The notes beneath the pieces were generated by a model. That model did not search any database. It was given only the letters and a program-made list of their open reading frames with translations, and was not told the DNA's origin. A DNA stretch of 64,000 nucleotides, from contig OX638380.1 of the NCBI GenBank assembly GCA_951813855.1, forward strand, positions 4,308,518 to 4,372,517. Direction: 5' to 3'. Each line of letters begins with the position of its first letter. The first letter of the stretch is position 1. The position numbers and the translations under genes were made by a program. Of this stretch, positions 1 through 64,000 are shown one piece after another. This DNA is from an uncultured Verrucomicrobiae bacterium. Its GTDB lineage: Bacteria > Verrucomicrobiota > Verrucomicrobiia > Limisphaerales > AAA164-E04.

Positions 1-1470
1 ATCGCCGGTTCCCTCTTGCTGACCAATTTATCGACCGAGCAGTTGGTCGGCCTTAACGGGCAAGCCTTTACCGAAGGCATCGCCGTCATGGCCTAGGAGG
101 TTATCGCCGGCCCCTCGTTGGTCGTTTTGGCGTTATTCTTCCTTCCCCGGTATTTGCGGAGCGGCATCGCTACCGTACCGGAGTATTTGGAATGCCGGTT
201 CGGTCCCGCTACCCGGATGATCACTTCGATTATCTTTATCGTCGCCTACGCCACTATTTTGCTGCCCATCATCCTCTATACCGGAGCCACGGGATTGATC
301 GGAATTCTGGATTTGCCGGCACTGACCGGCATTGCGAACGAAACGGCCTTGCTCTGGATGACCGTTTGGTTCATCGGCATCCTGGGTTCGATCTACGCGA
401 TCTTCGGCGGGCTGCGCACGGTCGCGGTCTCGGATACTCTCAACGGCTTCGGCCTGTTGGTGGGGGGATTGCTGATTACGTGGTTCGGGTTGCAGGCCGT
501 CGGCGAGGGCGGGGCGTTCTCGGCTCTGTCCGAACTCTACGAAGCCCATCCGGAGAAATTCAATTCGATCGGCGGCAGCGAGTCGTCGATTCCTTTTTCG
601 ACCCTGTTCACCGGCGTGTTGTTGATCAACTTGTTCTACTGGACGACCAATCAACAAATTATCCAGCGCACTTTCGGCGCTCGCAATCTGAAAGAAGGGC
701 AAAAAGGGGTGTTGATCGCGGGAGCGTTCAAGGTGCTGGCTCCCATCATTCTGGTGCTCCCGGGGATTATCGCTTTTCACCTGTATGCCGAATCGGAACC
801 GGGTCTCAAGGCGGACCATGCCTACGGCCGGCTGGTGCGGGAAGTGCTGCCTCCTTATCTGGTGGGGTTTTTCGCCGCGGTCGTGGCCGGAGCGGTGCTC
901 AGTTCCTTTAATTCGGCGCTTAACAGCACGGCGACCCTGTTTAGCCTGGGCGTGTTTTCCCGGACGGCCGGCGATCGGAAAATCATCCGGGCCGGCCAGC
1001 TGTTCGGCGGCGGCGCCGCCGTCATGGCTATGATTCTGGCTCCGCTGCTCGCCGGGCAGCAGAGCATTTTCGGATATCTGCAGCAGATGAACGGACTCTA
1101 CTTCATCCCTATCTTGGCGGTCATGGTCATGGGCATGTTCTCCGACCGGACTCCGGCCGAGGCCGCGAACGCGGCTTTGATCGCCGGCTTCGCCGTGATC
1201 GCTCTGGGTTATTTCGTTCCCCGGTACGCCGGATTGGTGGAAGCCGTGGGCACGTTCCATTTTTTGGGGTCGGTGTTTGCGCTCCTCGTTCTGACGATGG
1301 CGGTCTGGGGGGAGGTGAGCCCGGTCGCGAAACCCTGGAAGCGCAAGCCGTCCGGGGATGTCGATTTGACGCCATGGAAATATGCTTGGCCCGCGGGTCT
1401 CGGCTTGGCGGTTTTCGTCTTGCTGCTCTACGCAGTCTTCGCCGATTTCTCGGTGCTGCGGGGCGACTAG
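1..1470 (+). pseudogene. SSS-family sodium:solute symporter, partial, with internal stop
   Basis: Sodium-coupled uptake permease of the SSS (SGLT-like) family, in the inner membrane; substrate unknown, sugar-like by family. Frame 1 is open from base 1, so the 5' end lies outside the window. It carries the family features [33 protein letters not shown], a GGLRTV stretch and many membrane segments to residue ~489. The frame is broken once, by TAG at 94-96, within IAVMA*EV. Related SSS proteins have tryptophan there (MAWEV), so one G-to-A change (TGG to TAG) explains it (inference). A TTG restart at 118 would give a 450-residue protein lacking the first membrane segments. It converges on the oxidoreductase gene with a 4-bp overlap of stops. 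Sequencing error cannot be excluded. Confidence 0.85.
94..96 (+). other. In-frame amber codon in the symporter gene
   Basis: TAG lies in the same frame as the family-typical sequence both upstream (1-93) and downstream (97-1470). Both sides read as SSS protein without a shift, so this is a point nonsense change, not a frameshift. Confidence 0.85.
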
Positions 1471-2807
1471 AGATTGCGGCCGTAGTCCCAACCGTCCCGT
1501 GACGGTTCGTCGATCAAGGCGTCCAATTCCGGTTGCCCGGTGACTCGCATGTTTTCGGCGTCCCAGTGAATCGTTCTCCCGGTTCGTTGGCTCAACGCTC
1601 CCAGCAACACCATTTCGGTCAACGGGGCCGCGTAGTCGAAGTTCGACAACGGCAAGGGCCCCTCGCCCTTGATGGCTCGCATCCATTCTTCGATCGGACC
1701 GCCTTCGACCGGCGGCAGCGGATCGATCCGATCCAATTCCGCCTTGCGGGCCGCGAAGCGGTCTTCGGGAACGAGGACGGGCCGGTTCGGCCGCATTCCG
1801 GCGTGAAACAGGGTTTCTTTGGAGCCTTCCAGATACATGCCGCCGCCACTTGGCAGTTCCTGCCGGGGATCCCAGCGTTTGGGTTTGGGCACGTCGAATC
1901 CGGCTTCGTACCATTCGAGGGTTACCGGCGGCCGGTCGCCCCGGGCGGGAAACCGATAGGTGACGACCGAACTCATCGGGATAAAACCTTTGCCGGGAGG
2001 CCGTTGGCGAACGACCTCGACGGTTTCGGGAGCGCCCAATTCCAGCACGGCGAAGGGAGCGTCGAACGTATGGCACCCGATATCGCCCAAGGCTCCGCAA
2101 CCGTAATCCCACCATCCCCGCCAGCGAATGGGCACGTATGCCGAACTGAATTCCCGGGCGGCGACGGGGCCTTGCCACAGGTCCCAATCCAAGGTGGCCG
2201 GAACGGCGCCGGTCGGCGGCGGGAAAGATTGAGGCGGGACGAACCAAGGCGGATTGGGGCGGTTGGTCCAAGTGATCACCTCCCGGACTTCGCCGAGGAT
2301 CCCCGAGCCGACCCATTCCTTGATGCGGCGCATCCCTCCGGAGGTATGCCCCTGGTTGCCCATTTGGGTGATGACTTGGTAGTGACGAGCAGCTTTCCGG
2401 AGAGTTCGCAGTTGCCGAACGTTATGGGCGAGCGGCTTTTGCACGAACACGTGCTTGCCCCGCTCCATGGCTGCCATGGTGGCGGCGAAATGGGTGTGGT
2501 CCGGCGTGGAAATGGCGACCGCATCGATTTCTTTCCACATGGTGTCGAGCATGACCCGAAAGTCTCGGAACCGGCGTGCCCGAGGGTGGTTGCGAAAGGC
2601 TCCGGCCGCTCGGGCGTCGTCCACGTCGCACAGCGCGACCAAATGTTCCTTGGCGCCTTGACGCACCGCGTAATTGCCCATGCCTCCCGCGCCAACCACG
2701 GCTAGATTGATGCGGCTGTTGGCCGCTTGCCCGGAGAGGGAACCGGTGATCGAGGGAAAGGCCAAGGCGCCGGCGCCTAACGCCGAGGACTTAACAGCAA
2801 TTCCCAC
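1467..2807 (-). pseudogene. Gfo/Idh/MocA-family oxidoreductase, cut by an IS in its Tat signal
   Basis: NAD(P)-dependent oxidoreductase of the Gfo/Idh/MocA family, of the Tat-exported type common in PVC bacteria. An N-terminal Rossmann fold is visible (NLAVVGAGGMGNYAV), then AISTPDHTHF and VFVQKPLAHNVRQ, with the catalytic-type lysine in the EKP/QKP position, and a family C-terminal domain. The body is intact to its stop. The 5' end is not: codons before AAGTCCTCGGCG come from the inverted repeat of an inserted element, and the true start with the Tat motif lies 2.1 kb away at 4923. The surviving GTG at 2807 would give a 446-residue protein without the twin-arginine motif. It is therefore not exported, and is either dead or made as a cytoplasmic product. 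Substrate is not predictable. Confidence 0.88.
2786..2794. repeat. Target-site duplication, left copy
   Basis: AGGACTTAA directly abuts the left inverted repeat of the IS and is repeated exactly at 4887-4895 next to the right inverted repeat. Nine bases fits the IS4 family range. Confidence 0.93.
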
Positions 2808-2812
2808 TGAAG
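2795..2812 (+). repeat. IS inverted repeat, left end
   Basis: CAGCAATTCCCACTGAAG, a perfect inverted match to 4869-4886. The same 18-mer also occurs at 36248-36265 and, inverted, at 41039-41056. Confidence 0.93.
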
Positions 2813-2855
2813 TCAGGCCAGATAGTAATTGTGTGAAATTTATTTATAAATATGT

Positions 2856-2883
2856 TAAATACGCTCGAAAAACGGATTTTCAA
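2856..2883 (-). promoter_or_regulatory. Possible outward promoter at the IS end
   Basis: On the minus strand TTGAAA (2883-2878) is followed after 16 bp by TATTTA (2861-2856) in a very AT-rich stretch. It points out of the IS into the truncated oxidoreductase gene. Many IS elements carry such outward promoters. This is a consensus match only. Confidence 0.35.
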
Positions 2884-2981
2884 GACTGATTTCAGATAAA
2901 ATTTCGTTTTTTCCCTTGATCAGGTGATTTATTTTGCGTTTCGCCCGATAGATGAACGAGGTCAGAACGCACCACTCCGAG

Positions 2982-3006
2982 CTCGATCTAAATCGAGTTT
3001 TTTTTT
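2982..3006 (+). terminator. Intrinsic terminator inside the IS tail
   Basis: CTCGAT-CTAA-ATCGAG forms a six-bp stem followed by nine T residues (2998-3006) on the plus strand. It faces transcripts entering the IS from the left, against the transposase direction, so it could insulate the transposase gene from antisense transcription (inference). Confidence 0.6.
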
Positions 3007-3045
3007 GAGGTCGCCGACTAGCGATCTCGGTCAGAATATCGCCGA

Positions 3046-4476
3046 CTAGGTGGGGGCAGCAGGTTTAGGCACGAAGTCGAGCATCCCATACACGAGTAAC
3101 TGGTAGAGGTGGTTCCAATCCTTGAGACGATGCATGCGAAGATGGCATCTGATTTCTACCCAGACTTCCTGGAGCGATCCGATCATCTGAGGCGCCCGTT
3201 TAAAGAGAGAGCAGGCGATCAGTTCCATTTGATCTACCAGCACCGCCAGCATCATCAAAAACAGAAAAACCGTGGCGAGATGTTCTTTTCCGTGGCCATA
3301 ATTGTGCTCCAACTGGTACCCGCGATTTTTCAAACTATTGAACGTATCCTCGATTTGCCACCGGCTGCGACCGGCCCGCGCTATTTTTTGAACGTTGGAG
3401 TCATTGATTTCCCAATCCGTGACCCAAGAAAAAATCGCCGGCTTTTCACCCGGAGCTTCGATTTCGCACCATAAAAAATTAATTTTAAGATCAGGATTTT
3501 CTTGGTTCAGCGGCTGTTGATTCACCCAGATGTACGTATACTTGACGCCAGCTTGGTCCCAACATACGAACCGGTGGGATTCACCGGTCTCATCCGCTTT
3601 CACAAATAGCTCGAATAAATGTTCGTGATTGCTTGGTCTGGCGACGATGATAAAGGACATTCGATACCGTTTCAGGAGCTTGATAAACGGGGCGTTGGAA
3701 TGAAGCCCATCGGCCAAGACGACGATCTTCAGGCGGGGATGTTCCCGATGAAGCCTGGTGACCAGCCGCCGGATGGCTCGGCTCTCGCAATCGTTGATGA
3801 GCCATTGATTGGTGTTTTCCCATCGGTAACGGTCAATATACCGGCATGGAAAGTCGGTGAGTTCCTCGTCCTCCGGGCCCACCTCCGGGTCGGCTTCCGA
3901 GCCGATTAATTGCTTGCTGACCGGCTCCGGTGCCAGCGGAATAACCTCCGGCTGGTCCGGATGAACCACGGCGGCTCCCACGGCTTGATGGTAATAGGTG
4001 ATCGCACCGTTTTCGTGTTGTTTTTGACAGCAGTGTTCACAGTGAAGATGGTTGGAAGAGAAAACCCCGGTGCCGTCTATCGACACGAGATAGTGCTTGT
4101 CTTCCCACCAATATCGCTTCAACACTCCGTTTCGTTGTAACATCCGAAACAGTTCCAGGAACGCGGATCGAAGATGAATGGGATTGATCCGATCCAGGAA
4201 TTTGCGTAATCCCGAATCAGAAGGCACTCGTTTGATGCGATACAGTCGGCGCAAGTTAGCCCGGGTTCTTCGGCTCGTCACCTTTCGTTTCCGACCTCGA
4301 GTGGCATCGTCAAAGCCCAGTAACGAGGAAAATTTCTGCTGCAACGCCGCAAACGCGCTCATCAAATGGTCGGTGACCTCGAACCTGCTTTTGCGGCAGG
4401 GGCGGGGAACGAGGCGAAAACACCCCCAAATCCTCCCAATGATATTGGGTTTGAGTAACTTTTTGCGAAATTTCAC
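3046..4476 (-). CDS. IS4-family DDE transposase
   Basis: Catalyses cut-and-paste transposition of the surrounding IS. The three acidic residues of the RNase H-like fold can be placed: D in SIDGTGVFS, D in VVLADGLHSN, and E in WQIEDTFNSLKNRGY, which also carries the family's Y-(2)-R-(3)-E-(6)-K-like region near the C terminus. The start is uncertain: the frame is open from an ATG at 4617, but the first 47 codons look unlike protein and a GTG at 4476 (reading VKFRKKLLKPNI) fits better; that start is given here and yields about 476 residues. No frameshift or stop interrupts it, unlike every other transposase in the window. It belongs to the element that disrupts the oxidoreductase gene. Confidence 0.85.
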   Translation of the reverse strand: MKFRKKLLKPNIIGRIWGCFRLVPRPCRKSRFEVTDHLMSAFAALQQKFSSLLGFDDATRGRKRKVTSRRTRANLRRLYRIKRVPSDSGLRKFLDRINPIHLRSAFLELFRMLQRNGVLKRYWWEDKHYLVSIDGTGVFSSNHLHCEHCCQKQHENGAITYYHQAVGAAVVHPDQPEVIPLAPEPVSKQLIGSEADPEVGPEDEELTDFPCRYIDRYRWENTNQWLINDCESRAIRRLVTRLHREHPRLKIVVLADGLHSNAPFIKLLKRYRMSFIIVARPSNHEHLFELFVKADETGESHRFVCWDQAGVKYTYIWVNQQPLNQENPDLKINFLWCEIEAPGEKPAIFSWVTDWEINDSNVQKIARAGRSRWQIEDTFNSLKNRGYQLEHNYGHGKEHLATVFLFLMMLAVLVDQMELIACSLFKRAPQMIGSLQEVWVEIRCHLRMHRLKDWNHLYQLLVYGMLDFVPKPAAPT

Positions 4477-4868
4477 CAGGGAAAACCTTTCGTTGAATGA
4501 TTGTGAGGATCGGCTTGTTCCACGACGGATCAGGCCGGTCGGCACGCCGAACGGAATCAAAACATGGGACGGACACTGAGACCCCGGCAGATCGCAGCCT
4601 CCTGAGTTCGAGAACAACTCGAGATCCTCTCGGATGGCTTTTCTGGCCGGAAAATACGTCGGGAGAACGGGTTAAGACGAATTTCGGCACCCGATCAAGG
4701 GCCAAAAAGCGTCAAATCACGTTTTGGTCAGGAAAAAATACGAAAAAACAGCGATTACAACGAAACCACCATTAATGTAGCATAGTTTTGGAAGAAATGC
4801 TGAAAATATTTAAAGAAATCAGCGCGAAAACCCGATTGAGAAAACCCTTGTTTTTACTGGATTTTCTT

Positions 4869-4886
4869 CTTCAGTGGGAATTGCTG
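4869..4886 (-). repeat. IS inverted repeat, right end
   Basis: CTTCAGTGGGAATTGCTG, the exact complement of 2795-2812. Confidence 0.93.
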
Positions 4887-4895
4887 AGGACTTAA
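4887..4895. repeat. Target-site duplication, right copy
   Basis: AGGACTTAA, identical to 2786-2794. Confidence 0.93.
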
Positions 4896-4923
4896 GAAAA
4901 TCGCGACGGGTGGGAAGTTTCAT
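4887..4923 (-). pseudogene. Detached 5' end of the Tat oxidoreductase gene
   Basis: From ATG at 4923 the minus strand reads MKLPTRRDFLKS and then meets the IS. The TRRDFLK motif is a classical twin-arginine signal. Joined across the duplication to the body at 2794 it gives MKLPTRRDFLKSSALGAGA, a normal Tat leader. The original gene therefore ran 4923-4887 then 2785-1467. The ~240 bp beyond (4924-5164) probably held its promoter; no clear ribosome binding site is visible. Confidence 0.88.
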
Positions 4924-5164
4924 AGGCGGCAATCACGGGGTCGCCAAGTTCATAGCCGATTTCTCGGCCGGAGGCAAGTCGATTCGAGTTCCGACCGAAC
5001 CGGTCGAACCGGGCAGGACTTTTTCATGCTAATAATTCTTGATCTTCGATCGTTTTTTTAAGTGCCGAGCGGAGTATTTCGATTCGTCGAAAAAACTTTT
5101 TTCCGAATTATTCTTCGAGCTTGGCGACGATTGCCGATTGAGACGAGTTTCAGCCGGATAGGAA

Positions 5165-5886
5165 CTAAACCGGTACGAGTATCGGTCGAACGATCAATTC
5201 GCAGACCGAATTAGCAGGGAGGAAGTACCGGTAATCAGGCAGGTCGGTTCCGCTTTTTTTTCGGACGTTTAAACGGGGTGGTTTTCGTGACGGCTCGCAA
5301 CCCTTGGTACCGATTCGTCTGATTATCGTCAGTAGCTTCGGCCAAATTAGGGTATCCCGACTGGAGAATGATCGCCAAGGCGAGTTCGCCTGAGACAATC
5401 ATCTTCGCCCAAGATCCTGTCGCGACGGCGGTGATTGTTGTTTTCTACCGTCCCATGTCCCCGATCGAGTGCCAACAATCGTTGAGCGTCGGCAGCCTCT
5501 CGAGGCAACGAAGTGACGCCGCAAGCATGTTCCACGGTGTCGGGCTTACCATTCAAATGACGGCGGTGTCGGATGATCCGAAAGACTTGGAGGACATGCG
5601 GCAAGGTGATGGCTCCTGGAAGGGGTTCGTAGGTTTGAATGCTTCGTTGATCGATGCGGCCGGGTCCTTTCTCCGGTTTTTCGGTGAACCGGTCCTGGGT
5701 TACTCGATCCCAATCCAGGCCGGTCAATAATTGAGAGAGTTCGGGATGATTCTCTTTAACCGTGAAGAGTAAATGGGCTCCGTTAACCAACATGATGGCA
5801 TCGGCCATGACTCGGTTAGTATGGAGCGCATTGATCGAAATGATGGCTCCCCGGATATCGACATCTTTCGATACCCGGAGGCCCCA
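5165..5886 (-). pseudogene. ISAs1-family transposase remnant
   Basis: The frame at 5347-5886 keeps the middle and C-terminal part of an ISAs1-type transposase: GAIISINALHTN (family: GAVVTADALHTQ), a LLFTVKENHPEL segment, and ADAQRLLALDRGHGTVEN followed by the NHRRRDRILGEDD region. It then slips frame, and a weaker continuation is seen in the frame covering 5165-5398. The N-terminal half is missing: homology stops at the recurring junction sequence at 5884-5899. The element is dead. No inverted repeats could be assigned. Confidence 0.65.
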
Positions 5887-5899
5887 AATGGGACACAAG
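5884..5899. repeat. Recurrent 16-bp junction sequence, copy 1
   Basis: CCAAATGGGACACAAG lies exactly between the truncated ISAs1-like and IS1634-like remnants. The same 16-mer (either strand) forms both arms of the hairpins at 36275-36333 and 40971-41029. The six bases before it (GAGGCC) are also shared with the copy ending at 41029. Confidence 0.8.
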
Positions 5900-7581
5900 C
5901 GGAATCCTATCGAGAAAACGGTCGAGTTCGTAAGAGAACCCTCGCTAATTTATCCAAACTGCCGGCGTACCATTGAGGGCTTTGGAGGCGGCATTCCAAG
6001 GAGGGACGGTTTTCTCCTTTGATCGACTTCGAGAAACTCTGGAAATCACCCGCACGTGGCAGCATGGGCCCGTGGCGGCAGCACTGGGTTCTTTGCGCCG
6101 CTGCGAACTCGAAACTCTGATCGCCTCCAAACGAAGCCGAAACCGAGATCTGGTCACGGCCATGATTGTCGCTCGCCTACTGGATCCTCAATCAAAGTAC
6201 GCTACGGCTTGCCGCCTGGATCCGCAAACCACGGCCATCAGCTTGGGTGCGGAATTGAGCCTCGGCAACGTCACCGAGAACGAGCGGTGCGAAGCCATGG
6301 ATTGGCTGTTGGCACGGCAAACGGCTCTAGAAAAGCGGTTGTCACAACGTCATTTGACGGACGGAGACTTGGTGCTTTACGACGTCAGTTCCACTTGGTT
6401 CGAGGGACGAACCTGTCCCTTGGCATGGTATGGTCACTCGCGAGACGGCAAGCGCCATCGGTTGCCATTGGTTTTCGGACTGCTTTGCGATCAAGCAGGT
6501 CGACCGATTGCGGTCGAAGCGTTTCCGGGAAATACCGGCGATCCGGCTACCGTGGCTTCGCAGATCACCAAGCTGCGTCAGCGGCTTCGGCTTATCACGA
6601 GTCGCCTTGGTTGGGGATCGCGGCATGCTCACTGAAGCCCGCATTCAAAAAGACCTTAAACCCGCCGATATCGATTGGATCAGTGCCCTGAGAAAACCAG
6701 CCATCCGCAAACTGACCGATCAGGGCTTGGTGTCCCCGGAATGGTTCGATGACCGCCATTTGGCGGCCATCGAGTGCGAAGAGTGGTATCCTGGCAAACG
6801 GTTGATTGTCTGCCGCAATCCCTTCTTGGCCGAAGAGTGTCAGCGGAAGCGCGAAGACCTACTGCAAGCGACGGAACAAGGGCTTCGGGTGGTGACCGAG
6901 GCTATCCAACGACCGAAACGGGCCTATCGAGGCAAGGAAAGAATTCAGCGACGAGTCGATAAAGTGCTCGATAAACACCGGATGAGAAACCACTTTCACG
7001 TCACGATCGCTGATGATTCCCTGACTTGGCAGCGCCGGGACGAGAACATCCGGAAGGAAGCCGCATTGGACGGGAGCTACCTGATTCGCACCAGCCTCCC
7101 CGCAACCCGAATCAGTGACGAAAAAACCGTCCAAGCCTACAAGAATTTGAGTTCCGTAGCACAGGCTTTTCGATGTTTCAAAGCCAGCGAGCTACGAATT
7201 CGCCCGATTCATCACCGGACATCCGATAGGGTAAAAGCTCATTGGTTGATCGGCATGCTCGCTTATTATGTCGAACGTCATCTGCGGGAATTACTGGCTC
7301 CCTTAATCTTCGCCGACGAAGAAAAACCTCAGCGTAAGTCGCCGGTCGATCCGGCTCGTTCCTCGTCCGCCGCCCGGAAAAAAGCGGCGAGCAAGCAAAC
7401 GACTGAAGGCTTGCCGGTTCCAGATTTTCGAGGCGTGCTTCAGTCCCTCTCCAGTCAAGCCAAACAACAAGTGCGAGCCAAGATTACCGGCTCCAACTCG
7501 TTCCGCATGCTCACGACTCCCACAGCGTTGCAAAACAAAGCCCTGGAGCTTTTGGGAGTGTCCTTGAAAATCAAGGCCTAA
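5900..7581 (+). pseudogene. IS1634-family transposase, frameshifted and 5'-truncated
   Basis: DDE transposase of the IS1634 type. The N-terminal strand motif ESYRENGRVRKRTLANLSK is at 5902-5961. The main part (5973-6600) holds VLYDVSSTWFEG, with the first catalytic aspartate. The third part (6600-7581) holds ALVGDRGMLT and the C-terminal WLIGMLAYYVERHLRE region. Two frame changes separate these parts, near 5962-5973 and near 6575-6600. The second shift fits one extra G in CAGCGGCTTC. There is no slippery heptamer, so decay is likelier than programmed frameshifting. The first codons are lost at the 16-bp junction sequence just upstream. No terminal repeats were found. Confidence 0.75.
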
Positions 7582-7779
7582 TTCGGAATAGCGTAGACAG
7601 CAGCTGGAAGCGGTAATTCTTCCCTAAAAACTTCAATTAGGCCGGATACTGCGGATTTGAGCGAATTACCAGTCCTCGCCCCTGCTGGAAAATCCGTCGA
7701 GGACTCAATCTTTCAACACCTCCTAACCAATTACCATCATCGCCAATTAAAAAAACAAATTCACTGATTCGAATATTAA

Positions 7780-8664
7780 CTATTGCATGATTAATTGATC
7801 GCCATGTTTTAATTCATCAAGGTACCATATACCTGGGCCGAATGATTCTCTCGAATATAGTCGTTCGTATTCGTATAAAGACTCTTTTGAAATACTGAAT
7901 AAAAGTTGTTCAGTAATCGCCAAAGAGACATCGTAATCCATTAATTGTTCATTAGGCAAAAGAATATGAGGATTTCGCAAAGTGGTTGAAATAAGTTTGT
8001 ATCTTGAATGAATGTATTGTTCCCAAGTCGTCAACTGTGCAAAATAGGTATGTTTAGTATCTGGAACAAATTCATCGAGTTCCATACCACTTTTGTCAAA
8101 ACGATCTAATACTCTATAGTAATTGATTAAAGAGATGTATAACTCGGCCACTCGTCGGGTATGGTAACCGTAACCGTATTCGCTTAAAACATCCACAAGG
8201 TTATTAAAGGGAGGCGATTGCTGAAGTCTGCTATTAATTACACTCATTGTCCACATATAATTGTCAAGAGCAACATAATAAGGGTCAGAAAGGCTGTCGC
8301 GTCGATGTGTAATCGTTTCGTCAAAGACTATCGATGGATGGTATACGACACCACGCTCAGTAATAGGTTTTAAAGAAAACGTCTCATTTTCAGCTAATGA
8401 GTAAACATTGGTTTTAGAATTGTTTGCGGCATGGTCGAATCCGTTACTTGAATTATTCCTTTGAGCTGAATTAAAAACAATACTAGGCCGAAAAGGTTCG
8501 TTTGTATCGTAGTTAATATGATTGTTTGTATCAGCTAGTGATTCTTTATCGCTAGAATGTTTTAATCGCTGAGATAATGTGGATGAAGTATAACTATTTA
8601 AGGTTCGTAAACAAATAAAAACCAATAGTAAAACAGCCAACACACTGTATCCGATTTTTTTCAT
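7780..8664 (-). CDS. AT-rich orphan protein with N-terminal membrane anchor
   Basis: I do not recognise this 294-residue protein. It opens with MKKIGYSVLAVLLLVFICL, a signal peptide or uncleaved anchor, then a Ser/Asn/Thr-rich segment (to about residue 100) and a mainly helical C-terminal part rich in Tyr and Leu. That suggests a periplasmic or membrane-tethered protein (inference). Codon use is strikingly AT-rich (Asn AAT, Ile ATT/ATA, Ser AGT) against GC-rich neighbours, a sign of transfer. It stands alone between the IS1634 remnant and the first 204-bp repeat array, whose edge is 110 bp upstream. The reading frame is intact. Confidence 0.7.
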   Translation of the reverse strand: MKKIGYSVLAVLLLVFICLRTLNSYTSSTLSQRLKHSSDKESLADTNNHINYDTNEPFRPSIVFNSAQRNNSSNGFDHAANNSKTNVYSLAENETFSLKPITERGVVYHPSIVFDETITHRRDSLSDPYYVALDNYMWTMSVINSRLQQSPPFNNLVDVLSEYGYGYHTRRVAELYISLINYYRVLDRFDKSGMELDEFVPDTKHTYFAQLTTWEQYIHSRYKLISTTLRNPHILLPNEQLMDYDVSLAITEQLLFSISKESLYEYERLYSRESFGPGIWYLDELKHGDQLIMQ

Positions 8665-8774
8665 TAGAATTTTTCAGCAATTAAAAGTTTAATTATCAGC
8701 TGATGTGTAAATTTCGCTAACTATAAGCAATTCATTCCCTTGTTGAATTTTCTCGTATTTATACAACCCGCCAA

Positions 8775-9426
8775 ATTCCTTCCTGGTCGCCGTCGAATTC
8801 ATCAGGCCACCCAGAGTAGCGGAAGCCGTTTGATGCCGCAAGCCCTTTCTTCGCCGTCTCGGCGGCGAAATTTTGGAGCGCAAACCACCAGATTCCGGCC
8901 ACGGCGAGCGAGCGTCCGCCCGGCGACCATCCCCAACGCAGGAGAACTCGCCGCGGACATCGTCGATGACGGATCGAGATTCCTTCCTGGTCGCCGTCGA
9001 ATTCATCAGGCCACCCAGAGTAGCGGAAGCCGTTTGATGCCGCAAGCCCTTTCTTCGCCGTCTCGGCGGCGAAATCCTGGAGCGCAAACCACCACCTTCC
9101 GGCCACGGCGAGCGAGCGTCCGCCCGGCGACCATCCCCAACGCAGGAGAACTCGCCGCGGACATCGTCGATGACGGATCGAGATTCCTTCCTGGTCGCCG
9201 TCGAATTCATCAGGCCACCCAGAGTAGCGGAAGCCGTTTGATGCCGCAAGCCCTTTCTTCGCCGTCTCGGCGGCGAAATCCTGGAGCGCAAACCACCACC
9301 TTCCGGCCACGGCGAGCGAGCGTCCGCCCGGCGACCATCCCCAACGCAGGAGAACTCGCCGCGGACATCGTCGATGACGGATCGAGATTCCTTCCTGGTC
9401 GCCGTCGAATTCATCAGGCCACCCAG
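8775..9426. repeat. 204-bp tandem repeat array 1 (three units plus 40 bp)
   Basis: Units start at 8775, 8979, 9183 and 9387 (each ATTCCTTCCTGG), exactly 204 bp apart; the last is cut after 40 bp. Units two and three look identical by eye; unit one differs in two short patches. Because 204 is a multiple of three, three frames stay open through the array: plus 8740-9432, minus 8689-9447 and minus 8759-9457. No known domain is recognised in any of them, so none is called as a gene. A second array of the same unit is at 38129-38710. Confidence 0.93.
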
Positions 9427-9453
9427 AATTGATGTGAAGCCTGTCACCCCCGA

Positions 9454-10704
9454 TCACAGAAAGCTAATCCGTAGCTGGCGTTCTTGAAGCCAAGGCACAG
9501 CGATGTCGGTTTCATCGTAGGCGGCATTGAGAAGGAACGGATTGTTTGCCCGTCGACCGATCCGGACTTCGATGCCGTCGTTGCCGATCATGATGTCCGC
9601 CGGTGCTTTGATAAAGTTCCGGAATAGCGTGCGGGATTTCGCGGTCTTCTTGTCATTGCCGATCCGAACGGCCAGCAGCCGATACAGGCAGCTAGCCATG
9701 AGAGTGAGTTGCAGGTCGAGATAAATCTTCATCGGCATGGCCGCGGACAGTGCCTCCATGTGGAAGAAGTCGATCGCGTCAGCGATGGCGTTCTCGATCA
9801 CCATTTACCGGGCATAGCGGTCGCCGAGTTGGCTGGCAGGCGTTTTCATCTGGTTAGTGAACAGCAAGGTGGGTTGTTTCTGACCCAAATCGCACACGGC
9901 GAGCTGCCGGATGTCTTCGGGATAGCCGGAGATCTGTACGCGTTGGTCCAGCACCCGCGGCGTGCGGTAGATACGTCCGACATTGTTTAAACGCACCAGT
10001 TTCCAGTCACTCTGCGGCAAGGTGGCAATAGCATCGAGCAGCGATTTAGAACGTTTGCGCCGAGTCAGAAAATCAATACCCATGGCGTTGATTCGTCCGA
10101 GATTAGCATGAGTCGTCAGCCTAGAATCGAAGACTAACTCTCTGGGCGGTCCGCCGTGGCATTGCTCCCAAAACTCGATGAAGCGGAGAATTTCGTCGTT
10201 CTGATCCTTCTTGAGGACTTGGGCGTTGGCGTAACAGAACAGGCGAGCATCGGCATCACGGGCCAAGAATGCCAGGATGCCTTTCTGCCTGGGCTTCACT
10301 TGGAGACATCGTGTTTTTCGATGGGCGTTTCTGGATCCTTGCCATGCCAGAGGATGGCAAGGATCCAGATCGAAGGAACCATCCCCTTCAAGGTCGGTTT
10401 CCAAGCTATTCAGTGCCCGGTGTCAGCGGTCCATGAGAACGAGGCACCGTTTCGGGTCGACGCGCCCGGAATACTCGGTCAGGGTGGAGTGTTTCGGCAT
10501 GACGTTCAATCCGGCGAACAAGGCGATTCCAAGATCGAGAATGTCGGTCATGACATGCGGCGGCCTGTCCAACCCCCAGAGTTTCAATGCTAACAGAGAC
10601 CGGAATGCATGACTCGCGGGGATCATCGCGCTACCCGGCATGTCGCTGTCATTAACAATTTGATCGAGATTGAGCCGGACGAGTTCGGGGACGAACAAAA
10701 ACAA
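9454..10704 (-). pseudogene. IS4-superfamily transposase remnant with two nonsense codons
   Basis: One frame from 10704 to 9454 reads as a DDE transposase: an N-terminal segment with HAFRSLLALKLWG, then KGILAFLARDADARLFCYA, GGPPRELVFDSRLTTHANLG (second catalytic-type D), and VIENAIADAIDFFHMEAL (candidate catalytic E). It is broken by TGA at 10423-10425 (MDR*HRALNSLETD, probably from TGG) and TAA at 9805-9807 (RYAR*MVIEN, probably from CAA). The region around the first catalytic aspartate is replaced by a 15-bp hairpin at 10331-10368. Total length matches a transposase of about 415 residues. It sits directly after a DruA-like fragment on the same strand. Confidence 0.72.
10331..10368. repeat. 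Perfect 15-bp inverted repeat inside the dead transposase
   Basis: CTGGATCCTTGCCAT (10331-10345) and ATGGCAAGGATCCAG (10354-10368) form a hairpin with an 8-base loop. It lies where the first catalytic motif should be, so it looks like a local inverted duplication that destroyed the motif. Confidence 0.85.
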
Positions 10705-10714
10705 ACCGCCGAAT

Positions 10715-10953
10715 TCAGTGTGCAGTCGTTGCGGTGCCAGATGGACGACACTTGAACACTCCGCTTTGCCAACCGGCTAAAGCCAACCACCGGCCTTGGT
10801 ACTCGGCAACATAACGCAGACCGCGTCCGGCAAAGCCTTTGAAACCCAAGCGATGGTTCTGATCCATCAGCGAATCCCAGCGTCTTCGCTCACTGCCCTT
10901 CACCTATCGAACGGTTACCAGCTTGAGGTTGATTTTGGCGTCCCTGAAGAACC
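10715..10953 (-). pseudogene. DruA-like (DUF4338) fragment
   Basis: The minus strand reads INLKLVTVR, a TAG at 10904-10906, then VKGSERRRWDSLMDQNHRLG followed by LRYVAEYQGRWLALAGWQSG. This is the central part of the DUF4338 family (now named after Druantia DruA), which is also found beside transposase genes. The usual continuation after the FKC segment is replaced by unrelated codons and a stop, and the N terminus is missing. With one internal stop and both ends lost, it cannot be functional. The contact with the transposase remnant downstream suggests a former IS accessory gene, not a defence system. Confidence 0.6.
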
Positions 10954-11161
10954 AATAACGACCAGAGAGTGAAAAAGCCAGCTTTATGTTCCCATCTCGA
11001 AGGCGATAAAGTTTCGTCTCTACGGTGAAGGGAAAAAGCGAAATATGGCCCAAAATCGGTGACATTGGCCTCTAGCGATTAGCGTGAAAAAATCCTGTCG
11101 AACCGGGACTTGCCGCTTTACCTGATCGGATTCGCCGGTTAGATTGTCGCCCCTAAAACTG

Positions 11162-13594
11162 ATGACGAAGCAATCGTGTTCGAATAGGGGCCGGCTCTGG
11201 CGGTGGAGTTGGCTGACGCTGGCCTGTTGGCTGGCGACGGCGGGAGTTCGCGCCTCCGAGGCACAAGTTCATCCGGACGGTTTCGCAATCGAGAAACTCT
11301 ACGACGTGCCCAAAGATACCCAGGGTTCTTGGGTGTCGATGGCGGTAGACGACCGCGGCAGGCTCTATTGCTCCGATCAAGGCAAACAGGGAATTTATCG
11401 CATCACTCTGGGGACAGCAGCTCCGAAAGTAGAAAGGATTCCGGTCGAAATTTCCGCGGCTCACGGGTTGCTTTGGGCCGCCGACAGCCTGTATGTCGTG
11501 GTCAATGGAGGGGGGATCGGCGGCAACGGTTCCGGACTGTATCGAGTTACCGATTCCGACGGAGACGATCTCTTGGATAAAGTGCAGTCGTTGCGCCGGA
11601 TGCAAGGGGGAGGAGAGCACGGGCCTCATGCGGTCGTGTTGGCTCCGGACGGCCAAGGACTTTACGTTCTGGGCGGCAACCATACTCAGATTCCCGAACC
11701 GGAAACCTACGCGGTCTTGCCGAATTACGCCGAAGATCAGTTGCTGCCCCGCATGACCGACGCCCGGGGGCACGCCCGTTCTATCAAAGCTCCGGGAGGT
11801 TGGATTGCGCTGACCGATTTGCAGGGGGAGTCGTGGAAGCTGTTTTCGGCCGGATTCCGGAATCAGTACGATATCGCCTTTAATCACGACGGGGAGATGT
11901 TCACTTACGATTCGGATATGGAATGGGATAGCGGCACGCCGTGGTATCGGCCGACCCGCATCTATCATTGCACCAGCGGCAGCGAATTCGGTTGGCGAAC
12001 CGGCACGGGCAAGTTCCCGGTTTGGTATCCGGATACGTTACCGCCGGCTCTGGATGTCGGTCCAGGATCGCCCACGGGGGTAGTTTCCGGACTCGGAGCG
12101 GCTTTTCCTTCGAAGTATCAGCATGCGATTTACGCTTTCGATTGGACCTACGGTACGATCTACGCCTTGCATCTCCATCCGGAAGGTTCCAGTTACCGGG
12201 CGGAAAAAGAAGAATTCGTGACCGGCGTTCCGTTACCGGTGACCGACGGGGTTATCGGCAAGGACGGTCATTTTTATTTTGCGGTCGGCGGCCGGGGAAC
12301 GCAGTCGGCCTTGTATCGCGTGCACTATGTCGGCGATCAATCCGTCGAACTGAAACCGCGCCAGGACGATCAGGCGGCCCAGTTGCGGGAACTGCGCCGT
12401 CATCTCGAACGATACCATGAGGAAAATCCGGCGGCCGTCACTACCGTTTGGCCCCATTTGGGACACGAGGACCGGTTCGTCCGTTACGCCGCCCGGGTAG
12501 CGCTGGAGCATCAACCGGTCAGCCTCTGGCGGGCCCGAGCCTTGGCCGAAACCGATCCTCGGACGGCCTTGTCGGCTTTGTTGGCTCTGGTCCGGCAAGG
12601 CGAGGCGTCGCAACAACGAGCGGTGGTCGGCGCCCTCGGCCGGTTGCCGTTCTCGGAAATGACGGAGGCCGAACAATTGGAAGTGCTTCGCGTGTTGTCG
12701 TTGGGTTTCATCCGCATGGGACCGCCCGACGAAGCTCAGGCGAACCAGCTGGCGCAAACCTATTCGCCTTACTATCCCGCGGCTACGGACGCCTTGAACC
12801 GGGAATTGGTGTCTTTGTTAGTCTATCTCGGAGCCGGCGACGTGGTGGCCAAAACCGTGCCCTTGATGAGTCAGGAAGCGATCGGCGCCGAGGAAATCGA
12901 AATCGACGATCGTTTGCTGAACCGGTCGCGACAGTACGGCGGGAGTTTTCTCAATCAGAAGGCGAATAATCCGCAACGGCAACAAATTCATTACGCCTTT
13001 GCGCTCAAGAACGTTAAGGAAGGTTGGACTCCGGCCTTGCGGCGGGATTTTTTCACCTGGTTCGCGAAGGCGCGGAATTTCAGGGGCGGCGCCAGTTTCG
13101 CCGGCTTCCTCGACAATTTTCGCAAGGAGGCCTTGGCTCAAATCGACGATCCGGTCGAGAAAGCGGCGATGATCGAGTTGAGCCGTTCCGAGGTTCGGCA
13201 GGTGCCCGAGGGGTATGAAGCGGCGACGCAGTTGGAACTGGGCATGTTGGCCGGCATGTTATACGACCGGAAAGTCCTGAGGGTCAAGGCGGGTTCGAAG
13301 GTGGCGTTGAAGGTAATCAATAACGATCCGGCCCTGATGATGCATAATTTCGCGCTTTGCCAACCGGGCAAGTTGCTCACGGTGATTCAGGCTTCGTTAT
13401 TGATCGGGCCGCGAGCCATCGAGTTGAATTTCGTGCCGGATATCCCCGAAGTGCTGGCCGCCACGCCGCAAATCGCGGCGGGGCGAAGTTATACGCTTTA
13501 TTTCGAAGCCCCGGCTAAACCCGATTCGTATCCCTACGTTTGCACCTATCCCGGTCACGGGCAACTGATGCGCGGGGTAATGATCGTGGAATAG
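11162..13594 (+). CDS. Exported beta-propeller protein with C-terminal cupredoxin (azurin-like) domain
   Basis: About 810 residues. A signal peptide (residues ~10-35, WSWLTLACWLATAGVRA) is followed by an NHL/PQQ-dehydrogenase-like six-bladed propeller (~40-400: AVDDRGRLYCSDQGKQGIYR, FAVGGRGTQSALYRVHYVG), a helical HEAT-like linker (~420-680), and a blue-copper domain (~690-end). Copper ligands can be placed: His in MMHNF, Cys in YVCTYPGH, His in PGH and Met in LMRGVM. Such fusions are typical of PVC bacteria and are expected to be periplasmic electron-transfer proteins or oxidases of unknown substrate (family knowledge). A TTG at 11144 is an alternative start; ATG at 11162 is preferred. It ends 1 bp from the stop of the convergent FG-GAP gene. 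Confidence 0.85.
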   Translation: MTKQSCSNRGRLWRWSWLTLACWLATAGVRASEAQVHPDGFAIEKLYDVPKDTQGSWVSMAVDDRGRLYCSDQGKQGIYRITLGTAAPKVERIPVEISAAHGLLWAADSLYVVVNGGGIGGNGSGLYRVTDSDGDDLLDKVQSLRRMQGGGEHGPHAVVLAPDGQGLYVLGGNHTQIPEPETYAVLPNYAEDQLLPRMTDARGHARSIKAPGGWIALTDLQGESWKLFSAGFRNQYDIAFNHDGEMFTYDSDMEWDSGTPWYRPTRIYHCTSGSEFGWRTGTGKFPVWYPDTLPPALDVGPGSPTGVVSGLGAAFPSKYQHAIYAFDWTYGTIYALHLHPEGSSYRAEKEEFVTGVPLPVTDGVIGKDGHFYFAVGGRGTQSALYRVHYVGDQSVELKPRQDDQAAQLRELRRHLERYHEENPAAVTTVWPHLGHEDRFVRYAARVALEHQPVSLWRARALAETDPRTALSALLALVRQGEASQQRAVVGALGRLPFSEMTEAEQLEVLRVLSLGFIRMGPPDEAQANQLAQTYSPYYPAATDALNRELVSLLVYLGAGDVVAKTVPLMSQEAIGAEEIEIDDRLLNRSRQYGGSFLNQKANNPQRQQIHYAFALKNVKEGWTPALRRDFFTWFAKARNFRGGASFAGFLDNFRKEALAQIDDPVEKAAMIELSRSEVRQVPEGYEAATQLELGMLAGMLYDRKVLRVKAGSKVALKVINNDPALMMHNFALCQPGKLLTVIQASLLIGPRAIELNFVPDIPEVLAATPQIAAGRSYTLYFEAPAKPDSYPYVCTYPGHGQLMRGVMIVE

Positions 13595-13595
13595 G

Positions 13596-15266
13596 TTAGT
13601 CGGCGCTGGCGCCTTCGGTCAATACGTGCCGGCGGTTGGTTGGCAGCCGGTTCCAGGTTTCTTCCTGGCCGTTGGGCCAACGGACTTCGACGCGGTCGAT
13701 GACGGTCTGCCGGTCCAGTCCGAAGTGGAGCCGCAAGTCGTCGGCGCCTTGGTATCCCCGTCCGGCTCGCACCTCGTCGACCCGAACGATTTTTCCGGCG
13801 GTCAGCCGAACCCGGGCACCGACGGCCGAACGATTGCTTTGGGTGCCGACCAGCTGGAGCAAAGTCCAGTGACGGTCGGTTTTCGTTTCGTTGACGATGA
13901 CGGTAGGGCGGGAGCGGGCGTTTTGCACGACGATGTCGATATCGCCGTCGTTATCCAGATCGCCGAAAACCGCTCCCCGGCTGCTTTCGACGACGCCCAA
14001 GGCGTCTCCCGAACGGCCGGCGATATCGGAAAACCGATTTCCGTCCCAGGATAACAATTGGTTGCTTTGTTTGTAGGTGCTGGCTCCGTTGTATTGTTCT
14101 ACGGTGTCTTGGAGATGGCCGGCGGCGATGAACAATTCCGGTCGGCCGTCGTTGTCCAGGTCCGGAAAACCGCAGCCCCAAGTGACCCGATGCAGCGATC
14201 CGACGCCGGAACCGGTGGCGGCGCTGACGTCTTGAAACTGGCCGCTCCCCAAATTGCGGTAGAGGGTATTCGCCTGGTTTTGGTAGGTCGTGACGAGCAG
14301 GTCGAACCGGCCGTCGCCGTCGTAGTCGCCGGCGTTGACGCCCATGGTCCCTTGAGGGTCGCCGAATTCGTCGAACGCCACCCCGGCCAGCAAGGCCGTT
14401 TCCTTGAACGTGCCGTCGCCTTGATTCCGGAAGAGAAAATTGCCCTTGATGTCGTTGCCGACGAAGATATCGGTCCAGCCGTCGTCGTCGAAATCGAGGC
14501 AGACTGTGCCCATGCCGTAACTGGTTTTGCGGTCGATGCCCGCGGTTTCGCTCACGTCTTCGAAGCGGCCGCCGCCCAAATTGCGGTAGAGCCGATCGGG
14601 TTGGGGAGGGTAAGTCCGAGGGTCGCAATACACGGGAATATCGGCATGGCGGCAGGGAACGAAGGCGGCGACGTCGAATTCGAGATAGTTGCTTACATAG
14701 AGATCGAGCAGGCCGTCGCGGTCAAAATCCAGAAAGGAGCAACCGGCGCCGAACAAGGAATCGTCGACTCCCGCTTCCCGAGCGACATCGGTGAACCGGC
14801 CGTCGCCGTCGTTGCGAAGCAAGAGATTGGGCCCGTAATTGGTGACGTAGATGTCCTGATCGCCGTCGTTGTCGTAATCGGCCACCGCGCAGCCCATTGC
14901 GTAGCCGGAATCGGCGGCGTCGCCGCTTTGCCGGGTGACGTTCGTAAAACGCCAATTGCCGTCGTTGCGGTAGAGCGCGTTGCTTGGAGCGGGGGAGTCG
15001 CTCGAGGGGGCGAGCGATGCGCCGTTGAGCAGGTAGATATCCAGGTCGCCGTCGTTGTCGTAATCGATTAATCCCAGTCCGGAAGCGATATTTTCCATCA
15101 AGTACCGGTGGCCCGAACTACCGTCGTCGTGCCGAAAATCGATACCGCTGGAAAGGCCGGCGTCGCGTAACTGAATCGCTTGATCGGCTAGCGGAGCCAG
15201 CCCGATCGAAAGGTAAATTCCTATCGTTCGACAGAGAGAGTTTCGCAATCGGTTCCGGTGACTCAT
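13596..15266 (-). CDS. FG-GAP/VCBS repeat protein with ASPIC/UnbV domain (CRTAC1-like)
   Basis: A 556-residue secreted protein. After a signal peptide it has repeated calcium-binding FG-GAP/VCBS motifs (LIDYDNDGDLDIYLLNGAS, VADYDNDGDQDIYVTNYGP, FLDFDRDGLLDLYVSN and others) that form an integrin-like propeller. It ends in an ASPIC/UnbV domain at about residues 470-545 (NRSAVGARVRLTAG, FGLDRQTVIDRVEVRWPNGQ). The function of the family is unknown; it is abundant in Planctomycetes and Verrucomicrobia and thought to act on or bind surface polymers. Its ATG overlaps the stop of the TPR gene upstream by 4 bp, so the two are co-translated. Confidence 0.88.
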   Translation of the reverse strand: MSHRNRLRNSLCRTIGIYLSIGLAPLADQAIQLRDAGLSSGIDFRHDDGSSGHRYLMENIASGLGLIDYDNDGDLDIYLLNGASLAPSSDSPAPSNALYRNDGNWRFTNVTRQSGDAADSGYAMGCAVADYDNDGDQDIYVTNYGPNLLLRNDGDGRFTDVAREAGVDDSLFGAGCSFLDFDRDGLLDLYVSNYLEFDVAAFVPCRHADIPVYCDPRTYPPQPDRLYRNLGGGRFEDVSETAGIDRKTSYGMGTVCLDFDDDGWTDIFVGNDIKGNFLFRNQGDGTFKETALLAGVAFDEFGDPQGTMGVNAGDYDGDGRFDLLVTTYQNQANTLYRNLGSGQFQDVSAATGSGVGSLHRVTWGCGFPDLDNDGRPELFIAAGHLQDTVEQYNGASTYKQSNQLLSWDGNRFSDIAGRSGDALGVVESSRGAVFGDLDNDGDIDIVVQNARSRPTVIVNETKTDRHWTLLQLVGTQSNRSAVGARVRLTAGKIVRVDEVRAGRGYQGADDLRLHFGLDRQTVIDRVEVRWPNGQEETWNRLPTNRRHVLTEGASAD

Positions 15267-16636
15267 GGATTCAGGTTTTCGAGCTGATTCAGCCGTTGCC
15301 GGTATCGTTGATTATTCGGAGCCAGGCGCAACGCTTCGGCGGCCGCTTCCGTCGCTTCTGGCAACTTTCCGTTTACGAACGAAGCCCAAGCGAGCAAATC
15401 GTAATTGCGAGCTTCGGGCATCACGGCCACCAGTTTTCGGATCAACTCCAGAGCGGTTTCCAGTTCGGTCCGGGATTGCAGATAGTAACGGCTCAGGTTA
15501 TGCAGCGCTTGAACTTGATCGGGGCGGCGCTTGAGCACTTCCTGCAGGATCTGAACCCCGGATTCGGGAGTGTTCGACTGGAGCAGCAAAGTGCCCAAAT
15601 CGACGCGGTAGCCTAGTTGTTCCGGTTCTAGTTCGACCAATCGTTTCAGGCTGGCCGTCGCTAAGCCGAATTGCCGTCGTTTCCGGTAGTAATCGACCAG
15701 CAGGCGGTGGGGTTGGGAAAGATCCGGAGCGAGGCGGACGGTTTGTTTCAAATGCCTCACGGCCGCCGGTTCGTCTTGGCCTTGCAGTAAATGCAGGGCG
15801 ACCTTCAGGTGCAGGGAAGCGGCCAAGGCGCGCATTTCCTCTTCGTTGTTCCGGTCGGCGTTGAGGCGGTCGGCCCGGCTGTCGGCTTGACGGTTGAGTT
15901 TTTCGAAGGTTTTCAGGCTGAGTGCCGCCGCTTGATCTTGGCCCAGTCGTTGTTGCGTTTGCCATAGAGCGTAGACTACCGGCGACTCTTCGGGCGCCAA
16001 CCGGTACGCCGCTTGCAAGTGATCGAGAGCCTTTTCGTAGGCTTGTTCTTTGGTGTAAGATTGTCCCAACAAGAGCCGGGGAAGGTAATTATCCGGTTCC
16101 GAGCGGGCGGCGATTCGGTAATGTTCTCGGGACAGTTCGAATTCCCCGAGCCGGGTCAGCAACATGCCCAAGGCGATGCGGGGCCGAGCGAGGTCAGGGT
16201 TGATTCGGCAAGCTTCTTCTAACAAGGGCCGGGCCAGATCCAGACGATCTTCTTTGACGAACAAGTCGGCCAAAAAACCCATCAACTCCGGTTTTACCGG
16301 CGCTAGCAGCAATCCGGCCGAGGCCGTTTTTTTGGCGGCTTCCCGAAGTCCCATTTGACTCTGGACTCTAGCCAGAATCAGATGCAATCCGGGAGAAGAA
16401 GGGGCGGTATCGAGTAACGCATCAATCACGGCCTGCAGATAGCCGCGACTGGACTGGGGCGTGAATTCAGGAAAATCTTGGGAAGCGACCCGATCATCGG
16501 CCGCACCGTAGTCGGCGGTTAGCAGCAGGAGCGCCAGCGCCGTCGGTCGCCAAGTTCGGGTTACCCTGAGACGACAACCTTTCGCGAATGCTACAGCTCC
16601 GATCGAGAGGGCCTTGGTGGTTTGAGGTGACGGCAT
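15263..16636 (-). CDS. Exported tetratricopeptide-repeat protein
   Basis: About 457 residues with an N-terminal hydrophobic stretch (RPTALALLLLTADYGAADD) and many 34-residue TPR units, for example NPDLARPRIALGMLLTRLGE, EQAYEKALDHLQAAYRLAPE and AAVRHLKQTVRLAPDLSQPH. It is a protein-interaction scaffold, probably periplasmic. The start is uncertain: ATG at 16636 is given; a GTG at 16657 follows the methyltransferase stop without a gap. The downstream FG-GAP gene overlaps by 4 bp. TPR plus FG-GAP/UnbV pairs are a recurrent PVC arrangement, so the two probably work together (inference). Confidence 0.82.
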   Translation of the reverse strand: MPSPQTTKALSIGAVAFAKGCRLRVTRTWRPTALALLLLTADYGAADDRVASQDFPEFTPQSSRGYLQAVIDALLDTAPSSPGLHLILARVQSQMGLREAAKKTASAGLLLAPVKPELMGFLADLFVKEDRLDLARPLLEEACRINPDLARPRIALGMLLTRLGEFELSREHYRIAARSEPDNYLPRLLLGQSYTKEQAYEKALDHLQAAYRLAPEESPVVYALWQTQQRLGQDQAAALSLKTFEKLNRQADSRADRLNADRNNEEEMRALAASLHLKVALHLLQGQDEPAAVRHLKQTVRLAPDLSQPHRLLVDYYRKRRQFGLATASLKRLVELEPEQLGYRVDLGTLLLQSNTPESGVQILQEVLKRRPDQVQALHNLSRYYLQSRTELETALELIRKLVAVMPEARNYDLLAWASFVNGKLPEATEAAAEALRLAPNNQRYRQRLNQLENLNP

Positions 16637-16657
16637 TTTAAATATCCCGATAACCAC

Positions 16658-17458
16658 TTAGGCATCATAGATCTTCTTTAATTGGATAGCGATTTCCGCC
16701 TTGGCAAGCGATCTGACCCCGGCGGTTTGTCCGGCTATTTCTGCCCAGTTCACGCTACGCAGGGCCTCTATCACCCCATCCATTAGTTCTCTGATAAAGT
16801 AGTGGGTCATTTTTGACAAGTGCCTAAAATTCGTCGTGGTTATGCGACCGGCATAAAAGCCGACGCGACGCATAGCGAAATTAGCCTTTTGAGGCGTCGT
16901 GTAGCCAATTAGATGATCCACCGACGGCGGGATAAGCTTGGGACGATCGACTCCGTGCCTGGTCCATATCTGCCAGGCACAAGGAACGTCGTGCGGTTTG
17001 CCGAATCGCCGGAACGCTCGGCTTTCGAGGTCTTTGTCTTCGGTTAGACGGAATCTTGGATGAAGGCGGTTTTGAACGCTCATCTTGCGGAAGGTGCGCG
17101 GCACGATAAATGCGATCTCGTCGGCATGAATTGCCGCTCGGTTGAAGAATTGTACCGCGGTGCCGGCGTTTTTGCCGAACGGTGGATTACCGACGATCAC
17201 GATTGCGGAATGTGCCGCCGCGTAAGCTGCCAGGTCGAATTGCAAGAAATCCGACCGGATAATTTGGGGAGCTTTCGGGACAATATCCAGGGCGCAGACC
17301 TTTTTCCCGGCATTCAGTAATGGCCGAATGAACGCCCCGGTACCGGCAGCCGGTTCGACAAATAGCACGTCGGGGTCACGCCAGCGTTCGATCACCCGAG
17401 CGACATACGCCTCTGCCAGTTCCGGGCGAGTGTAGAACTGATCCAACTTGGTCACCAC
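16658..17458 (-). CDS. Orphan DNA adenine-N6 methyltransferase-like protein
   Basis: A 266-residue class I SAM-dependent methyltransferase. Motif I is FVEPAAGTGAFIRPL (residues ~33-47); an acidic loop VCALDIVP follows. The catalytic motif IV NPPFG (~90) is of the N/D-PP-Y/F type that defines amino-methyltransferases acting on adenine N6 (or cytosine N4). No restriction endonuclease or specificity subunit is nearby. GTG start at 17458; its stop abuts the TPR gene, so it may be first in that operon. Role could be epigenetic or a remnant of a mobile element; the frame is complete. An rRNA or protein-glutamine methyltransferase is less likely given the size and lack of family motifs. Confidence 0.72.
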   Translation of the reverse strand: MVTKLDQFYTRPELAEAYVARVIERWRDPDVLFVEPAAGTGAFIRPLLNAGKKVCALDIVPKAPQIIRSDFLQFDLAAYAAAHSAIVIVGNPPFGKNAGTAVQFFNRAAIHADEIAFIVPRTFRKMSVQNRLHPRFRLTEDKDLESRAFRRFGKPHDVPCAWQIWTRHGVDRPKLIPPSVDHLIGYTTPQKANFAMRRVGFYAGRITTTNFRHLSKMTHYFIRELMDGVIEALRSVNWAEIAGQTAGVRSLAKAEIAIQLKKIYDA

Positions 17459-17638
17459 CTTGTTCCTGACGATAGTTCGTGCCGGGCGATGAGATCGTCA
17501 AATCACCACAGTTCCCCGATCATGCAAACCTCGCACGCCGTCGCTCATCTCGGGGAGATTGGCCGATTGGGGAACATCGTGGCGGAAGCGGCATTCAGTG
17601 CCCTGCCAGGTTAAATCGACAGTTCGGTTGGAAGGTCG

Positions 17639-18442
17639 TCAATTGCGGTCGACGGCATCGGGCCTGAGCCAGGGCGTGCCGGCCCAATACCATTGCCGCG
17701 CGGCCATGGTTTCGATGTGACTGTCGGCGAACGTGACCGTGCTTCGGCCGCTGTGCCGCAAATGAGGGCCGCCCCAATTCGGATCCGTCGATACCACGCA
17801 ACCGCCGCAGGGAGCGCTGTTGCCCGGGTCGTGAACGATCCAGCATCCCGGTTTTTCCGGCGAATCGACGGTAACGCATTTTTCTGGATTCTTGGTGTTG
17901 AGCGCTTGCGAGCCGCCGTCCGTCAAGTGCACCATGGTGGAGGGGCTGCGAACTTCCGATTGCCGTAATTGCCGCCAGGTTTCCTTGGGCCACGTGCTGG
18001 GCCAGTCGCAACCGCCCAGGCGGAAATTCACGCTGTAGTTCGAGATGTAGCGATCCCTCGCTTCGCTGGAATAAACGCTGATTTGGTTCTTTCGCTGCAA
18101 TTCCATGAATTTGGGCGTGCGGGTCGGGCACAGGATGACGTTGGTGGTCTGTTGGTAGGGGTAAAGAAAATTGTACCACGGGATGCGCACGACGTTGGCT
18201 CCGCGAACCGAGAAGGTGTAGACGTATCGATCGTCGTTATCGCTCGAATAGAGCGTGGAGGCCAAGCTCATTTGCCGGAGATTGCTGGTGCAGTTGATCT
18301 GCTTGGCTTTTTCTTTCGCCTTGGAGAGGGCCGGCAGCAACATGCCGGCCAGAATCGCGATGATGGCGATCACGACGAGCAACTCGATCAGCGTGAACGC
18401 GAAACTCCGGCGGCGGAACAGCGGTCGGTAGGCGGTAGTCAT
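17639..18442 (-). CDS. Prepilin-type secreted protein (DUF1559/H-X9-DG type)
   Basis: A 267-residue protein with a type IV prepilin leader: [20 protein letters not shown], with Phe-Thr-Leu-Ile-Glu marking the cleavage site and the Glu5 residue, then [17 protein letters not shown]. The C-terminal part has the FADSHIETM stretch equivalent to the H-X9-DG motif common in PVC pseudopilins. It would be processed by a prepilin peptidase and assembled through a type II-like system, neither of which is in the window. A second one is at 32681-33505. It sits 42 bp downstream of the LamG/Ig gene on the same strand. Confidence 0.88.
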
Positions 18443-18483
18443 AACGAGCGGTAATGGTTGACCGGTTGCAGGGGCGCGTGCGT

Positions 18484-21400
18484 CTAGCGCAGCTGAAAGA
18501 ATTGAGCCGCTTGGCGGGCCGGCAGTTCGATTCGATTGCCGCTCACGCCCTCGACCGCGCTCCAGGCGCCTGCGGTCAAGGACTCCCTTTGGTAGAGTAC
18601 GGCGCCCATGGCGTCTTCCGGCCAGGAAATGGTCACGTTATCGCCTTCCAGCATGATGGCGAGGTTGACGCTTAAGGTCATCCCTCCTAAATCGAACGAG
18701 AAATCCGATAGGTCCCGGTCTAACGTGAAGGGTTGGTCCGTCCAATCGGTCGCCGGCTCGTCGGGGTCTTGAAGATAGTTGCCGTTAAGGTCGACGAAGG
18801 CTTTCAGGCGATAGTTGTCGCCTTGGGGGAGGTCAGGCATGGCGAAGGCTCCGGAAGCCGCGAATACGTCGGTAAAGATGACGCCTCCGAACCCCGGGAT
18901 TTCGGCGGTCACGATCTCGGCGTCGCCGAGCAGCTTGCCTTCGAATTGGAAGAGAGACGAGTCGTGGGGAGTGTCGTCGTCGAATTTCCAGAGTCCCAAC
19001 AGATCGTCTTCTTCGCCGGTTAACGGCGCGTTCCAGCCGCTTTGGATTTCTTCCGGATCCAGCGCCCGGCCCCAGACGGCGATTTCGTCCAATTCGCCTT
19101 CGAGGAATTCGGAGGAGCCGTTGAACGAGCCGAAATAAAGCGGCGCCCCGATGAGTGGAATCTCTTGGTCGGAACTGTCCCGCTGGGCGATCGGCTCCCC
19201 GTTGAGATAACTGCGAAAACCGGCGGCCGTGTCGATTTCCCAAGTCATGGCCACATGATTCCAGGTGCCGTCGGTAATGCCGGGACCAGCGAAAATTCCG
19301 GACGTGCCGCCATCGTTGGAGAGGATATGCAAATGCCGGCTGCTCCAGCCGGCGACGATCCAACCGGCGCTTTGTTGGCGTACCGGCGATTGAAACGTTT
19401 TGCCCCGGTACCAGAATTGAACGGTGATTTCGAACCCGGACAGGTCGGTCAGCTCTTCGACGATGACGGTATCGCCTTCGCCGTCCAGTTTCAGGGCTCG
19501 ATTCTCGGGCACGAACTGTGCGGCGGTAACGTGGATCATGCCCGGCGGCGTGCCGCCGTAGGACAGGTTGCCCGCAAGGGTAGCGGTCTGGCCCGTCACG
19601 AACGTGAGCCGGGCGGCTCGACTCGTGACCTGTCCTCGGGAGTTGCTGACTGTGACCGAGTAGTTGCCGGTTTCGTCGCCGGTCGGAGAGTCGACCGTCA
19701 ATTGTGCGGTGTTGACGCCTTGAAATTTAGCGTTGTCGGCGAGCTCGACGCCGTTGCGATGCCATTGCCAACTCAGCGGCGCCGTGCCCCGGGCCTGAGC
19801 TTGGAAGGCGACGGCCGAACTGCCTGAAGTTGCCCGGGCGTCGGCCGGTTGAACGACGAGTGCCGGCGGTTCGGCGAGCGTCAGATCGATGCCGGTAACG
19901 TTCTCGGATAGTTTGAAAGGATTGCCGGCGTATCCGCCCTGAGGTTCCTCCGCGTCGGGGCCTTGGTTGCCGTTGACGTCCATGAACGCCGTCAGTTCCA
20001 CGTTGTTGCCGGGGAGAATCTGGGACATCACGTAGGGCCCGGGAGCGTCCAGGGTGGCGGTGAAGACCGCGCTGCCGAAACCCGGGATGTTGGCCTTTTC
20101 GATGAGAGCGTCGCCGTGCAGTTCGGCGTCGTTGCCGCCGACCAGATCTGTGCCGGTGCCGTCGTCGAACGTCCAGTAGCCGATCAAGCCCGCTTCGTCC
20201 CCCGAGAGCGGGTAGTTCCAACCGACCAAGACTTCCGCTTCGGTCAACGCCCGATCCCAGATGGATATCTCGTCCAACTGGCCGTTGGCGAATTCGTGGG
20301 AGCCGTTGAAACAACCGAAATAAACCTGGGCTTCGAAGTTGGGAATCTCGGAATCGACGCTGTCCCTGGCCGCGATCAAACGGCCGTCGAGATAACTGCG
20401 GAAACCGTCCGGAGTGTTTCTTTGCCAGGTCATGGTGATTTGATGCCAGTTGCCGTCGGTGACCTCAGCTCCACCTGCGGAAATGCCTACCGTGCCGCCG
20501 TCGATCGAAAGGATATGGGTGCCGTTCCAGCCGGCGACGATATACCCGGAGCTTTGCTGCCGCACCGCCGATTGAACGGACGTCCCCCGAAACCAGAATT
20601 GGATCGATATCTCCGAACCGGAAAGATCGGTGAGGGGAGTGACGGCGTAATCCAGGTCACCGTCGAGCGTCAGCACCTGATTGTCGGGCCGGACTTGCGC
20701 GATACTGAGGTGGATGGGTCCTGTTTGGTCGCCGTCGTATTGGATTTCGCCGGATACGGTTAGCCCTCCTTCGATGATTTGGAGGTTCGCCGCATCGCTG
20801 AAAGTTTCGCCGGCGCTGTTGCTGACCTGGCAATTATAGGAACCGGAGTCGCCGGCGACGGCATTGTCGATGGTTAGTTCGTTGGAGTTGGCGCCGGAAA
20901 TCCGATCGCCGTCGACGAGATCTTGACCGTTGTGGCGCCATTGCCATTGGAGAGGTGCGGAGCCGCCGGCTTCGACACTCAAGCGAATGGTCTCGCCGGC
21001 ACTGAGCCGTTGGTCGGCCGGATGGTTCAGGATGCGCGGCCGCTCTTGTAATTCCAGATCGATGACGGTTCGGGGAGCGGTGACTTCGAAGGAGTTGCCG
21101 CCGTAATTCGTCCAAGGTTCCGTGGCCTCGCGCAGTCCGTTGTCGTTGACGTCCAAGAAAACGCTGAGTCGGTAGCCGCCTCCCGTCGGAACGTCGGCAA
21201 CGGCGAAATTGCCGGGAGCGTCCAGTCGAATCGAAAAAAATCCGTCTAATCCGGGGATTTCGGTGGCGACGATATCGGCGTCGCCTTCCAGATAACCATG
21301 ATAAACGTTGGGCGAAAGATCGTCGGCTTCGCCGTTGTCGAACGTCCAGTATCCGATAATGCCTGCTTCTTTGCCGGTAAGCCGGCGAAACCAGTTCTGA

Positions 21401-22029
21401 GCGACTTCTTCGGGGGATAGGGCGCGGTCCCAGACCACGATTTCGTCCAGCATGCCGTTAGCGAATTCGTGCGTGCCTTGGAATGCTCCGAAATAGAGCG
21501 GGTGATCGTGCGAGGGAATGGGTTCGTCCGCGGCGTCCTTGGAAGCGACTAATTGACCGTCGAGATAACTGGCGAAACCGTTGGCTCCGCCTTGCTTCCA
21601 GGTCATGGTCACCTGATGCCAGTCGCCGTCGATGATCGCGGCTCCCGCGGCGATCCCCGCAGTGCCGCTGTCGTTGGAGATGATGTGTTTGTTGTTCCAA
21701 CCCGCGACGATCCAACCGCTGCCGCTTTGCTGGCGTACCGCCGACTGGGTGGAAGCGCCTCGAAACCAGTACTGGATGGTGATTTCCGAACCCGACAGAT
21801 CTGTTAGGTCTTCGACGATTACGTAGTCGCCGTCGCCGTCCAGAGTCAGCACTTGGTTCCCGGAAGTGAGCCGGGTGATCGAGATGAGGATCGGGCCGCT
21901 TTGTTCCCCCTGATAACTGAGAGTGCCGGAAATCTCGGCGGCGCCGAGTCGCAGCGGGGCGATCAGCAGCATCCATGAAAGGAACGATATCGTTATCGTC
22001 GACCGATTAAAGAGCGAGTAACAGTTCAT
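18484..22029 (-). CDS. Large secreted protein with three LamG modules and Ig-like domains
   Basis: An 1181-residue exported protein. After a signal peptide (~1-30) it has three repeats of about 370 residues. Each opens with ISGTLSYQG- or GNLSYGG-like carboxypeptidase-regulatory strands, then a LamG/concanavalin module ([20 protein letters not shown] to GYWTFDNG or GLWKFDD) and an SdrD-B-like segment ([16 protein letters not shown]). Immunoglobulin-like domains separate the repeats ([27 protein letters not shown]). The C terminus is short, with no PEP-CTERM or type IX signal recognised. LamG and Ig domains suggest carbohydrate or surface binding. It is followed by a pseudopilin gene 42 bp downstream. 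Confidence 0.88.
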
Positions 22030-22949
22030 GGCAAAATCCAGGGGGCGATACCAAGAGCATCTTAAGGAGTTGCCCTGATTTGTCAGTCAGGAAATACCGG
22101 TTCGCGGATAACTTTAGTTCGGCCGGGCAGGGGACGGCGCCGTTCTGGTTCGAGGACTGACGTCAGGTCTTTACCGCAAGGGATCCCGGCAAACGGCGGT
22201 AACAAACCCCAGGGCGAATCCTGCAGGAGCGCCGCTCGAAGTTCGTAGACTCGAGATGAAACGCTTCCGGCGGAAGCGAATAGAACCGAGGCTTGGGAAC
22301 CCGGTCGCGAGGCCGCTTGCGGCCACTCCTCCTTAGAGGCCGGAAACGTCATCCCGGAACCCTGGCCTGGCTTTCAAGGGTGCTGCTCGGCCCGGCGATA
22401 ATTGATTTCACGGCGTCCGTGATTTTTGCCATGACGAAGATCGATGCCGCAACCGGGTTGGCCAGTTACTCCGTGACCCGGCCTGCCGTCTTCACGGCGC
22501 CAGTTCGATTGAGGGGACGGATAATCGTTTTGAGCGGTTGTTCCAGTCCGTTCTTCATGACGCGGTTCGTTGAACGATAGTTTCAGTCTTCGGCCGGAAT
22601 TTGTTCCGTCGCCGAGACGACGTCCCGGGAATCGACAAATCGCCTCCGAGAGAATAGATCAAGTTCGAATCAGACCCCAAGGATGCGGTCGTGGTTCGGA
22701 GCCGGAGGAATCCAAAGTCTGATTCGACGCTACGAAAATGACTGCCTGAAGCGTTTAGAGGAATGAACTTGTCCGATCGGAATCGTGGAATCGATCCGCG
22801 ATGTGAACTTGCCATTAACTTGAAAGACAGCTCAGACTGCGACGGAAGCGGTAGGTCGTTGTTACGAACAGGCATAGTCTTATCGGTTCGATCGGTTCAG
22901 ATACCTTGGCGAACAGTCTATTCGACTGTGGTTGCGTTTTTTTTTCGAG
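22030..22949. other. 920-bp intergenic stretch, nothing recognised
   Basis: Between divergent genes. Only short GC-rich frames without protein character are present. It must contain the promoters of the LamG/Ig gene and of the first TonB receptor, but no convincing -35/-10 pair, Fur-like palindrome or riboswitch was seen. Confidence 0.6.
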
Positions 22950-25271
22950 ATGAATCATTGCCGAACAGGTTCCTTTGCCCGGGTGCAATCGCTGATCGGA
23001 CTCGTCGCGGTTTGGTGGTCGCCGGTCATCGGGCAAAACGGGGGAGAAGGCGTGGTGGAGCTGTCGCCGTTTCAAATCGTAGCCGGTGAGCGATCCCTGT
23101 TGGATCAGCTATCCGTCGGAGCTTATCTTGGCGAATCCGCTCTCCAACGGCACCTCAACGCGGACATTACCAGTGTGTTGCGGCAAGTGCCGGGAGTGTA
23201 TATCTGCGAAGAGGACGGGATGGGGATGTTTTCGCATATCAGCATCCGGGGCGTTACTCCGGAACGAATTAATTCCGTCACCATGACCGAAGACGGGATT
23301 CCGCTCTCTCCGGCTCCCTATTCGCTGCCCTCCTTGTTTTTCAATCCCAGCGTGACTCGCATGAGTGGCGTCGAGATTCACAAGTCGGGAGAGGCGATGA
23401 GTTTCGGCCCGAACACCGTCGGCGGGGTCTTGGACTATCAGACGACACCCATCCCCGCGGCGACGCTCTCGCATGCCAGCTTGTCTTATGGTTCGTATAA
23501 CGAACTTATCGGGCACGTCTGGCATGGAGGGATTCGCGATCTGGGAGACCAAGGAAAAATCGGTTATTTGGTAGAAGGTTTATACCAGCGCAGCGACGGG
23601 TATCGCACTATCTCTCCGGCGCCGGCCGGTTTGTCCGATCCGGATGATCGGGGTTTCCAACGGATCGAGCCGATGATCAAGCTCAGTTGGGAATTGCCGA
23701 CCGAGTTGCTGCACCGGTTCGATTTCAAGTATAGCTACAACGAACTGGAAGTTCGGGATCCGGTAGTCGGTTTGTCGGAAGTCGATTTCCGGGCGGACCC
23801 ATACCGGCTCTATCCCGTGACCAGGTTCGACCGCGTTTCGGTGGGCAGTCATCGCACTTCGATCAGTCACGTCACCGAACCGCGGGAAAATCTCCAATTG
23901 ATTACGACCGGATATTACCATGACTTCTCTCGAGAATGGATCCGGCTGAACGGCATCATCGAACCCGATCATGATCTAGTAGATATCGTCGACGTGCTGG
24001 GCCCTGAATTCGACGATCATCTCGTGACCATCGCCCGCGGGCAGGGCCCGGGAATTTTGCGAGTGCGAAATAATTTGCGGGACTTGCGGGCTTACGGCGT
24101 TCAATCGACGGTGCTCACGGACTTCGAAATTGGCGCTACCGATCATCGGTGGCAGGCCGGGATCCGGTATCATTTCGACGAAGCCGACAGTTTCCATCAC
24201 AACGTCGATTACGAGCAGTTCGAGGACGGAACCATTAGCGACCACGTCGTGATCGGCGAACCCGGTTCGGCCGGGGACCGAATTCAGCGCTCGCGAGCGT
24301 GGGCGGTTTACGCCAAGGACGAAATCGATTGGGGGCGTTGGATGTTCGTACCGGGGATTCGTGCCGAGTGGATTGAACAGGAATATTTGCAGGACCAGCG
24401 CCGGCACGAAGGCGAGGGTGAACCGATGACCTCAGACGGCGGCCTGAGCGTGGTTCGGGGAGGCGTGGCGTTGAGCTACGAATTCAATCCCCGATGGACG
24501 GGTTTGGTGGCTTGGCATAGTTCCTACGGCATCCCTAATCCCCGAGCCACCTTGGTAGGGGGACTGAATGAAGAAATCAGCTACACTCAGGACCTCGGCG
24601 TCCGCTACCAGGATTCGGAGCGGGGGTTACAGGCGCAAGCCGTGTTGTTCTATACCGGCGTCGACGGCATGATCGTCGGCGAGCATCCGGGCAGCGGCGG
24701 GTCGTCGATATCCCAGGATTTCGGGAATTATTCGGCTCGCGGACTGGAGTTGCTGGTGAGTTACGATATCGGCAAGGCACAAGATTGGTCGGTTACGTTT
24801 CCGGCCCGGATGTCGCTGACGTTGACCGACGTCAGAATGCACGGATCGCCGGTCGTGTTGGAAGACGAACACGGGGACGAAGGCGAGAACGGCGACGGGC
24901 ACGGAGGGATGCACGGTGGCGGCGAAGGTCATTTCCATACGGAAATTTATTACACCCCCGATTATCAATTCGCCGGAGAAGTTGGCGTCGAACACCAGAA
25001 ATTCGGCGCGTATCTCAGAATGAATTACTTGCCCGCGACGACGGCGATTCAAGCCTTTATCAGCGAGGACAGCCACTCCGTTGCAGGTGACGTCGTCATC
25101 GACAATTTTTTTACCGCCGAACTTTCGGTCCGTTATTTTCTCAACGAACGAACCACGATATTCGGCGGCGTCCGCAATATTTTGGGTCGCGAATACGCCT
25201 CGAATCGCGAGATCGGTATCCGGCCCGGCGCCCCAAGACTGTTTCATGTCGGGGTCGAGATGACTTTCTGA
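22950..25271 (+). CDS. FecA-like TonB-dependent receptor with a His-rich loop
   Basis: A ~773-residue outer-membrane receptor. The signal peptide is followed by GVVELSPFQIV, a lead-in typical of verrucomicrobial receptors, then the plug (VLRQVPGVYICEEDGMGMF, ISIRGVTPER, MTEDGIPLSPAPYS) and a 22-strand barrel ending in RLFHVGVEMTF. Plug motifs are of the FecA class, which suggests a ferric chelate. An insert at about 24861-24955 has five histidines in 27 residues (DEHGDEGENG, GHGGMHGGGE, GHFHTE), recalling the metal-binding loop of ZnuD, so a metal such as zinc is also possible. ATG at 22950 is preferred to a TTG at 22932. It shares plug and barrel with the next gene but lacks that gene's upstream palindrome. 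Confidence 0.87.
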   Translation: MNHCRTGSFARVQSLIGLVAVWWSPVIGQNGGEGVVELSPFQIVAGERSLLDQLSVGAYLGESALQRHLNADITSVLRQVPGVYICEEDGMGMFSHISIRGVTPERINSVTMTEDGIPLSPAPYSLPSLFFNPSVTRMSGVEIHKSGEAMSFGPNTVGGVLDYQTTPIPAATLSHASLSYGSYNELIGHVWHGGIRDLGDQGKIGYLVEGLYQRSDGYRTISPAPAGLSDPDDRGFQRIEPMIKLSWELPTELLHRFDFKYSYNELEVRDPVVGLSEVDFRADPYRLYPVTRFDRVSVGSHRTSISHVTEPRENLQLITTGYYHDFSREWIRLNGIIEPDHDLVDIVDVLGPEFDDHLVTIARGQGPGILRVRNNLRDLRAYGVQSTVLTDFEIGATDHRWQAGIRYHFDEADSFHHNVDYEQFEDGTISDHVVIGEPGSAGDRIQRSRAWAVYAKDEIDWGRWMFVPGIRAEWIEQEYLQDQRRHEGEGEPMTSDGGLSVVRGGVALSYEFNPRWTGLVAWHSSYGIPNPRATLVGGLNEEISYTQDLGVRYQDSERGLQAQAVLFYTGVDGMIVGEHPGSGGSSISQDFGNYSARGLELLVSYDIGKAQDWSVTFPARMSLTLTDVRMHGSPVVLEDEHGDEGENGDGHGGMHGGGEGHFHTEIYYTPDYQFAGEVGVEHQKFGAYLRMNYLPATTAIQAFISEDSHSVAGDVVIDNFFTAELSVRYFLNERTTIFGGVRNILGREYASNREIGIRPGAPRLFHVGVEMTF

Positions 25272-25812
25272 CAGTCCTCAGACAGAGGCAGGAGATCGAC
25301 CCTTTCGGGTGGTCGCCGTTTTGGGCTAAGACTCGTTTGAGACGGACATCGGCGGAGCCGGAAAAGTCCGGGCGTCGTTACGCCGGAATTTGACCCAAAT
25401 CCCCTTGGCCTGATCCTTTCCTTTCCGCTCCGGTCGACGGTTGGGTAGCGCCCTTGGTCGAAGCTTCGATTCCGAAAGGAAGATTCGGTGAATTCGGCCG
25501 GAGCGCAGCTACGAGTACGGGCCAGGTCGTTATTGCGTTGGGGCCGGGGCGGCAAACCGGAAGAGGTTGCCGAACGAAAGCCTTCCGCATCCCGGAACGA
25601 ACCTTCGGCACCATTGGGGAAACCGGTGCGAACGTCGCTATTGCGGACATCGGCAGATCGGTATTCGGTTCGTACGGGGGTTACGTGCGGCCGCATTTCG
25701 AACGCTGATGCCGGGGCAGGGATTAGCTTCGCATTCGAATCCAGCGGTTCGGTCCGGTTACCAGAGGGAAGTGGCCGTATCGAGGCGAAAAAAGGGGACG
25801 ATTGTTATTGAT
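25272..25812. other. 540-bp intergenic stretch, nothing recognised
   Basis: No protein-like frame and no RNA gene found. It separates the two tandem receptor genes, which suggests independent promoters. Confidence 0.55.
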
Positions 25813-25831
25813 ATTGAGATTCAATCTCAAT
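25813..25831. promoter_or_regulatory. Fur-like operator palindrome
   Basis: ATTGAGATTCAATCTCAAT is a perfect 9-1-9 inverted repeat, the architecture of Fur boxes, and lies 14 bp before the start of a FecA-like receptor gene. The bases differ from the E. coli consensus (GATAATGAT-N-ATCATTATC), so another Fur-family or iron-responsive regulator is possible. Confidence 0.6.
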
Positions 25832-25845
25832 AATGCTCCGCTCCG

Positions 25846-28179
25846 ATGATGAGCGGTAACGGCATTTTTGATCGAACGATAAACTGGAATATCCTTCGAT
25901 CGCCTGGTGGTTCCAGATGGATCGGGACGGTGCTTTTAGTGATTTTCGGGATCGCGGCCCGGCCGCTTACGGGCCAGGAAACGAGCGATACAATTCAATT
26001 GTCGCCGGAAACTTTGATCGGTTCTCCAGCGGCCGCCCGGTTGTTGCCGGCTTCCGGCGTTTATCTCGATAACGAGACCCTCGGCAGGCAAGTGAGCGCG
26101 GACATCAATCGAGTGTTGCGTCAAGTCCCGGGCGTTTACGTTCGGGAAGAGGACGGCATGGGGTTGTTTCCCAATATCAGTTTGCGTGGAGCAACCACCG
26201 AGAGGAGCAAGGCCGTGACTCTGATGGAGGACGGCATCCCGAGTTCTCCTGCGCCGTATTCGGCGCCGTCGGCTTACTACAGTCCGAACATCGCCCGTAT
26301 GCATGGACTGGAAGTGGTGAAGGGAACGACCCAAGTCAATCTGGGGCCGCATACGACCGGCGGAGCGGTCAATTATTTGTCCACGCCATTCCCGTTCGAG
26401 AATCAAACCTTCGTGAAGTTGATGTATGGCTCTCATAACGAAGCGATCGCTCATATTTGGCACGGCGACGTAATGGAATCGGAAACGGCGGGGAAAACCG
26501 GTTTTCTGCTCGAAGGCTTTTATCATCGCACCGACGGGTTTAAACGAATCGATCCGGCGCCCGATTTCACGGACGCGGACCACACCGGCTTTCAGCGGGT
26601 CGAGCCGATGATTAAAGCGTTTTGGGAACTGCCGACCGAAACGTTTCACCGGTTCGAAGTGAAATACGGCTATACCGACCTGGGCGCCGACGAAACCTAT
26701 CTGGGCTTGTCGAACTCGGACTTCGCTCGGGATCCTTACCGGCGTTATGCCGCCAGCCGTTTCGACCGCATCGAAACGATGAATCATCGAGCGTCGCTCC
26801 GCCATATTATGGAACCGCGGGCGAATCTGCGCCTGACGACCGTGGGTTATTGGCAGGATTTCGCTCGTAATTGGGCCAAGTTGCATCAGTTGCGAAATCC
26901 GAGCGTCGGACTTTCCACCGCCTTGCGGGACGAAATTCCGAATGGAGGCTTGGCGATTTTGCAAGGCCGAGCTCCTGGAGTTTTGAGGGTCCGCAACAAC
27001 AATCGCGAGTACCGCATCTATGGCGTGCAAACGACGGCCGCGATCGATTTTCAGGGAAACGTGGTCGATCATCTCTGGGAGACCGGTCTTCGTTATCATT
27101 TCGACGAGGTGGACCGGTTTCAGTGGGATGTCGATTACGTTCAGGAGGAGAACGGAACCATCGCCGACCGGACGGTCGGCGCCATGGGCGCGGCCGGCGA
27201 CCGGCTGCAGCAATCCCGGGCCTGGGCGTGGCATACGCGCGACAAGATCTCTTGGAACCGCTGGACGGCGACCCCGGGAATCAGATTGGAATTTATCGAT
27301 CAGGAATACGAACAGGATCGAAGAAGAGCGGACGGCGGGGGCAACCCGGCGGGCGGCGAAGGCGACCTGAGCGTCATCGGCGGGGGAGCGACGCTCGCTT
27401 ACCGGATCGATGATCGGTGGAACGCGTTTGCGGGGATTCACCGGGGATTCTCGCTGCCGGGCCCCCGGAGCTCGATTCGCAATCGTTTGGACGAAGAGAC
27501 TTCGTTGGGGATCGAATTAGGGAGCAAGTTTTGGGACGCCGTGCGCGGGATCAAGGCCGAAGCGGTCTGGTTTCATACTCGATTGGAAGATTTGATCGTG
27601 GGCGGCAATCTCGGCGGCGGCGGCGCTCCGGTGACCGAAAACGTCGGCGCGATCGATTCCATGGGATTGGAATTGACCCTGGGGTATGATCCGGGACGAG
27701 CTCAGGAGTGGCTCGTTCAAACTCCGCTCAGCGTTGCCCTGACGTTGACTGACGCCACCTTGAACGGTCCGGCGAGGAATACCGATCCCGAATCCCTGTT
27801 CGAGGGGGGAGAGGACGGAGCGAAAGTTCCCTATATCCCCGATTATCAAGTGCACGCCGAGGTGGGGCTGGAGTACGAACGGGCCGGCGCTTATCTCAGC
27901 ATGACTTACGTCCCAGCTACCTTTTCTTCGGCGAGCAACACGCGAGAGAACGTTCGGACCGATTCCGCGGGCAACCAAATCCCTGACGCCCGGGTGGGAA
28001 TGACCAGCAGTTTTTTCGTCGCCGATTTTTCGGTGCGGTATCGATTCCGGGAGAGCGCTTTTCTATTTGCCGGAATCCGCAATTTATTCGATCGGGAGTA
28101 CATCGCTTCCCGTCATCCTCACGGACCTCGTCCGGGCGCTCCCCGGTTGTTCCATGTCGGGATGGAAACGTACTTCTAG
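25846..28179 (+). CDS. FecA-like TonB-dependent receptor
   Basis: A 777-residue outer-membrane receptor and paralogue of the gene upstream. The plug keeps the FecA-type motifs VLRQVPGVYVREEDGMGLF, SLRGATTERSKAV and LMEDGIPSSPAPYS. The barrel ends in GAPRLFHVGMETYF, with the C-terminal aromatic residue needed for insertion by the Bam complex. It should import a ferric chelate (citrate-like by family) using TonB energy; no TonB/ExbBD or ABC importer is in the window. A palindrome at 25813-25831 suggests metal control, and an AraC-type regulator follows at once. Two ATGs (25846, 25849) are possible starts and no good ribosome binding site is seen. The His-rich loop of its neighbour is absent. 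Confidence 0.88.
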   Translation: MMSGNGIFDRTINWNILRSPGGSRWIGTVLLVIFGIAARPLTGQETSDTIQLSPETLIGSPAAARLLPASGVYLDNETLGRQVSADINRVLRQVPGVYVREEDGMGLFPNISLRGATTERSKAVTLMEDGIPSSPAPYSAPSAYYSPNIARMHGLEVVKGTTQVNLGPHTTGGAVNYLSTPFPFENQTFVKLMYGSHNEAIAHIWHGDVMESETAGKTGFLLEGFYHRTDGFKRIDPAPDFTDADHTGFQRVEPMIKAFWELPTETFHRFEVKYGYTDLGADETYLGLSNSDFARDPYRRYAASRFDRIETMNHRASLRHIMEPRANLRLTTVGYWQDFARNWAKLHQLRNPSVGLSTALRDEIPNGGLAILQGRAPGVLRVRNNNREYRIYGVQTTAAIDFQGNVVDHLWETGLRYHFDEVDRFQWDVDYVQEENGTIADRTVGAMGAAGDRLQQSRAWAWHTRDKISWNRWTATPGIRLEFIDQEYEQDRRRADGGGNPAGGEGDLSVIGGGATLAYRIDDRWNAFAGIHRGFSLPGPRSSIRNRLDEETSLGIELGSKFWDAVRGIKAEAVWFHTRLEDLIVGGNLGGGGAPVTENVGAIDSMGLELTLGYDPGRAQEWLVQTPLSVALTLTDATLNGPARNTDPESLFEGGEDGAKVPYIPDYQVHAEVGLEYERAGAYLSMTYVPATFSSASNTRENVRTDSAGNQIPDARVGMTSSFFVADFSVRYRFRESAFLFAGIRNLFDREYIASRHPHGPRPGAPRLFHVGMETYF

Positions 28180-28214
28180 CCGAACTCGTTCGTTCGGACG
28201 ACTCAGGAGGCGTT

Positions 28215-29099
28215 ATTCAATCGGCAACTCAAAATTGGAACTTGTTCGGAGATCCGGACCGGACTGAATTTTCGTTCGAGTGGACGGAGTATCGCTCCGA
28301 ATCCTGGAAATTACTCGAGGAATCGAGAAAACCATGGTGTTGCCAACTTTATTTCAATCTCAAGGGCGCCGGGGACGTGAATTGCGGCAAGTGCCGTTAC
28401 GGGTTTCAGGCAAATACGATGTGGTTCGCCTTCCGGGGCGATACGGAACTCAATATCAACCGCGAACCCGGCATGGAACATCAGTTTCTCGTGTTGACTC
28501 TCCGGAGAGGCTTTCTGCTCAAGCATGTGCCAGGGCCGGTCAGCAACCTGCATCATTTGGTCAAGGGGTTGATTAAACAAAACCGCAAACGGTCTTCAGT
28601 CAGCGAAATCCGCCAGCTGGATACCTTGACTCGATCTTGGGTTTCTTGCGTGCGGAGGCCTCCGGTATTGGCGTCGGCTCAATCAATCTGGTACTTGGCC
28701 AAAGCCTTAGAATCGGTCAGCGATCACCTGTTCGTGGATTCTCGAAACGAAGAACTGTTTTGCCGCCGTCATAAGCGCCTGTCGTTGGAGCGAGCTACCA
28801 AAGTCCAAACCTTGCTCGCCCAGAATATGACCGAGCCTCCCAGTCTCAAAGAGATCGGACTTAAGGTAGGATGCAGCCCTTGTTATTTGAGTCGGATCTT
28901 TTCGCAGGAAGTGGGAATGACGATACCGCAGTATTTGCGCCGGGTGCGGCTGGAAAAAGCGGCCGAGTTGTTACGGAGGGGCGAAATGAACGTGACGGAA
29001 GTAGCCTTGGAAGTCGGATATGACAGCCTCAGTCATTTCAGCCAGGCTTTTTGCCAGCAAATGGGCTGCTGTCCCTCCATGTATCCGTTAGAAAAATGA
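28215..29099 (+). CDS. AraC-family transcriptional regulator
   Basis: About 294 residues. The N-terminal half is a ligand-sensing domain with several cysteines (PWCCQLYF, NCGKCRYGF). The C-terminal ~100 residues hold the two AraC helix-turn-helix motifs: PPSLKEIGLKVGCSPCYLSR and VTEVALEVGYDSLSHFSQAF, with the family signature ending FCQQMGCCPSMY. The start is odd: an AGGAGG at 28205-28210 is followed after 4 bp by ATT at 28215 in frame, whereas the first conventional start is a TTG at 28242. ATT is given tentatively, since the added residues (SATQNWNLFGDPDRTE) look natural. It sits 36 bp after a FecA-like receptor and probably activates one or both receptors in response to the ferric chelate. 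Confidence 0.83.
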   Translation: MQSATQNWNLFGDPDRTEFSFEWTEYRSESWKLLEESRKPWCCQLYFNLKGAGDVNCGKCRYGFQANTMWFAFRGDTELNINREPGMEHQFLVLTLRRGFLLKHVPGPVSNLHHLVKGLIKQNRKRSSVSEIRQLDTLTRSWVSCVRRPPVLASAQSIWYLAKALESVSDHLFVDSRNEELFCRRHKRLSLERATKVQTLLAQNMTEPPSLKEIGLKVGCSPCYLSRIFSQEVGMTIPQYLRRVRLEKAAELLRRGEMNVTEVALEVGYDSLSHFSQAFCQQMGCCPSMYPLEK

Positions 29100-29659
29100 C
29101 CTCGGACGGTCCCTGACGGAAGGTCACCGACCGCAATGCTGGGAGCCTACGGTCTTCCAGCCAAGGGACGGCAGCGTTGATTCCTGATCACAACAAGCGG
29201 ATCCGGTCCGGAACAAGCCGGTCGGTTTCCCCGGAGCGATCGAAGGTATTGGTCACGCTGTTCAAGGGTCGCACGATCCGACCTTTTCTGGTTGTTTCGG
29301 GGTCGAGGCGGAATCCGTGACGCCTCCTTCCAAGACGGTAACTATCGAACCGGAATCGAGCTCTTCGGTAATTTTTTACCTGGGGTGCCATGGCAGGGCA
29401 GCCGACGAGAACTCAGGATCGGATCGATTCGGTGGTCGAACGGCCGTACGGCCCGGTCCCTGGTCAGCGGTTAAGTTCCGGGGCCGCTCGGCACCGCTTT
29501 GGCGGTCAAGAATCGAACGGGAAGCGAATCTCGAGCGGCCAAACGATTCGTCGAACTTCTTCCTTGGCCCGTTCGAAGCATCCTGACCTTCCGGAAAGCA
29601 TCTCCCCTGACTAACGAAAAGTCTGACGATGATCGCTTCCGGTCGTGCCGTCAAGGAGG
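29100..29659. other. 560-bp intergenic stretch, nothing recognised
   Basis: Between the convergent AraC and PQQ-propeller genes. Short overlapping frames on both strands have no protein character; no strong hairpin followed by a T-run was seen. Confidence 0.55.
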
Positions 29660-30904
29660 TTATTCGGCGGCGGGGCGTTCGATGCAGATCAGCTCGCTTT
29701 TGGTGCGAAAAACGATGGCATCCTCGGCGAGGGCGTAACCGTAAATGCGATCCCCGCCCGATAAGGTCAGGGAAGCGGTCGACTCCACGACCGGGGTGTC
29801 AGCGCATTTCATGACGACGGTCGATCCGTCGTTCCCGAAAAACCAGACGCGCTCTCCGGAACCCAAGGGCGAGGCCCAAGTCGACGCCGGAAGCCGATGA
29901 TCGAACAGCAAGCGTCCCGATTCGAGTTCGTAGCAGAAAACGATTCCCGCGCGGTTGACGAAGTAGACTCTGCCCCGGTGAATCAGCGGCGATCCGAAAG
30001 ACGAAGTGGCCTCGTCAGCTTTCCAGCGAACTTGCGGTTCGCCGTTTTTCACGCTGAGCAGTACGGAATTAAACTTGGTGTTGCTGCCGAGAGCCAGGTG
30101 TTCGGCATAAATGGTGGCGGTGGGTACGTTGTTGCCGGTGATGTCCCGGTAGGACCAGCGAATCGAACCGGTTGCGGGATCATAGCCGATCACGGTATCG
30201 CTGGCGCTACAAACGATTTCTTCTTGGCCGTCGGCCAGGAGGCGAATCACGGGAGAAGCCCAAGCCGAAGAAGTGTCGCGAGCCGTTTTCCACAGAGTTT
30301 TTCCGGTGCTTCGGTCGAAATTGGCGATAAAGGAGTCGCCTTTGTGATCCATGACGACGACCAGTCCGTGCCGACTGAGCGTGGGGGAGGCTCCTTGGCC
30401 GTGATTGCCTTCGAACGGTCCGTAATCGCGTGCTAATTCGCGGCGCCAAACGGTCGAGCCGTCATGGGCAAGAGCGATGAGATCGCCGCCTTCGAATAAT
30501 ACGTATAACCGCTCGGCGTCGACGACGGGCGTCGGGGCGGCGAAACTGATGTAGTTCGAGATGGCCTCCGGCGCCGAATTAGGGAATTCACGTTGCCAGA
30601 GTTTTTCGCCGGTTTTCCGATGATGGCAGACGATCCAAAGACGCTCTTTATTCGAGCCGGAACAAGCGGTCGAAAAGAGGCGATCGTTCCAACGCACCGG
30701 ACTGGATTGGCCAGTGCCGGGAAGCTCGGCTCGCCAGCTTACCGCTTCGTCTTGCCAGGTTACCGGAAGGTTGTCGGAAGCGGCCAAGCTATGGCCGTGG
30801 CCTCGGAATCCCGGCCATCCTTCGTCCGCCTTCGTCACCGAAATGAGACCGATTAGCGTTAGGGCGATAGCGGATAACGCGGTTTGAGGATAAATGTTAT
30901 TCAT
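29660..30904 (-). CDS. Exported PQQ-like beta-propeller protein
   Basis: A 414-residue periplasmic protein. After a signal peptide (ATG at 30904; LSAIALTLIGLISVTKA) it has WPGFRGHGHSLAASD, the usual opening of PVC outer-membrane propellers, and repeated blades with W-[RK] and DxxTGxxLW motifs: HHRKTGEKLWQREF, FDRSTGKTLWKTA, YDPATGSIRWSY, YELESGRLLFDH. The fold matches PQQ-dependent dehydrogenases and BamB, but no quinone-binding residues or dehydrogenase domain were identified, so the role is open. It is the third of three minus-strand genes with a pseudopilin and a secreted protein upstream (115- and 77-bp gaps). Confidence 0.85.
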   Translation of the reverse strand: MNNIYPQTALSAIALTLIGLISVTKADEGWPGFRGHGHSLAASDNLPVTWQDEAVSWRAELPGTGQSSPVRWNDRLFSTACSGSNKERLWIVCHHRKTGEKLWQREFPNSAPEAISNYISFAAPTPVVDAERLYVLFEGGDLIALAHDGSTVWRRELARDYGPFEGNHGQGASPTLSRHGLVVVMDHKGDSFIANFDRSTGKTLWKTARDTSSAWASPVIRLLADGQEEIVCSASDTVIGYDPATGSIRWSYRDITGNNVPTATIYAEHLALGSNTKFNSVLLSVKNGEPQVRWKADEATSSFGSPLIHRGRVYFVNRAGIVFCYELESGRLLFDHRLPASTWASPLGSGERVWFFGNDGSTVVMKCADTPVVESTASLTLSGGDRIYGYALAEDAIVFRTKSELICIERPAAE

Positions 30905-31019
30905 GAGAATGGATCGTCGAACAGATTAGCATTCCAGTCGTGAAATCCAAAGTGCGCACCTTGAAAGTCCTCGGTCCGGTCCTTCGAACGACCGGAAAAC
31001 GGGTTGTCTGAAATGGTTC

Positions 31020-32603
31020 TTACGGGACGATTAATCGATAAAACTTATGAGTCGCTTTGGTATCGGTATCGGTCCAACGGGACCGGCCGTCAGGCAATGT
31101 TTCGATCGCCGGAGAAATCACTTGATGCCAAGTTTCGAAATCCGAAGTCCAGTAAATCTGGGGCGGGGAAGCAAGCGGATTGCGGAACTGAAGTTCCATG
31201 CCCGCAGCTGACCGGGTGAGGCGCAAGGCCGGTCCCGAAATCGACTTTCCTTCGGTGAGGACGACTTGGATGCGCAGCCGGGGCGCTTCGCCCAGCAAGG
31301 AATCGCTGGTATGAAACTCCGGGTAGGTGCGGTCGGTTGACGAGCCGCCATTGAGGCTTGTCGCGTACAAGACGATCCGCCCTTGGGAAAGTCCCAGTTG
31401 CACATAGGCGAGCGTGCCGGGGTTCGACAGGGCCAAGTCAAAATTCATCCAAGCGTTGAACGGAATCAACTCGCCTGGTTCGATGCCGTCCAAGGCGCCG
31501 GTGGCCAGGGGGGCGGGATCTGACGGCTGGTCGTAATCGACCGCCAGAGTCACGTCGACAACTTCTCCGGAGTCGTTCAAAACCATGGGATAAACGGTAG
31601 TCAATTCGCTGTCTTTGGATCGGTAAACGGTCGTTTCTTCCCAGGTGGTCAGATCGAAACCGTTCCGGAATCCGGCTCCGAACAGATTGATGGGACGCCC
31701 CGAATCGGTATCCGGAACACGTCGATCGTCAGTTTCCGGCAGGTAGGTCTGAGCCGGGTCGTAGCTGCTATCGTAGGGAACCTTAAAATTGTCGCTGGTC
31801 ATCAATTGAACGCTAACGGAGGTCACGAGATAGGCGCTCGGTTCCAATCCGGTCGGGACCGCAGCTGAGGTATCGAAACTGACGATATAGCCTCCATAGC
31901 GGTAAATGCCTACTTCGTCGTCGATCGATCGGAACATGGAAGCTCTGGCTCTGGTGCCGGGAGTCGCGTTGTAGGGATAATTCCAGCGGTCACGGTCGGG
32001 GGCGTCGATATCGGCATTTATCGCCGGCGCGGATGGTTTCAATTGCCAATCCAGGCGGGCGGCGTCCAGACTGAAATGGGCTGCTGCGGCGTTGAATTTC
32101 AAGGCGAACACCGTGACGTCGCGGGCTGAGAGATCCCAGATCCAACGATAGACGACCGAGTCTCCGAAGCCGCCGGATTTACGGGAAACCTCTTCTGCCG
32201 GGGCGGGAAGCGAATGTCGGGAATCGTTTTGTTCGTATTCCAGAACCATACTTTCAGGGTCGAGGTCCCCGAGGGCGCGAGCTTGAAACACGACGGTTTC
32301 GCTGGGAACGCCGGGCTCGACCGTTACCTGAAAGGCGCTGACTCCGCCCGGATGGTAAATATTGCCGCTGCCGGTAATGATGGCCCCGGGCGTAGTTTGA
32401 ATCAAGCGAGCGTCGGCATGGCTTCCCTCGGTATCGGCCGGGTTGCCTTCCCCTCCGAAAGCCACTGGGAACGATTGCCATTCGGCGAAACGGGCCAGGG
32501 GCGAATCATGCCAATCGGGAGGAGCCAAGGATTCGCTTTGAGCGCTAGTAGCCGCGACGATCGTGGCGGCAACCAATGAGGCGGTGTAACGGAGATATTT
32601 CAT
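31020..32603 (-). CDS. Secreted protein of unknown function
   Basis: About 527 residues, not recognised as a family. The start ATG at 32603 gives MKYLRYTASLVAATIVAATS, a good signal peptide; the open frame extends to 32870, but the extra 89 codons lack protein character. The body is beta-rich with Asp/Ser/Thr-rich segments, and the end (QIYWTSDFETWHQV to FYRLIVP) resembles the C-terminal strand module of the LamG/Ig protein (WSAVEGVSG to FFQLR). That shared tail is seen in many verrucomicrobial secreted proteins. It follows a pseudopilin gene by 77 bp on the same strand. Confidence 0.72.
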   Translation of the reverse strand: MKYLRYTASLVAATIVAATSAQSESLAPPDWHDSPLARFAEWQSFPVAFGGEGNPADTEGSHADARLIQTTPGAIITGSGNIYHPGGVSAFQVTVEPGVPSETVVFQARALGDLDPESMVLEYEQNDSRHSLPAPAEEVSRKSGGFGDSVVYRWIWDLSARDVTVFALKFNAAAAHFSLDAARLDWQLKPSAPAINADIDAPDRDRWNYPYNATPGTRARASMFRSIDDEVGIYRYGGYIVSFDTSAAVPTGLEPSAYLVTSVSVQLMTSDNFKVPYDSSYDPAQTYLPETDDRRVPDTDSGRPINLFGAGFRNGFDLTTWEETTVYRSKDSELTTVYPMVLNDSGEVVDVTLAVDYDQPSDPAPLATGALDGIEPGELIPFNAWMNFDLALSNPGTLAYVQLGLSQGRIVLYATSLNGGSSTDRTYPEFHTSDSLLGEAPRLRIQVVLTEGKSISGPALRLTRSAAGMELQFRNPLASPPQIYWTSDFETWHQVISPAIETLPDGRSRWTDTDTKATHKFYRLIVP

Positions 32604-32680
32604 AGATTCGTGAGGTTTCGAAAGATGATCCCAACCTGAAGCGGTTACTGTGATCGCAATCAAAAGAGAACGACTCGGAA

Positions 32681-33505
32681 TTACCGGGGAGTTAGCGTCC
32701 AATCGGGTCGATCGGCTTGATTGGACCAGAAGCGCATGTCCTGAATTTGATCGAAGCCGAAGGATTCGGCATGGCCATCCAGCATGGCGGTCACGGTCCG
32801 GCGGCCGTATCGGGGATGGACAAAGCCGAAAGTTTCCGGCCGGGATTGAGCGTCCCATTGCTCGGGCCATTGCCGATCGGCCAGATAGGGGGGCATGCTC
32901 CGGTAGTAGCCTTCGACGATTTTTTCGTTAAACGTCGACCGGGCGGACAGAAAAGCGATCAATTGCGAAGGCCGTTGGGCATCCGATTCGCGGAGCACGC
33001 AAAAGCGACCGAATTTTTGAAGAGCCAACTCGTTGGGCGGAAGCACCAGATCGTCGCCGCCCACAAATACCGAGTTGACCGCCATCGTCGGAAAAATGCT
33101 GGCGGCGTAAGTGTACCGGCCATCGTCGTCGCGGGCGAAATCGTGGAGCAATCGACGGTTCCGGTTGACATACAGGATCTCGAAATTCATGCCGAGGTAG
33201 GGTGCGATCCGCCAAGGGTACCGGGCATTGATCGGATGACTCAGCGATTGTCCGGAACGTCCTTTGGCCGGGAAACCGTAGCGGTATCCCGGAAATACCA
33301 TTCCGCCGTTGTCGTCGGCGTACATGCGGTGCGCGAGCATTAATTGCTTGGCGGTATTGATCTCGTTAATGAACCGGGCGCGTTCCTTGGACTTGTTGAG
33401 AGTCGGCAGCAATAGGCTCGCAAGAACGGCTACGATGGCTATGACCACCAATAGTTCGATCAAGGTAAATCCTTGGTAGCTGAAGCGATGAACCGATAGT
33501 TTCAC
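32681..33505 (-). CDS. Prepilin-type secreted protein
   Basis: About 274 residues. The prepilin leader is [18 protein letters not shown] followed by VLASLLLPTLNKSKERA, with Glu5 after the cleavage site. The C-terminal part contains RTVTAMLDGHAESF, matching the H-X9-DG region of PVC pseudopilins. GTG at 33505 (reading VKLSVHRFSYQ) gives a leader of normal length; a longer frame from 33601 adds a basic stretch (TPKRKAASKKRW) unusual for this family. It is similar in build to the protein at 17639-18442, and both genes lie next to a large secreted protein on the same strand. Confidence 0.85.
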   Translation of the reverse strand: MKLSVHRFSYQGFTLIELLVVIAIVAVLASLLLPTLNKSKERARFINEINTAKQLMLAHRMYADDNGGMVFPGYRYGFPAKGRSGQSLSHPINARYPWRIAPYLGMNFEILYVNRNRRLLHDFARDDDGRYTYAASIFPTMAVNSVFVGGDDLVLPPNELALQKFGRFCVLRESDAQRPSQLIAFLSARSTFNEKIVEGYYRSMPPYLADRQWPEQWDAQSRPETFGFVHPRYGRRTVTAMLDGHAESFGFDQIQDMRFWSNQADRPDWTLTPR

Positions 33506-35051
33506 GGGGAATGAGATTAGACGGCGATTCCGATCGTTGACTATCGCAAGCCAGCGTTTTTTCGACGCTGCCTTGCGTTTTGGCGTTTTGGCGAACCGCA
33601 AGCGCCTGCGGAACTTCGAAGCCCCGTTCCGTGAGCTCGAGTGCAGCGAAGTTCGTGGCGGTGCGCCCTGGTGCCGGTATCAATCAAGAGGCGGAATCAG
33701 GGGAAGAAACTTGGTTGGATCTCAGCTTGACTCAGGGGCCGGCTCCTGATGGCGCCGCAGCCTGCTTCTCCACCGGTTGGACGGAATTCTGCCGGGAACG
33801 TAGCCGGATTAGTTCGTTCTTATCTTGGGATACGACCGGTCCGGAGGAACTGAAACTCAGTATGAGAAGCGGCGAGTTTGCGGTCGGTGGTATCGCCCGG
33901 CGGCGGCATTGAACCCGCCAGAGACAGGGACGAATGGCACGAGTCGGAGCCCATTCGACAAGCGAGCCTTCAGGCCGTCAAGGAAGCGATGATCAAGGAG
34001 CCGACGGTCGGCACGGGGGCGCAAAGAGTGCTGATAGCGCTGTTGATCGGTAATCGTTTCGAAGGGATGTCAGGAGCGTTTTTGAACCAGATACCGCTCT
34101 GAATTTGAGCGTGTCCTTGGTCAAGCCCTTGAAGCCGAATCGGCCACTGTTATTGCTTTAAGGAATCAGGTTCGCGGATTGAAACCGTTAGCGGGGAGCA
34201 TTGCAGCGACCAGTTCTTTCCGGTCTTATTTTTCGCCAACAGTCTGAGTGCCTGTTGGTGGTGTCGGGAACCGACGATTCTCGGTACCACCAAAACCGCA
34301 GTTTTTCCATGGTTTCACCCAAGCCTTCCGGGATGCCAAGGGCCTCGGCAATCACGGGCTGAGTTCCGGTCTCGTTTCGTCCTCGTGAAACTGACCGGCA
34401 GGGCAATAGACGGTGAAATGCCAATTCATCGAATTTTGCGGCGCCCCGGTCCAAGGCTTCGGCACCGGGTGCGTCTGGAGAAGGCCCGAAATTTTGTTCA
34501 GCGTCTTGACTTGCGTCCGGTGCCGTTTCAACTCGGTCCTTGCCTTGGTTGCGCCGCTCCTAACCCCGTTTTCCTCTCGACTCCCGGATTGGCTGCGAGT
34601 CGGGAAACTCCAACGAATCTTCGGTGCCTTCGATGCGGATGAATTTGGAAATAACGCGGGGCTATCTCCAACGAGAGATTTCACGGTCTGCGGAGGTAGT
34701 CGGCACTGCGGAATTTATCGCCGCAACTCCTGCGAGGAAGTCAATCTTACGGCATCGTCGCTCCGATGGGCATCATTCGAAAAGGCCGTCTTTCAAATCT
34801 GTGCCCTCGTCACCGGAGGTTTTCCGAATGCTTCCTCGCTATCGCCTTCTGAGGAAAGGGCCGATAAATTCTCCTGCGTTGACGTACGCCAAGGGAAACG
34901 ACGCCGGTTCCCAATTTATTCCCAACCGCTTTTCCCGCAATCATCCTGTTTCTTCGCCAGGAATCGGGGAATTTTCCTGCCCCATCTGATCGGCAGTTAA
35001 TGGCAATCGACCGATAGCCGGTTTCAGCCGACGAGCGATAAGGTCGTGCGG
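33506..35051. other. 1.5-kb intergenic stretch, nothing recognised
   Basis: The longest gene-free stretch in the window. Frames such as 34413-35000 (plus) and 34352-34684 (minus) overlap each other, are Arg/Ser/Pro-rich and show no family motif. It looks like decayed coding sequence; no inverted repeats or RNA gene were identified. Confidence 0.6.
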
Positions 35052-36062
35052 ATGAGAACATTTAGGTTGCTGACTCGGTTTTGGTTGTCTGGGGCGATAT
35101 TGGCAGGTCTTGGATTTCTTGAGGCGCAAGGCGGTGATTCCGCCGCTCCGGAATCCTTGCCGCCATTGCCCGAAGCCGTGACTAGTTTCGGAGCGGAAAA
35201 CTTGGACGGTTGGCTCTATGTCTATGGAGGGCATACCGGCAAGGCTCATAGCTATTCGGAGGAGACGACCTTGAATCGGTTTTATCGGTTGAATCTGGAG
35301 AATCCTCAGGCCTGGGAAAACTTACCGGGAGCCAGCCGGGCTCAGGGCACTCGATTAGTCGCTTATCAAGGCGGTATTTACCGGATCGGGGGGATGCAAC
35401 CGAGGAAAACAGATGACGGGAAAGTGGCGTTATATTCACTCGATGATTTTGCCCGATTTGATGTCGCTGAACAGCGTTGGACTGAGCTGGCTCCCTTGCC
35501 CAGCACCCGTTCCAGCCACGAAGCTTTGATCCTCGGATCCAAGCTTTATGTGGGGGGAGGCTGGACCATGACTGGAAAGTCCCGAGAGTCGCAATGGTCC
35601 GATGTGATGATGGTAATCGATTTGGCGAAGGACGATCCTCAGTGGACTGCCGTTCCTCAGCCTTTTCGGCGGCGAGCTCTATCGGCCGACACCGTACAAC
35701 ACGAATTGTGGTTTATGGGGGGAATGGATCAAGAGGGGGATGCGTCGCGGGAAGTCGATATCTACGATACGGTGACCGGCGAGTGGTCCAAAGGCCCTGA
35801 TTTGCCGACCGGACCGATGCAAGGCTTCGGCTCAGCTGCTTGTCTTCTCAACGGTCAATTGATCGTCAGTCTCTATTCGAAAAAGCTGCTAACCCCCAAT
35901 GAACAACGGGACGGCTGGTCGTTGTTGGGCACTTTGAATCAACGGCGTTTTTTTCACCGGATCGTTCCTGCCGCTTCTAACCGTGTGATCGCTATTTCCG
36001 GGACGTCGCGACGAGAGGGCAAGACGGCTGCCTTGGAATTGGTTGCTCTGACCCTCAAATGA
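35052..36062 (+). CDS. Exported kelch-repeat propeller protein
   Basis: About 336 residues. Signal peptide (LTRFWLSGAILAGLGFLEA), then kelch repeats with GG doublets and spaced Tyr/Trp: LYVYGGHTGKAHSYS, IYRIGGMQPRKTDDG, LYVGGGWTMTGKS, LWFMGGMDQEGD, followed by DIYDTVTGEWSKGPDLPTG. Propellers of this sort in the N-acetylneuraminate epimerase/galactose oxidase-like group bind or isomerise sugars; no catalytic residue could be assigned. ATG at 35052 is preferred to GTG at 35046. It stands alone, with gene-free sequence on both sides. Confidence 0.82.
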   Translation: MRTFRLLTRFWLSGAILAGLGFLEAQGGDSAAPESLPPLPEAVTSFGAENLDGWLYVYGGHTGKAHSYSEETTLNRFYRLNLENPQAWENLPGASRAQGTRLVAYQGGIYRIGGMQPRKTDDGKVALYSLDDFARFDVAEQRWTELAPLPSTRSSHEALILGSKLYVGGGWTMTGKSRESQWSDVMMVIDLAKDDPQWTAVPQPFRRRALSADTVQHELWFMGGMDQEGDASREVDIYDTVTGEWSKGPDLPTGPMQGFGSAACLLNGQLIVSLYSKKLLTPNEQRDGWSLLGTLNQRRFFHRIVPAASNRVIAISGTSRREGKTAALELVALTLK

Positions 36063-36213
36063 TCGACTGGCTCCGATGGGGCAGCTGACTGGGCCAAGGG
36101 AAGGTGGGACGAAACGGCAGCAAGGGATGTCTGGTCTGCCGGCGTGCAGGTCGATGCCTTGGAACCGAGAAAGATTTCGTTTCGGCCGTTGAATTGACAA
36201 GACGCTCATTGAA

Positions 36214-36220
36214 GGAAAAA
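36214..36220. repeat. Possible target-site duplication, left
   Basis: GGAAAAA immediately precedes the left 113-bp inverted repeat and is repeated at 41084-41090 immediately after the right one. Only 7 bp and A-rich, so a modest claim. Confidence 0.6.
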
Positions 36221-36333
36221 GGTAACTATTCAGGTATCGAAAAAAGTCAGCAATTCCCACTGAAGACAGATCAGCTTGTGTCCCATTTGGGGCCTCAAGG
36301 AATCAACTCCTACACCACCAAATGGGACACAAG
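36221..36333 (+). repeat. Terminal inverted repeat of the 4.86-kb element, left, with hairpin
   Basis: Layout: GGTAACTATTCAGG at the outer edge (36221-36234), the IS-type 18-mer at 36248-36265, and a hairpin with perfect 16-bp arms at 36275-36290 and 36318-36333 (CTTGTGTCCCATTTGG and its complement) around a 27-base loop. Confidence 0.9.
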
Positions 36334-37196
36334 CCGCCTTCGCCACGATTATTTCGACGTTGAATTCCTCCGTCCCGAAACCACGGCTACGTGTTTCGGA
36401 GTCGATTCAAAGTTGGCCGAATATCGCGGAGACGACTTATCAAATCACCGGCAGTCATTTTGGCGGCGAGGCTTGGATACCTCAAAGAATTGGTGGTTAG
36501 CAGACGCGCCCTTTTATCGAGAGTGATGGTACCGATTCCGCTCGAAGATTAAAACTGTCGTTCAGTTAGTCAGAGGTTTGAGGCGGGTATTGAGAGTTTC
36601 CTCAGGGTGAGTCGCGTATTGACAATTGGACGGCGGAAAAAGGTTCAAGGCATTATTCGGTTCTGACGATCGAGTTGGTGGGGTTGGATAGGTAGGCCGA
36701 GTTGCGGGGTAAATGGCCGACCTGCACGCGACAGCGATCTTCGTCATAGGTAAAATCACGCGCGTAATGGAGTCGATTCTCGAGTCCAAGGGTTAAGGAC
36801 GGAGCGAGCAGCTTTTCAGGTTTGGTTGCTTCAGCAATTGAGGAGGTGAGGCAATAAGCGACCCCACGTCTGGTTTCGTTCGTCTTCAGAATGGGACGGT
36901 TGCGTTCGATGCGAATGACTTGCCAGCGACCGTAGAACTCGCAAAAACCGGCTCACTCGGGACCGGAGATAACGAGGGAATGACAGCGGCGGATTTCGAG
37001 GCCTTCGACCTAGCATCCATAATGGTCAGTAGACGATGGGGAGGAAAAAATCGACCAAGAGATTGGCGAGCCGTTATCTTGGCATATCCATCGGGTGCAA
37101 TTTTCAATGGCTGTCGAGGTAGCCTTCGAAAATTGCTGCTCAGTCAACTAAGATGGGATGAATATACGTCAGTTTCGCCTGCCCTCGTATTTGTTC
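36334..37196. other. 860-bp stretch within the element, nothing recognised
   Basis: Lower GC than the flanks and no supported gene. Two frames cross the hairpin, but neither has family motifs. Confidence 0.5.
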
Positions 37197-37340
37197 CTAG
37201 TTGACGGTGGCTCTGATGGTGGTGGTGGCGGCGGTGGCGGCGGTTTGAACATGGCTGACAATTCCGCTAGCGATTTCCCCTTGAATCTCGGGTCTTTCGC
37301 TGCCTGTTTCGCTGGAGACAAGACTGGTTCTTTGGCCATT
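37197..37340 (-). CDS. Small 47-residue protein coupled to the DUF6338-like gene
   Basis: ATG at 37340, stop at 37199-37197, product MAKEPVFVSSETGSERPEIQ followed by an Ala/Thr-rich tail (AATAATTTI). It has the best ribosome binding site in the neighbourhood: AAGGAG at 37356-37351, 10 bp before the ATG and overlapping the last codons (Lys-Glu-stop) of the gene upstream. That arrangement suggests translational coupling. No family recognised. It is too short to be secure by itself; the main support is the start signal. Confidence 0.45.
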   Translation of the reverse strand, partial: NGQRTSLVSSETGSERPEIQGEIASGIVSHVQTAATAATTTIRATVN

Positions 37341-37346
37341 CGACAA

Positions 37347-37964
37347 TTACTCCTTCATTTTTTCGTTTTTAATCGACTGAAAAGGCAGAAATTCTACCAT
37401 GATGACTTCTGCTGCTGGCACAAGCACCGCAGACGCTCCTGACGGAGCTGTCTGCCCGTTACTATAGTCTAACCATTCGATTTCTGCCATTCGGAAATGA
37501 CCGGTCGTGGAGTCGCTTGGCCATTCTTCTGCAAAGCCATAGAGACGACGATTTCCTTGCAAGTGCAGCACTAAGAAAGAGTTCGATCCGTAGCGGATGA
37601 AAGTTGAGTACCATTCGGAAGGATACGAATTTTCTCGAGACATGCCTGCCCATCGAAAAAATCGATGCAGAACATCTCTATTGACGATGAGAGTAACGAA
37701 TAGACCAAGTAGAACAGCAATGACAATCGAAAAGGTAGATGCGTGGGGGTGATTTAAGGCATCCTTAAATTCTGCTTCGTTAAAAATCGAAATACTAAAT
37801 TGGGTAAGCTTCTGGCAAATCAGGGTGAAAATAAGTGCCTGAACAATGAGACTGAGGGAGCTGGGGGTTGGGCGCGACGTCAGATTATAGACAATTGCCG
37901 CGGATATGAAACCCGGAAGAAGAAAGGTTAGGATTCCTACGACTTCCCCTGAAGCCCAATTCAC
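37347..37964 (-). CDS. DUF6338-like membrane protein, AT-rich cargo gene
   Basis: A 205-residue protein with at least three membrane segments (GILTFLLPGFISAAIVY; LSLIVQALIFTLICQKL; FSIVIAVLLGLFVTLIV) and a cytoplasmic C-terminal domain with NRRLYGFAEEWPSDSTTGHF and VPAAEVIMVEFL. The xRRLYGxxEEWP stretch is what I associate with DUF6338; the match is from memory and of moderate strength. Function unknown. It is more AT-rich than the chromosomal genes, lies 165 bp downstream of a 204-bp repeat array, and is followed by a coupled small ORF. Being the only intact larger gene inside the inverted-repeat element, it is the candidate cargo. Confidence 0.65.
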   Translation of the reverse strand: MNWASGEVVGILTFLLPGFISAAIVYNLTSRPTPSSLSLIVQALIFTLICQKLTQFSISIFNEAEFKDALNHPHASTFSIVIAVLLGLFVTLIVNRDVLHRFFRWAGMSRENSYPSEWYSTFIRYGSNSFLVLHLQGNRRLYGFAEEWPSDSTTGHFRMAEIEWLDYSNGQTAPSGASAVLVPAAEVIMVEFLPFQSIKNEKMKE

Positions 37965-38128
37965 AATGAAAACCCGTCAATGATCATTGACTCGGGTGTA
38001 ATTGATTAGCGGGTTTTGTCGTTGGCTCAATCAGTGGCAAAACAATGGACGGAGGAACACGCCTAGGTAATCGTGCAGCCAATACCTCGGTGTCCGCACC
38101 ATAGACAAATGGAAACCAAGTCAAGTCG

Positions 38129-38710
38129 CCCAGAGTAGCGGAAGCCGTTTGATTCCGCAGGCCCTTTCTTTGCCGTCTCAGCGGCGAAATCCTGGAGCGC
38201 AAACCACCAGCTTCCGGCCACGGCGAGCGAGCTTCCGCCCGGCGACCATCGCCAACGAAGGAGAACTCGCCGCGGACATCGTCGATGACGGATCGAGATT
38301 CCTTCCTGGTCGCCGTCGAATTCATCAGGCCACCCAAGGTAGCGGAAGCCGTTTGATTCCGCAAGACCTTTCTTCGCCGTCTCAGCGGCGAAATCCTGGA
38401 GCGTGAACCACCAGTTCCCGGCCACGGCGAGCGAGCGTCCGCCCGGCGACCATCCTCAACGCAGGAGAACTCGCCGCGGACATCGTCGATGACGGATCGG
38501 GATTCTATCCTGGTCGCCGTCAAATTCATCAGGCCACCCAAGGTAGCGGAAGCCGTTTGATTCCGCAAGACCTTTCTTCGCCGTCTCGGCGGCGAAATCC
38601 TGGAGCGCAAACCATCATCTTCCGGCCACGGCGAGCGAGCGTCCGCCCGGCGACCATCGCCAACGAAGGAGAACTCGCCGAGGACATCGTCGATGACGGA
38701 TCGAGATTCC
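38129..38710. repeat. 204-bp tandem repeat array 2
   Basis: The same unit as at 8775-9426. Complete units at 38298-38501 and 38502-38705, a partial one at 38129-38297 that begins at unit position 36, and 5 bp of a further unit. The copies differ by scattered substitutions, several of them third-position-like. Three frames again remain open across much of it. Its right edge abuts the IS21 end. Confidence 0.92.
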
Positions 38711-39070
38711 ATTCCAGCGCGTCAATTACTTTGCGACACAGCGACAATTACAATGCGACACTTGGGGAACGAGGCGTAAGATTCATTGCATCGGTCGTGG
38801 GGGGCATTCTTCCGGACGGGGTTGAGACGGTTAAGCGGAAAGAGAGAGAGTCGATCTGCTGGAGGTCAAGGGAAGCGACGAGCATCCCGCGAAGGGGTTC
38901 GACGGTTCAAGAAGGGATCGGCGTCGTGACGCAACGAGCGGCCTTCGAGGGCGGGCGTCACCCGTCGAACCTTGCTTTGCTGGTTCGGCGACTTCGGCGG
39001 CCGGCATCCGGATTCTCTTTCTCGTAGGCTGTTGACTCCCTGAGCGGTGGCGACGGGAACGAGACCGCGG

Positions 39071-39946
39071 TCAAGTCGAGGATGGGGATTCCCGAGCCGT
39101 GGGAGTGGCTGGTGAAGAGTCGGTTGTGGCGGGAAGGTTGACGCTGTGAGCCGGCTCGGCAGTGCCGTCGGCCCGGTGATGTTCCCAAGCGGTGCGGCAC
39201 CGATAGCTTTGGGTGTTGATCTCGAAGATGGTGGCGTGGTGTACGAGTCGATCGACCGCGGCGGCGGCGGTGGCTTGGTCGGGAAAGATTCGATCCCATT
39301 GGGCAAAGGGCAGATTGGCGGTGAGGAGGATGGAGCGTTGTTCGTGGCGATCGGAGATCAGTTCGAAGAGGACGGCGCTTTCTTCCCGATCGCGGTTGAC
39401 GCAGGCGAAATCGTCAAGGATGAGGAGGTGGAATTTATGGAGACGTGCGAGCAGTCCCTCGAGATCGAGATGGCGTTGGGCGACCTGCAGTTTCTGGACG
39501 AGGCTGGAGGTTCCGGTGAAGAGCGCCTTGAGGCCCTGGCGCCCGAGGGAGAGGCCGATGGCGGAGGCGAGGTGGCTCTTGCCGACGCCGGGGGGCCCGA
39601 AGATGAGGAGGTTGGCTCCCTTGCGGATCCAGCTGTCTTCGGAGGCGAAGGCCTGACCGCGTGCTTGGGGCGGGGATGGGATGAGGCTAAAATCGAAGCC
39701 TTCGAGGTTCTTGCCGGGGAGGAGTTTGGCCTGCCGGGTATGTCGGTCGATGCGGCGGTTGTCCCTTTCGGTCAATTCGAGTTCGGCGAGGGAGAAGAGA
39801 TATTTTGACGCCGGCCAACCCTCCTTGTCGGCGCGTTGAGCCAGGATCCGCCACTCGGCCTCGATGGAGGGCAATCGCAGCTCGGAGAGCATGAGAGAAA
39901 GTCGGTCGGGATCGAAGGCTTGTGGCGGAGTGGAGCGGATGGTCAT
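39071..39946 (-). CDS. istB: IS21 helper ATPase IstB
   Basis: A 291-residue AAA+ ATPase that selects target DNA and activates the IstA transposase. Walker A is FGPPGVGKSHLASAIG (~residues 116-131), Walker B is LLILDDFACV (~175), and the C terminus has SILLTANLPFAQWDRIFPD. The usual IstB length is about 250-260, so the C-terminal tail (Ser/Pro-rich after ~residue 260) is longer than normal, which suggests a changed stop. Its ATG overlaps the istA stop as ATGA. The frame is intact, but without a working IstA it should be inert. Confidence 0.87.
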   Translation of the reverse strand: MTIRSTPPQAFDPDRLSLMLSELRLPSIEAEWRILAQRADKEGWPASKYLFSLAELELTERDNRRIDRHTRQAKLLPGKNLEGFDFSLIPSPPQARGQAFASEDSWIRKGANLLIFGPPGVGKSHLASAIGLSLGRQGLKALFTGTSSLVQKLQVAQRHLDLEGLLARLHKFHLLILDDFACVNRDREESAVLFELISDRHEQRSILLTANLPFAQWDRIFPDQATAAAAVDRLVHHATIFEINTQSYRCRTAWEHHRADGTAEPAHSVNLPATTDSSPATPTARESPSST

Positions 39947-40980
39947 GGCGAAAGGCGGTTACCGAGCAGATTGGAGTACTGACCGAGGTTACCCACGGCG
40001 ACGTCTTGCCGAGGAAGGGAAGGCTCCTGGAACGCAAAGCGTGTTCTCAGGGACTCGACATCGGGGAGGGAGCCGGTCCGGAGCGCTGCTTCGATGGCGT
40101 CGGCGATTTCCGCTTCGCAGCCGTTTTCGTGGGCCAAGGCAAGGAACTCGACGGTGAGACGGCACGCTTGTTTTTCGCTCACGGATTCCTTCACTTGATC
40201 GAAGAAGTGGCGATAGGCCTCTCGAGGAAAGAGCTCATTGCGGTAGGTCAGACGTGCCAGAGCCATGGGTTGGCGCTTCAGGGACTGGATGACGTGCCGA
40301 TAATCGATGACGTTGGGACGGTGAGTCCGATGTCCGCGAGGCAGGGTTTCGATCTTCGTCGCTCCCTGGAAGAGTTCGATCCGGTCATCGAAGATGCGAG
40401 CCTTGAGTCGGTAGCTGATGAGTCGCGAAGGCACTGAGTCGTCAACCTTTCGAATGCGGCAGCCGGCGGTGCTGGTCACCGTGACCATGACCTCTTCGCA
40501 GTCGCAAGGATTCGACGGCGGCAGCGGGTTCAGCTGGCCCCGTTCGGTCTCGATGTCCTTCGCCATCCTGACGTTTTCACGAGCGACGATATCCGCGACG
40601 AAAGTTCGGTAGGCGTCCAGGCACTCGAACTCCCGGGATCCTCGGAGTTCCAGCTCACCTCGAACCCGGTCCTTGAGATGACGGTGGGCGTTTTCGATGG
40701 CGCCGTTCTCGTGGCCCACGCCCCGGTTGTTGCGAGATGGTTTCATCCCGTAGGGTTCGCACCGGGCTTTGACGCGTCCGGTCAAGTCCTCCGCTACGTC
40801 CTGGGCCAGATTGCGGAAGGCAACGGAGAGACGGTCGGTTCAGAGCTCGTGGGGGACTCCGCCCAGTTCGGCGAAGGCACCCTGAATTCCCTCGGCCAAG
40901 GCGGTGAAGGACTCGCCGTTAATGACCACGGAGACGTATCGGTAGCACGACCATGGGAGGCGAAAGTGGGCTTGTGTCCC
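39943..40980 (-). pseudogene. istA: IS21 transposase IstA, 5'-truncated with a stop codon
   Basis: The frame reads HFRLPWSCYRYVSVVINGES, then ALAEGIQGAFAELGGVPHEL, a TGA at 40840-40842, and TDRLSVAFRN. It goes on with RGVGHENGAIENAHRHLKDR (the catalytic-type E region of the DDE integrase core) to a normal C-terminal domain. The family usually has arginine at the stop (HELRTDRLS), so CGA to TGA explains it. The first half, with the HTH and first catalytic Asp, is missing because homology ends at the 16-bp junction sequence (40971-40986). A restart after the stop would yield a 280-residue fragment. Certainly non-functional as a transposase. Confidence 0.82.
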
Positions 40981-41083
40981 ATTTGGTGGTGTAGGAGTTG
41001 ATTCCTAGAGGCCCCAAATGGGACACAAGTTGATCTGTCTTCAGTGGGAATTGCTGACTTTTTTCGATACCTGAATAGTTACC
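40971..41083 (-). repeat. Terminal inverted repeat of the 4.86-kb element, right, with hairpin
   Basis: Near-perfect inverse of 36221-36333 (two differences). Hairpin arms at 40971-40986 and 41014-41029, IS-type 18-mer at 41039-41056, outer edge ending CCTGAATAGTTACC at 41083. Confidence 0.9.
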
Positions 41084-41090
41084 GGAAAAA
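41084..41090. repeat. Possible target-site duplication, right
   Basis: GGAAAAA, identical to 36214-36220 and in the mirror position with respect to the element. Confidence 0.6.
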
Positions 41091-41339
41091 GACGCATTCG
41101 CAATCGAATGTCCCGGATTAATCGAGCTCCGCCGCGCTTGCGTCCCGTCGGCGTAGCAGTGAGGCCGCCGGGGATCGAAAGATTTCGAACGGCCGACCGG
41201 TTCCAAGGTCTCTTCCCAGCGACGATCACAGTTTTTGTTCGGGGTGAACGCGCTCTGGATATGTTTGAGTTCCTTCTTGGACAGTCCCGCCGGGGCCGGT
41301 TGTCATTAACACGCTGCGATCAGGTGACGTCCCGTTAAC

Positions 41340-44042
41340 TCAAAAAGTATAAGTGGTTTTGAGATAATAGAACCCTCCGTTGAAACCGAAAGGCGAGTAT
41401 TCCGGGTAGACGGCTCCGAAGATGCCGGCAATTGCCGGGGGATGTTTTTCCGGATAAACGTCGAAAAGATTTTGAGCGCCAGCTGCCAGACGCAGTTGCT
41501 TAGCCAAGGTGTAACCCAGTTCCATATCCGTCAACCAACGGGCTCCCGAGGTCGTTCGTCGCGAGTTGGCGTGATAGGAAACGAAATCGTCGTAGTAATG
41601 CAGGCGAATCAAACCGTCGAAGTTTCCCTGAACGTGAGTGACCGCGAAGGTGCCTCTAACGTCGGGCAAACTGTGCTCCAATTGATCGATAAGTTTGGGG
41701 GTGATGGCCGCGTCATTCTTGATGCTTCCCTTGTCGACTTGCGTCACGCTTAGATTGGCCCCAAGGGAGAGGGTGGTGACCCCGGTTTCGCGGGAAACGG
41801 GATAGTTGACGACCAAGTCGACTCCCTGAGTGGTCGTATCGAAGAAATTGCTGAAAAAGCGGTATTTCTTGACATTAAACGGGTTGGGCGCGTTCGCGGG
41901 ATAATCAATGGTATCGGTGAGCGCGATACGGTCGCTGACCTTGATATGGAAATAATCCAAGGTCAGATTCAGGGGGTGCAAATCCACGACGGTGCCGATG
42001 CTGAAATTGATCGAGGTTTCGGGCTCCAGCAAGGGGAGGGGGTCACCGGCGTTGGGCGATTCGGGGGGCAAGGTGATACCGACGGCGTTGAGCGCGTCGG
42101 GGGGCAGGGTGGCTGTGTCCACGAGCCTCACTTGACCGGAGGTGTCCGTAGTGAAAGTCGTGCTTTCCCGTCGGATTTTGGTTTGGCCGACACTGGGAGC
42201 GCGGAACCCGGTACTGAGCGAACTGCGCAGCGCCATTTTGGGGACCGCTTGCCAGCGGACGGTCACTTTACCGTTGAGCGTTTCTCCGATATTGCCTTCG
42301 TAGCTTTCGAACCGCACGGCGGTTCCCAGCAGTATTTTTTCGGTTGCGTCGGCTTCCAGATCCAGGTAGGAGCTGATGCTGCCCCGGTCGGTAATGCTGG
42401 CGTTTTCCGGTCGAAAACCGGTCCAGCCGTTAGAGCCGACCGAAAAGCCCTGATCCACCAAACCGCCGGTATCGGTATCCCGCCACCAGGAATATTCGTC
42501 TCCCGCTTCCAATTCGAATTCCTCGACTCGATATTCCCATCCCAATGCGACGTTCAACGGAGAATAAAACAGATCGATATCGAAGAGGCGTGACAGATCG
42601 ATATTAAAGGTTTGATCGGTTTCGATCAGATTGCCCGGTCGGAAACGGGTGGGAAAACTGTTCGGATCGTCGATGAAATCCGGATGAGCGATCATTTGGG
42701 CGTTGACGGTGTCTCTGATGAAGAATTCGGTTTTGTGCTGTCCGATACCGGCACCGAGGTCGTAATTCCAACCGTTTTCCCATTCGCCCCTCAGTCCCCC
42801 GGTTAAGGAAACGTCGGTGATCGTTCCGCCGAATTGAGGCGTGAACCCTTCCCGCAGCCGATGGTTGTAGACGAAGAAATCGGGATGGCCGGCGATAACC
42901 TTCAAATCCTCTGGATTAGGCGTTCCGTCCGGGTCGATCCTGACTGCAGGCACGGTACTCGGATCGGGTTGTTCTCGCAGGTCGGCGACTTTGATGGCGG
43001 TAAAAGGTTGGTTCGGATCGAAAAACACGCCGATTCGATCGGTAGGATTTCGGTAATAGAATCCGCCCTCGGTTTCACGCCGGGAAAAACTGGGCATCAG
43101 GTAGATTTGGGCACGCTCTCCCAGGTTGAGACCGAGGTTGCCGAAGAATTTGAGATTCTCGTCGATCGCCGGTGACCCCCAAACTTGGGCATAGGGTCGA
43201 CGGATGTACGGGCTGATGTGATCGCGGTCGGCCTCGATCAGGGCTTGGGCGTCGGCTCGTTGGATGCTACGGCTGGTGGCTTGGATTTCAGTGTATTCGA
43301 AACTGAAATTCGCGTAGCCGCCGTTGAGTAGCGACCAAGACATCCCGGTATTGGCCGCGACGGTAAACGCCGCGCCGTCGCCTTGGTAGTGCTGGCCCCA
43401 GCGAGTTTCGACGGTGCCGGCTTGGGGCGAGTCCTTGAGGACGAGATTGATCACCCCGGCGATCGCGTCGGAACCGTATTGAGCCGAAGCGCCGTCTCTC
43501 AGCAGTTCGACCCGTTTCAAGGCGATATAGGGGATCGATTGCAAATCGGGGCCTTGAGCGCCATCGGAAAGTCCGCCACCGAGAAAAGTGACGAGTGAAG
43601 CGCGGTGCCGCCGTTTGCCGTTGATCAAAATCAGGGTCGAGTCTGAAGAAAGTCCCCGGAGATTCGCCGGTCGCACCAAGGTTCCGGCTCCGCTGATGGG
43701 GTGGTCGCTGATGTTGAACGACGGAATGACCGTCGATAGCATCGAGTCTAATTTCGTCGTTCCTTGGGCGGAAAGAGTGGAGCCGTCGATCAAATCCACG
43801 GGAACCGGCGAGTCCGGCACAGAACCCGTTTTTCGACGAGATCCGACCATCAATACCCGTTCCAACGCGATAGTTTCCGATTGTATTTCCGGTGCAGCGG
43901 TTGGGCTGTCGCCGGTCGGCGGATTCGCCTCGATCGGTTCTTGGCCTGCGATAACTACGGAAGATGCCAAAGCGATCAAGCACAACGAAACTTTTTGAAC
44001 CGGCGGGACGTTCCCATAGGTGCTTACGCTTAAAATTTTCAT
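41340..44042 (-). CDS. TonB-dependent receptor
   Basis: A 900-residue outer-membrane receptor. Signal peptide (VSLCLIALASSVVIAGQ), TonB-box region with ETIALERVLMVGSR, plug with PVPVDLIDGSTLSAQG, PANLRGLSSDSTLILINGKR and VELLRDGASAQYGSDAIAGV, and a barrel ending GGFYYLKTTYTF with a terminal Phe. The VLINGKRRH and ELLRDGASAQYGSDAIAGVI motifs place it with the large receptor class often used for carbohydrates, vitamins or other organics, unlike the FecA pair at 23-28 kb. No substrate can be named. Start ATG at 44042. It lies just outside the right end of the 4.86-kb element with 256 bp between. Confidence 0.9.
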   Translation of the reverse strand: MKILSVSTYGNVPPVQKVSLCLIALASSVVIAGQEPIEANPPTGDSPTAAPEIQSETIALERVLMVGSRRKTGSVPDSPVPVDLIDGSTLSAQGTTKLDSMLSTVIPSFNISDHPISGAGTLVRPANLRGLSSDSTLILINGKRRHRASLVTFLGGGLSDGAQGPDLQSIPYIALKRVELLRDGASAQYGSDAIAGVINLVLKDSPQAGTVETRWGQHYQGDGAAFTVAANTGMSWSLLNGGYANFSFEYTEIQATSRSIQRADAQALIEADRDHISPYIRRPYAQVWGSPAIDENLKFFGNLGLNLGERAQIYLMPSFSRRETEGGFYYRNPTDRIGVFFDPNQPFTAIKVADLREQPDPSTVPAVRIDPDGTPNPEDLKVIAGHPDFFVYNHRLREGFTPQFGGTITDVSLTGGLRGEWENGWNYDLGAGIGQHKTEFFIRDTVNAQMIAHPDFIDDPNSFPTRFRPGNLIETDQTFNIDLSRLFDIDLFYSPLNVALGWEYRVEEFELEAGDEYSWWRDTDTGGLVDQGFSVGSNGWTGFRPENASITDRGSISSYLDLEADATEKILLGTAVRFESYEGNIGETLNGKVTVRWQAVPKMALRSSLSTGFRAPSVGQTKIRRESTTFTTDTSGQVRLVDTATLPPDALNAVGITLPPESPNAGDPLPLLEPETSINFSIGTVVDLHPLNLTLDYFHIKVSDRIALTDTIDYPANAPNPFNVKKYRFFSNFFDTTTQGVDLVVNYPVSRETGVTTLSLGANLSVTQVDKGSIKNDAAITPKLIDQLEHSLPDVRGTFAVTHVQGNFDGLIRLHYYDDFVSYHANSRRTTSGARWLTDMELGYTLAKQLRLAAGAQNLFDVYPEKHPPAIAGIFGAVYPEYSPFGFNGGFYYLKTTYTF

Positions 44043-44810
44043 TTTCCAAGTTCGGAGATCGATTAATTTTCGGTGCCCCTATTGAATTAATCCCGCTGCT
44101 GCTTTGGGAACTGGTTCCTCTTGGTTTGTCAGTAAAAACAACGGTTTTTTTATCTGAGGCGCCAGGTCGAAGGCCTTGAATTCAATTGGCTATTAGCTTG
44201 TCGGCTAGCTCTTCGGCAGAACGTCGCAAGGTCGAGATGACAGCTCATCCTTGTTTTTCGCCAGCTCCGAGCACTCCTCGGAGCACGGCGAAATCTGCGG
44301 CGCTTCGCTGGGAGCGAACGTCACCGGAGATCATCAGGCACCGCTTCATCGTCTTCCAAGAGCACTTCGCAAGGTTATTCGTGAAGAGAATCGTCTTAGT
44401 CGAACACGAATCTGAGCGATTCCTCTCGTTACTCTGGCAACCGCTCCGCCGGATAATGACCGGGACATTTTTTCGAGGCCCCTGCTTGCCGGCTAGCAAC
44501 GGCGGCAGTGAAACCGAAGAGATTTGGTGTCTTGGCAGTTACCTTTTGTCAATCGAAATAACGCGAGTATACTCGAATCGTCTTTGGCGAACGATTGCGA
44601 AACGCTCCGGCGTGAGATCAGGGCCGACGATCGGAACGGGGTAAGCACAGGTTTCGTTTTTTTCTGGAGCCATCAGTTTGCCTCATGCCGGAGGATAACT
44701 GAATCTGGAGATCGGGAACATCGTTGGAATGAACGTCCGTAGCTTGGCGTCGCCTTTCCGGTTCATTCGCACTTTGTTGTGATATCCGATGGCACTATGG
44801 TAGCTTCAAC
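44043..44810. other. 770-bp intergenic stretch, nothing recognised
   Basis: Overlapping frames at 44186-44644 (plus) and 44245-44499 (minus) show no family motif I can defend. The promoter of the TonB receptor must be here. Confidence 0.5.
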
Positions 44811-45323
44811 ATGGGAGGATCGAACGAACCAAACGATCGGGACGCAGGGAAGCGATCGAATTTGGAAACGGGTTCGGTCGCCCCGTCGGTCACTCGCCTG
44901 TTCGTTTACGGCACGCTGCGGCCGGAATTAAAGGATGTTTCGGGATGCCGATTGATTCAGAAAAGCCGATCGCTGGGTCTGGGGTGGGTGACCGGAAAAT
45001 TGTATGACCGAGGGGAATATCCCGTAGCCGTCCCGGCTTCCGCCTCAAGGTTCCGAGTTTGGGGCGAAGTGTTGGAAATCGGTTCCGATCCGGCACTTTG
45101 GCGTCAGTTGGACGTCTACGAAGATTATGACCGGCGCTGTTTGCAGCGTTCTCATTTCCTTCGGAAGGTTGTCGAGGTGGCCATGAACGATTCCCGAAAA
45201 ATCCCGGCTCAGATTTATTGGTACCGCTTCTCGGTCGCCGGGCTCGAAGCCATTCCGGGAGGGAACTATTTCGATTTTTTACTTAATAACGATCGAGCCG
45301 ATTCGTTTCGGTATTTCCGCTGA
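44811..45323 (+). CDS. Gamma-glutamylcyclotransferase-like (GGCT/AIG2) protein
   Basis: A 170-residue protein. After a hydrophilic 25-residue N terminus it has RLFVYGTLRPELKDVSG, the nucleotide-like binding loop of the GGCT/AIG2 fold, then GWVTGKLYDRGEYPVAVP, VWGEVLEIG and QLDVYEDYDRR, where the family's catalytic glutamate lies (E in VYEDY). Members release 5-oxoproline from gamma-glutamyl dipeptides or gamma-glutamylamines; the exact substrate cannot be read. Cytoplasmic. It has gene-free sequence on both sides and no operon partner. Confidence 0.82.
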   Translation: MGGSNEPNDRDAGKRSNLETGSVAPSVTRLFVYGTLRPELKDVSGCRLIQKSRSLGLGWVTGKLYDRGEYPVAVPASASRFRVWGEVLEIGSDPALWRQLDVYEDYDRRCLQRSHFLRKVVEVAMNDSRKIPAQIYWYRFSVAGLEAIPGGNYFDFLLNNDRADSFRYFR

Positions 45324-46162
45324 CCGATCCCATTGAGCCTTTCGGCCGCCTGCTACCCCGGCTTGGGATTGATGGCTTCGACGAGCGTTAGGGGGGAATA
45401 GATTCCTTGGGAGCTAATCCGCACTGGGGCAGTTCAGGTGACGTACGAAAAAATCGCGGTCGGACAGGCGGAGGCCGATCGTGGTCGAACGGATGGAGCG
45501 AGTGGCGAGGAAGCCGCTCCGGCGGCATGATCTCTATGGCGGTGTTGCGATGCCGAATTTCGGACGAAATCGTCCCGATCAGATCGGTGAGCGGAATCGC
45601 TCGCCCCGTCATTCGAATCGCCGTTGGATCCCGCGGTATCCGGATTTTGCCCGAGCGCGATCTGAAGCGTCCGGGTTGTCGTTAGCGGCCGAAGGCGACT
45701 TGAGATGCCCCGCCGGGTTCGGCCCGAAGCTTGAAATCCGGTGTTGTCTGTTTTGGTCGGCTTGTTTCGGGAATCAGAACTCGGAATCCACCGGGAAACG
45801 CCGGGCGTTCCTGAAGACGATCGGAATCGTTCGTCCGGGACGCGAACGGTCGATTAGGAAAATCGACCGTCTCGGACGCGACCGCAAAGCGGGAATGCAG
45901 GTCCTTTCGTGACGCCGTGGAGCGGAGGCGTTCGGTTTCAGTGGCAGCGGTTTCGTAATCGTTATCGAACAGGATTTCAATCGGTTCGGTTGTTGCTGGG
46001 TAACGAAACTGTTCGGTAGTTCTTCGGTCGGCTCGCCGCGGCGATTGCGTCGGTTTTCCTCGCGGCAGAGAAATTTTTCCCGGTCGGCGGCAGGGGCCGA
46101 AGGGACGCCCTAATCCGCTTTCCTATCGACATTAGGATAAATAACGGGTAGGTCTCGAAGCT
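45324..46162. other. 840-bp intergenic stretch, nothing recognised
   Basis: GC-rich with only shadow-like frames. No terminator, tRNA or operator was identified. It precedes the SDR-LarA operon and must contain its promoter. Confidence 0.55.
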
Positions 46163-46969
46163 GTGAATCGATTCGATTTAACCGGGGAAATCGCCGTCGT
46201 TATCGGGGGGACGGGCAGCTTGGGAGGCGCTATCGCGGAAGGTTTAGGCGAGGCCGGCGCCGAAGTTTTCGTTCTCGGACGTCATCGTCAGCGGGGGGAA
46301 GAACGAGTGGCTAACATCGTCGCGAAGGGAGGAAAGGGTGCGTTTCTGGAAGCCGACGCGACCGATCGGAGCGGCTTGGAGTCGGTTCGGGACCGGTTGA
46401 TTCCGGGAAACGGAACGCCATCGATTTTGATTAACGCCGCCGGAGGCAACGATCCCCGGGTAACCGTAACCGAAGACAATCCGTTCGAAAATATTTCTCC
46501 GGAATCGTGGCGGAACAATCTGGCCTTGAATTTGGAAGGCGGCGCGTTGTTTCCCTGTCAGGTTTTCGGCGCGGCGATGGTTTCGGCCGGGAAGGGCAGT
46601 ATCGTCAATATCGCCAGCGTATCGGCACACCTGCCTCTTTCCCGGGTCGTAACCTACTCGGCGGCGAAGTCGGCCGTGCTTAATTTGACGAATTTTTTAG
46701 CTCGGGAGTGGGCGGCGAAAGGCGTGCGGGTAAATTCGATCACGCCGGGATTTTTTCCTGCCGAACAAAATCGCCGGTTGTTGTTCCAGTCCGACGGCAG
46801 CCCCACTGAGCGTGCGGCGTCCATCTTGCGGCATACGCCGATGGGACGGTTCGGAACGTCCGAAGAGTTAGTCGGAGCGGCTTTGTTTCTGGCGTCTTCC
46901 CGAGCCAGCGGTTTCGTAACCGGTACCGATATCCGGGTGGACGGAGGCTTTTTATCCCAAACCATCTGA
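46163..46969 (+). CDS. SDR-family oxidoreductase
   Basis: A 268-residue classical short-chain dehydrogenase, cytoplasmic. Cofactor motif GGTGSLGGAIAEGLGEAG (~11-28), catalytic Ser in NIASVSAH (~155), and YSAAKSAV with Tyr-x3-Lys (~170), ending VTGTDIRVDGGFLSQTI. The GRH after the second strand hints at NADP(H). Its family neighbours include uronate/mannonate oxidoreductases and gluconate dehydrogenases, so a sugar-acid substrate is plausible. GTG start at 46163. It is followed after 1 bp by a LarA-like racemase, which supports a shared hydroxy-acid or sugar-acid pathway (inference). Confidence 0.87.
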   Translation: MNRFDLTGEIAVVIGGTGSLGGAIAEGLGEAGAEVFVLGRHRQRGEERVANIVAKGGKGAFLEADATDRSGLESVRDRLIPGNGTPSILINAAGGNDPRVTVTEDNPFENISPESWRNNLALNLEGGALFPCQVFGAAMVSAGKGSIVNIASVSAHLPLSRVVTYSAAKSAVLNLTNFLAREWAAKGVRVNSITPGFFPAEQNRRLLFQSDGSPTERAASILRHTPMGRFGTSEELVGAALFLASSRASGFVTGTDIRVDGGFLSQTI

Positions 46970-46970
46970 C

Positions 46971-48266
46971 ATGACGGTTCGATCTGTAGTGGCCTCCGGC
47001 CAAGGGTTGGTATCGCCGGAGGAAACGGCGTCCTTGATTGCGGAAGCCTGCCCGGTGGCAGATTTCCGAGCGCAGAAGGTTTTGGTCATCGTTCCGGACG
47101 CGACCCGGACCGCTCCGGTGGACTTGGTGTTTCGAGCCTTGCACGACCAATTGGCCGGCTCCGTGGCCCGGTTGGACGTCATGGTGGCGTTGGGCACGCA
47201 CCAACCGATGTCGGAAGCCGGCATTTGCCGGCGATTGGGGATGACGGCGGAAGAGAGGGGGAGCGTCTTCCGGGACGTCCGGTTTTATAATCATGAATGG
47301 GATAATCCTGCTGCGTTGCGGCAGATCGGGGTCATTTCCGAATCGCAATCGGTGGAATTGACCGAAGGCCGGTTCTCGCTGGAGATTCCGGTCGAGATCA
47401 ATCGCCGGCTCTATGACTACGATCGGCTGATGATTCTGGGGCCGGTTTTCCCCCACGAGGTGGTCGGTTTTTCCGGAGGGAACAAATATCTGTTTCCGGG
47501 CGTGAGCGGACCGCAATTGTTGCATTTCTTTCATTGGTTAGCGGCGGTGATCACCAATCCCAAAATAATCGGCCACCGGCGGACTGCGGTGCGACGCGTG
47601 ATCGATTTCGCCGCTGGCCTGGTCGAACTTCCCAAACAGTGTTGCTGCATGGTGGTCCGGCGCGGCGGTTTGGGCGGGTTGTTTGTAGGCTCGCCGGAAA
47701 GCGCTTGGGACGGCGCCTCGTCGCTCTCCCGGCAGTGGCATATCACCCGCAAACCGAAACCCTTTCAGACGATCTTGTCCTGTGCTCCTCCGATGTACCA
47801 AGAACTTTGGGTGGGGGGAAAGTGCATGTACAAACTCGAACCCGTGCTGGCCGACGGCGGCGAACTGATCGTCTATGCGCCCCATCTCGCGGCGGTTTCG
47901 GCGACGCACGGAGAACGCATCCGCGCTTTGGGCTATCACTGCCGGGATTATTTCGTCAACCAGTGGGACCGCTTTCGCGACGAGCCTTGGGGAATCCTGG
48001 CGCACTTGACTCAAGTCTACGGCTTGGGAAGCTTCGAAAACGGCGTCGAACGTCCCCGAGCCCAAGTGACGCTAGCTACCGGATTGGACGAGGCCATGTG
48101 CCGGAAACTGAACCTCGGATACCGCGATTCCGGCACGATCGACCCTGCTCGTTTCGCCGACCGGGAAGACGAGGGAGTCTTGTTGGTTCCCCGGGCCGGA
48201 GAGCAATTGTTTCAATTGGAAGAACCACCGGCTTGGGGACGCCCTGACGAGAACGGCACGCAATGA
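46971..48266 (+). CDS. LarA-family racemase/epimerase (nickel-pincer type)
   Basis: A 431-residue homologue of lactate racemase LarA. Family features: IVPDATRTAP (the Arg loop, LarA Arg75), VALGTHQPM (His108 region), HEVVGFSGGNKYLFPGVSG (His174 and the pincer-bearing Lys184 region), and KCMYKLEPVLADGGELIVYAP (Lys298 region). LarA-type enzymes racemise or epimerise alpha-hydroxy acids through a nickel pincer made by LarB, LarC and LarE, none of which is in the window. Members act on lactate, malate and sugar acids such as gluconate. The SDR next door, which handles related ketones, favours a sugar-acid substrate (inference). Its stop overlaps the start of a small membrane protein gene by 4 bp. 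Confidence 0.85.
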   Translation: MTVRSVVASGQGLVSPEETASLIAEACPVADFRAQKVLVIVPDATRTAPVDLVFRALHDQLAGSVARLDVMVALGTHQPMSEAGICRRLGMTAEERGSVFRDVRFYNHEWDNPAALRQIGVISESQSVELTEGRFSLEIPVEINRRLYDYDRLMILGPVFPHEVVGFSGGNKYLFPGVSGPQLLHFFHWLAAVITNPKIIGHRRTAVRRVIDFAAGLVELPKQCCCMVVRRGGLGGLFVGSPESAWDGASSLSRQWHITRKPKPFQTILSCAPPMYQELWVGGKCMYKLEPVLADGGELIVYAPHLAAVSATHGERIRALGYHCRDYFVNQWDRFRDEPWGILAHLTQVYGLGSFENGVERPRAQVTLATGLDEAMCRKLNLGYRDSGTIDPARFADREDEGVLLVPRAGEQLFQLEEPPAWGRPDENGTQ

Positions 48267-48442
48267 AACAGGAATCCGAAAAACCGTCGCGAACGACCGG
48301 CGTAGTGTTTTGCGTGGGAATCGTGATGTTGTTCCTGATGGTGGTGGTCGGCGTGGGTTTCATGTATTTGATGGCGACGAACGATAAAGCCAAGGACAGC
48401 GGCAACGTTTCGGGCCCCGGCAATGAAATCGTCGGTCCGTAA
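48263..48442 (+). CDS. Small single-span membrane protein
   Basis: A 59-residue protein starting at the ATGA overlap with the LarA-like gene (ATG 48263-48265), so translationally coupled. Hydrophilic N terminus (MKQESEKPSRTT), one strong membrane helix (VVFCVGIVMLFLMVVVGVGF), then a Gly/Asn-rich tail. The basic N terminus (Lys, Arg) suggests it stays inside. No family recognised. It may be an accessory subunit of a transporter or of the racemase pathway. The overlap and clean helix argue that it is real, though short. Confidence 0.65.
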   Translation: MKQESEKPSRTTGVVFCVGIVMLFLMVVVGVGFMYLMATNDKAKDSGNVSGPGNEIVGP

Positions 48443-48453
48443 CTTACTCGCCT

Positions 48454-48963
48454 CTACCAAGTCCCGTCGGTCAGCAGGTCGACGGTTTGCCGGGCCAGAT
48501 TTTCGGCCAGCAGGGGAAGCGCTTGTCGTTCGGCGTCGGCCAGGTGGTCGAATGCCCGGATCATGGTGCGCCCGGTGACGCTTTGTTCCAGAACGACTTT
48601 TTGCCGGCGAACGTCGCGAACCCGGATCTGAGCCGTCATGCTAATATCGAAATCCCGAGGACTGATCAGGTCTTCGGGATCGAAGGTCAGCCCGGTTCGG
48701 GAGTATTGGTCGATAGTTCCGGTGACGACCAGGTCGCCTCGGCGGCGGGTGGCCAGCCGATAGGTGCCGTCGGCTTGGATTTGCCGGCGCAGGGCTGTGG
48801 CAAAGGCCGGGGTCAAGCGGGGTTCGCCGGTCAGATTGGCGAACGGCGCGACGGTGATCGTGCGATGCCCCGCCGCCGTTTCCGAACCCAACCGGTAGCC
48901 GGCGCATCCCGGCGCCAGCAACACCGAGGTCGCCAGCAAAGACAGCCAGAACGAAGACTTCAC
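48454..48963 (-). CDS. lptE: LptE-like lipoprotein (LPS assembly)
   Basis: About 169 residues. From GTG at 48963 it reads VKSSFWLSLLATSVLLAPGC, a lipoprotein signal with Cys after APG, then AGYRLGSETAAGHRTITVAP, typical of LptE, which plugs the LptD barrel and delivers lipopolysaccharide to the outer leaflet. The body has the alpha/beta LptE pattern (ALRRQIQADGTYRLATRRRG, IRVRDVRRQKVVLEQSVTGR). A longer open frame to 49110 has no start-like or protein-like features. The GTGA overlap with the stop of the BamD-like gene shows coupling. LptD is not in the window. Confidence 0.78.
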   Translation of the reverse strand: MKSSFWLSLLATSVLLAPGCAGYRLGSETAAGHRTITVAPFANLTGEPRLTPAFATALRRQIQADGTYRLATRRRGDLVVTGTIDQYSRTGLTFDPEDLISPRDFDISMTAQIRVRDVRRQKVVLEQSVTGRTMIRAFDHLADAERQALPLLAENLARQTVDLLTDGTW

Positions 48964-49970
48964 TGCGGGGTCGCTTCGGTGGTTCCGAGCTTGGCCTTCA
49001 GTTGCTCGATGCGCGTTCTGGCTTCTTTGGCGTAGCGGTGCTCCGTGTCGTCCACTAGCCGGGAAAAGATATCGACGACCTCGTTGTAGTAGGTCAGCGC
49101 ACCTTGCCATTGTCGCTTTTTGTTGTAGTAACGCGCGATCTTGAGACTGCCCCGAGCCTGTTCGATCTGCAGAGCGCGAATATGCCCTTCGGCTTGGTCC
49201 CGGCGCGCGTCTTCGGGATGCAGGGCGATGAAGTCGTTGAACATTTCGATGGCGCGTATGGCGATGCTTTGATCGTATTCCGCTTCCTTGGCTTCTTGCA
49301 GCAACGCCAAGCCGCCCCGGAAAAGGGCGTCGGCGGAAACGACTTTCCGGTCGGCGTAGCGATCCGCCGCTTTTTCGTACGCCAAAAAGGCTCGGTTGTA
49401 GTCCTTTTTTTTCTCCCGGGCCTCGCCGATGTTGAGCTGAGCGCTGGGAGCGATGTCACTGTAGGGGCCGTTATTGATCACCTGTTGATACATGGTCGAG
49501 GTTCGATCCATCGATCGAAACAGGGGAAAGAGTCCCCAAAGCCGGAATCGCCGGCCGTCCAGGAAGCGATTGGCGATGTCGAACTGGCGCTGGATCACTT
49601 CGTCGTAGTGGTCGTATTTGGGATATTTGACGATTAGCAATTGATAGGCCTTGAACGCTTTTTCGTAACGGTTCAGGCCTTCGTAGGCCAAGCCGGAGAG
49701 ATGTTGCGCTTCCGGGGCGTAATCCGACAGCGGCCAGCGGCGGATAACTCGGCCCGCCGCCTTGACCGCCGTTTTATAATCGCCTTCTTTGTACGCGGTC
49801 TTGGTGATGCCGAGTTGGTCTTTGGCGGTGTCACGGCGCCACTTTTTCGCCTGTCCGGGAAATTCGTAACTCCAGCCTTCTCCGGGCGTATAGATAAACG
49901 GCGCGAAACACCTGTCGGTAGCGGTGAGAAGCACTAAAAAGATTAAAGGGATTCGTATATGCCGGTGCAT
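48960..49970 (-). CDS. bamD: BamD-like outer-membrane assembly TPR protein
   Basis: A 336-residue protein with an N-terminal export signal (MHRHIRIPLIFLVLLTATDR) but no clear lipobox, since the Cys (DRCFAPF) follows a charged residue. TPR-like helical hairpins run through the body: AYKEGDYKTAVKAAGRVIRR, YEKAFKAYQLLIVKYPKYDH, KKDYNRAFLAYEKAADRYAD. This resembles BamD/YfiO, which works with BamA to insert barrels. BamD is usually about 245 residues, so the extra ~90 residues are unusual; YbgF/CpoB-like is an alternative. It lies in a four-gene minus-strand operon with LptE-like (4-bp overlap) and ApbE (20-bp gap). Confidence 0.75.
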   Translation of the reverse strand: MHRHIRIPLIFLVLLTATDRCFAPFIYTPGEGWSYEFPGQAKKWRRDTAKDQLGITKTAYKEGDYKTAVKAAGRVIRRWPLSDYAPEAQHLSGLAYEGLNRYEKAFKAYQLLIVKYPKYDHYDEVIQRQFDIANRFLDGRRFRLWGLFPLFRSMDRTSTMYQQVINNGPYSDIAPSAQLNIGEAREKKKDYNRAFLAYEKAADRYADRKVVSADALFRGGLALLQEAKEAEYDQSIAIRAIEMFNDFIALHPEDARRDQAEGHIRALQIEQARGSLKIARYYNKKRQWQGALTYYNEVVDIFSRLVDDTEHRYAKEARTRIEQLKAKLGTTEATPQ

Positions 49971-49990
49971 AGCCTGCCTTCGAATTTAGG

Positions 49991-51046
49991 CTAATCGGTC
50001 GTCGCCGGCGAGTCAAGAAATCGATTGAACCGGCCGAACCGGCGGGTTTCGGAGCCGGTGCCGGAGTGCGTGTCGACGCGGCAATGGCTTCCGGGATAGC
50101 GGGCCAGGAGCGATTCGATTTTCCCGAGTTCGAGGACCGAAATGGCGGTCGCCAAACTGTCGGCGACGATGCCGGTTTTTGCGATCACGGTGACCAGCCG
50201 GCGGTCGGTCAGTCCGATGCCGGTGCGGGGATCGACGATGTGGGAATAGCGTTTTCCGCCGAACGTCACCGCTTGTTCGAGGTCGCCGGAGGTGGCCGCG
50301 GCGTGGTCGGCCAGCAAAAGGTATCGGGCTTCGGGAGTCGTCGAACGGTCAGGAGTCAGGCGAACTCGCCATCCCCGGCGGCCGGGCGGCGCGGCGGATA
50401 CGGCCACGTCGCCGCCTCCCTCGACCAAGGCGCTGGCGACGCCGTGCCGTTTCAAAACGAGGAGCGCCTGGTCGAGAGCGTCGCCTTTAGCGATGCCTCC
50501 AGGATCCAATCTCATTTTCGGCACAGTCAGGCGGACCTTTCGCTGGGCCGCATCCCACTCCAACCAGCGCCAATTGACTCGGTGGCGAAATTGTTCCAGC
50601 TGATCCGGGTCCGGAAATTGTCGCTGGCGCCGGGCGTGGCGCCAAGCCGAAGACAGCGGGCCGACGGTCAAATCGAAGGCTCCGTCCGTGCGGGCGGAGA
50701 GCCGTTGGGCATGGGTGACGATCCGATAGAGATCGTCGCTGACGGGGATCCAGGACGGGTCGCCGGAACGGTGGCCTAAACGGCTCAATTCGCTATCGGT
50801 TTCGTAATTACTGAGGATGCCGTTGAGTTCTTCGATCCGGCCGAAAGCGGCGTCGGCGGCGCGTTGCGCTCGATCCGGAGCAGCGGCGTAAAGCAGGATC
50901 CGAAAGGACGTGCCCATTTGTGGCCGGGAGAATTCGAATCGTCGCGAGGCTCCTTCGTCGGCGAACACCGAGCCCAGGCTAAGCCAGCCGGCCGTCAGGC
51001 CGATCAATCCGCCGCGGAACGAAAGCTGGTTAACTTGGAGCGACAC
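49991..51046 (-). CDS. apbE: ApbE-family FAD:protein FMN transferase
   Basis: A 351-residue exported flavin transferase. Motifs: FSRPQMGTSFRILLYA (N-terminal start of the fold), ELNGILSNYETDSELSRL, LDPGGIAKGDALDQAL, and ATSGDLEQAVTFGGKRYSHI with VDPRTGIGLTDRRLVTVIA, which hold the residues for FAD and metal binding, and DSLATAISVLELG. It attaches FMN to a Thr of target proteins in the periplasm, such as Rnf/Nqr subunits; no obvious target is nearby. GTG start at 51046 within an export-signal-like segment (LIGLTAGWLSLGSVFA). The previous gene ends 13 bp upstream. Confidence 0.87.
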   Translation of the reverse strand: MSLQVNQLSFRGGLIGLTAGWLSLGSVFADEGASRRFEFSRPQMGTSFRILLYAAAPDRAQRAADAAFGRIEELNGILSNYETDSELSRLGHRSGDPSWIPVSDDLYRIVTHAQRLSARTDGAFDLTVGPLSSAWRHARRQRQFPDPDQLEQFRHRVNWRWLEWDAAQRKVRLTVPKMRLDPGGIAKGDALDQALLVLKRHGVASALVEGGGDVAVSAAPPGRRGWRVRLTPDRSTTPEARYLLLADHAAATSGDLEQAVTFGGKRYSHIVDPRTGIGLTDRRLVTVIAKTGIVADSLATAISVLELGKIESLLARYPGSHCRVDTHSGTGSETRRFGRFNRFLDSPATTD

Positions 51047-51059
51047 CGGAACGTGGGGT

Positions 51060-53369
51060 TTAGTAGAACAGGCAAGCAGCTCTTCGTTCCTGAAAATCCG
51101 CCACTTCGCGCTCCCACAGCGACTTGATATCGGCGAGGGTTTTTCCTTGGCGAACGAGTTCCAGGGTAGGGGGGTGCCTTAGCAGCCGGTTGACCGCGTC
51201 CAAGTCGAAATGCGAGGCATGGTCCCGGTAAAGGATCAGAGCCAGGCTGACGCCCAAGTCTAACGGCCGGAAGGCGTCGCGGTCGGTAATGGCGAACCGC
51301 AGTCCCCGGCAGAGTTCGTTGGCGAACTTGCTGCTTTCGGGGGTGAATTCAAACGGTTCGATCCGGATGCCCGGGAGTTTCAAGAGTTGGAGCTCGGCGG
51401 CCAAGGCCGTGTGGTCGAGGTAGGGAGCGCCGATGATCTCGAACGGAGTGGGAGTGCCGCGTCCCACCGAGATAGCGGTTAGTTCCAGCAGGCCGATTCC
51501 AGGATAGAGCGCGGCTTGGGTGAGGTTGCGCATGTTGGGAGAAGGAGGCAACCACGGAACGGACGTCTCGTCTAACCAAGCGTCCCGCCGCCACTCCTGG
51601 AGTCGAACGACGTCGAGATCGAGAGTCCAGCCTTCGTCGGCGACGAAGAGCGTGGCCAGTTCGCCGACGGTCATTCCGTGTCGGATCGGAACGGCGTGAC
51701 AGGCGACGAAGGTAGCTTCGTCGATCGTTGCGGGGCCTTCAACGCGATCCCCGGAAACGGGATTGAGCCGGTCGAGCACGACGATTTTCAACTCGGCTTC
51801 GGCGGCCGCTTCCATAGCCAGTTTCAGGGTGGAAATGTAGGTGTAGAAGCGGCAACCGATATCCTGAATGTCGAAGACGAGAGCGTCCAGGCCTTGAAGG
51901 TGTTCGGGCGTCGGTTTACGGGTCTGACCATAGAGGCTGAGGACGCGAAGTCCGGTTTTTTGATCCCGGTCGTCGGCCACTTGTCCGCTCAACTTGCCTC
52001 GGATGCCGTGTTCGGGGCTGAATAGTTTTACCAACTCGACGTCTGGTGCTTCATGCAGCAAATCGATCGTGGAATTTCCCTCCCGGTCGCGACCGGTATG
52101 ATTGGTGATCAAGCCGATTTTCAGACCCTTGAGGGGAGCGAAATCGGCTCGTTTGAGCGCGTCGACGCCGTTGAGCGTCGGCAACGGCGCCGACGGGGGA
52201 GTCGGCTCTTCGTCCGGGAATTCGTAGCCGAGGACCGCCCGGGCGGCCAGAGTAGCCAAGGTGCGGCGGAGGCCGACGACGCTGGTGCCTTCGTCGGGGT
52301 GATTGCGGTTGGTGAGAAAGATGACGAAGGTTTGGGAAAAGGGATCGATCCAGAGCGAGGGTCCGGTCCAGCCTGTGTGGCCGTAGGAGCCGAGCTCGAA
52401 GAGGTGTCCTCGGGGGCTCGAATAGGGGGAGGCGATATCCCAACCTAAGCCCCGTTGCGTTTTGAGTTGAGGAGTCTGATTGCCCGTCATCGAGGCGACG
52501 GTGGCCGCCGCCATGATCCGGCCCCGGGGGCCGCGTCCTTCGGCCAAGAGCATGCGGGCGAAGACGGCGAGGTCTTCGGCGGTGGAAAACAGCCCGGCGT
52601 GTCCGGCGACGCCGTTCATGCGCGCGGCGGTCGGATCGTGGACCGTGCCGCGGAGGACGGAAACGGCGGTCCGGGTGGTGGGAGCGATCCGGAGTTCTAA
52701 CTTGGGATCGGGATTGAATCCGGTGTCGTTCATGCCCAACGGCCGGTAGAGTTCCGTCTGCGTAAATTGGTCCAGCGGCTGTCCGGAGACTTTTTGGACG
52801 ACGGCTCCCAGGAGAATATAATTGATGTCGCTATAGACGAAGCGCGTGCCCGGCGGATGGCGCAGGGATTCGGCGCAAGCCAAGGCGACGGCCGTTTCGG
52901 TTCCTGACCATTCCGGTTGCAGCGACAGGCCGGAACGCAAGCCGGAAGAATGGGTGAGCAGTTGCTTGAGGGTGACGGCTTCCTTGCCGTTTTGGGCGAA
53001 CTCGGGAAGGTGCTTGGCGACGGGGTCGTCGAAGTTCAACTGGCCTCTTTCCTGCAACAGGGCGACAGCCGGGGCGGTAGCCAGTACTTTGGTCAAGGAG
53101 GCCAGATCGAAGATCGTGTCCGGTTCCATGGCTTCGGTTTCCGGATAGACGGCCCGGTTGCCGAAGGCCCGGTGATAGCGTTGCCCCTGTCGTTCCACCC
53201 AAAGCACTCCTCCGGGAATTCTGCCCTCGGCGATCGCCTCGGCGACAGCTTGATCGAGGGCGGCGAGTTGAGGCAAATCGAGAAAGCCCAGGACCGGCGG
53301 GCGGAGCGGCAGCTCGGTTTGACAGGCGGTCAGGAAGAGCAGCAGCGAGAGGCAAACGAGTCGTTTCAT
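51060..53369 (-). CDS. Fused serine hydrolase (beta-lactamase fold) and NamZ-type muramidase
   Basis: A 769-residue lipoprotein (MKRLVCLSLLLFLTAC) with two catalytic halves. Residues ~30-370 form a beta-lactamase-related serine hydrolase: SLTK (SxxK nucleophile, FDLASLTKVLATA), YSDIN in the Tyr-x-Asn position, and GHTGWTGPS. Residues ~400-760 match DUF1343/NamZ exo-beta-N-acetylmuramidase: LKIGLITNHTGRD, KLFSPEHGIRG, DALVFDIQDIGCRFYTYIST. NamZ releases terminal N-acetylmuramic acid, so the fusion probably trims peptidoglycan sugars and peptide or ester groups during recycling (inference). It is first in a minus-strand envelope operon with ApbE, BamD-like and LptE-like genes. Confidence 0.87.
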   Translation of the reverse strand: MKRLVCLSLLLFLTACQTELPLRPPVLGFLDLPQLAALDQAVAEAIAEGRIPGGVLWVERQGQRYHRAFGNRAVYPETEAMEPDTIFDLASLTKVLATAPAVALLQERGQLNFDDPVAKHLPEFAQNGKEAVTLKQLLTHSSGLRSGLSLQPEWSGTETAVALACAESLRHPPGTRFVYSDINYILLGAVVQKVSGQPLDQFTQTELYRPLGMNDTGFNPDPKLELRIAPTTRTAVSVLRGTVHDPTAARMNGVAGHAGLFSTAEDLAVFARMLLAEGRGPRGRIMAAATVASMTGNQTPQLKTQRGLGWDIASPYSSPRGHLFELGSYGHTGWTGPSLWIDPFSQTFVIFLTNRNHPDEGTSVVGLRRTLATLAARAVLGYEFPDEEPTPPSAPLPTLNGVDALKRADFAPLKGLKIGLITNHTGRDREGNSTIDLLHEAPDVELVKLFSPEHGIRGKLSGQVADDRDQKTGLRVLSLYGQTRKPTPEHLQGLDALVFDIQDIGCRFYTYISTLKLAMEAAAEAELKIVVLDRLNPVSGDRVEGPATIDEATFVACHAVPIRHGMTVGELATLFVADEGWTLDLDVVRLQEWRRDAWLDETSVPWLPPSPNMRNLTQAALYPGIGLLELTAISVGRGTPTPFEIIGAPYLDHTALAAELQLLKLPGIRIEPFEFTPESSKFANELCRGLRFAITDRDAFRPLDLGVSLALILYRDHASHFDLDAVNRLLRHPPTLELVRQGKTLADIKSLWEREVADFQERRAACLFY

Positions 53370-53570
53370 CGGAGGAGCGATCCGGAATTATCCGGTTCGG
53401 CCGGTCATGAGAAAACAGGGAATTCGATGGTTTCCGGCGAGCCGATTTCCGCGGTCCGGAGCCCGGTTCGGCGAACCGGAGGGAGTTTTTGCTTTTATTT
53501 CCTTCGGCAATGATCAGAATGTCCCTTCAGGTTCGCCGCCGATTCGATTCCGGTAACTGCCCGAAACGTT

Positions 53571-54536
53571 ATGCCACTAACCCATACGACCGAGTTATTC
53601 GCCAAGGCCCTGGAAGGAAAGTACGCCTTGGGAGCGTTTAATGTCAACAACATGGAATTGCTGCAGGCCATCATCGAGGCTTGCGAGGAGGAAAAGGCGC
53701 CGGTCATGCTGCAGATCTCCAAGGGGGCCCGCAGTTACGCTCATCCGGTCTATTTGAAAAAGTTGATCGAAGCGGCGGTGGAGTGTTCTTCGATTCCGAT
53801 CGCGGTTCACCTGGATCATGGCGATACCTTCGAATTGTGCCGGCAGTGCGTGGACGACGGTTTCACGAGCGTGATGATCGACGGCAGCCATTTGCCGTTC
53901 GAAGAGAATGCCGCCCTGTGCAAGCAAGTCGTGGATTACGCCCATCGGCACAATGCCGTAGTCGAAGGGGAATTAGGGCAGTTGGTCGGAGCGCAATTCG
54001 ACGAAGGCGAGGAAGGCGGCGAGTATTCCGAAGGCGGAGTTTACACGCATCCCGAGGAGGCGGTGGAATTCGTGCGGAAAACCGGCGTCGATTCCTTGGC
54101 TGTCGCGATCGGAAATTCCCACGGAGCCTACAAGTTCAAGGGCGAACAGCATTTGGACCTGGAACGGCTCAAGGCGATCAAAGCCGCGTTGAAGGACGCC
54201 GGCCTGGGCGATTATCCCTTGGTGCTCCACGGCGCTTCCAGCGTGCCGGCGGAGTTGGTCCAGGACATCAACCGGTATGGCGGAGGCATGGGGACGGATA
54301 CGGCCGGCGTGCCGGAAGCGGATATCGAGATCGCGCGGCGGGTCGGTTGCACCAAAGTCAATATCGATACCGATTTGAGATTGGCCATGACGGCCGCGAT
54401 TCGCAAGGAGTTGGACGATAATCCGGCGCAGTTCGATCCCCGGAAATATCTCGGGCCGGCTCGGGCTCGGGTGAAGGAATTGGTCCGCCATAAAATCACC
54501 AACGTGCTTTGCTCCGCCGGGCACGCCTTCGATTGA
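53571..54536 (+). CDS. fba: Class II fructose-bisphosphate aldolase
   Basis: A 321-residue cytoplasmic zinc aldolase that cleaves fructose 1,6-bisphosphate in glycolysis. The family path is clear: GAFNVNNMELLQAI, VHLDHGDTFELC (zinc His in HLDHGD), MIDGSHLPFEEN, VEGELGQLVG (Glu), AVAIGNSHGAYK (zinc His), PLVLHGASSVP (zinc His) and TKVNIDTDLRLAM. The length and the acidic insert EGEEGGEYSEGG after GELGQLVGAQFD match the fructose-, not tagatose-, specific bacterial group; tagatose or sedoheptulose bisphosphate is a weaker alternative. ATG at 53571. A rhomboid protease gene follows after 29 bp. Confidence 0.93.
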   Translation: MPLTHTTELFAKALEGKYALGAFNVNNMELLQAIIEACEEEKAPVMLQISKGARSYAHPVYLKKLIEAAVECSSIPIAVHLDHGDTFELCRQCVDDGFTSVMIDGSHLPFEENAALCKQVVDYAHRHNAVVEGELGQLVGAQFDEGEEGGEYSEGGVYTHPEEAVEFVRKTGVDSLAVAIGNSHGAYKFKGEQHLDLERLKAIKAALKDAGLGDYPLVLHGASSVPAELVQDINRYGGGMGTDTAGVPEADIEIARRVGCTKVNIDTDLRLAMTAAIRKELDDNPAQFDPRKYLGPARARVKELVRHKITNVLCSAGHAFD

Positions 54537-54565
54537 GCGGGCACAGTTTCCTCGACTCATTCATT

Positions 54566-55474
54566 ATGCGAGTGATTGGTTATCTGCAGGGCGAACAGGC
54601 CGCTCGCCGGTTCGGTGATTATCTGCTGACACAGGGAATCGAGAGCCGAATCGAATTCGAGAGCGAAGAGCTTTGGGCGATTTGGATTCTCGATGAAGAA
54701 CTGTTTGCCAAGGCCAAGAGTCATTTGAAACGGTATGAAACCGATCCTGAGGCTCCCCGATTCGAAGTCGCGAGCCAAAAGGCGGAGGCCATTCGCCAGG
54801 AAGACGAGGCGAAAACCGATCTCTGGCGCCAGCGTCAAAAGCGGTTGAATTTTCGACCGAGGATCGATCTGAGGTCTAACAAATTGACGTTATGCCTCTT
54901 TATCGCCTGTATCGGTATTTTTGCGCTGGCGAAATTGCTGCCGGAAGCTCAATGGAAAAGCCTCGAAAGATGGTTGTTCATTTCGAATTTAAATCCCAGC
55001 GGAGAGGTCGGCTTGACCGAAGTGCGGGAACAAGGGCAAATTTGGCGGCTGTTTACGCCCTGCTTGATTCACACCTTATTTTTTCACCTGCTCTTCAACC
55101 TGTGGTGCCTCAAGGATTTGGGTGCCATTCTGGAATCGAAATTGGGGATGCCTTCGTTCGCTTGCCTGATCGTTTCCGTCGGGGTCGGCTCGAATCTGGC
55201 CCAATACTATTTTTCGCAATCGCCGGATTTCATGGGCATTTCCGGCATCATTTTCGGCTTGCTGGGATTCATCCTCGGCAAATGGCTTTACGATCCGGGA
55301 TTCGGGTTGGTGATGCCCACGTTCGTCTTGGGTATTATGGCGATCTGGTTGACCTTGGGTTTCTTTCAACCGTTTGCGAACGCTGGCGTCTTGTTGGCGA
55401 ACGCGTCGCACCTTTCCGGCTTAATCCTGGGCGTCGTTGCCGCCCTTTTGCCGATTTGGAAGGCTCGTTGGTAG
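54566..55474 (+). CDS. Rhomboid-family intramembrane serine protease
   Basis: About 302 residues. A soluble N-terminal domain (to ~residue 95; LQGEQAARRFGDYLLTQGIE, a GlpG-type cytoplasmic domain) is followed by a six- to seven-helix core. The core shows FFHLLFNLWCLKDLG (family HxxxN), the catalytic serine in SPDFMGISGIIFGLLG (GxSG) and the catalytic His in LANASHLSGLILG. It cleaves single-span proteins within the inner membrane; targets unknown. ATG at 54566 is chosen; an upstream in-frame start at 54509 would lie within the aldolase gene. It may be co-transcribed with the aldolase. Confidence 0.9.
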   Translation: MRVIGYLQGEQAARRFGDYLLTQGIESRIEFESEELWAIWILDEELFAKAKSHLKRYETDPEAPRFEVASQKAEAIRQEDEAKTDLWRQRQKRLNFRPRIDLRSNKLTLCLFIACIGIFALAKLLPEAQWKSLERWLFISNLNPSGEVGLTEVREQGQIWRLFTPCLIHTLFFHLLFNLWCLKDLGAILESKLGMPSFACLIVSVGVGSNLAQYYFSQSPDFMGISGIIFGLLGFILGKWLYDPGFGLVMPTFVLGIMAIWLTLGFFQPFANAGVLLANASHLSGLILGVVAALLPIWKARW

Positions 55475-56163
55475 CTGGGCCCGAACGCAATTCGGCCTTC
55501 GTGGCAGCCCGATGGCGTCGGTGGACTGGCTTCAGGCTCGCCCCGGTGTTCGTCACCATGGCGGCGAACTAGGCGTTAGCTTGATTCGGGACTGGAAGGG
55601 GCGAACCATTGACGCCTCGGGGTCCGGTCGAAGATTCTTCCGTCGTTTCGCAACCCGTTCCGGGATGTTTGGTTGCAACCTGGGCAGGGGGCCGTTCCTG
55701 TCGAACGCTTTTTTCGCTTCGCCGGCGGCGGATCCGGTACGTCACTGTCGCGCTATTTTGGCGAGAGTTTGGAGCCGGGCGAAACCCGGGCGCGGCAAAT
55801 GAATCAGGCGCACGGCTCGGCCGAAAATTCGACCGAGCCGCGGTGATCGTTTCAGAGAGTTAACGGCAACTTCGGCTGGGGGCGTTCGTTCCTGCCGAGC
55901 GCTTTCCCGCTTCGCCGTCGAGTCCTCCAGAGAGCCCGGCACTTCGCCTTTTCGGCGGCGTCATCAGGGCTGGTCGAACGGAGCGCGGTTCGGTCTGTTC
56001 GACCAAGCCCCGTCTCACGCCCGACAGCCTGCAAGCCTGATCGGCAACGCCGCCGTTGCGGCTGCCCGACAGCAAGCCAAGCGGGCCGCAATCCGTAATT
56101 AGGAAAAGTGCGGAATCAATCGTCCTCTTGCGAAGACGAAGTTGTTGAAGGCGCGGTTCCGGC
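55475..56163. other. 690-bp intergenic stretch, nothing recognised
   Basis: Convergent gene ends. GC-rich, with frames on all strands but none with protein character. No T-run terminator was picked out. Confidence 0.55.
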
Positions 56164-56466
56164 CTAGCGGTAATAACCGCCGCCGCCGCCACCGCCGCCG
56201 CCGGAACGTTCTTCCCGGGGACGGGCGACGTTGACCGTGAGGGCGCGTCCTTCGATGTTCTGTCCGTGAAGGGCCTTGATGACTTTCTCGGCGTCGTCTT
56301 CGGTTGCCATGGTGACGAAACCGAATCCGCGAGAGCGTCCGGTTTCGCGGTCCAAGATGATCCGGGCCTGTATAACTTCTCCGTATTCAGCGAAAATCTC
56401 GGAGAGCTGCTTGTCTTCGGCGATTTTGAACGGAAGGTTTCCTACAAAGAGTCGAGTTTCCATCAA
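56164..56466 (-). CDS. RRM-type glycine-rich RNA-binding protein
   Basis: A 100-residue cytoplasmic single-RRM protein. RNP2 is TRLFVGNLPF and RNP1 is SRGFGFVTM; the aromatic residues that stack on RNA are Phe in LFVGNL and two Phe in RGFGFV. The tail is ERSGGGGGGGGGYYR. Bacterial members of this family are small, often cold-induced, and bind single-stranded RNA. It has a monocistronic look: the next gene upstream ends 232 bp away. Two ATGs at the start (MMETRLF). Confidence 0.9.
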   Translation of the reverse strand: MMETRLFVGNLPFKIAEDKQLSEIFAEYGEVIQARIILDRETGRSRGFGFVTMATEDDAEKVIKALHGQNIEGRALTVNVARPREERSGGGGGGGGGYYR

Positions 56467-56698
56467 GTATTCTGTCGTTGGCAGTGCAAGTCTGTTCAGG
56501 GTGATTCTTCCGACGTTCGGGTTTCAACTCGCCAATGGAGCGATCCAACTGACGAATATGACTCCCCCCGGAGTGCAAAACTGCCGCAATTCGCCTCTAC
56601 CCTTCCTCAGTAAGGCCGAAAAGTAAAACGATTTTTGGAAAAAAGTGAAAAAAAACGTTCGGTGTCCGGTTCGAGGCTCGAACGCATTTGTTCCGGAG

Positions 56699-57859
56699 TC
56701 ACCGCCGACGAAGGTCGCAGACGCATTCGAGGTGAGCGGTTTGGGGAAACAGGTCCAACGGCGTCACGCCGGCGAGGTCGTAGGCCTGTTCGCCGCAGAG
56801 TAGTTTTAAATCCCGGGCGAGTGTGGCGGGATGGCAGGAGATGTAGAGGATTTGCCGGGGGCGGTGCCGGAGCAGCGAGTCGATCAGTTTTCGGTCACAA
56901 CCCTTGCGGGGCGGATCGAGCAGAACCGTCGTGTCTTCGGCCGTGAACTTAGCGATGAGGCGCGGCAGAGCGACCTCGGCCCGCGAGGCGATGAAGGTGC
57001 CGTTATCGCGGCCGTGGCGCCGGGCGTTTTCCCGAGCCGCGGCGATGGCTCTGGGATCGATTTCGATTCCCAAAAAACGTTCGACTTGATCGGCCAAGGC
57101 GATGCAGAAAAAACCCGTGCCGCAATAAACGTCCAGCAGGATGTTTGTGCCGGAGTCCTGCAGGTCCTGCCGGACCGTGGCGATCATGGCCGGCAACAGG
57201 CTGTCGTTGATTTGAAAAAAAGAATCGGGCGGCAACGACCAATCTTTGGGCAACTGTCGTAAATTGTATTTGGTGCCCGGTTTCAAATCCGGCCGGCGCC
57301 GGAGGTCCTGCAGTTGGCGATTGATTTCCGGTCGCGCGATGGCGCAATGCGCGACGTCGACGACGCCGCGGCCTTCGTGCCGCAGAAATCCCAAGGACGA
57401 TTGCGCCGTTCGGCGATCGTAGCCGGCCCGGACCAGAATTCGATTGCGATAACCGTAGGGGAGCGGAGAGGGAATGGCCGGGCGAATCGGGGGATCGGTA
57501 AAGCCTCCGATCCGTTGGATGAGTTCCCGGAGCTGGCGCCGTTTGATCTCCGGTTGCCGGGAGTAGGGGATTTGCTGATATTGGCAACCGCCGCACTGAG
57601 TGAAGTACGGACACGGGGCGTCGATCCGGTCGGGAGAGGGCGTCAGGATCGCTAACGGCTTGCCGCGGGCGAATCGTTGTTTGCGTTCCGTGATTTCCGT
57701 GCGGACCGATTCTCCCGGGACGACAAACGGCACGAAGACCGCCAGCCCTTCCAGACGAGCGAGGCCTTCTCCGCCGAAGGCTAGGCTTTCGACGAGGAGG
57801 TCGACGACATCGCCGACCTCGGGCGCGGCCGGGAGTACCGGTTCGTTCGGAGACCCCAA
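56699..57859 (-). CDS. rlmD: RlmD/RumA-type 23S rRNA uracil-C5 methyltransferase
   Basis: A 386-residue SAM-dependent RNA methyltransferase with an iron-sulfur cluster. A TRAM-type N-terminal domain (GEGLARLEGLAVFVPFVVPG) is followed by the cluster cysteines APCPYFTQCGGCQYQQ (C-x5-C-x2-C) and a later Cys (VAHCAIARP). The methyltransferase has LLDVYCGTGFFCIALA, LDPPRKGCDRKL, and the catalytic Cys in YISCHPATLARDL. The exact uridine (1939 or another, as in RlmC/TrmA) cannot be read off. The start is TTG at 57859; no better one is seen. It is followed downstream on the same strand by nothing for 230 bp. Confidence 0.88.
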   Translation of the reverse strand: MGSPNEPVLPAAPEVGDVVDLLVESLAFGGEGLARLEGLAVFVPFVVPGESVRTEITERKQRFARGKPLAILTPSPDRIDAPCPYFTQCGGCQYQQIPYSRQPEIKRRQLRELIQRIGGFTDPPIRPAIPSPLPYGYRNRILVRAGYDRRTAQSSLGFLRHEGRGVVDVAHCAIARPEINRQLQDLRRRPDLKPGTKYNLRQLPKDWSLPPDSFFQINDSLLPAMIATVRQDLQDSGTNILLDVYCGTGFFCIALADQVERFLGIEIDPRAIAAARENARRHGRDNGTFIASRAEVALPRLIAKFTAEDTTVLLDPPRKGCDRKLIDSLLRHRPRQILYISCHPATLARDLKLLCGEQAYDLAGVTPLDLFPQTAHLECVCDLRRR

Positions 57860-57901
57860 GGAGAAAACGGCTGATCGGTCGCTGGTTCGAACGGCTCCGC
57901 T

Positions 57902-58930
57902 TCAGTGATGGGGAGAGTTCTCGTAGTGATGGCGAAGGGTATCGATGCCGAAGTCGTTTTCGAAATCGCGCCAGGCAGTGTGGACGTGATTGGCGTTATT
58001 CTGAATGTTGTCGTATTCCAGCAGGAAGGTCGGTCCTTGGATGCTGTAGTAATGGGGCTTGTCCGGTTCCAGTGAACCCATCCAGGCGAAATGGATTTTT
58101 TCGATGCCGGCCTGTTTGATCTTATGGAGATCTCGGTGGGCTAATTCCGTCCGGCTGCGGAAGACGTATTCGTGGATGATCTGCATCAGCAATTCGCGTT
58201 GGTGCCAATTGAGCGCGGTCGAGGGCAGGCCCTTGTGTTTAAGGGGGACCACCTTGCGTTGGCTGCCGGAGAAAATATCCCGGGGCGCTTCCTTGCGGAC
58301 GAGGGCTATTTTAAGTTGTTCGGGGTTGAGGGAACGAACCAAGGCGCGGGCGATGTCTTCTTCTTCGGCCAAAGCGCGCAGTCCGCGGCGCGGCCCCGAT
58401 TTCACGTGCGCGGGATTGGAGCCGTAGAAAGAAGGCGTGCCCGAGGCGAGCTGTCCCTTGACGATTACGAAATTGACGGAGAGGTGATGTCCTTCGAATC
58501 GCCAACCCCAGGTCCCTGCCGGCGAAGGCTGGCCGAACACGCTGACGTGATAGAGGGCCGGGTCGCGCGAGAACCGGCGATCCGGGCCTTCCGAGAGTTG
58601 CAGGATCCGTTCCAGGCTCATCACGGTCAAGGCCTTGACTTGACCCTTGCGGCTGAGCCCGGTGGCTAATAACGCGTAAGCCAACGATTTTTGATCCTCG
58701 CTCATTTTACTGAGAGGCAGACCCCGGCGTTCCTTGGGGATGAAATGCCAGTTGAGTCGTTCTTCGTCTCCGAACTCGAAGACGGTCAGGGCCCGTTCTT
58801 CTTCGTTTAACGAGGCCAGAAAAGTATGGGCGGCGGCGGCCATTTCTCTTTCCGGATGGTCGGCAACGGCGGGGCCGGCGAGGCACAGCAGGACCGCCCA
58901 AGCGGCGACCGAATAGTAGCGGCGATTCAT
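57902..58930 (-). CDS. DUF3500-family exported protein
   Basis: A 342-residue protein with a signal peptide (VAAWAVLLCLAGPAVADHPE). I recognise the DUF3500 pattern: LNEEERALTVFEFGDEERLN, WHFIPKERRGLPLSKMSEDQ, SLAYALLATGLSRKGQVKA, GWRFEGHHLSVNFVI, and at the end PTFLLEYDNIQNNANHVHTA with HYENSPHH. No biochemical function is known. Conserved His and acidic residues hint at a metal-dependent activity (inference). It ends 43 bp before the RlmD gene on the same strand, so the two may be co-transcribed. Complete frame, good ATG. Confidence 0.88.
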   Translation of the reverse strand: MNRRYYSVAAWAVLLCLAGPAVADHPEREMAAAAHTFLASLNEEERALTVFEFGDEERLNWHFIPKERRGLPLSKMSEDQKSLAYALLATGLSRKGQVKALTVMSLERILQLSEGPDRRFSRDPALYHVSVFGQPSPAGTWGWRFEGHHLSVNFVIVKGQLASGTPSFYGSNPAHVKSGPRRGLRALAEEEDIARALVRSLNPEQLKIALVRKEAPRDIFSGSQRKVVPLKHKGLPSTALNWHQRELLMQIIHEYVFRSRTELAHRDLHKIKQAGIEKIHFAWMGSLEPDKPHYYSIQGPTFLLEYDNIQNNANHVHTAWRDFENDFGIDTLRHHYENSPHH

Positions 58931-59270
58931 GGTTCCAGAATTATTCAGCCGCCGGGGGAGCGCAAGGCAAATTGCCGCTTAGGTCGCGTGGCGATCCCGC
59001 GGATCACGAACCGGTGCCAGGCTTCGTTCGGTCGGGGGCGCCGCCGAAGAGCGGCGATTCGAGGAATTTGAGGCGGCGGGAGAAACCGTCGAGTTCAGGA
59101 GCCGAACCGGCGGTTGCCGAATCTGAAGGAACGGCCGTGCGGTGTTCGGCGCGGTAGAGTAGCGGTCCGGCACCCGGCCTGGTCGCCGAGGGTTGCCGCC
59201 GGGGGCGGAGCGGACCCGGCGCTTGAATTACGACGTTTGGTTCGTATGCTGTCCCTCGTCCCTTCGGCCC
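58931..59270. other. 340-bp intergenic stretch, nothing recognised
   Basis: Divergent promoter region between the DUF3500 gene and the YhdT-like/SSS pair. GC-rich; no promoter could be assigned with confidence. Confidence 0.5.
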
Positions 59271-59582
59271 ATGGAGAAAAGTCCTTCCAACTCGTCCGAA
59301 ACCGTCGGCGAAAGAACTTCGGTTTTTCGGCAACTGCGCGGCGAAACCCTGGTGATTTTGGGGATTTGGTTGGGGTTCATGGCGTGGACCATCGGAGTTA
59401 CTGCCTACTTGGGGTATGCCGAGCCGGCTGGGGAAACCGTCGAATTGGTGTGGGGGTTACCGGCTTGGGTGTTTTGGGGCATCGTCGTGCCTTGGGCGGC
59501 AGCGAACGTTACGACGTTTTGGTTTTGCCTGGGGTATATGAAGGATCAGCCGCTGGACGAACCGGAAACTCCGGAACGATAG
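59271..59582 (+). CDS. Small membrane protein beside SSS symporter (YhdT/DUF997-like)
   Basis: A 103-residue protein with two membrane segments (ILGIWLGFMAWTIGVTAYLG and WVFWGIVVPWAAANVTTFWF) and short hydrophilic ends. Position and topology match the small YhdT-like (DUF997) proteins that precede pantothenate-type sodium symporters. ATG at 59271 gives a sensible protein; the frame extends upstream without protein character. The SSS gene starts 4 bp after its stop, so it is very probably a partner of that transporter. Confidence 0.78.
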   Translation: MEKSPSNSSETVGERTSVFRQLRGETLVILGIWLGFMAWTIGVTAYLGYAEPAGETVELVWGLPAWVFWGIVVPWAAANVTTFWFCLGYMKDQPLDEPETPER

Positions 59583-59586
59583 GCCG

Positions 59587-61548
59587 ATGGAAGGCAACGC
59601 GATCGAACTTTCGACCCCGGCGGCCGGGGCGTCCAATGCGGCGTTGTTGACCTTCGGCGTTTACCTGGCACTGGTGTTCTTCTTGGCGTGGCTGTCGGGG
59701 AGGGTGCGGCGACGGCGCGATTTCGTTAGCGAGTATTTTTTGGGCAGTCGCAATCTGGGGCTTTGGGCCTTCGCGCTGACTTTCGCCGCCACGAGCGCAT
59801 CCGGCGGCAGTTTCATGGGGTTTCCCTCGTTGATCTACACTCACGGCTGGGTGATGGCTCTCTGGATCGCCGGTTACATGGCCGTTCCCCTCGTGACGAC
59901 CGGATTCCTGGCCAAACGGATTAACCAGGTGGCTCGTCGGGCGAAAGCGGTAACGGTGCCCGACATTCTGCGGGCCCGGTTCGGCAGCCAAGGAGTGGGG
60001 TTGGTCGCCACCGCGATTTTGGTCTTCTTCATGTTTTTCTATCTGTTGGCTCAGTTCAAGGCGGGAAGCAGCATCTTGGTCACCTTGTTCGGAGACATCC
60101 CTATGTTCGAGGCCGCCGTGGTGCGGGTGGCGGTTTGGCAACAGAACCTGGGATGGTCCTGGTTGAGCGCGGCCGAACCGGATTTCTTATTGTGCCTCAG
60201 CGTTTTTGCCGGAGCGGTCATCCTTTATACCGCTTACGGCGGCTTTCGAGCGGTGGTGTGGACGGACGTGATGCAGGGCGCCGTTATGGTTCTGGGAGTG
60301 GGAATCATGCTGGTCTTGTTGCTGTACCATCTCGGAGGGTTGGAACGATCGACGAAACGGCTGGCGGCTATGACTCCTCCGGAACACGGCGAGGTAACGC
60401 TGGAAATGATGACGGTCAGCGAGCGGCCGGTTGCCCTGAGGAAGGGATCCTGGCTGGAAATCACGGACCAAGGCCGGCGGGCGACCATGGCTCGCACCAA
60501 GAAGTTGACCGTGATCCCGGCCGGAATGTCGAGGGCCGAAAACGTGGAAGTGCTCCTGTCGACCACCCCAGAAGAAATCGCCTCCTTGCAACCGGACCCG
60601 CTGACCAGGCCGATCCGAGTGACGGTTACGGAACGAACGCCTTACGGTTGGGGCGCGGGGATGAAAGGCGCTTATCTCAAGGCACCGGGTCCCGATGCGG
60701 TTTCGCCCATCGGCTTTCTGTCGTTGAGCATGGCGTTTAGTTTTTTTCTGTTTTGGCCGTTCGCCGGAGTAGGGCAACCGAGCAACATGGTGCGTCAGAT
60801 GGCTTTCAGGGATTCGCGAACCCTGCGCCATTCGATCGTGTTGGTGTGCGTCTATTTTTCGCTCATCTATTTTCCTCTGGTGATTATCTTTTGCGGCGCC
60901 CGGCTGCTGGTACCGGGTATGGAAATCGAGCCGGATCGGGTCATGCCGGAAACCGCGCATGTCCTGGCCGATATCGCCGGAACGCCTTGGTTGGCGGGAT
61001 TGATCGTGGCGGCGCCGTTCGCCGCGGTCATGTCGAGCGTCGACAGCTTTTTGCTCATGGTTTCTTCCGGCCTGGTGCGCGACCTTTATCAACGAAACAT
61101 TAATCCTTCCGCCGGTGAACGGACGATCAAACGGTTGACGTATGGGGTCACGGTCGTGGTCGGTTTGGCCGCGGCCGTTGCCGTGCTCAACCCACCGCAG
61201 TATTTGCAGAGCCTGATCGTGTTCGCGACCGGAGGGCTGGCGGGGTGCTTTTTGATGCCCATGGTCCTGACCTTGTTTTGGCCCCGAACCTCGAACGCCG
61301 GCGTGATCGCCGGTATGCTGGGCGGTTGTGCGGTGCACTTGACGTTATTGATGGTGGGCTATCAGGTCCATGGCCGCTTTCAGGAATACGAGCTTTGGGG
61401 GTTGGACCCGTTTCTTTGGGACGTCGCCGGCTCGGGAATCCTGACGATTGCGGTCAGTTGTTTCACGCCTTGGATCCCCGAGGCGTTGGAGCGGCGGTTT
61501 TTCGGCGAGTCCTCCCGGTCCCGGATCGAAGCGACGCCGGGGGATTAG
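59587..61548 (+). CDS. SSS-family sodium:solute symporter with a soluble insertion
   Basis: A 653-residue inner-membrane sodium symporter, closest in feel to the pantothenate/proline group: EYFLGSRNLGLWAFALTFAA, PDILRARFG, ILYTAYGGFRAVVWTDVMQG, SSVDSFLLMVSSGLVRD. It has some 13 membrane segments. Between helices at about residues 245 and 375 lies a ~130-residue hydrophilic insert with few hydrophobic stretches (TPPEHGEVTLEMMTVSERP to PYGWGAGMKGAYLK), unusual for the family, which normally has about 490-530 residues. It is paired with the YhdT-like gene. HisH follows after 36 bp but is unlikely to be related. Confidence 0.9.
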   Translation: MEGNAIELSTPAAGASNAALLTFGVYLALVFFLAWLSGRVRRRRDFVSEYFLGSRNLGLWAFALTFAATSASGGSFMGFPSLIYTHGWVMALWIAGYMAVPLVTTGFLAKRINQVARRAKAVTVPDILRARFGSQGVGLVATAILVFFMFFYLLAQFKAGSSILVTLFGDIPMFEAAVVRVAVWQQNLGWSWLSAAEPDFLLCLSVFAGAVILYTAYGGFRAVVWTDVMQGAVMVLGVGIMLVLLLYHLGGLERSTKRLAAMTPPEHGEVTLEMMTVSERPVALRKGSWLEITDQGRRATMARTKKLTVIPAGMSRAENVEVLLSTTPEEIASLQPDPLTRPIRVTVTERTPYGWGAGMKGAYLKAPGPDAVSPIGFLSLSMAFSFFLFWPFAGVGQPSNMVRQMAFRDSRTLRHSIVLVCVYFSLIYFPLVIIFCGARLLVPGMEIEPDRVMPETAHVLADIAGTPWLAGLIVAAPFAAVMSSVDSFLLMVSSGLVRDLYQRNINPSAGERTIKRLTYGVTVVVGLAAAVAVLNPPQYLQSLIVFATGGLAGCFLMPMVLTLFWPRTSNAGVIAGMLGGCAVHLTLLMVGYQVHGRFQEYELWGLDPFLWDVAGSGILTIAVSCFTPWIPEALERRFFGESSRSRIEATPGD

Positions 61549-61584
61549 TTTGTCCGAAACTTCATTCGGCGTTAGAGTGGCGGA

Positions 61585-62208
61585 GTGATCGCGTTACTCG
61601 ACTACGGCTCCGGTAATTTACGCAGCGTTCATAAGGCGTTGACGCATTGCGGCGCCGAAGTGGCCCTGGTCCGCGAGGCCGGCGATCTGCCCGCGAATTG
61701 CCGGGGCATGGTGTTGCCGGGGGTCGGGGCGTTTGACGACTGCGTCGCGGCGTTGGACCGGCAAAAGTTGCGTCCCGGGATAATGGAACATATCGCGGGC
61801 GGGAAACCGTTTTTGGGCATTTGCGTCGGTTATCAGATCCTATTCGAGCGAAGCAGCGAATTCGCCAGCCGATGTCCCGGGCTGGGCGTTTTCCAGGGCG
61901 CGGTGACCCGCTTTCCCGCCGACCGGGGGATCAAGGTGCCGCAAATCGGCTGGAACAGCCTGTCGGTCGAACGGCCGGACTGTCCGTTGTTCCAAGGCGT
62001 TCCGGAGGGAAGCCACGTCTATTTCGTGCACAGTTATTATCCGGAGCCGGCCGAGGCGGAGATAATCAGCAGCCGTACTTCCTACGGCGTTCGTTTCGCT
62101 TCGGCCGTCTGGAAGGCCAACGTGTTCGCCACGCAGTTTCATCCGGAAAAGAGCCAGGAAGTGGGCTTGCGGATGCTGCGAAATTTCATCGGTTTGACCG
62201 AACCGTGA
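61585..62208 (+). CDS. hisH: Imidazole glycerol phosphate synthase glutaminase subunit
   Basis: A 207-residue class I glutamine amidotransferase that supplies ammonia to HisF in histidine biosynthesis. Oxyanion/nucleophile motif GKPFLGICVGYQILFE (Cys), the His and Glu of the triad in ATQFHPEKSQEVG, start IALLDYGSGNLRSVHKAL, PQIGWNS and YFVHSYYPEP, all family-typical. GTG start at 61585. No HisF, HisA or other his gene is in the window, so the pathway is scattered, as in many PVC genomes. Confidence 0.93.
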   Translation: MIALLDYGSGNLRSVHKALTHCGAEVALVREAGDLPANCRGMVLPGVGAFDDCVAALDRQKLRPGIMEHIAGGKPFLGICVGYQILFERSSEFASRCPGLGVFQGAVTRFPADRGIKVPQIGWNSLSVERPDCPLFQGVPEGSHVYFVHSYYPEPAEAEIISSRTSYGVRFASAVWKANVFATQFHPEKSQEVGLRMLRNFIGLTEP

Positions 62209-62357
62209 TTCGATGGCTCAGGGCGGGGCAACGTCGTGGCCTCGGATCATCGATTTCGGAAAGCATTTTAGAGTTGCGCTCGCTTCGGGCTTCGGTTAGG
62301 CTTCGGGCTTATAACACTGGAGGAGGGAAGAACGCCTTTTAACCGGAATCAGTATCT

Positions 62358-62975
62358 ATGGCCCACGAATTACCGAAATTGCCTTACGCTCCTGACGCTC
62401 TGGAGCCCCACGTCGATGCCCAGACCATGGAGATTCATCATGGGAAGCATCATCAGACTTACGTGACCAAGTTGAACGGAGCCTTGTCCGGGCATCCGGA
62501 ATTGGAGAGCAAGTCGCTTTGCGAACTGCTGGGCGACCTGAACGCCGTCCCGGAATCGATCCGGACGGCCGTACGCAACAACGGCGGCGGGCACGCCAAT
62601 CATTCCTTTTTTTGGGAAATCATGGAGCCTAACGCCGGAGGCGTGCCGACGGCTCCCTTGGCCCGGGAGATCGAGGCCAGTTTCGGAAGTTTCGACTCGT
62701 TCAAGGAGAAATTCGAAGCCGCCGCCGTGGCCCGGTTCGGCAGCGGCTGGGTTTGGTTGTTTCTGAATGGGGAAGGGAAGTTGGAAATCGGGTCCACGCC
62801 CAATCAGGACAGTCCGGTCACCGAAGGAACGGGGAGGCCTCTGTTGGGTTGCGACGTTTGGGAGCATGCGTATTATCTCAAATACCAGAATCGTCGCCCG
62901 GATTACGTGAAAGCTTTTTGGAACGTCGTCAACTGGGATCAGGTAGGCGAGAGGTTCGAAGACGCCAGGAATTAG
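62358..62975 (+). CDS. sodA: Superoxide dismutase, Mn-type by motifs
   Basis: A 205-residue cytoplasmic superoxide dismutase. Metal ligands: His in [10 protein letters not shown], His in [12 protein letters not shown], Asp and His in [12 protein letters not shown]. The Gly-rich [11 protein letters not shown] and the TPNQDSPV stretch place the outer-sphere Gln as in the manganese group, not the iron group; metal use still needs testing. A purine-rich GGAGGAGGG lies ~30 bp upstream of the ATG (62319-62327), too far for a normal ribosome binding site. Followed by a strong terminator at 63101-63132. Confidence 0.93.
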
Positions 62976-63302
62976 AAGTCGCGGACGCCTGCAGGGCGTC
63001 AGACGCAAGCGAATTGCAGGAGAACACCGGCAAGAGGGGCGCCACTCGTTAAGCAGTAGTTGCACAGAAAAGGCCCCTGTTGTCCCGTCTCGTTGCACCA
63101 GGCCGTTCCGGGGATCCGGGACGGCCTTTTTTCTTGGTCGGACGGCGGTGAGGCCATGGGTACTTGAGCGGTTTTTTCCCTCGGGCGAATCGGCGGCGAT
63201 CACGGTATCAAGACGGGGTGAGTTCGCCAATCGAAGGGCTTGAATCGTTCGCTTTATCGGTGGCCGGCCGGTACCGGTAGAGAACGCTCAGCTAACGAAC
63301 CT
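62976..63302. other. 330-bp intergenic stretch with terminator
   Basis: Holds the intrinsic terminator at 63101-63132 and, beyond it, the promoter region of the next SSS gene. Nothing else recognised. Confidence 0.55.
63101..63132 (+). terminator. Strong intrinsic terminator after superoxide dismutase
   Basis: GGCCGTTCCGG pairs with CCGGGACGGCC (one mismatch or G-U) around a 4-base loop, directly followed by TTTTTT at 63127-63132. Confidence 0.88.
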
Positions 63303-64000
63303 ATGAACTGGATCGATTATTTGGTTTTGGCCGGATATTTCGGGGTGATTCTCTGGATTGGCCGGCTGGCCATGAAGCGCATCAAGCGGCAAGAAGATTT
63401 CCTTTTGGGAGGTCGATCGTTCGGGCGCGTCATTCAGGCGTTCGCGGCCTTCGGCGCCGGCACCGGTTCCTCCGATCCCGTCAACACCGCCCGAACGACC
63501 TTCACCAGCGGGATGAGCGGTATTTGGAGCGTCATGTCGTGGTTGTTTGTCACCCCGTTTTACTGGATCGCCGCGGTCTGGTATCGGCGCATGCGTCACT
63601 TGACCCTAGGCGACTGGTTCGTGGAGCGTTACGAGTCCAAACGGATGGGAATCGCTTATTGCGCCTTTGGGATTCTCTTTTACATGGTCTATATCTCCAT
63701 GCTGTTTTCGGCCATCGGCAAAGTGGCCGCTCCCTTGATCGGGGATACCTTCGTCCTGGGAGGGATTCAAGGGAACATGGAATACGTGCTCGTGCCGGTT
63801 TTGGCGGTGATCGTCGTGCTTTACGGGGTTTTCGGAGGCATGACGGCCGCCTATTGGACCGATGTGGTTCAAGGGATTTGCATCATTGTCCTGTCCCTTT
63901 TGCTGATTCCTTTCGGACTCAATGCGGTGGTTGAGCAATTCGGCGATCCGGAAAGCCAGGGAATTCTGGACGGATTCGCGATCATGCGGGATCAGTTGCC
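63303..64000 (+). CDS. SSS-family sodium:solute symporter, 5' part only
   Basis: Open from ATG at 63303 to the window edge (232 codons), so the C terminus is missing. It begins MNWIDYLVLAGYFGVILWIG, then EDFLLGGRSFGRVIQAFAAF, a GTGSSDPVNTARTTFTSGMS stretch, and YGVFGGMTAAYWTDVVQG (the family's YGGF-TD-Q region). Transport of a sugar or organic solute is likely; its substrate is not predictable. It is the third SSS gene of the window and differs from the other two in the N-terminal region. Confidence 0.85.
   Translation, partial: MNWIDYLVLAGYFGVILWIGRLAMKRIKRQEDFLLGGRSFGRVIQAFAAFGAGTGSSDPVNTARTTFTSGMSGIWSVMSWLFVTPFYWIAAVWYRRMRHLTLGDWFVERYESKRMGIAYCAFGILFYMVYISMLFSAIGKVAAPLIGDTFVLGGIQGNMEYVLVPVLAVIVVLYGVFGGMTAAYWTDVVQGICIIVLSLLLIPFGLNAVVEQFGDPESQGILDGFAIMRDQL

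What the first reader, a model, noticed from the sequence alone, without database searches (positions are those of the whole stretch)
8775..9426. 204-bp unit repeated in tandem at two loci, open in three frames
Exactly the same period (204 bp) occurs at 8775-9426 and 38129-38710, 29 kb apart. Unit length is a multiple of three, and three frames are open throughout, two of them on the minus strand. Copies within array 1 are nearly identical (recent amplification); array 2 copies are more divergent. No domain known to me fits.
Basis: seen in the sequence. Interest (0 to 1): 0.7.

Follow-up and report, generated by a model that had tools for sequence, protein, structure and literature searches.

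The report
Satellite repeat carried by jumping genes
The 204-base repeat is a small satellite-like DNA family found in about a dozen places in this one bacterial genome, mostly spread as cargo inside a transposable element, and the long open reading frames across it look like a by-product of its base composition rather than a gene.

Summary
In detail: two arrays of the same 204-bp unit, 29 kb apart. They are 2 of 12 loci (49 BLAST matches) in this 4.89-Mb chromosome. No convincing match was found in the other genomes searched: 57 relatives and 292 genomes of the order. Seven loci share a joint between the array block and the first 121 bp of an IS66-family insertion sequence. Four of these are whole elements with GTAAC...GTTAC ends and perfect 8-bp target duplications: three of 3.6-3.9 kb with the transposase region, one of 1.13 kb without. 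First units are orthologous between loci, so arrays moved as blocks. Array 2 and one other locus instead carry the terminal 18-20 nt of a second IS66-family element. Array 1 is an end-less fragment with recently duplicated units. No reading frame shows clear purifying selection; frame −A is open in 24 of 24 complete units, but shuffled units are often open in three or more frames. Most likely this is a non-coding satellite hitch-hiking on IS66 transposition.

The parts
8775..9427 (+). Array 1: 3.2 units of the 204-bp repeat; end-less fragment, no transposon end found next to it
38121..38715 (+). Array 2: about 2.8 units of the same repeat
38063..38120 (+). Left spacer of the array block, shared with L001-L005, L007, L008 (first array) and L009
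38017..38062 (+). Left flank of the block shared only with L002; in seven other loci an IS66 end takes its place
37997..38016 (+). 20 nt identical to the terminus of a second IS66-family element (1.96 kb, ends GTAATTGATTAGCGGG); the only such site in the window
36222..36334 (+). Left 113-bp terminal inverted repeat (GTAACTATTCAGG...), including a palindrome of 17-bp arms
40970..41082 (-). Right 113-bp terminal inverted repeat, same sequence inverted
36214..36221 (.). Left copy of an 8-bp target duplication GGAAAAAG; right copy at 41084-41091 after one extra base
36222..41082 (.). 4.86-kb segment bounded by the inverted repeats; holds array 2, a DUF6338 gene (37347-37964 -), IS21 istB (39071-39946 -) and an istA fragment (39943-40785 -)

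Best explanation
The repeat is a non-coding, satellite-like family of 204-bp units that hitch-hikes on IS66-family (ISBst12-like) transposition. An array block became joined to the transposase-gene-proximal end of an IS66 element; it is flanked by a direct duplication of part of that end, so the outermost inverted repeats still frame the whole. The transposase then moves the array as part of a 3.6-3.9-kb element, or as a 1.1-kb transposase-less derivative, making 8-bp target duplications. Unit number (about 1 to 7) changes by slippage or unequal recombination between units; fragments such as array 1 can keep amplifying after losing the ends. Shown: dispersal, ends, target duplications, shared junctions, positional orthology of first units. 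Inferred: that the IS66 transposase did the moving, how the block was captured, how units multiply, and that there is no host function.
For: 49 matches in 12 loci of the own genome. Exact 8-bp target duplications around L001 (1130 bp), L003 (3907), L005 (3705), L009 (3648). The same IS66 exists without array at L027 and L028, also with exact 8-bp duplications. The transposase is DDE_Tnp_IS66 and NF033517 at 287 bits, cut-off 180. Seven loci share one joint between the array block and IS66 positions 1-121, while window array 2 and L002 keep another flank. First units of seven loci form one clade (support 91; six of them 97) and the window units plus L002 separate from the rest (99). No clear constraint in any frame; changes spread evenly along the unit (chi-square p 0.45); neither strand of the unit folds better than shuffles (z 0.18 and 0.09).
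Against: The family is confined to one genome, so long-term conservation cannot be tested. Frame −A is open in 24 of 24 complete units with 1 new stop against 4.3 expected. In the control, real tnpC copies also show only weak constraint (crude omega 0.73, p 0.013, stops 1 against 8.5), so weak coding constraint in an element-borne gene would be hard to see. The window segment 36222-41082 has a one-base offset in its target duplication; L007 has inverted repeats but no matching flanks; L004 and L008 lack a right end.
Confidence: 0.75

Rival explanations
1. The arrays encode a 68-residue-repeat passenger protein, read on the minus strand (frame −A, ...VRGEFSCVGEGRR..., or frame −B, ...WSPGGRSLAVAG..WFALQDFAAE...).
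For: Period 204 is 3 x 68; frame −A is open in 24 of 24 complete units and runs through the whole 1.13-kb L001 element (406 codons); 1 new stop against 4.3 expected; frame −B has the highest synonymous count (46 against 39.2, p 0.06, 0.11); in the window group substitutions lean to one phase (8/10/21).
Against: Crude omega 1.16 in frame −A and 0.79 in −B, neither significant; −B carries stops in most non-window units. L009 has a 1-base deletion and L003 a stop that break frame −A; 1-base and 2-base gaps also in L001, L007, L006. A frame with a stop in its consensus (+2) shows as strong a stop deficit (0 against 3.0). No Pfam family fits: scores come from weak stretches summed over repeats. Protein searches of 196 genomes of the order gave only weak, composition-like hits outside the own genome.
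Confidence: 0.13
2. The array is a cis-acting DNA or RNA part of the transposon (for example transposase-binding sites or a structured RNA) that helps transposition.
For: Carried by 3 of the 5 copies that match 2.2 kb or more of this IS66 at 92% or better (places compared) and by the short derivative L001.
Against: Array-free copies L027 and L028 also have perfect target duplications. No block of the unit is specially conserved, longest invariant run 7 bp; the unit folds no better than shuffles; no Rfam match in the window.
Confidence: 0.08
3. The tandem copies are an assembly artefact.
For: Two identical units in array 1; no reads could be examined.
Against: Twelve loci with diverged units, distinct flanks and, in four, exact target duplications cannot come from collapse or stutter; only unit counts could be wrong.
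Confidence: 0.03

Closest known systems
ISBst12 group of the IS66 family (ISDge4 of Deinococcus geothermalis, PMC12898284, passages read)
   Same: Ends: the paper gives GTGACTACTCAGCA and GTAACTGCTCAGCA for ISDge4, here GTAACTATTCAGG; 8-bp direct repeat; a single transposase gene.
   Different: ISDge4 is not described, in the passages read, as carrying a tandem array; here the array block adds about 1.4-1.6 kb (element lengths of L003, L005, L009 against L028) and part of one end is duplicated.
Tetris foldback transposon and its TIR-220 satellite, Drosophila virilis (PMC4079207, abstract and outline read)
   Same: Apparently non-autonomous DNA element sharing terminal parts with a related miniature element, carrying tandem repeats of about 220 bp that also make up longer arrays.
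   Different: Eukaryote; repeats lie inside the terminal inverted repeats; long arrays amplified in heterochromatin. Here bacterial, a few units, an IS66 element. Analogy only.
Bacterial minisatellites / VNTR loci (recalled)
   Same: Tandem units whose number differs between loci.
   Different: Here the array itself is dispersed by a transposon with target duplications.
Bacterial MITEs (recalled)
   Same: L001: short, no transposase, inverted repeats of a full-length IS, 8-bp target duplication.
   Different: Its interior is a tandem array, not a simple deletion of the IS.

Membership tests
IS66 family / ISBst12 group (the carrier) | IS66-type DDE transposase | tested here: met
   PF03050 and NF033517 above cut-off for L005, L028 and L060 proteins
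IS66 family / ISBst12 group (the carrier) | 8-bp target duplication | tested here: met
   Exact in 6 of 8 GTAACTATTC-ended elements tested (L001, L003, L005, L009, L027, L028; window segment offset by one base, L007 not) and in 3 of 5 copies of the second element
IS66 family / ISBst12 group (the carrier) | Terminal inverted repeats like those of ISDge4 | tested here: met
   GTAACTATTCAGG at both ends against the ISDge4 ends read in PMC12898284; compared by eye
IS66 family / ISBst12 group (the carrier) | Single transposase gene, no tnpA/tnpB | tested here: met
   In L005 the transposase frame fills 5588-7552 of an IS part ending at 7654; ORF lists show no room for two further genes; tnpA/tnpB profiles were not searched separately
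MITE-like derivative (L001) | Inverted repeats of a full-length element, no transposase, target duplication | tested here: met
Repeat-protein gene | One frame kept open across loci | tested here: inconclusive
   24 of 24 gap-free units open in frame −A, but the frame is broken in L003 (stop) and L009 (1-base deletion)
Repeat-protein gene | Purifying selection on amino acids | tested here: not met
   No frame significant; power limited, as the tnpC control shows
Repeat-protein gene | Known domain or homologues elsewhere | tested here: not met
Satellite-like tandem DNA | Tandem non-coding units, copy number variable between loci | tested here: met
   About 1 to 7 units per locus, no clear frame constraint
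Known structured RNA | Rfam match or unusually stable fold | tested here: not met

The most novel reading that the evidence does not exclude
A bacterial counterpart of transposon-born satellite DNA: a tandem array that has been joined to the ends of two different IS66-family elements of the same genome, is kept in most fuller copies of one of them, and keeps amplifying after release. It may encode a relaxed 68-residue repeat product from frame −A, or help transposition in cis.
Probability: 0.2. Interest if true: 0.55.

Novelty: new variant of a known kind. Interest (0 to 1): 0.33.

Why it matters
It is a clear case in a bacterium of a satellite-like array spread by an insertion sequence, with stages visible side by side: array with another flank, array joined to an IS66 end, short derivative, free fragment. 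It also shows how GC-rich tandem arrays give long multi-frame ORFs that annotation could mistake for repeat proteins.

Tried and rejected
Rejected: coding in three frames (composition explains it); structured RNA; a plasmid or viral source (no match in plasmids, or in a viral-contig pattern scan). Outside hits judged chance: a 30-bp match in G023, a 25-bp match in a Burkholderiales contig, weak protein hits in G172, G006, G056 and G107. Pfam scores for HipN (above its cut-off), DUF4010 and HTH_33 come from weak stretches summed over repeats. Right ends for L004 and L008 were sought through the left 8-mer and not found. Paper searches for tandem arrays within bacterial IS66 elements or MITEs listed nothing on point; the library is open-licence only. 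The organism's name was not established.

Full report
Observation. Tandem Repeats Finder finds period 204 at 8775-9427 (3.2 copies, 99%) and 38135-38715 (2.8 copies, 92%). A unit from array 1 used as query gives 49 matches, 77-100% identical, in the own genome (one contig, 4,887,276 bases). I grouped these into 12 loci: window arrays 1 and 2, L001-L007, two arrays in L008, and L009. Units per locus run from about 1 (L002, L006) to 7 (L003).

Distribution. Of 58 genomes in the relatives search (own included), one other had a match, 30 bp long. The whole L003 array block gave matches only in the own genome out of 293 genomes of the order, own included. Plasmid records gave none. A 23-base pattern gave one contig (Burkholderiales), where the match is 25 bp and does not extend, and none in viral contigs.

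The carrier. All-against-all comparison showed that arrays sit in longer repeated units. Several begin and end with GTAACTATTCAGGTACCGAAAAAAGTCAGC or close variants in inverted orientation. Exact 8-bp direct repeats flank L001 (1130 bp, CAGAGCAC), L003 (3907 bp, CATTTTAG), L005 (3705 bp, CGTAAGTC) and L009 (3648 bp, AAATCTTG). L003, L005 and L009 contain about 2.2 kb of an IS66-family element; the L005 frame is 654 codons and matches DDE_Tnp_IS66, zf-IS66 and NF033517 above cut-offs, while L003 and L009 have interrupted frames. The same IS66 without array occurs at L027 (2238 bp, TAGTTTTC) and L028 (2276 bp, CAAAATGG), with exact duplications. Ends and 8-bp repeat resemble ISDge4 of the ISBst12 group (PMC12898284, passages read).

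How the array sits in it. In seven loci (L001, L003, L004, L005, L007, L008 first array, L009) IS66 positions 1-121 are followed by the array block at the same joint, which starts CTAGGTAATCGTGCAG or CCAGGTAATCGTGCAG. To the right of the array in L009 the sequence runs back into the IS66 end at about position 53, so part of the end is present twice; in L003 and L005 a palindromic repeat lies at this place. L001 and L007 have instead an inverted copy of the end. Window array 2 and L002 do not have the IS66 joint: they share another left flank, starting with GTAATTGATTAGCGGGTTT. That is the terminus of a second IS66-family element of 1.96 kb: PF03050 and NF033517 above cut-off in L060; exact 8-bp duplications in 3 of 5 copies examined. 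Only the terminal 18-20 nt match; beyond them the flank differs from both ends of that element.

The window copies. Array 2 lies in a 4861-bp segment (36222-41082) bounded by 113-bp inverted repeats, each about 96% like the L001 repeat. GGAAAAAG flanks it, with one extra base on the right. The segment also holds a DUF6338 gene and IS21 istB/istA pieces. Array 1 has no transposon end beside it; its near-identical units point to late local duplication (inference).

History of units. In a tree of 44 of the 46 units (two short ones left out), first units of seven loci form one clade (support 91; 97 for six), and the window units and L002 separate from the rest (99). Arrays therefore moved as blocks, with later gain and loss of inner units (inference). 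Rows were short (204 columns) and 21 of 38 inner branches were drawn open, with support under 80.

Is it coding? I counted 139 distinct changes over 45 units (L006 left out) and compared synonymous counts in all six frames with placements that keep the type of base change. No frame is significant: frame −A 38 against 42.3, frame −B 46 against 39.2 (p 0.06, 0.11). With L006 included, again no frame has a significant synonymous excess. Stops in frame −A: 1 against 4.3; but frame +2, which has a stop in its consensus, shows 0 against 3.0. In the window group alone changes lean to one phase (8/10/21), which I report as a point against my reading. The control on seven tnpC rows gives only omega 0.73, p 0.013, so a weakly constrained gene could escape this test. 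Frame −A is broken by a stop in L003 and by a one-base deletion in L009.

Other readings. The unit does not fold better than shuffles on either strand; the window has no Rfam match. The palindrome in the terminal repeat does fold strongly as DNA (z -6.3). Changes are even along the unit.

Verdict. A satellite-like, most likely non-coding array spread by IS66-family elements in one genome. Similar relations between transposons and tandem repeats are known in eukaryotes (Tetris, PMC4079207, abstract and outline read); I found no report for bacterial IS66 elements in the listings of searches. This is a modest new variant of known kinds of element.

Noticed in passing
L029-L041; G000 places: A small dispersed palindromic repeat (arms CCATTTGG / CCAAATGGGACACAAGC), about 20 copies, shares part of the IS66 end and looks like a separate miniature mobile repeat.
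   Followed up: partly
L060-L064; ends listed: A second abundant IS66-family element, 1.96 kb, ends GTAATTGATTAGCGGG, 8-bp target duplications, 519-aa transposase frame in L060.
   Followed up: partly
window 5973-7581: IS1634-family transposase split over two overlapping frames.
   Followed up: no
window 9454-9804: Remnant matching the end of the IS1380 transposase profile beside array 1.
   Followed up: no
window 38719-38761: Two copies of a 22-bp unit directly right of array 2.
   Followed up: no
window 7780-8664: 294-aa ORF next to array 1 with no Pfam or NCBIfam match.
   Followed up: no
window 37347-37964: DUF6338 gene inside the 4.86-kb inverted-repeat-bounded segment, possibly cargo.
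   Followed up: no

Follow-up and report, generated by a model that had tools for sequence, protein, structure and literature searches.

Results

Two 204-bp arrays and their neighboring genes

The window analyzed here, a 64,000-nucleotide stretch that corresponds to positions 4308518–4372517 of a 4.887-Mb single contig, contains two tandem arrays with a 204-bp unit. TRF places array 1 at 8775–9427 (3.2 copies, 99% matches) and array 2 at 38135–38715 (2.8 copies, 92%), and an HMM profile (nhmmer) extends the right limit of array 1 to about 9441 and the start of array 2 to about 38121. Both programs thus bear out the two arrays that a preliminary description of this DNA had located next to minus-strand genes, and chance is excluded. 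On the low-coordinate side of each array is a minus-strand gene that is richer in AT, with the array upstream of it in the orientation claimed and at a distance of ∼110 bp (orphan gene) or ∼160–165 bp (DUF6338 gene; Table 1). The latter, originally read as DUF6338-like, encodes a true DUF6338 protein of 205 residues that matches PF19865 above the curated cut-off (E = 7.7e-9, 35.9 bits versus 26.5, profile positions 7–200); no DUF6338 match was found in 29 other genomes of the order. Distant homologs of the orphan product (26–30%) are present in one genome of the same genus. The suggestion that both products are N-terminal membrane proteins fits a hydrophobic start in each, as read by eye from the translations.

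Table 1. Features around the two arrays (window coordinates)
Feature	Position	Strand	Remarks
AT-rich orphan gene	7780–8664	−	294 aa; GC 0.355; single copy; no Pfam match
Array 1	8775–9441	+	Fragment of 3.2 units; leader, tail, and IS66 ends all absent
Multi-copy IS	9428–10745	−	Broken transposase frame; terminal ∼25 bp missing at junction with array 1
8-bp duplication GGAAAAAG	36214–36221		Right copy at 41084–41091, after one extra C
IS66-type left end	36222–36344	+	Inverted repeat partner at 40959–41082
Remnant of another repeat family	36337–37002		6 other genome copies, 77% identity
DUF6338 gene (PF19865)	37347–37964	−	GC 0.456; single copy
Module leader (CTAGGTAATCGTGCAGCC...)	38063–38120	+	Common to IS66-embedded arrays and locus 942241
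Array 2	38121–38715	+	2.8 204-bp units; right side cut by IS21; TRF and nhmmer
IS21-family insertion	38716–40958	−	istB at 39071–39946, istA remnant; truncated on the right by the IS66-type end
IS66-type right end	40959–41082	−	Inverted repeat of the left end (∼125 bp, 96% identity)

The two arrays had also been credited with shared edges at ATTCC and CCCAG. These positions are right for both arrays, but they fall on opposite sides: array 1 begins with ATTCC and finishes with CCCAGA, whereas array 2 begins with CCCAG and finishes with ATTCC. Common recombination edges of an array-plus-cargo cassette were not found in the window, and the idea of a single cassette boundary is not borne out, since the four edges have unrelated causes. 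The left edge of array 1 is a junction with unique DNA and on its right it meets an IS from which the last ∼25 bp are missing, as a comparison of the IS copies established; the left edge of array 2 is the normal start of the repeat module described below, and its right edge is an IS21 insertion.

Array 2 and the DUF6338 gene lie together inside a 4.86-kb element (36222–41082). The IS21 insertion in this element gives an IstB_IS21 Pfam match with E = 6.7e-59 (at least 15 IS21 copies are present genome-wide), and the IS66 DDE transposase is absent. In this mosaic, IS66-ended element, array 2 is a module accompanied by the DUF6338 gene and an IS21 copy. No IS66 end was found near array 1, which is a detached fragment adjoining an unrelated AT-rich gene. 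To the right of array 1, the broken IS is adjoined by a 355-bp repeat (10743–11097) with at least 30 genome copies of 91–95% identity, and to the left of the orphan gene, a 107-bp stretch (7590–7697), probably an IS end, recurs at six other places (92–97%).

Array loci across the genome

A profile search found the 204-bp unit at 12 loci in the 4.887-Mb genome, and at most of them the array sits within an IS66-family element. At five of these (930149, 1128353, 1356632, 1977556, and 4415424, referred to here as canonical), the array has a fixed left edge at unit position 32, a fixed right edge at position 188, and a length of 360–1372 bp; locus 1281032 shares the canonical left edge, and the remaining loci are truncated or diverged. 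The flanks of canonical arrays are conserved as well, with a 183-bp leader on the left that starts GTAACTATTCAGGTACCGAAAAAAG and a tail of at least 84 bp on the right, so that the module has an invariant leader and tail and, between them, n units plus 157 bp. In a tree of the units, the first units of six IS66 arrays form one cluster, indicating that arrays spread as wholes and changed afterward.

Some loci stand apart. At 1814212 (L036:9913-10150), a lone unit with ∼75% identity, possibly an old relative of the array unit, lies in DNA of normal GC content and is adjoined by a transposase-like ORF (8957–9778 in L036; IS1595-like by eye). At 942241–942450 (L032:1742-1950), a single-unit array shares its leader context with window array 2, with GTAATTGATNAGCGGGTTT on both sides. 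Elsewhere, an IS66-array element is inserted between two AT-rich tandem paralogs (L040:8352-9131 and L040:13678-14460; 259 and 260 aa, with a signal-peptide-like start), both co-oriented with the element.

The carrier element

To the right of the array lies a stretch of ∼2.35 kb that is >99% identical between two loci and ∼95% identical to a third, and that ends in ...CCTGAATAGTTAC. It encodes an IS66 transposase (PF03050, E = 8.6e-45; zf-IS66, E = 3.7e-7; both for the 1356632 element), the frame of which is open over 632 aa at 1356632. The IS66 elements have terminal inverted repeats (GTAACTATTCAGG.../...CCTGAATAGTTAC; 83 bp at 94% in 930149). In 930149 and 1977556 the transposase is missing, and an inverted copy of the left end closes the element after 180 bp. 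The 930149 element, 1130 bp long with inverted ends and an 8-bp duplication, has the makeup of a short non-autonomous MITE; 1977556 resembles it, but no matching duplication was found there. As in a MITE with a minisatellite, tandem repeats of varying number are found between a conserved leader and a conserved tail.

The 8-bp duplications read CATTTTAG at 1128353, CGTAAGTC at 1356632, AAATCTTG at 4415424, and GTGCTCTG at 930149. Two further copies, 61934 and 2960110, match the array elements in their ends and transposase region and have duplications of TAGTTTTC and CCATTTTG, respectively, but contain no array and measure about 2.2–2.3 kb. The duplications are exact in six elements and shifted by 1 nt in the window element. 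Published IS66 elements (ISPpa5a and ISPpa7) likewise generate 8-bp repeats (PMC3281130).

Comparison with the array-less copies exposes the empty site. With junctions marked by ^, these read ...CCATG(T/G)ACTTTC^GGCAGATTGGG..., also given as ...GGACTTTC^GGCAGATTGG..., and 4415424 reads ...CCATGGACTTTC^CTAGGTAATCG...array...AAAAATCG^CTTGTGTCCC...CCATGGACTTTC^GGCAGATTGGG.... Filled copies thus contain the module plus a 69-bp repeat at the point where the array-less copies are empty; the module therefore arrived together with this repeat, which now lies on both of its sides. The 69-bp repeat is also present, whole or in part, at about two dozen other places in the genome, and an array-less IS66 would most simply have gained the module by recombination through it. 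A dispersed, often palindromic repeat of ∼70–160 bp (TTGTGTCCCATTTGG...CCAAATGGGACACAA) occurs at two dozen or more places besides the IS66 ends; its sites in the window are 36276–36332 and 40972–41028.

Several things can be read directly from the DNA: the module lies inside IS66 ends, 8-bp duplications are present, full-length copies encode the transposase, sister copies exist that have no array, and the array edges are fixed. We consider it very likely that the arrays are an internal minisatellite module of a lineage-specific IS66 transposon and its shortened, non-autonomous derivatives, with array 2 in a mosaic IS66-ended element, array 1 a fragment, and the AT-rich neighbors marking tolerated sites. 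The IS66 transposase would then move both full-length and shortened copies, the latter in trans, and after each jump, unequal exchange or slippage would change the repeat number. Less easily accommodated are the missing duplication at 1977556, the one-base offset of GGAAAAAG on the right side of the window element, and the lack of any IS66 end at array 1.

AT-rich flanks: cargo or tolerated sites

The preliminary description had proposed an array-plus-cargo cassette, a reading in which each array would form the boundary of, or the recombination platform for, a unit with a foreign, AT-rich gene downstream. Part of this holds, insofar as the arrays are mobile and array 2 shares a single IS66-ended, duplication-flanked element with the DUF6338 gene, but the general rule fails: the arrays at 1281032, 1814212, and 2117270 adjoin GC-rich sequence and that at 930149 adjoins a nuoM-like gene, which is the kind of counterexample that the description itself had named. 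At intact array elements, the left gene lies outside the inverted ends (it is between them only at array 2), and the left-neighbor ORFs are different proteins at each locus; neither of the two window genes has a second copy in the genome, and the array edges in the window are IS scars.

Base composition also speaks for a foreign cargo. Relative to 1-kb windows from 18 sampled 20-kb stretches (a 360-kb genome sample), of which 3.4% have a GC content <0.42 and 7% a GC content <0.46, the left flank is <0.46 at 5 of 7 intact array insertions. The shift toward AT gives p = 0.0015 for left and p = 0.007 for right array flanks. It is also seen at insertions that have no array, with p = 0.001 (about 1e-3) for array-less IS66 flanks and p = 5e-5 for IS21 flanks, 28% of which are <0.46; it should be noted that all of these p values are rough, given overlapping background windows and small sets. 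Since flanks are AT-rich with or without arrays, AT-richness characterizes IS insertion sites in this genome, and the AT-rich neighbors are sites where IS elements are tolerated rather than array-dependent cargo. A cassette of the proposed kind is, in our judgment, decidedly improbable.

Possible functions of the array

A coding role is suggested by the period (204 = 3 × 68), by frame −1, in which 10 of 12 arrays contain no stop and 1 stop-creating change is seen versus 4.8 expected, and by several 3-bp deletions; the minus strand would then encode 68-residue repeats. When substitutions in all six frames were compared with a base-matched null, however, synonymous changes in frame −1 were at the random level (44 versus 45.2 ± 4.4 expected), and frame −2, which has a synonymous excess (52 versus 41.2 ± 4.0), is broken by stops. 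None of the six frames combines openness with a synonymous excess, and the product is Arg/Ser-rich, with no Pfam match above threshold, so that we regard a protein-coding array as very unlikely. A structured RNA, or a unit encoding a known repeat-RNA family, is hardly credible: although a G+C-rich hairpin (TTCGCCG-TCTC-GGCGGCGAA) can be read from the sequence in every unit, there is no Rfam match, the folding of the unit is at shuffle level (z = −0.1), and the consensus fold of the unit alignment gives z values of −0.85 and −1.4. The coding and RNA-structure tests thus support no function of the array itself, and it is most likely a passive passenger, altered by unequal exchange.

Some features fit a passive module poorly, namely, the open frame −1 and the orientation of the first plausible gene on the left, which is directed away from the array at all 7 IS66-array insertions but toward the element at both array-less ones. 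The latter would be expected of a mobile upstream regulator, i.e., if array elements were kept upstream of, and co-oriented with, a gene whose transcription they supply or alter, and the ends of BrickBuilt elements drive lacZ in E. coli (PMC4596501). Against this, the counts are small and the genes were taken as ORFs; the nearest ORF at 1281032 is doubtful, the gene at 2106992 is perhaps cut by the element, and that at 930149 is 1.1 kb away. Distances to the gene range from 9 bp to 1.1 kb, and a consensus scan of 350 bp gave one promoter-like and one terminator-like site, near the shuffle average. A regulator of this kind is unlikely, and with numbers too small for any claim of function from gene orientation, the same applies to its fuller form, in which the 204-bp array would make the IS66 an oriented mobile upstream region, copies being retained upstream of a co-oriented, AT-rich gene, often for a secreted or membrane protein, and altering its expression in a copy-number-dependent manner.

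Discussion

The closest known case is BrickBuilt of Porphyromonas gingivalis, a minisatellite between a leader and a tail in a MITE, with 19 dispersed copies in one species only (PMC4596501), and the array element resembles it in anatomy: both have a tandem array of variable copy number, enclosed by a conserved leader and tail and by inverted ends, both occur as numerous dispersed copies, with the leader or tail missing from some, and neither has a match outside the species. The two differ in the unit (204 bp here versus 23 bp in BrickBuilt and 41 bp in the 464/PgRS elements discussed alongside it; PMC4596501), in that full-length partners here combine the array with an IS66 transposase, and in the ends, which here are inverted repeats of ∼83–125 bp, with array-less sister copies that reveal the empty site. 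With ISPpa5a and ISPpa7 of the IS66 family (PMC3281130) the elements described here share the DDE_Tnp_IS66 and zf-IS66 domains, the inverted ends, and the 8-bp target duplication; unlike them, they contain a repeat module of 0.5–1.5 kb with no detected coding function and have ends that begin with GTAACTATTC. The foldback transposon Tetris of Drosophila virilis, reported as a DNA transposon giving building blocks of a satellite DNA (PMC4079207), differs in being eukaryotic.

In 96 other genomes the array was not found, with only two matches of ∼30 bp, and a DNA-level search for relatives of the IS66 element in 29 other genomes gave nothing beyond short matches. The exact unit pattern was likewise not found in public genome and viral contig collections, from which records of this genome itself are possibly left out, and a scan of public genome contigs with the transposase protein, which reaches close relatives only, gave no confirmed relative. 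As far as these searches go, the array appears to be lineage-specific.

Few bacterial mobile elements have been documented that carry a tandem array and spread it. In the present single-contig genome, autonomous, shortened, and array-less versions are found side by side, so that gain of the module, its spread, and the later change in repeat number can be read directly. More generally, the adjacency of a gene and an array in a repeat-rich genome can stem from nested insertions and not from cargo.
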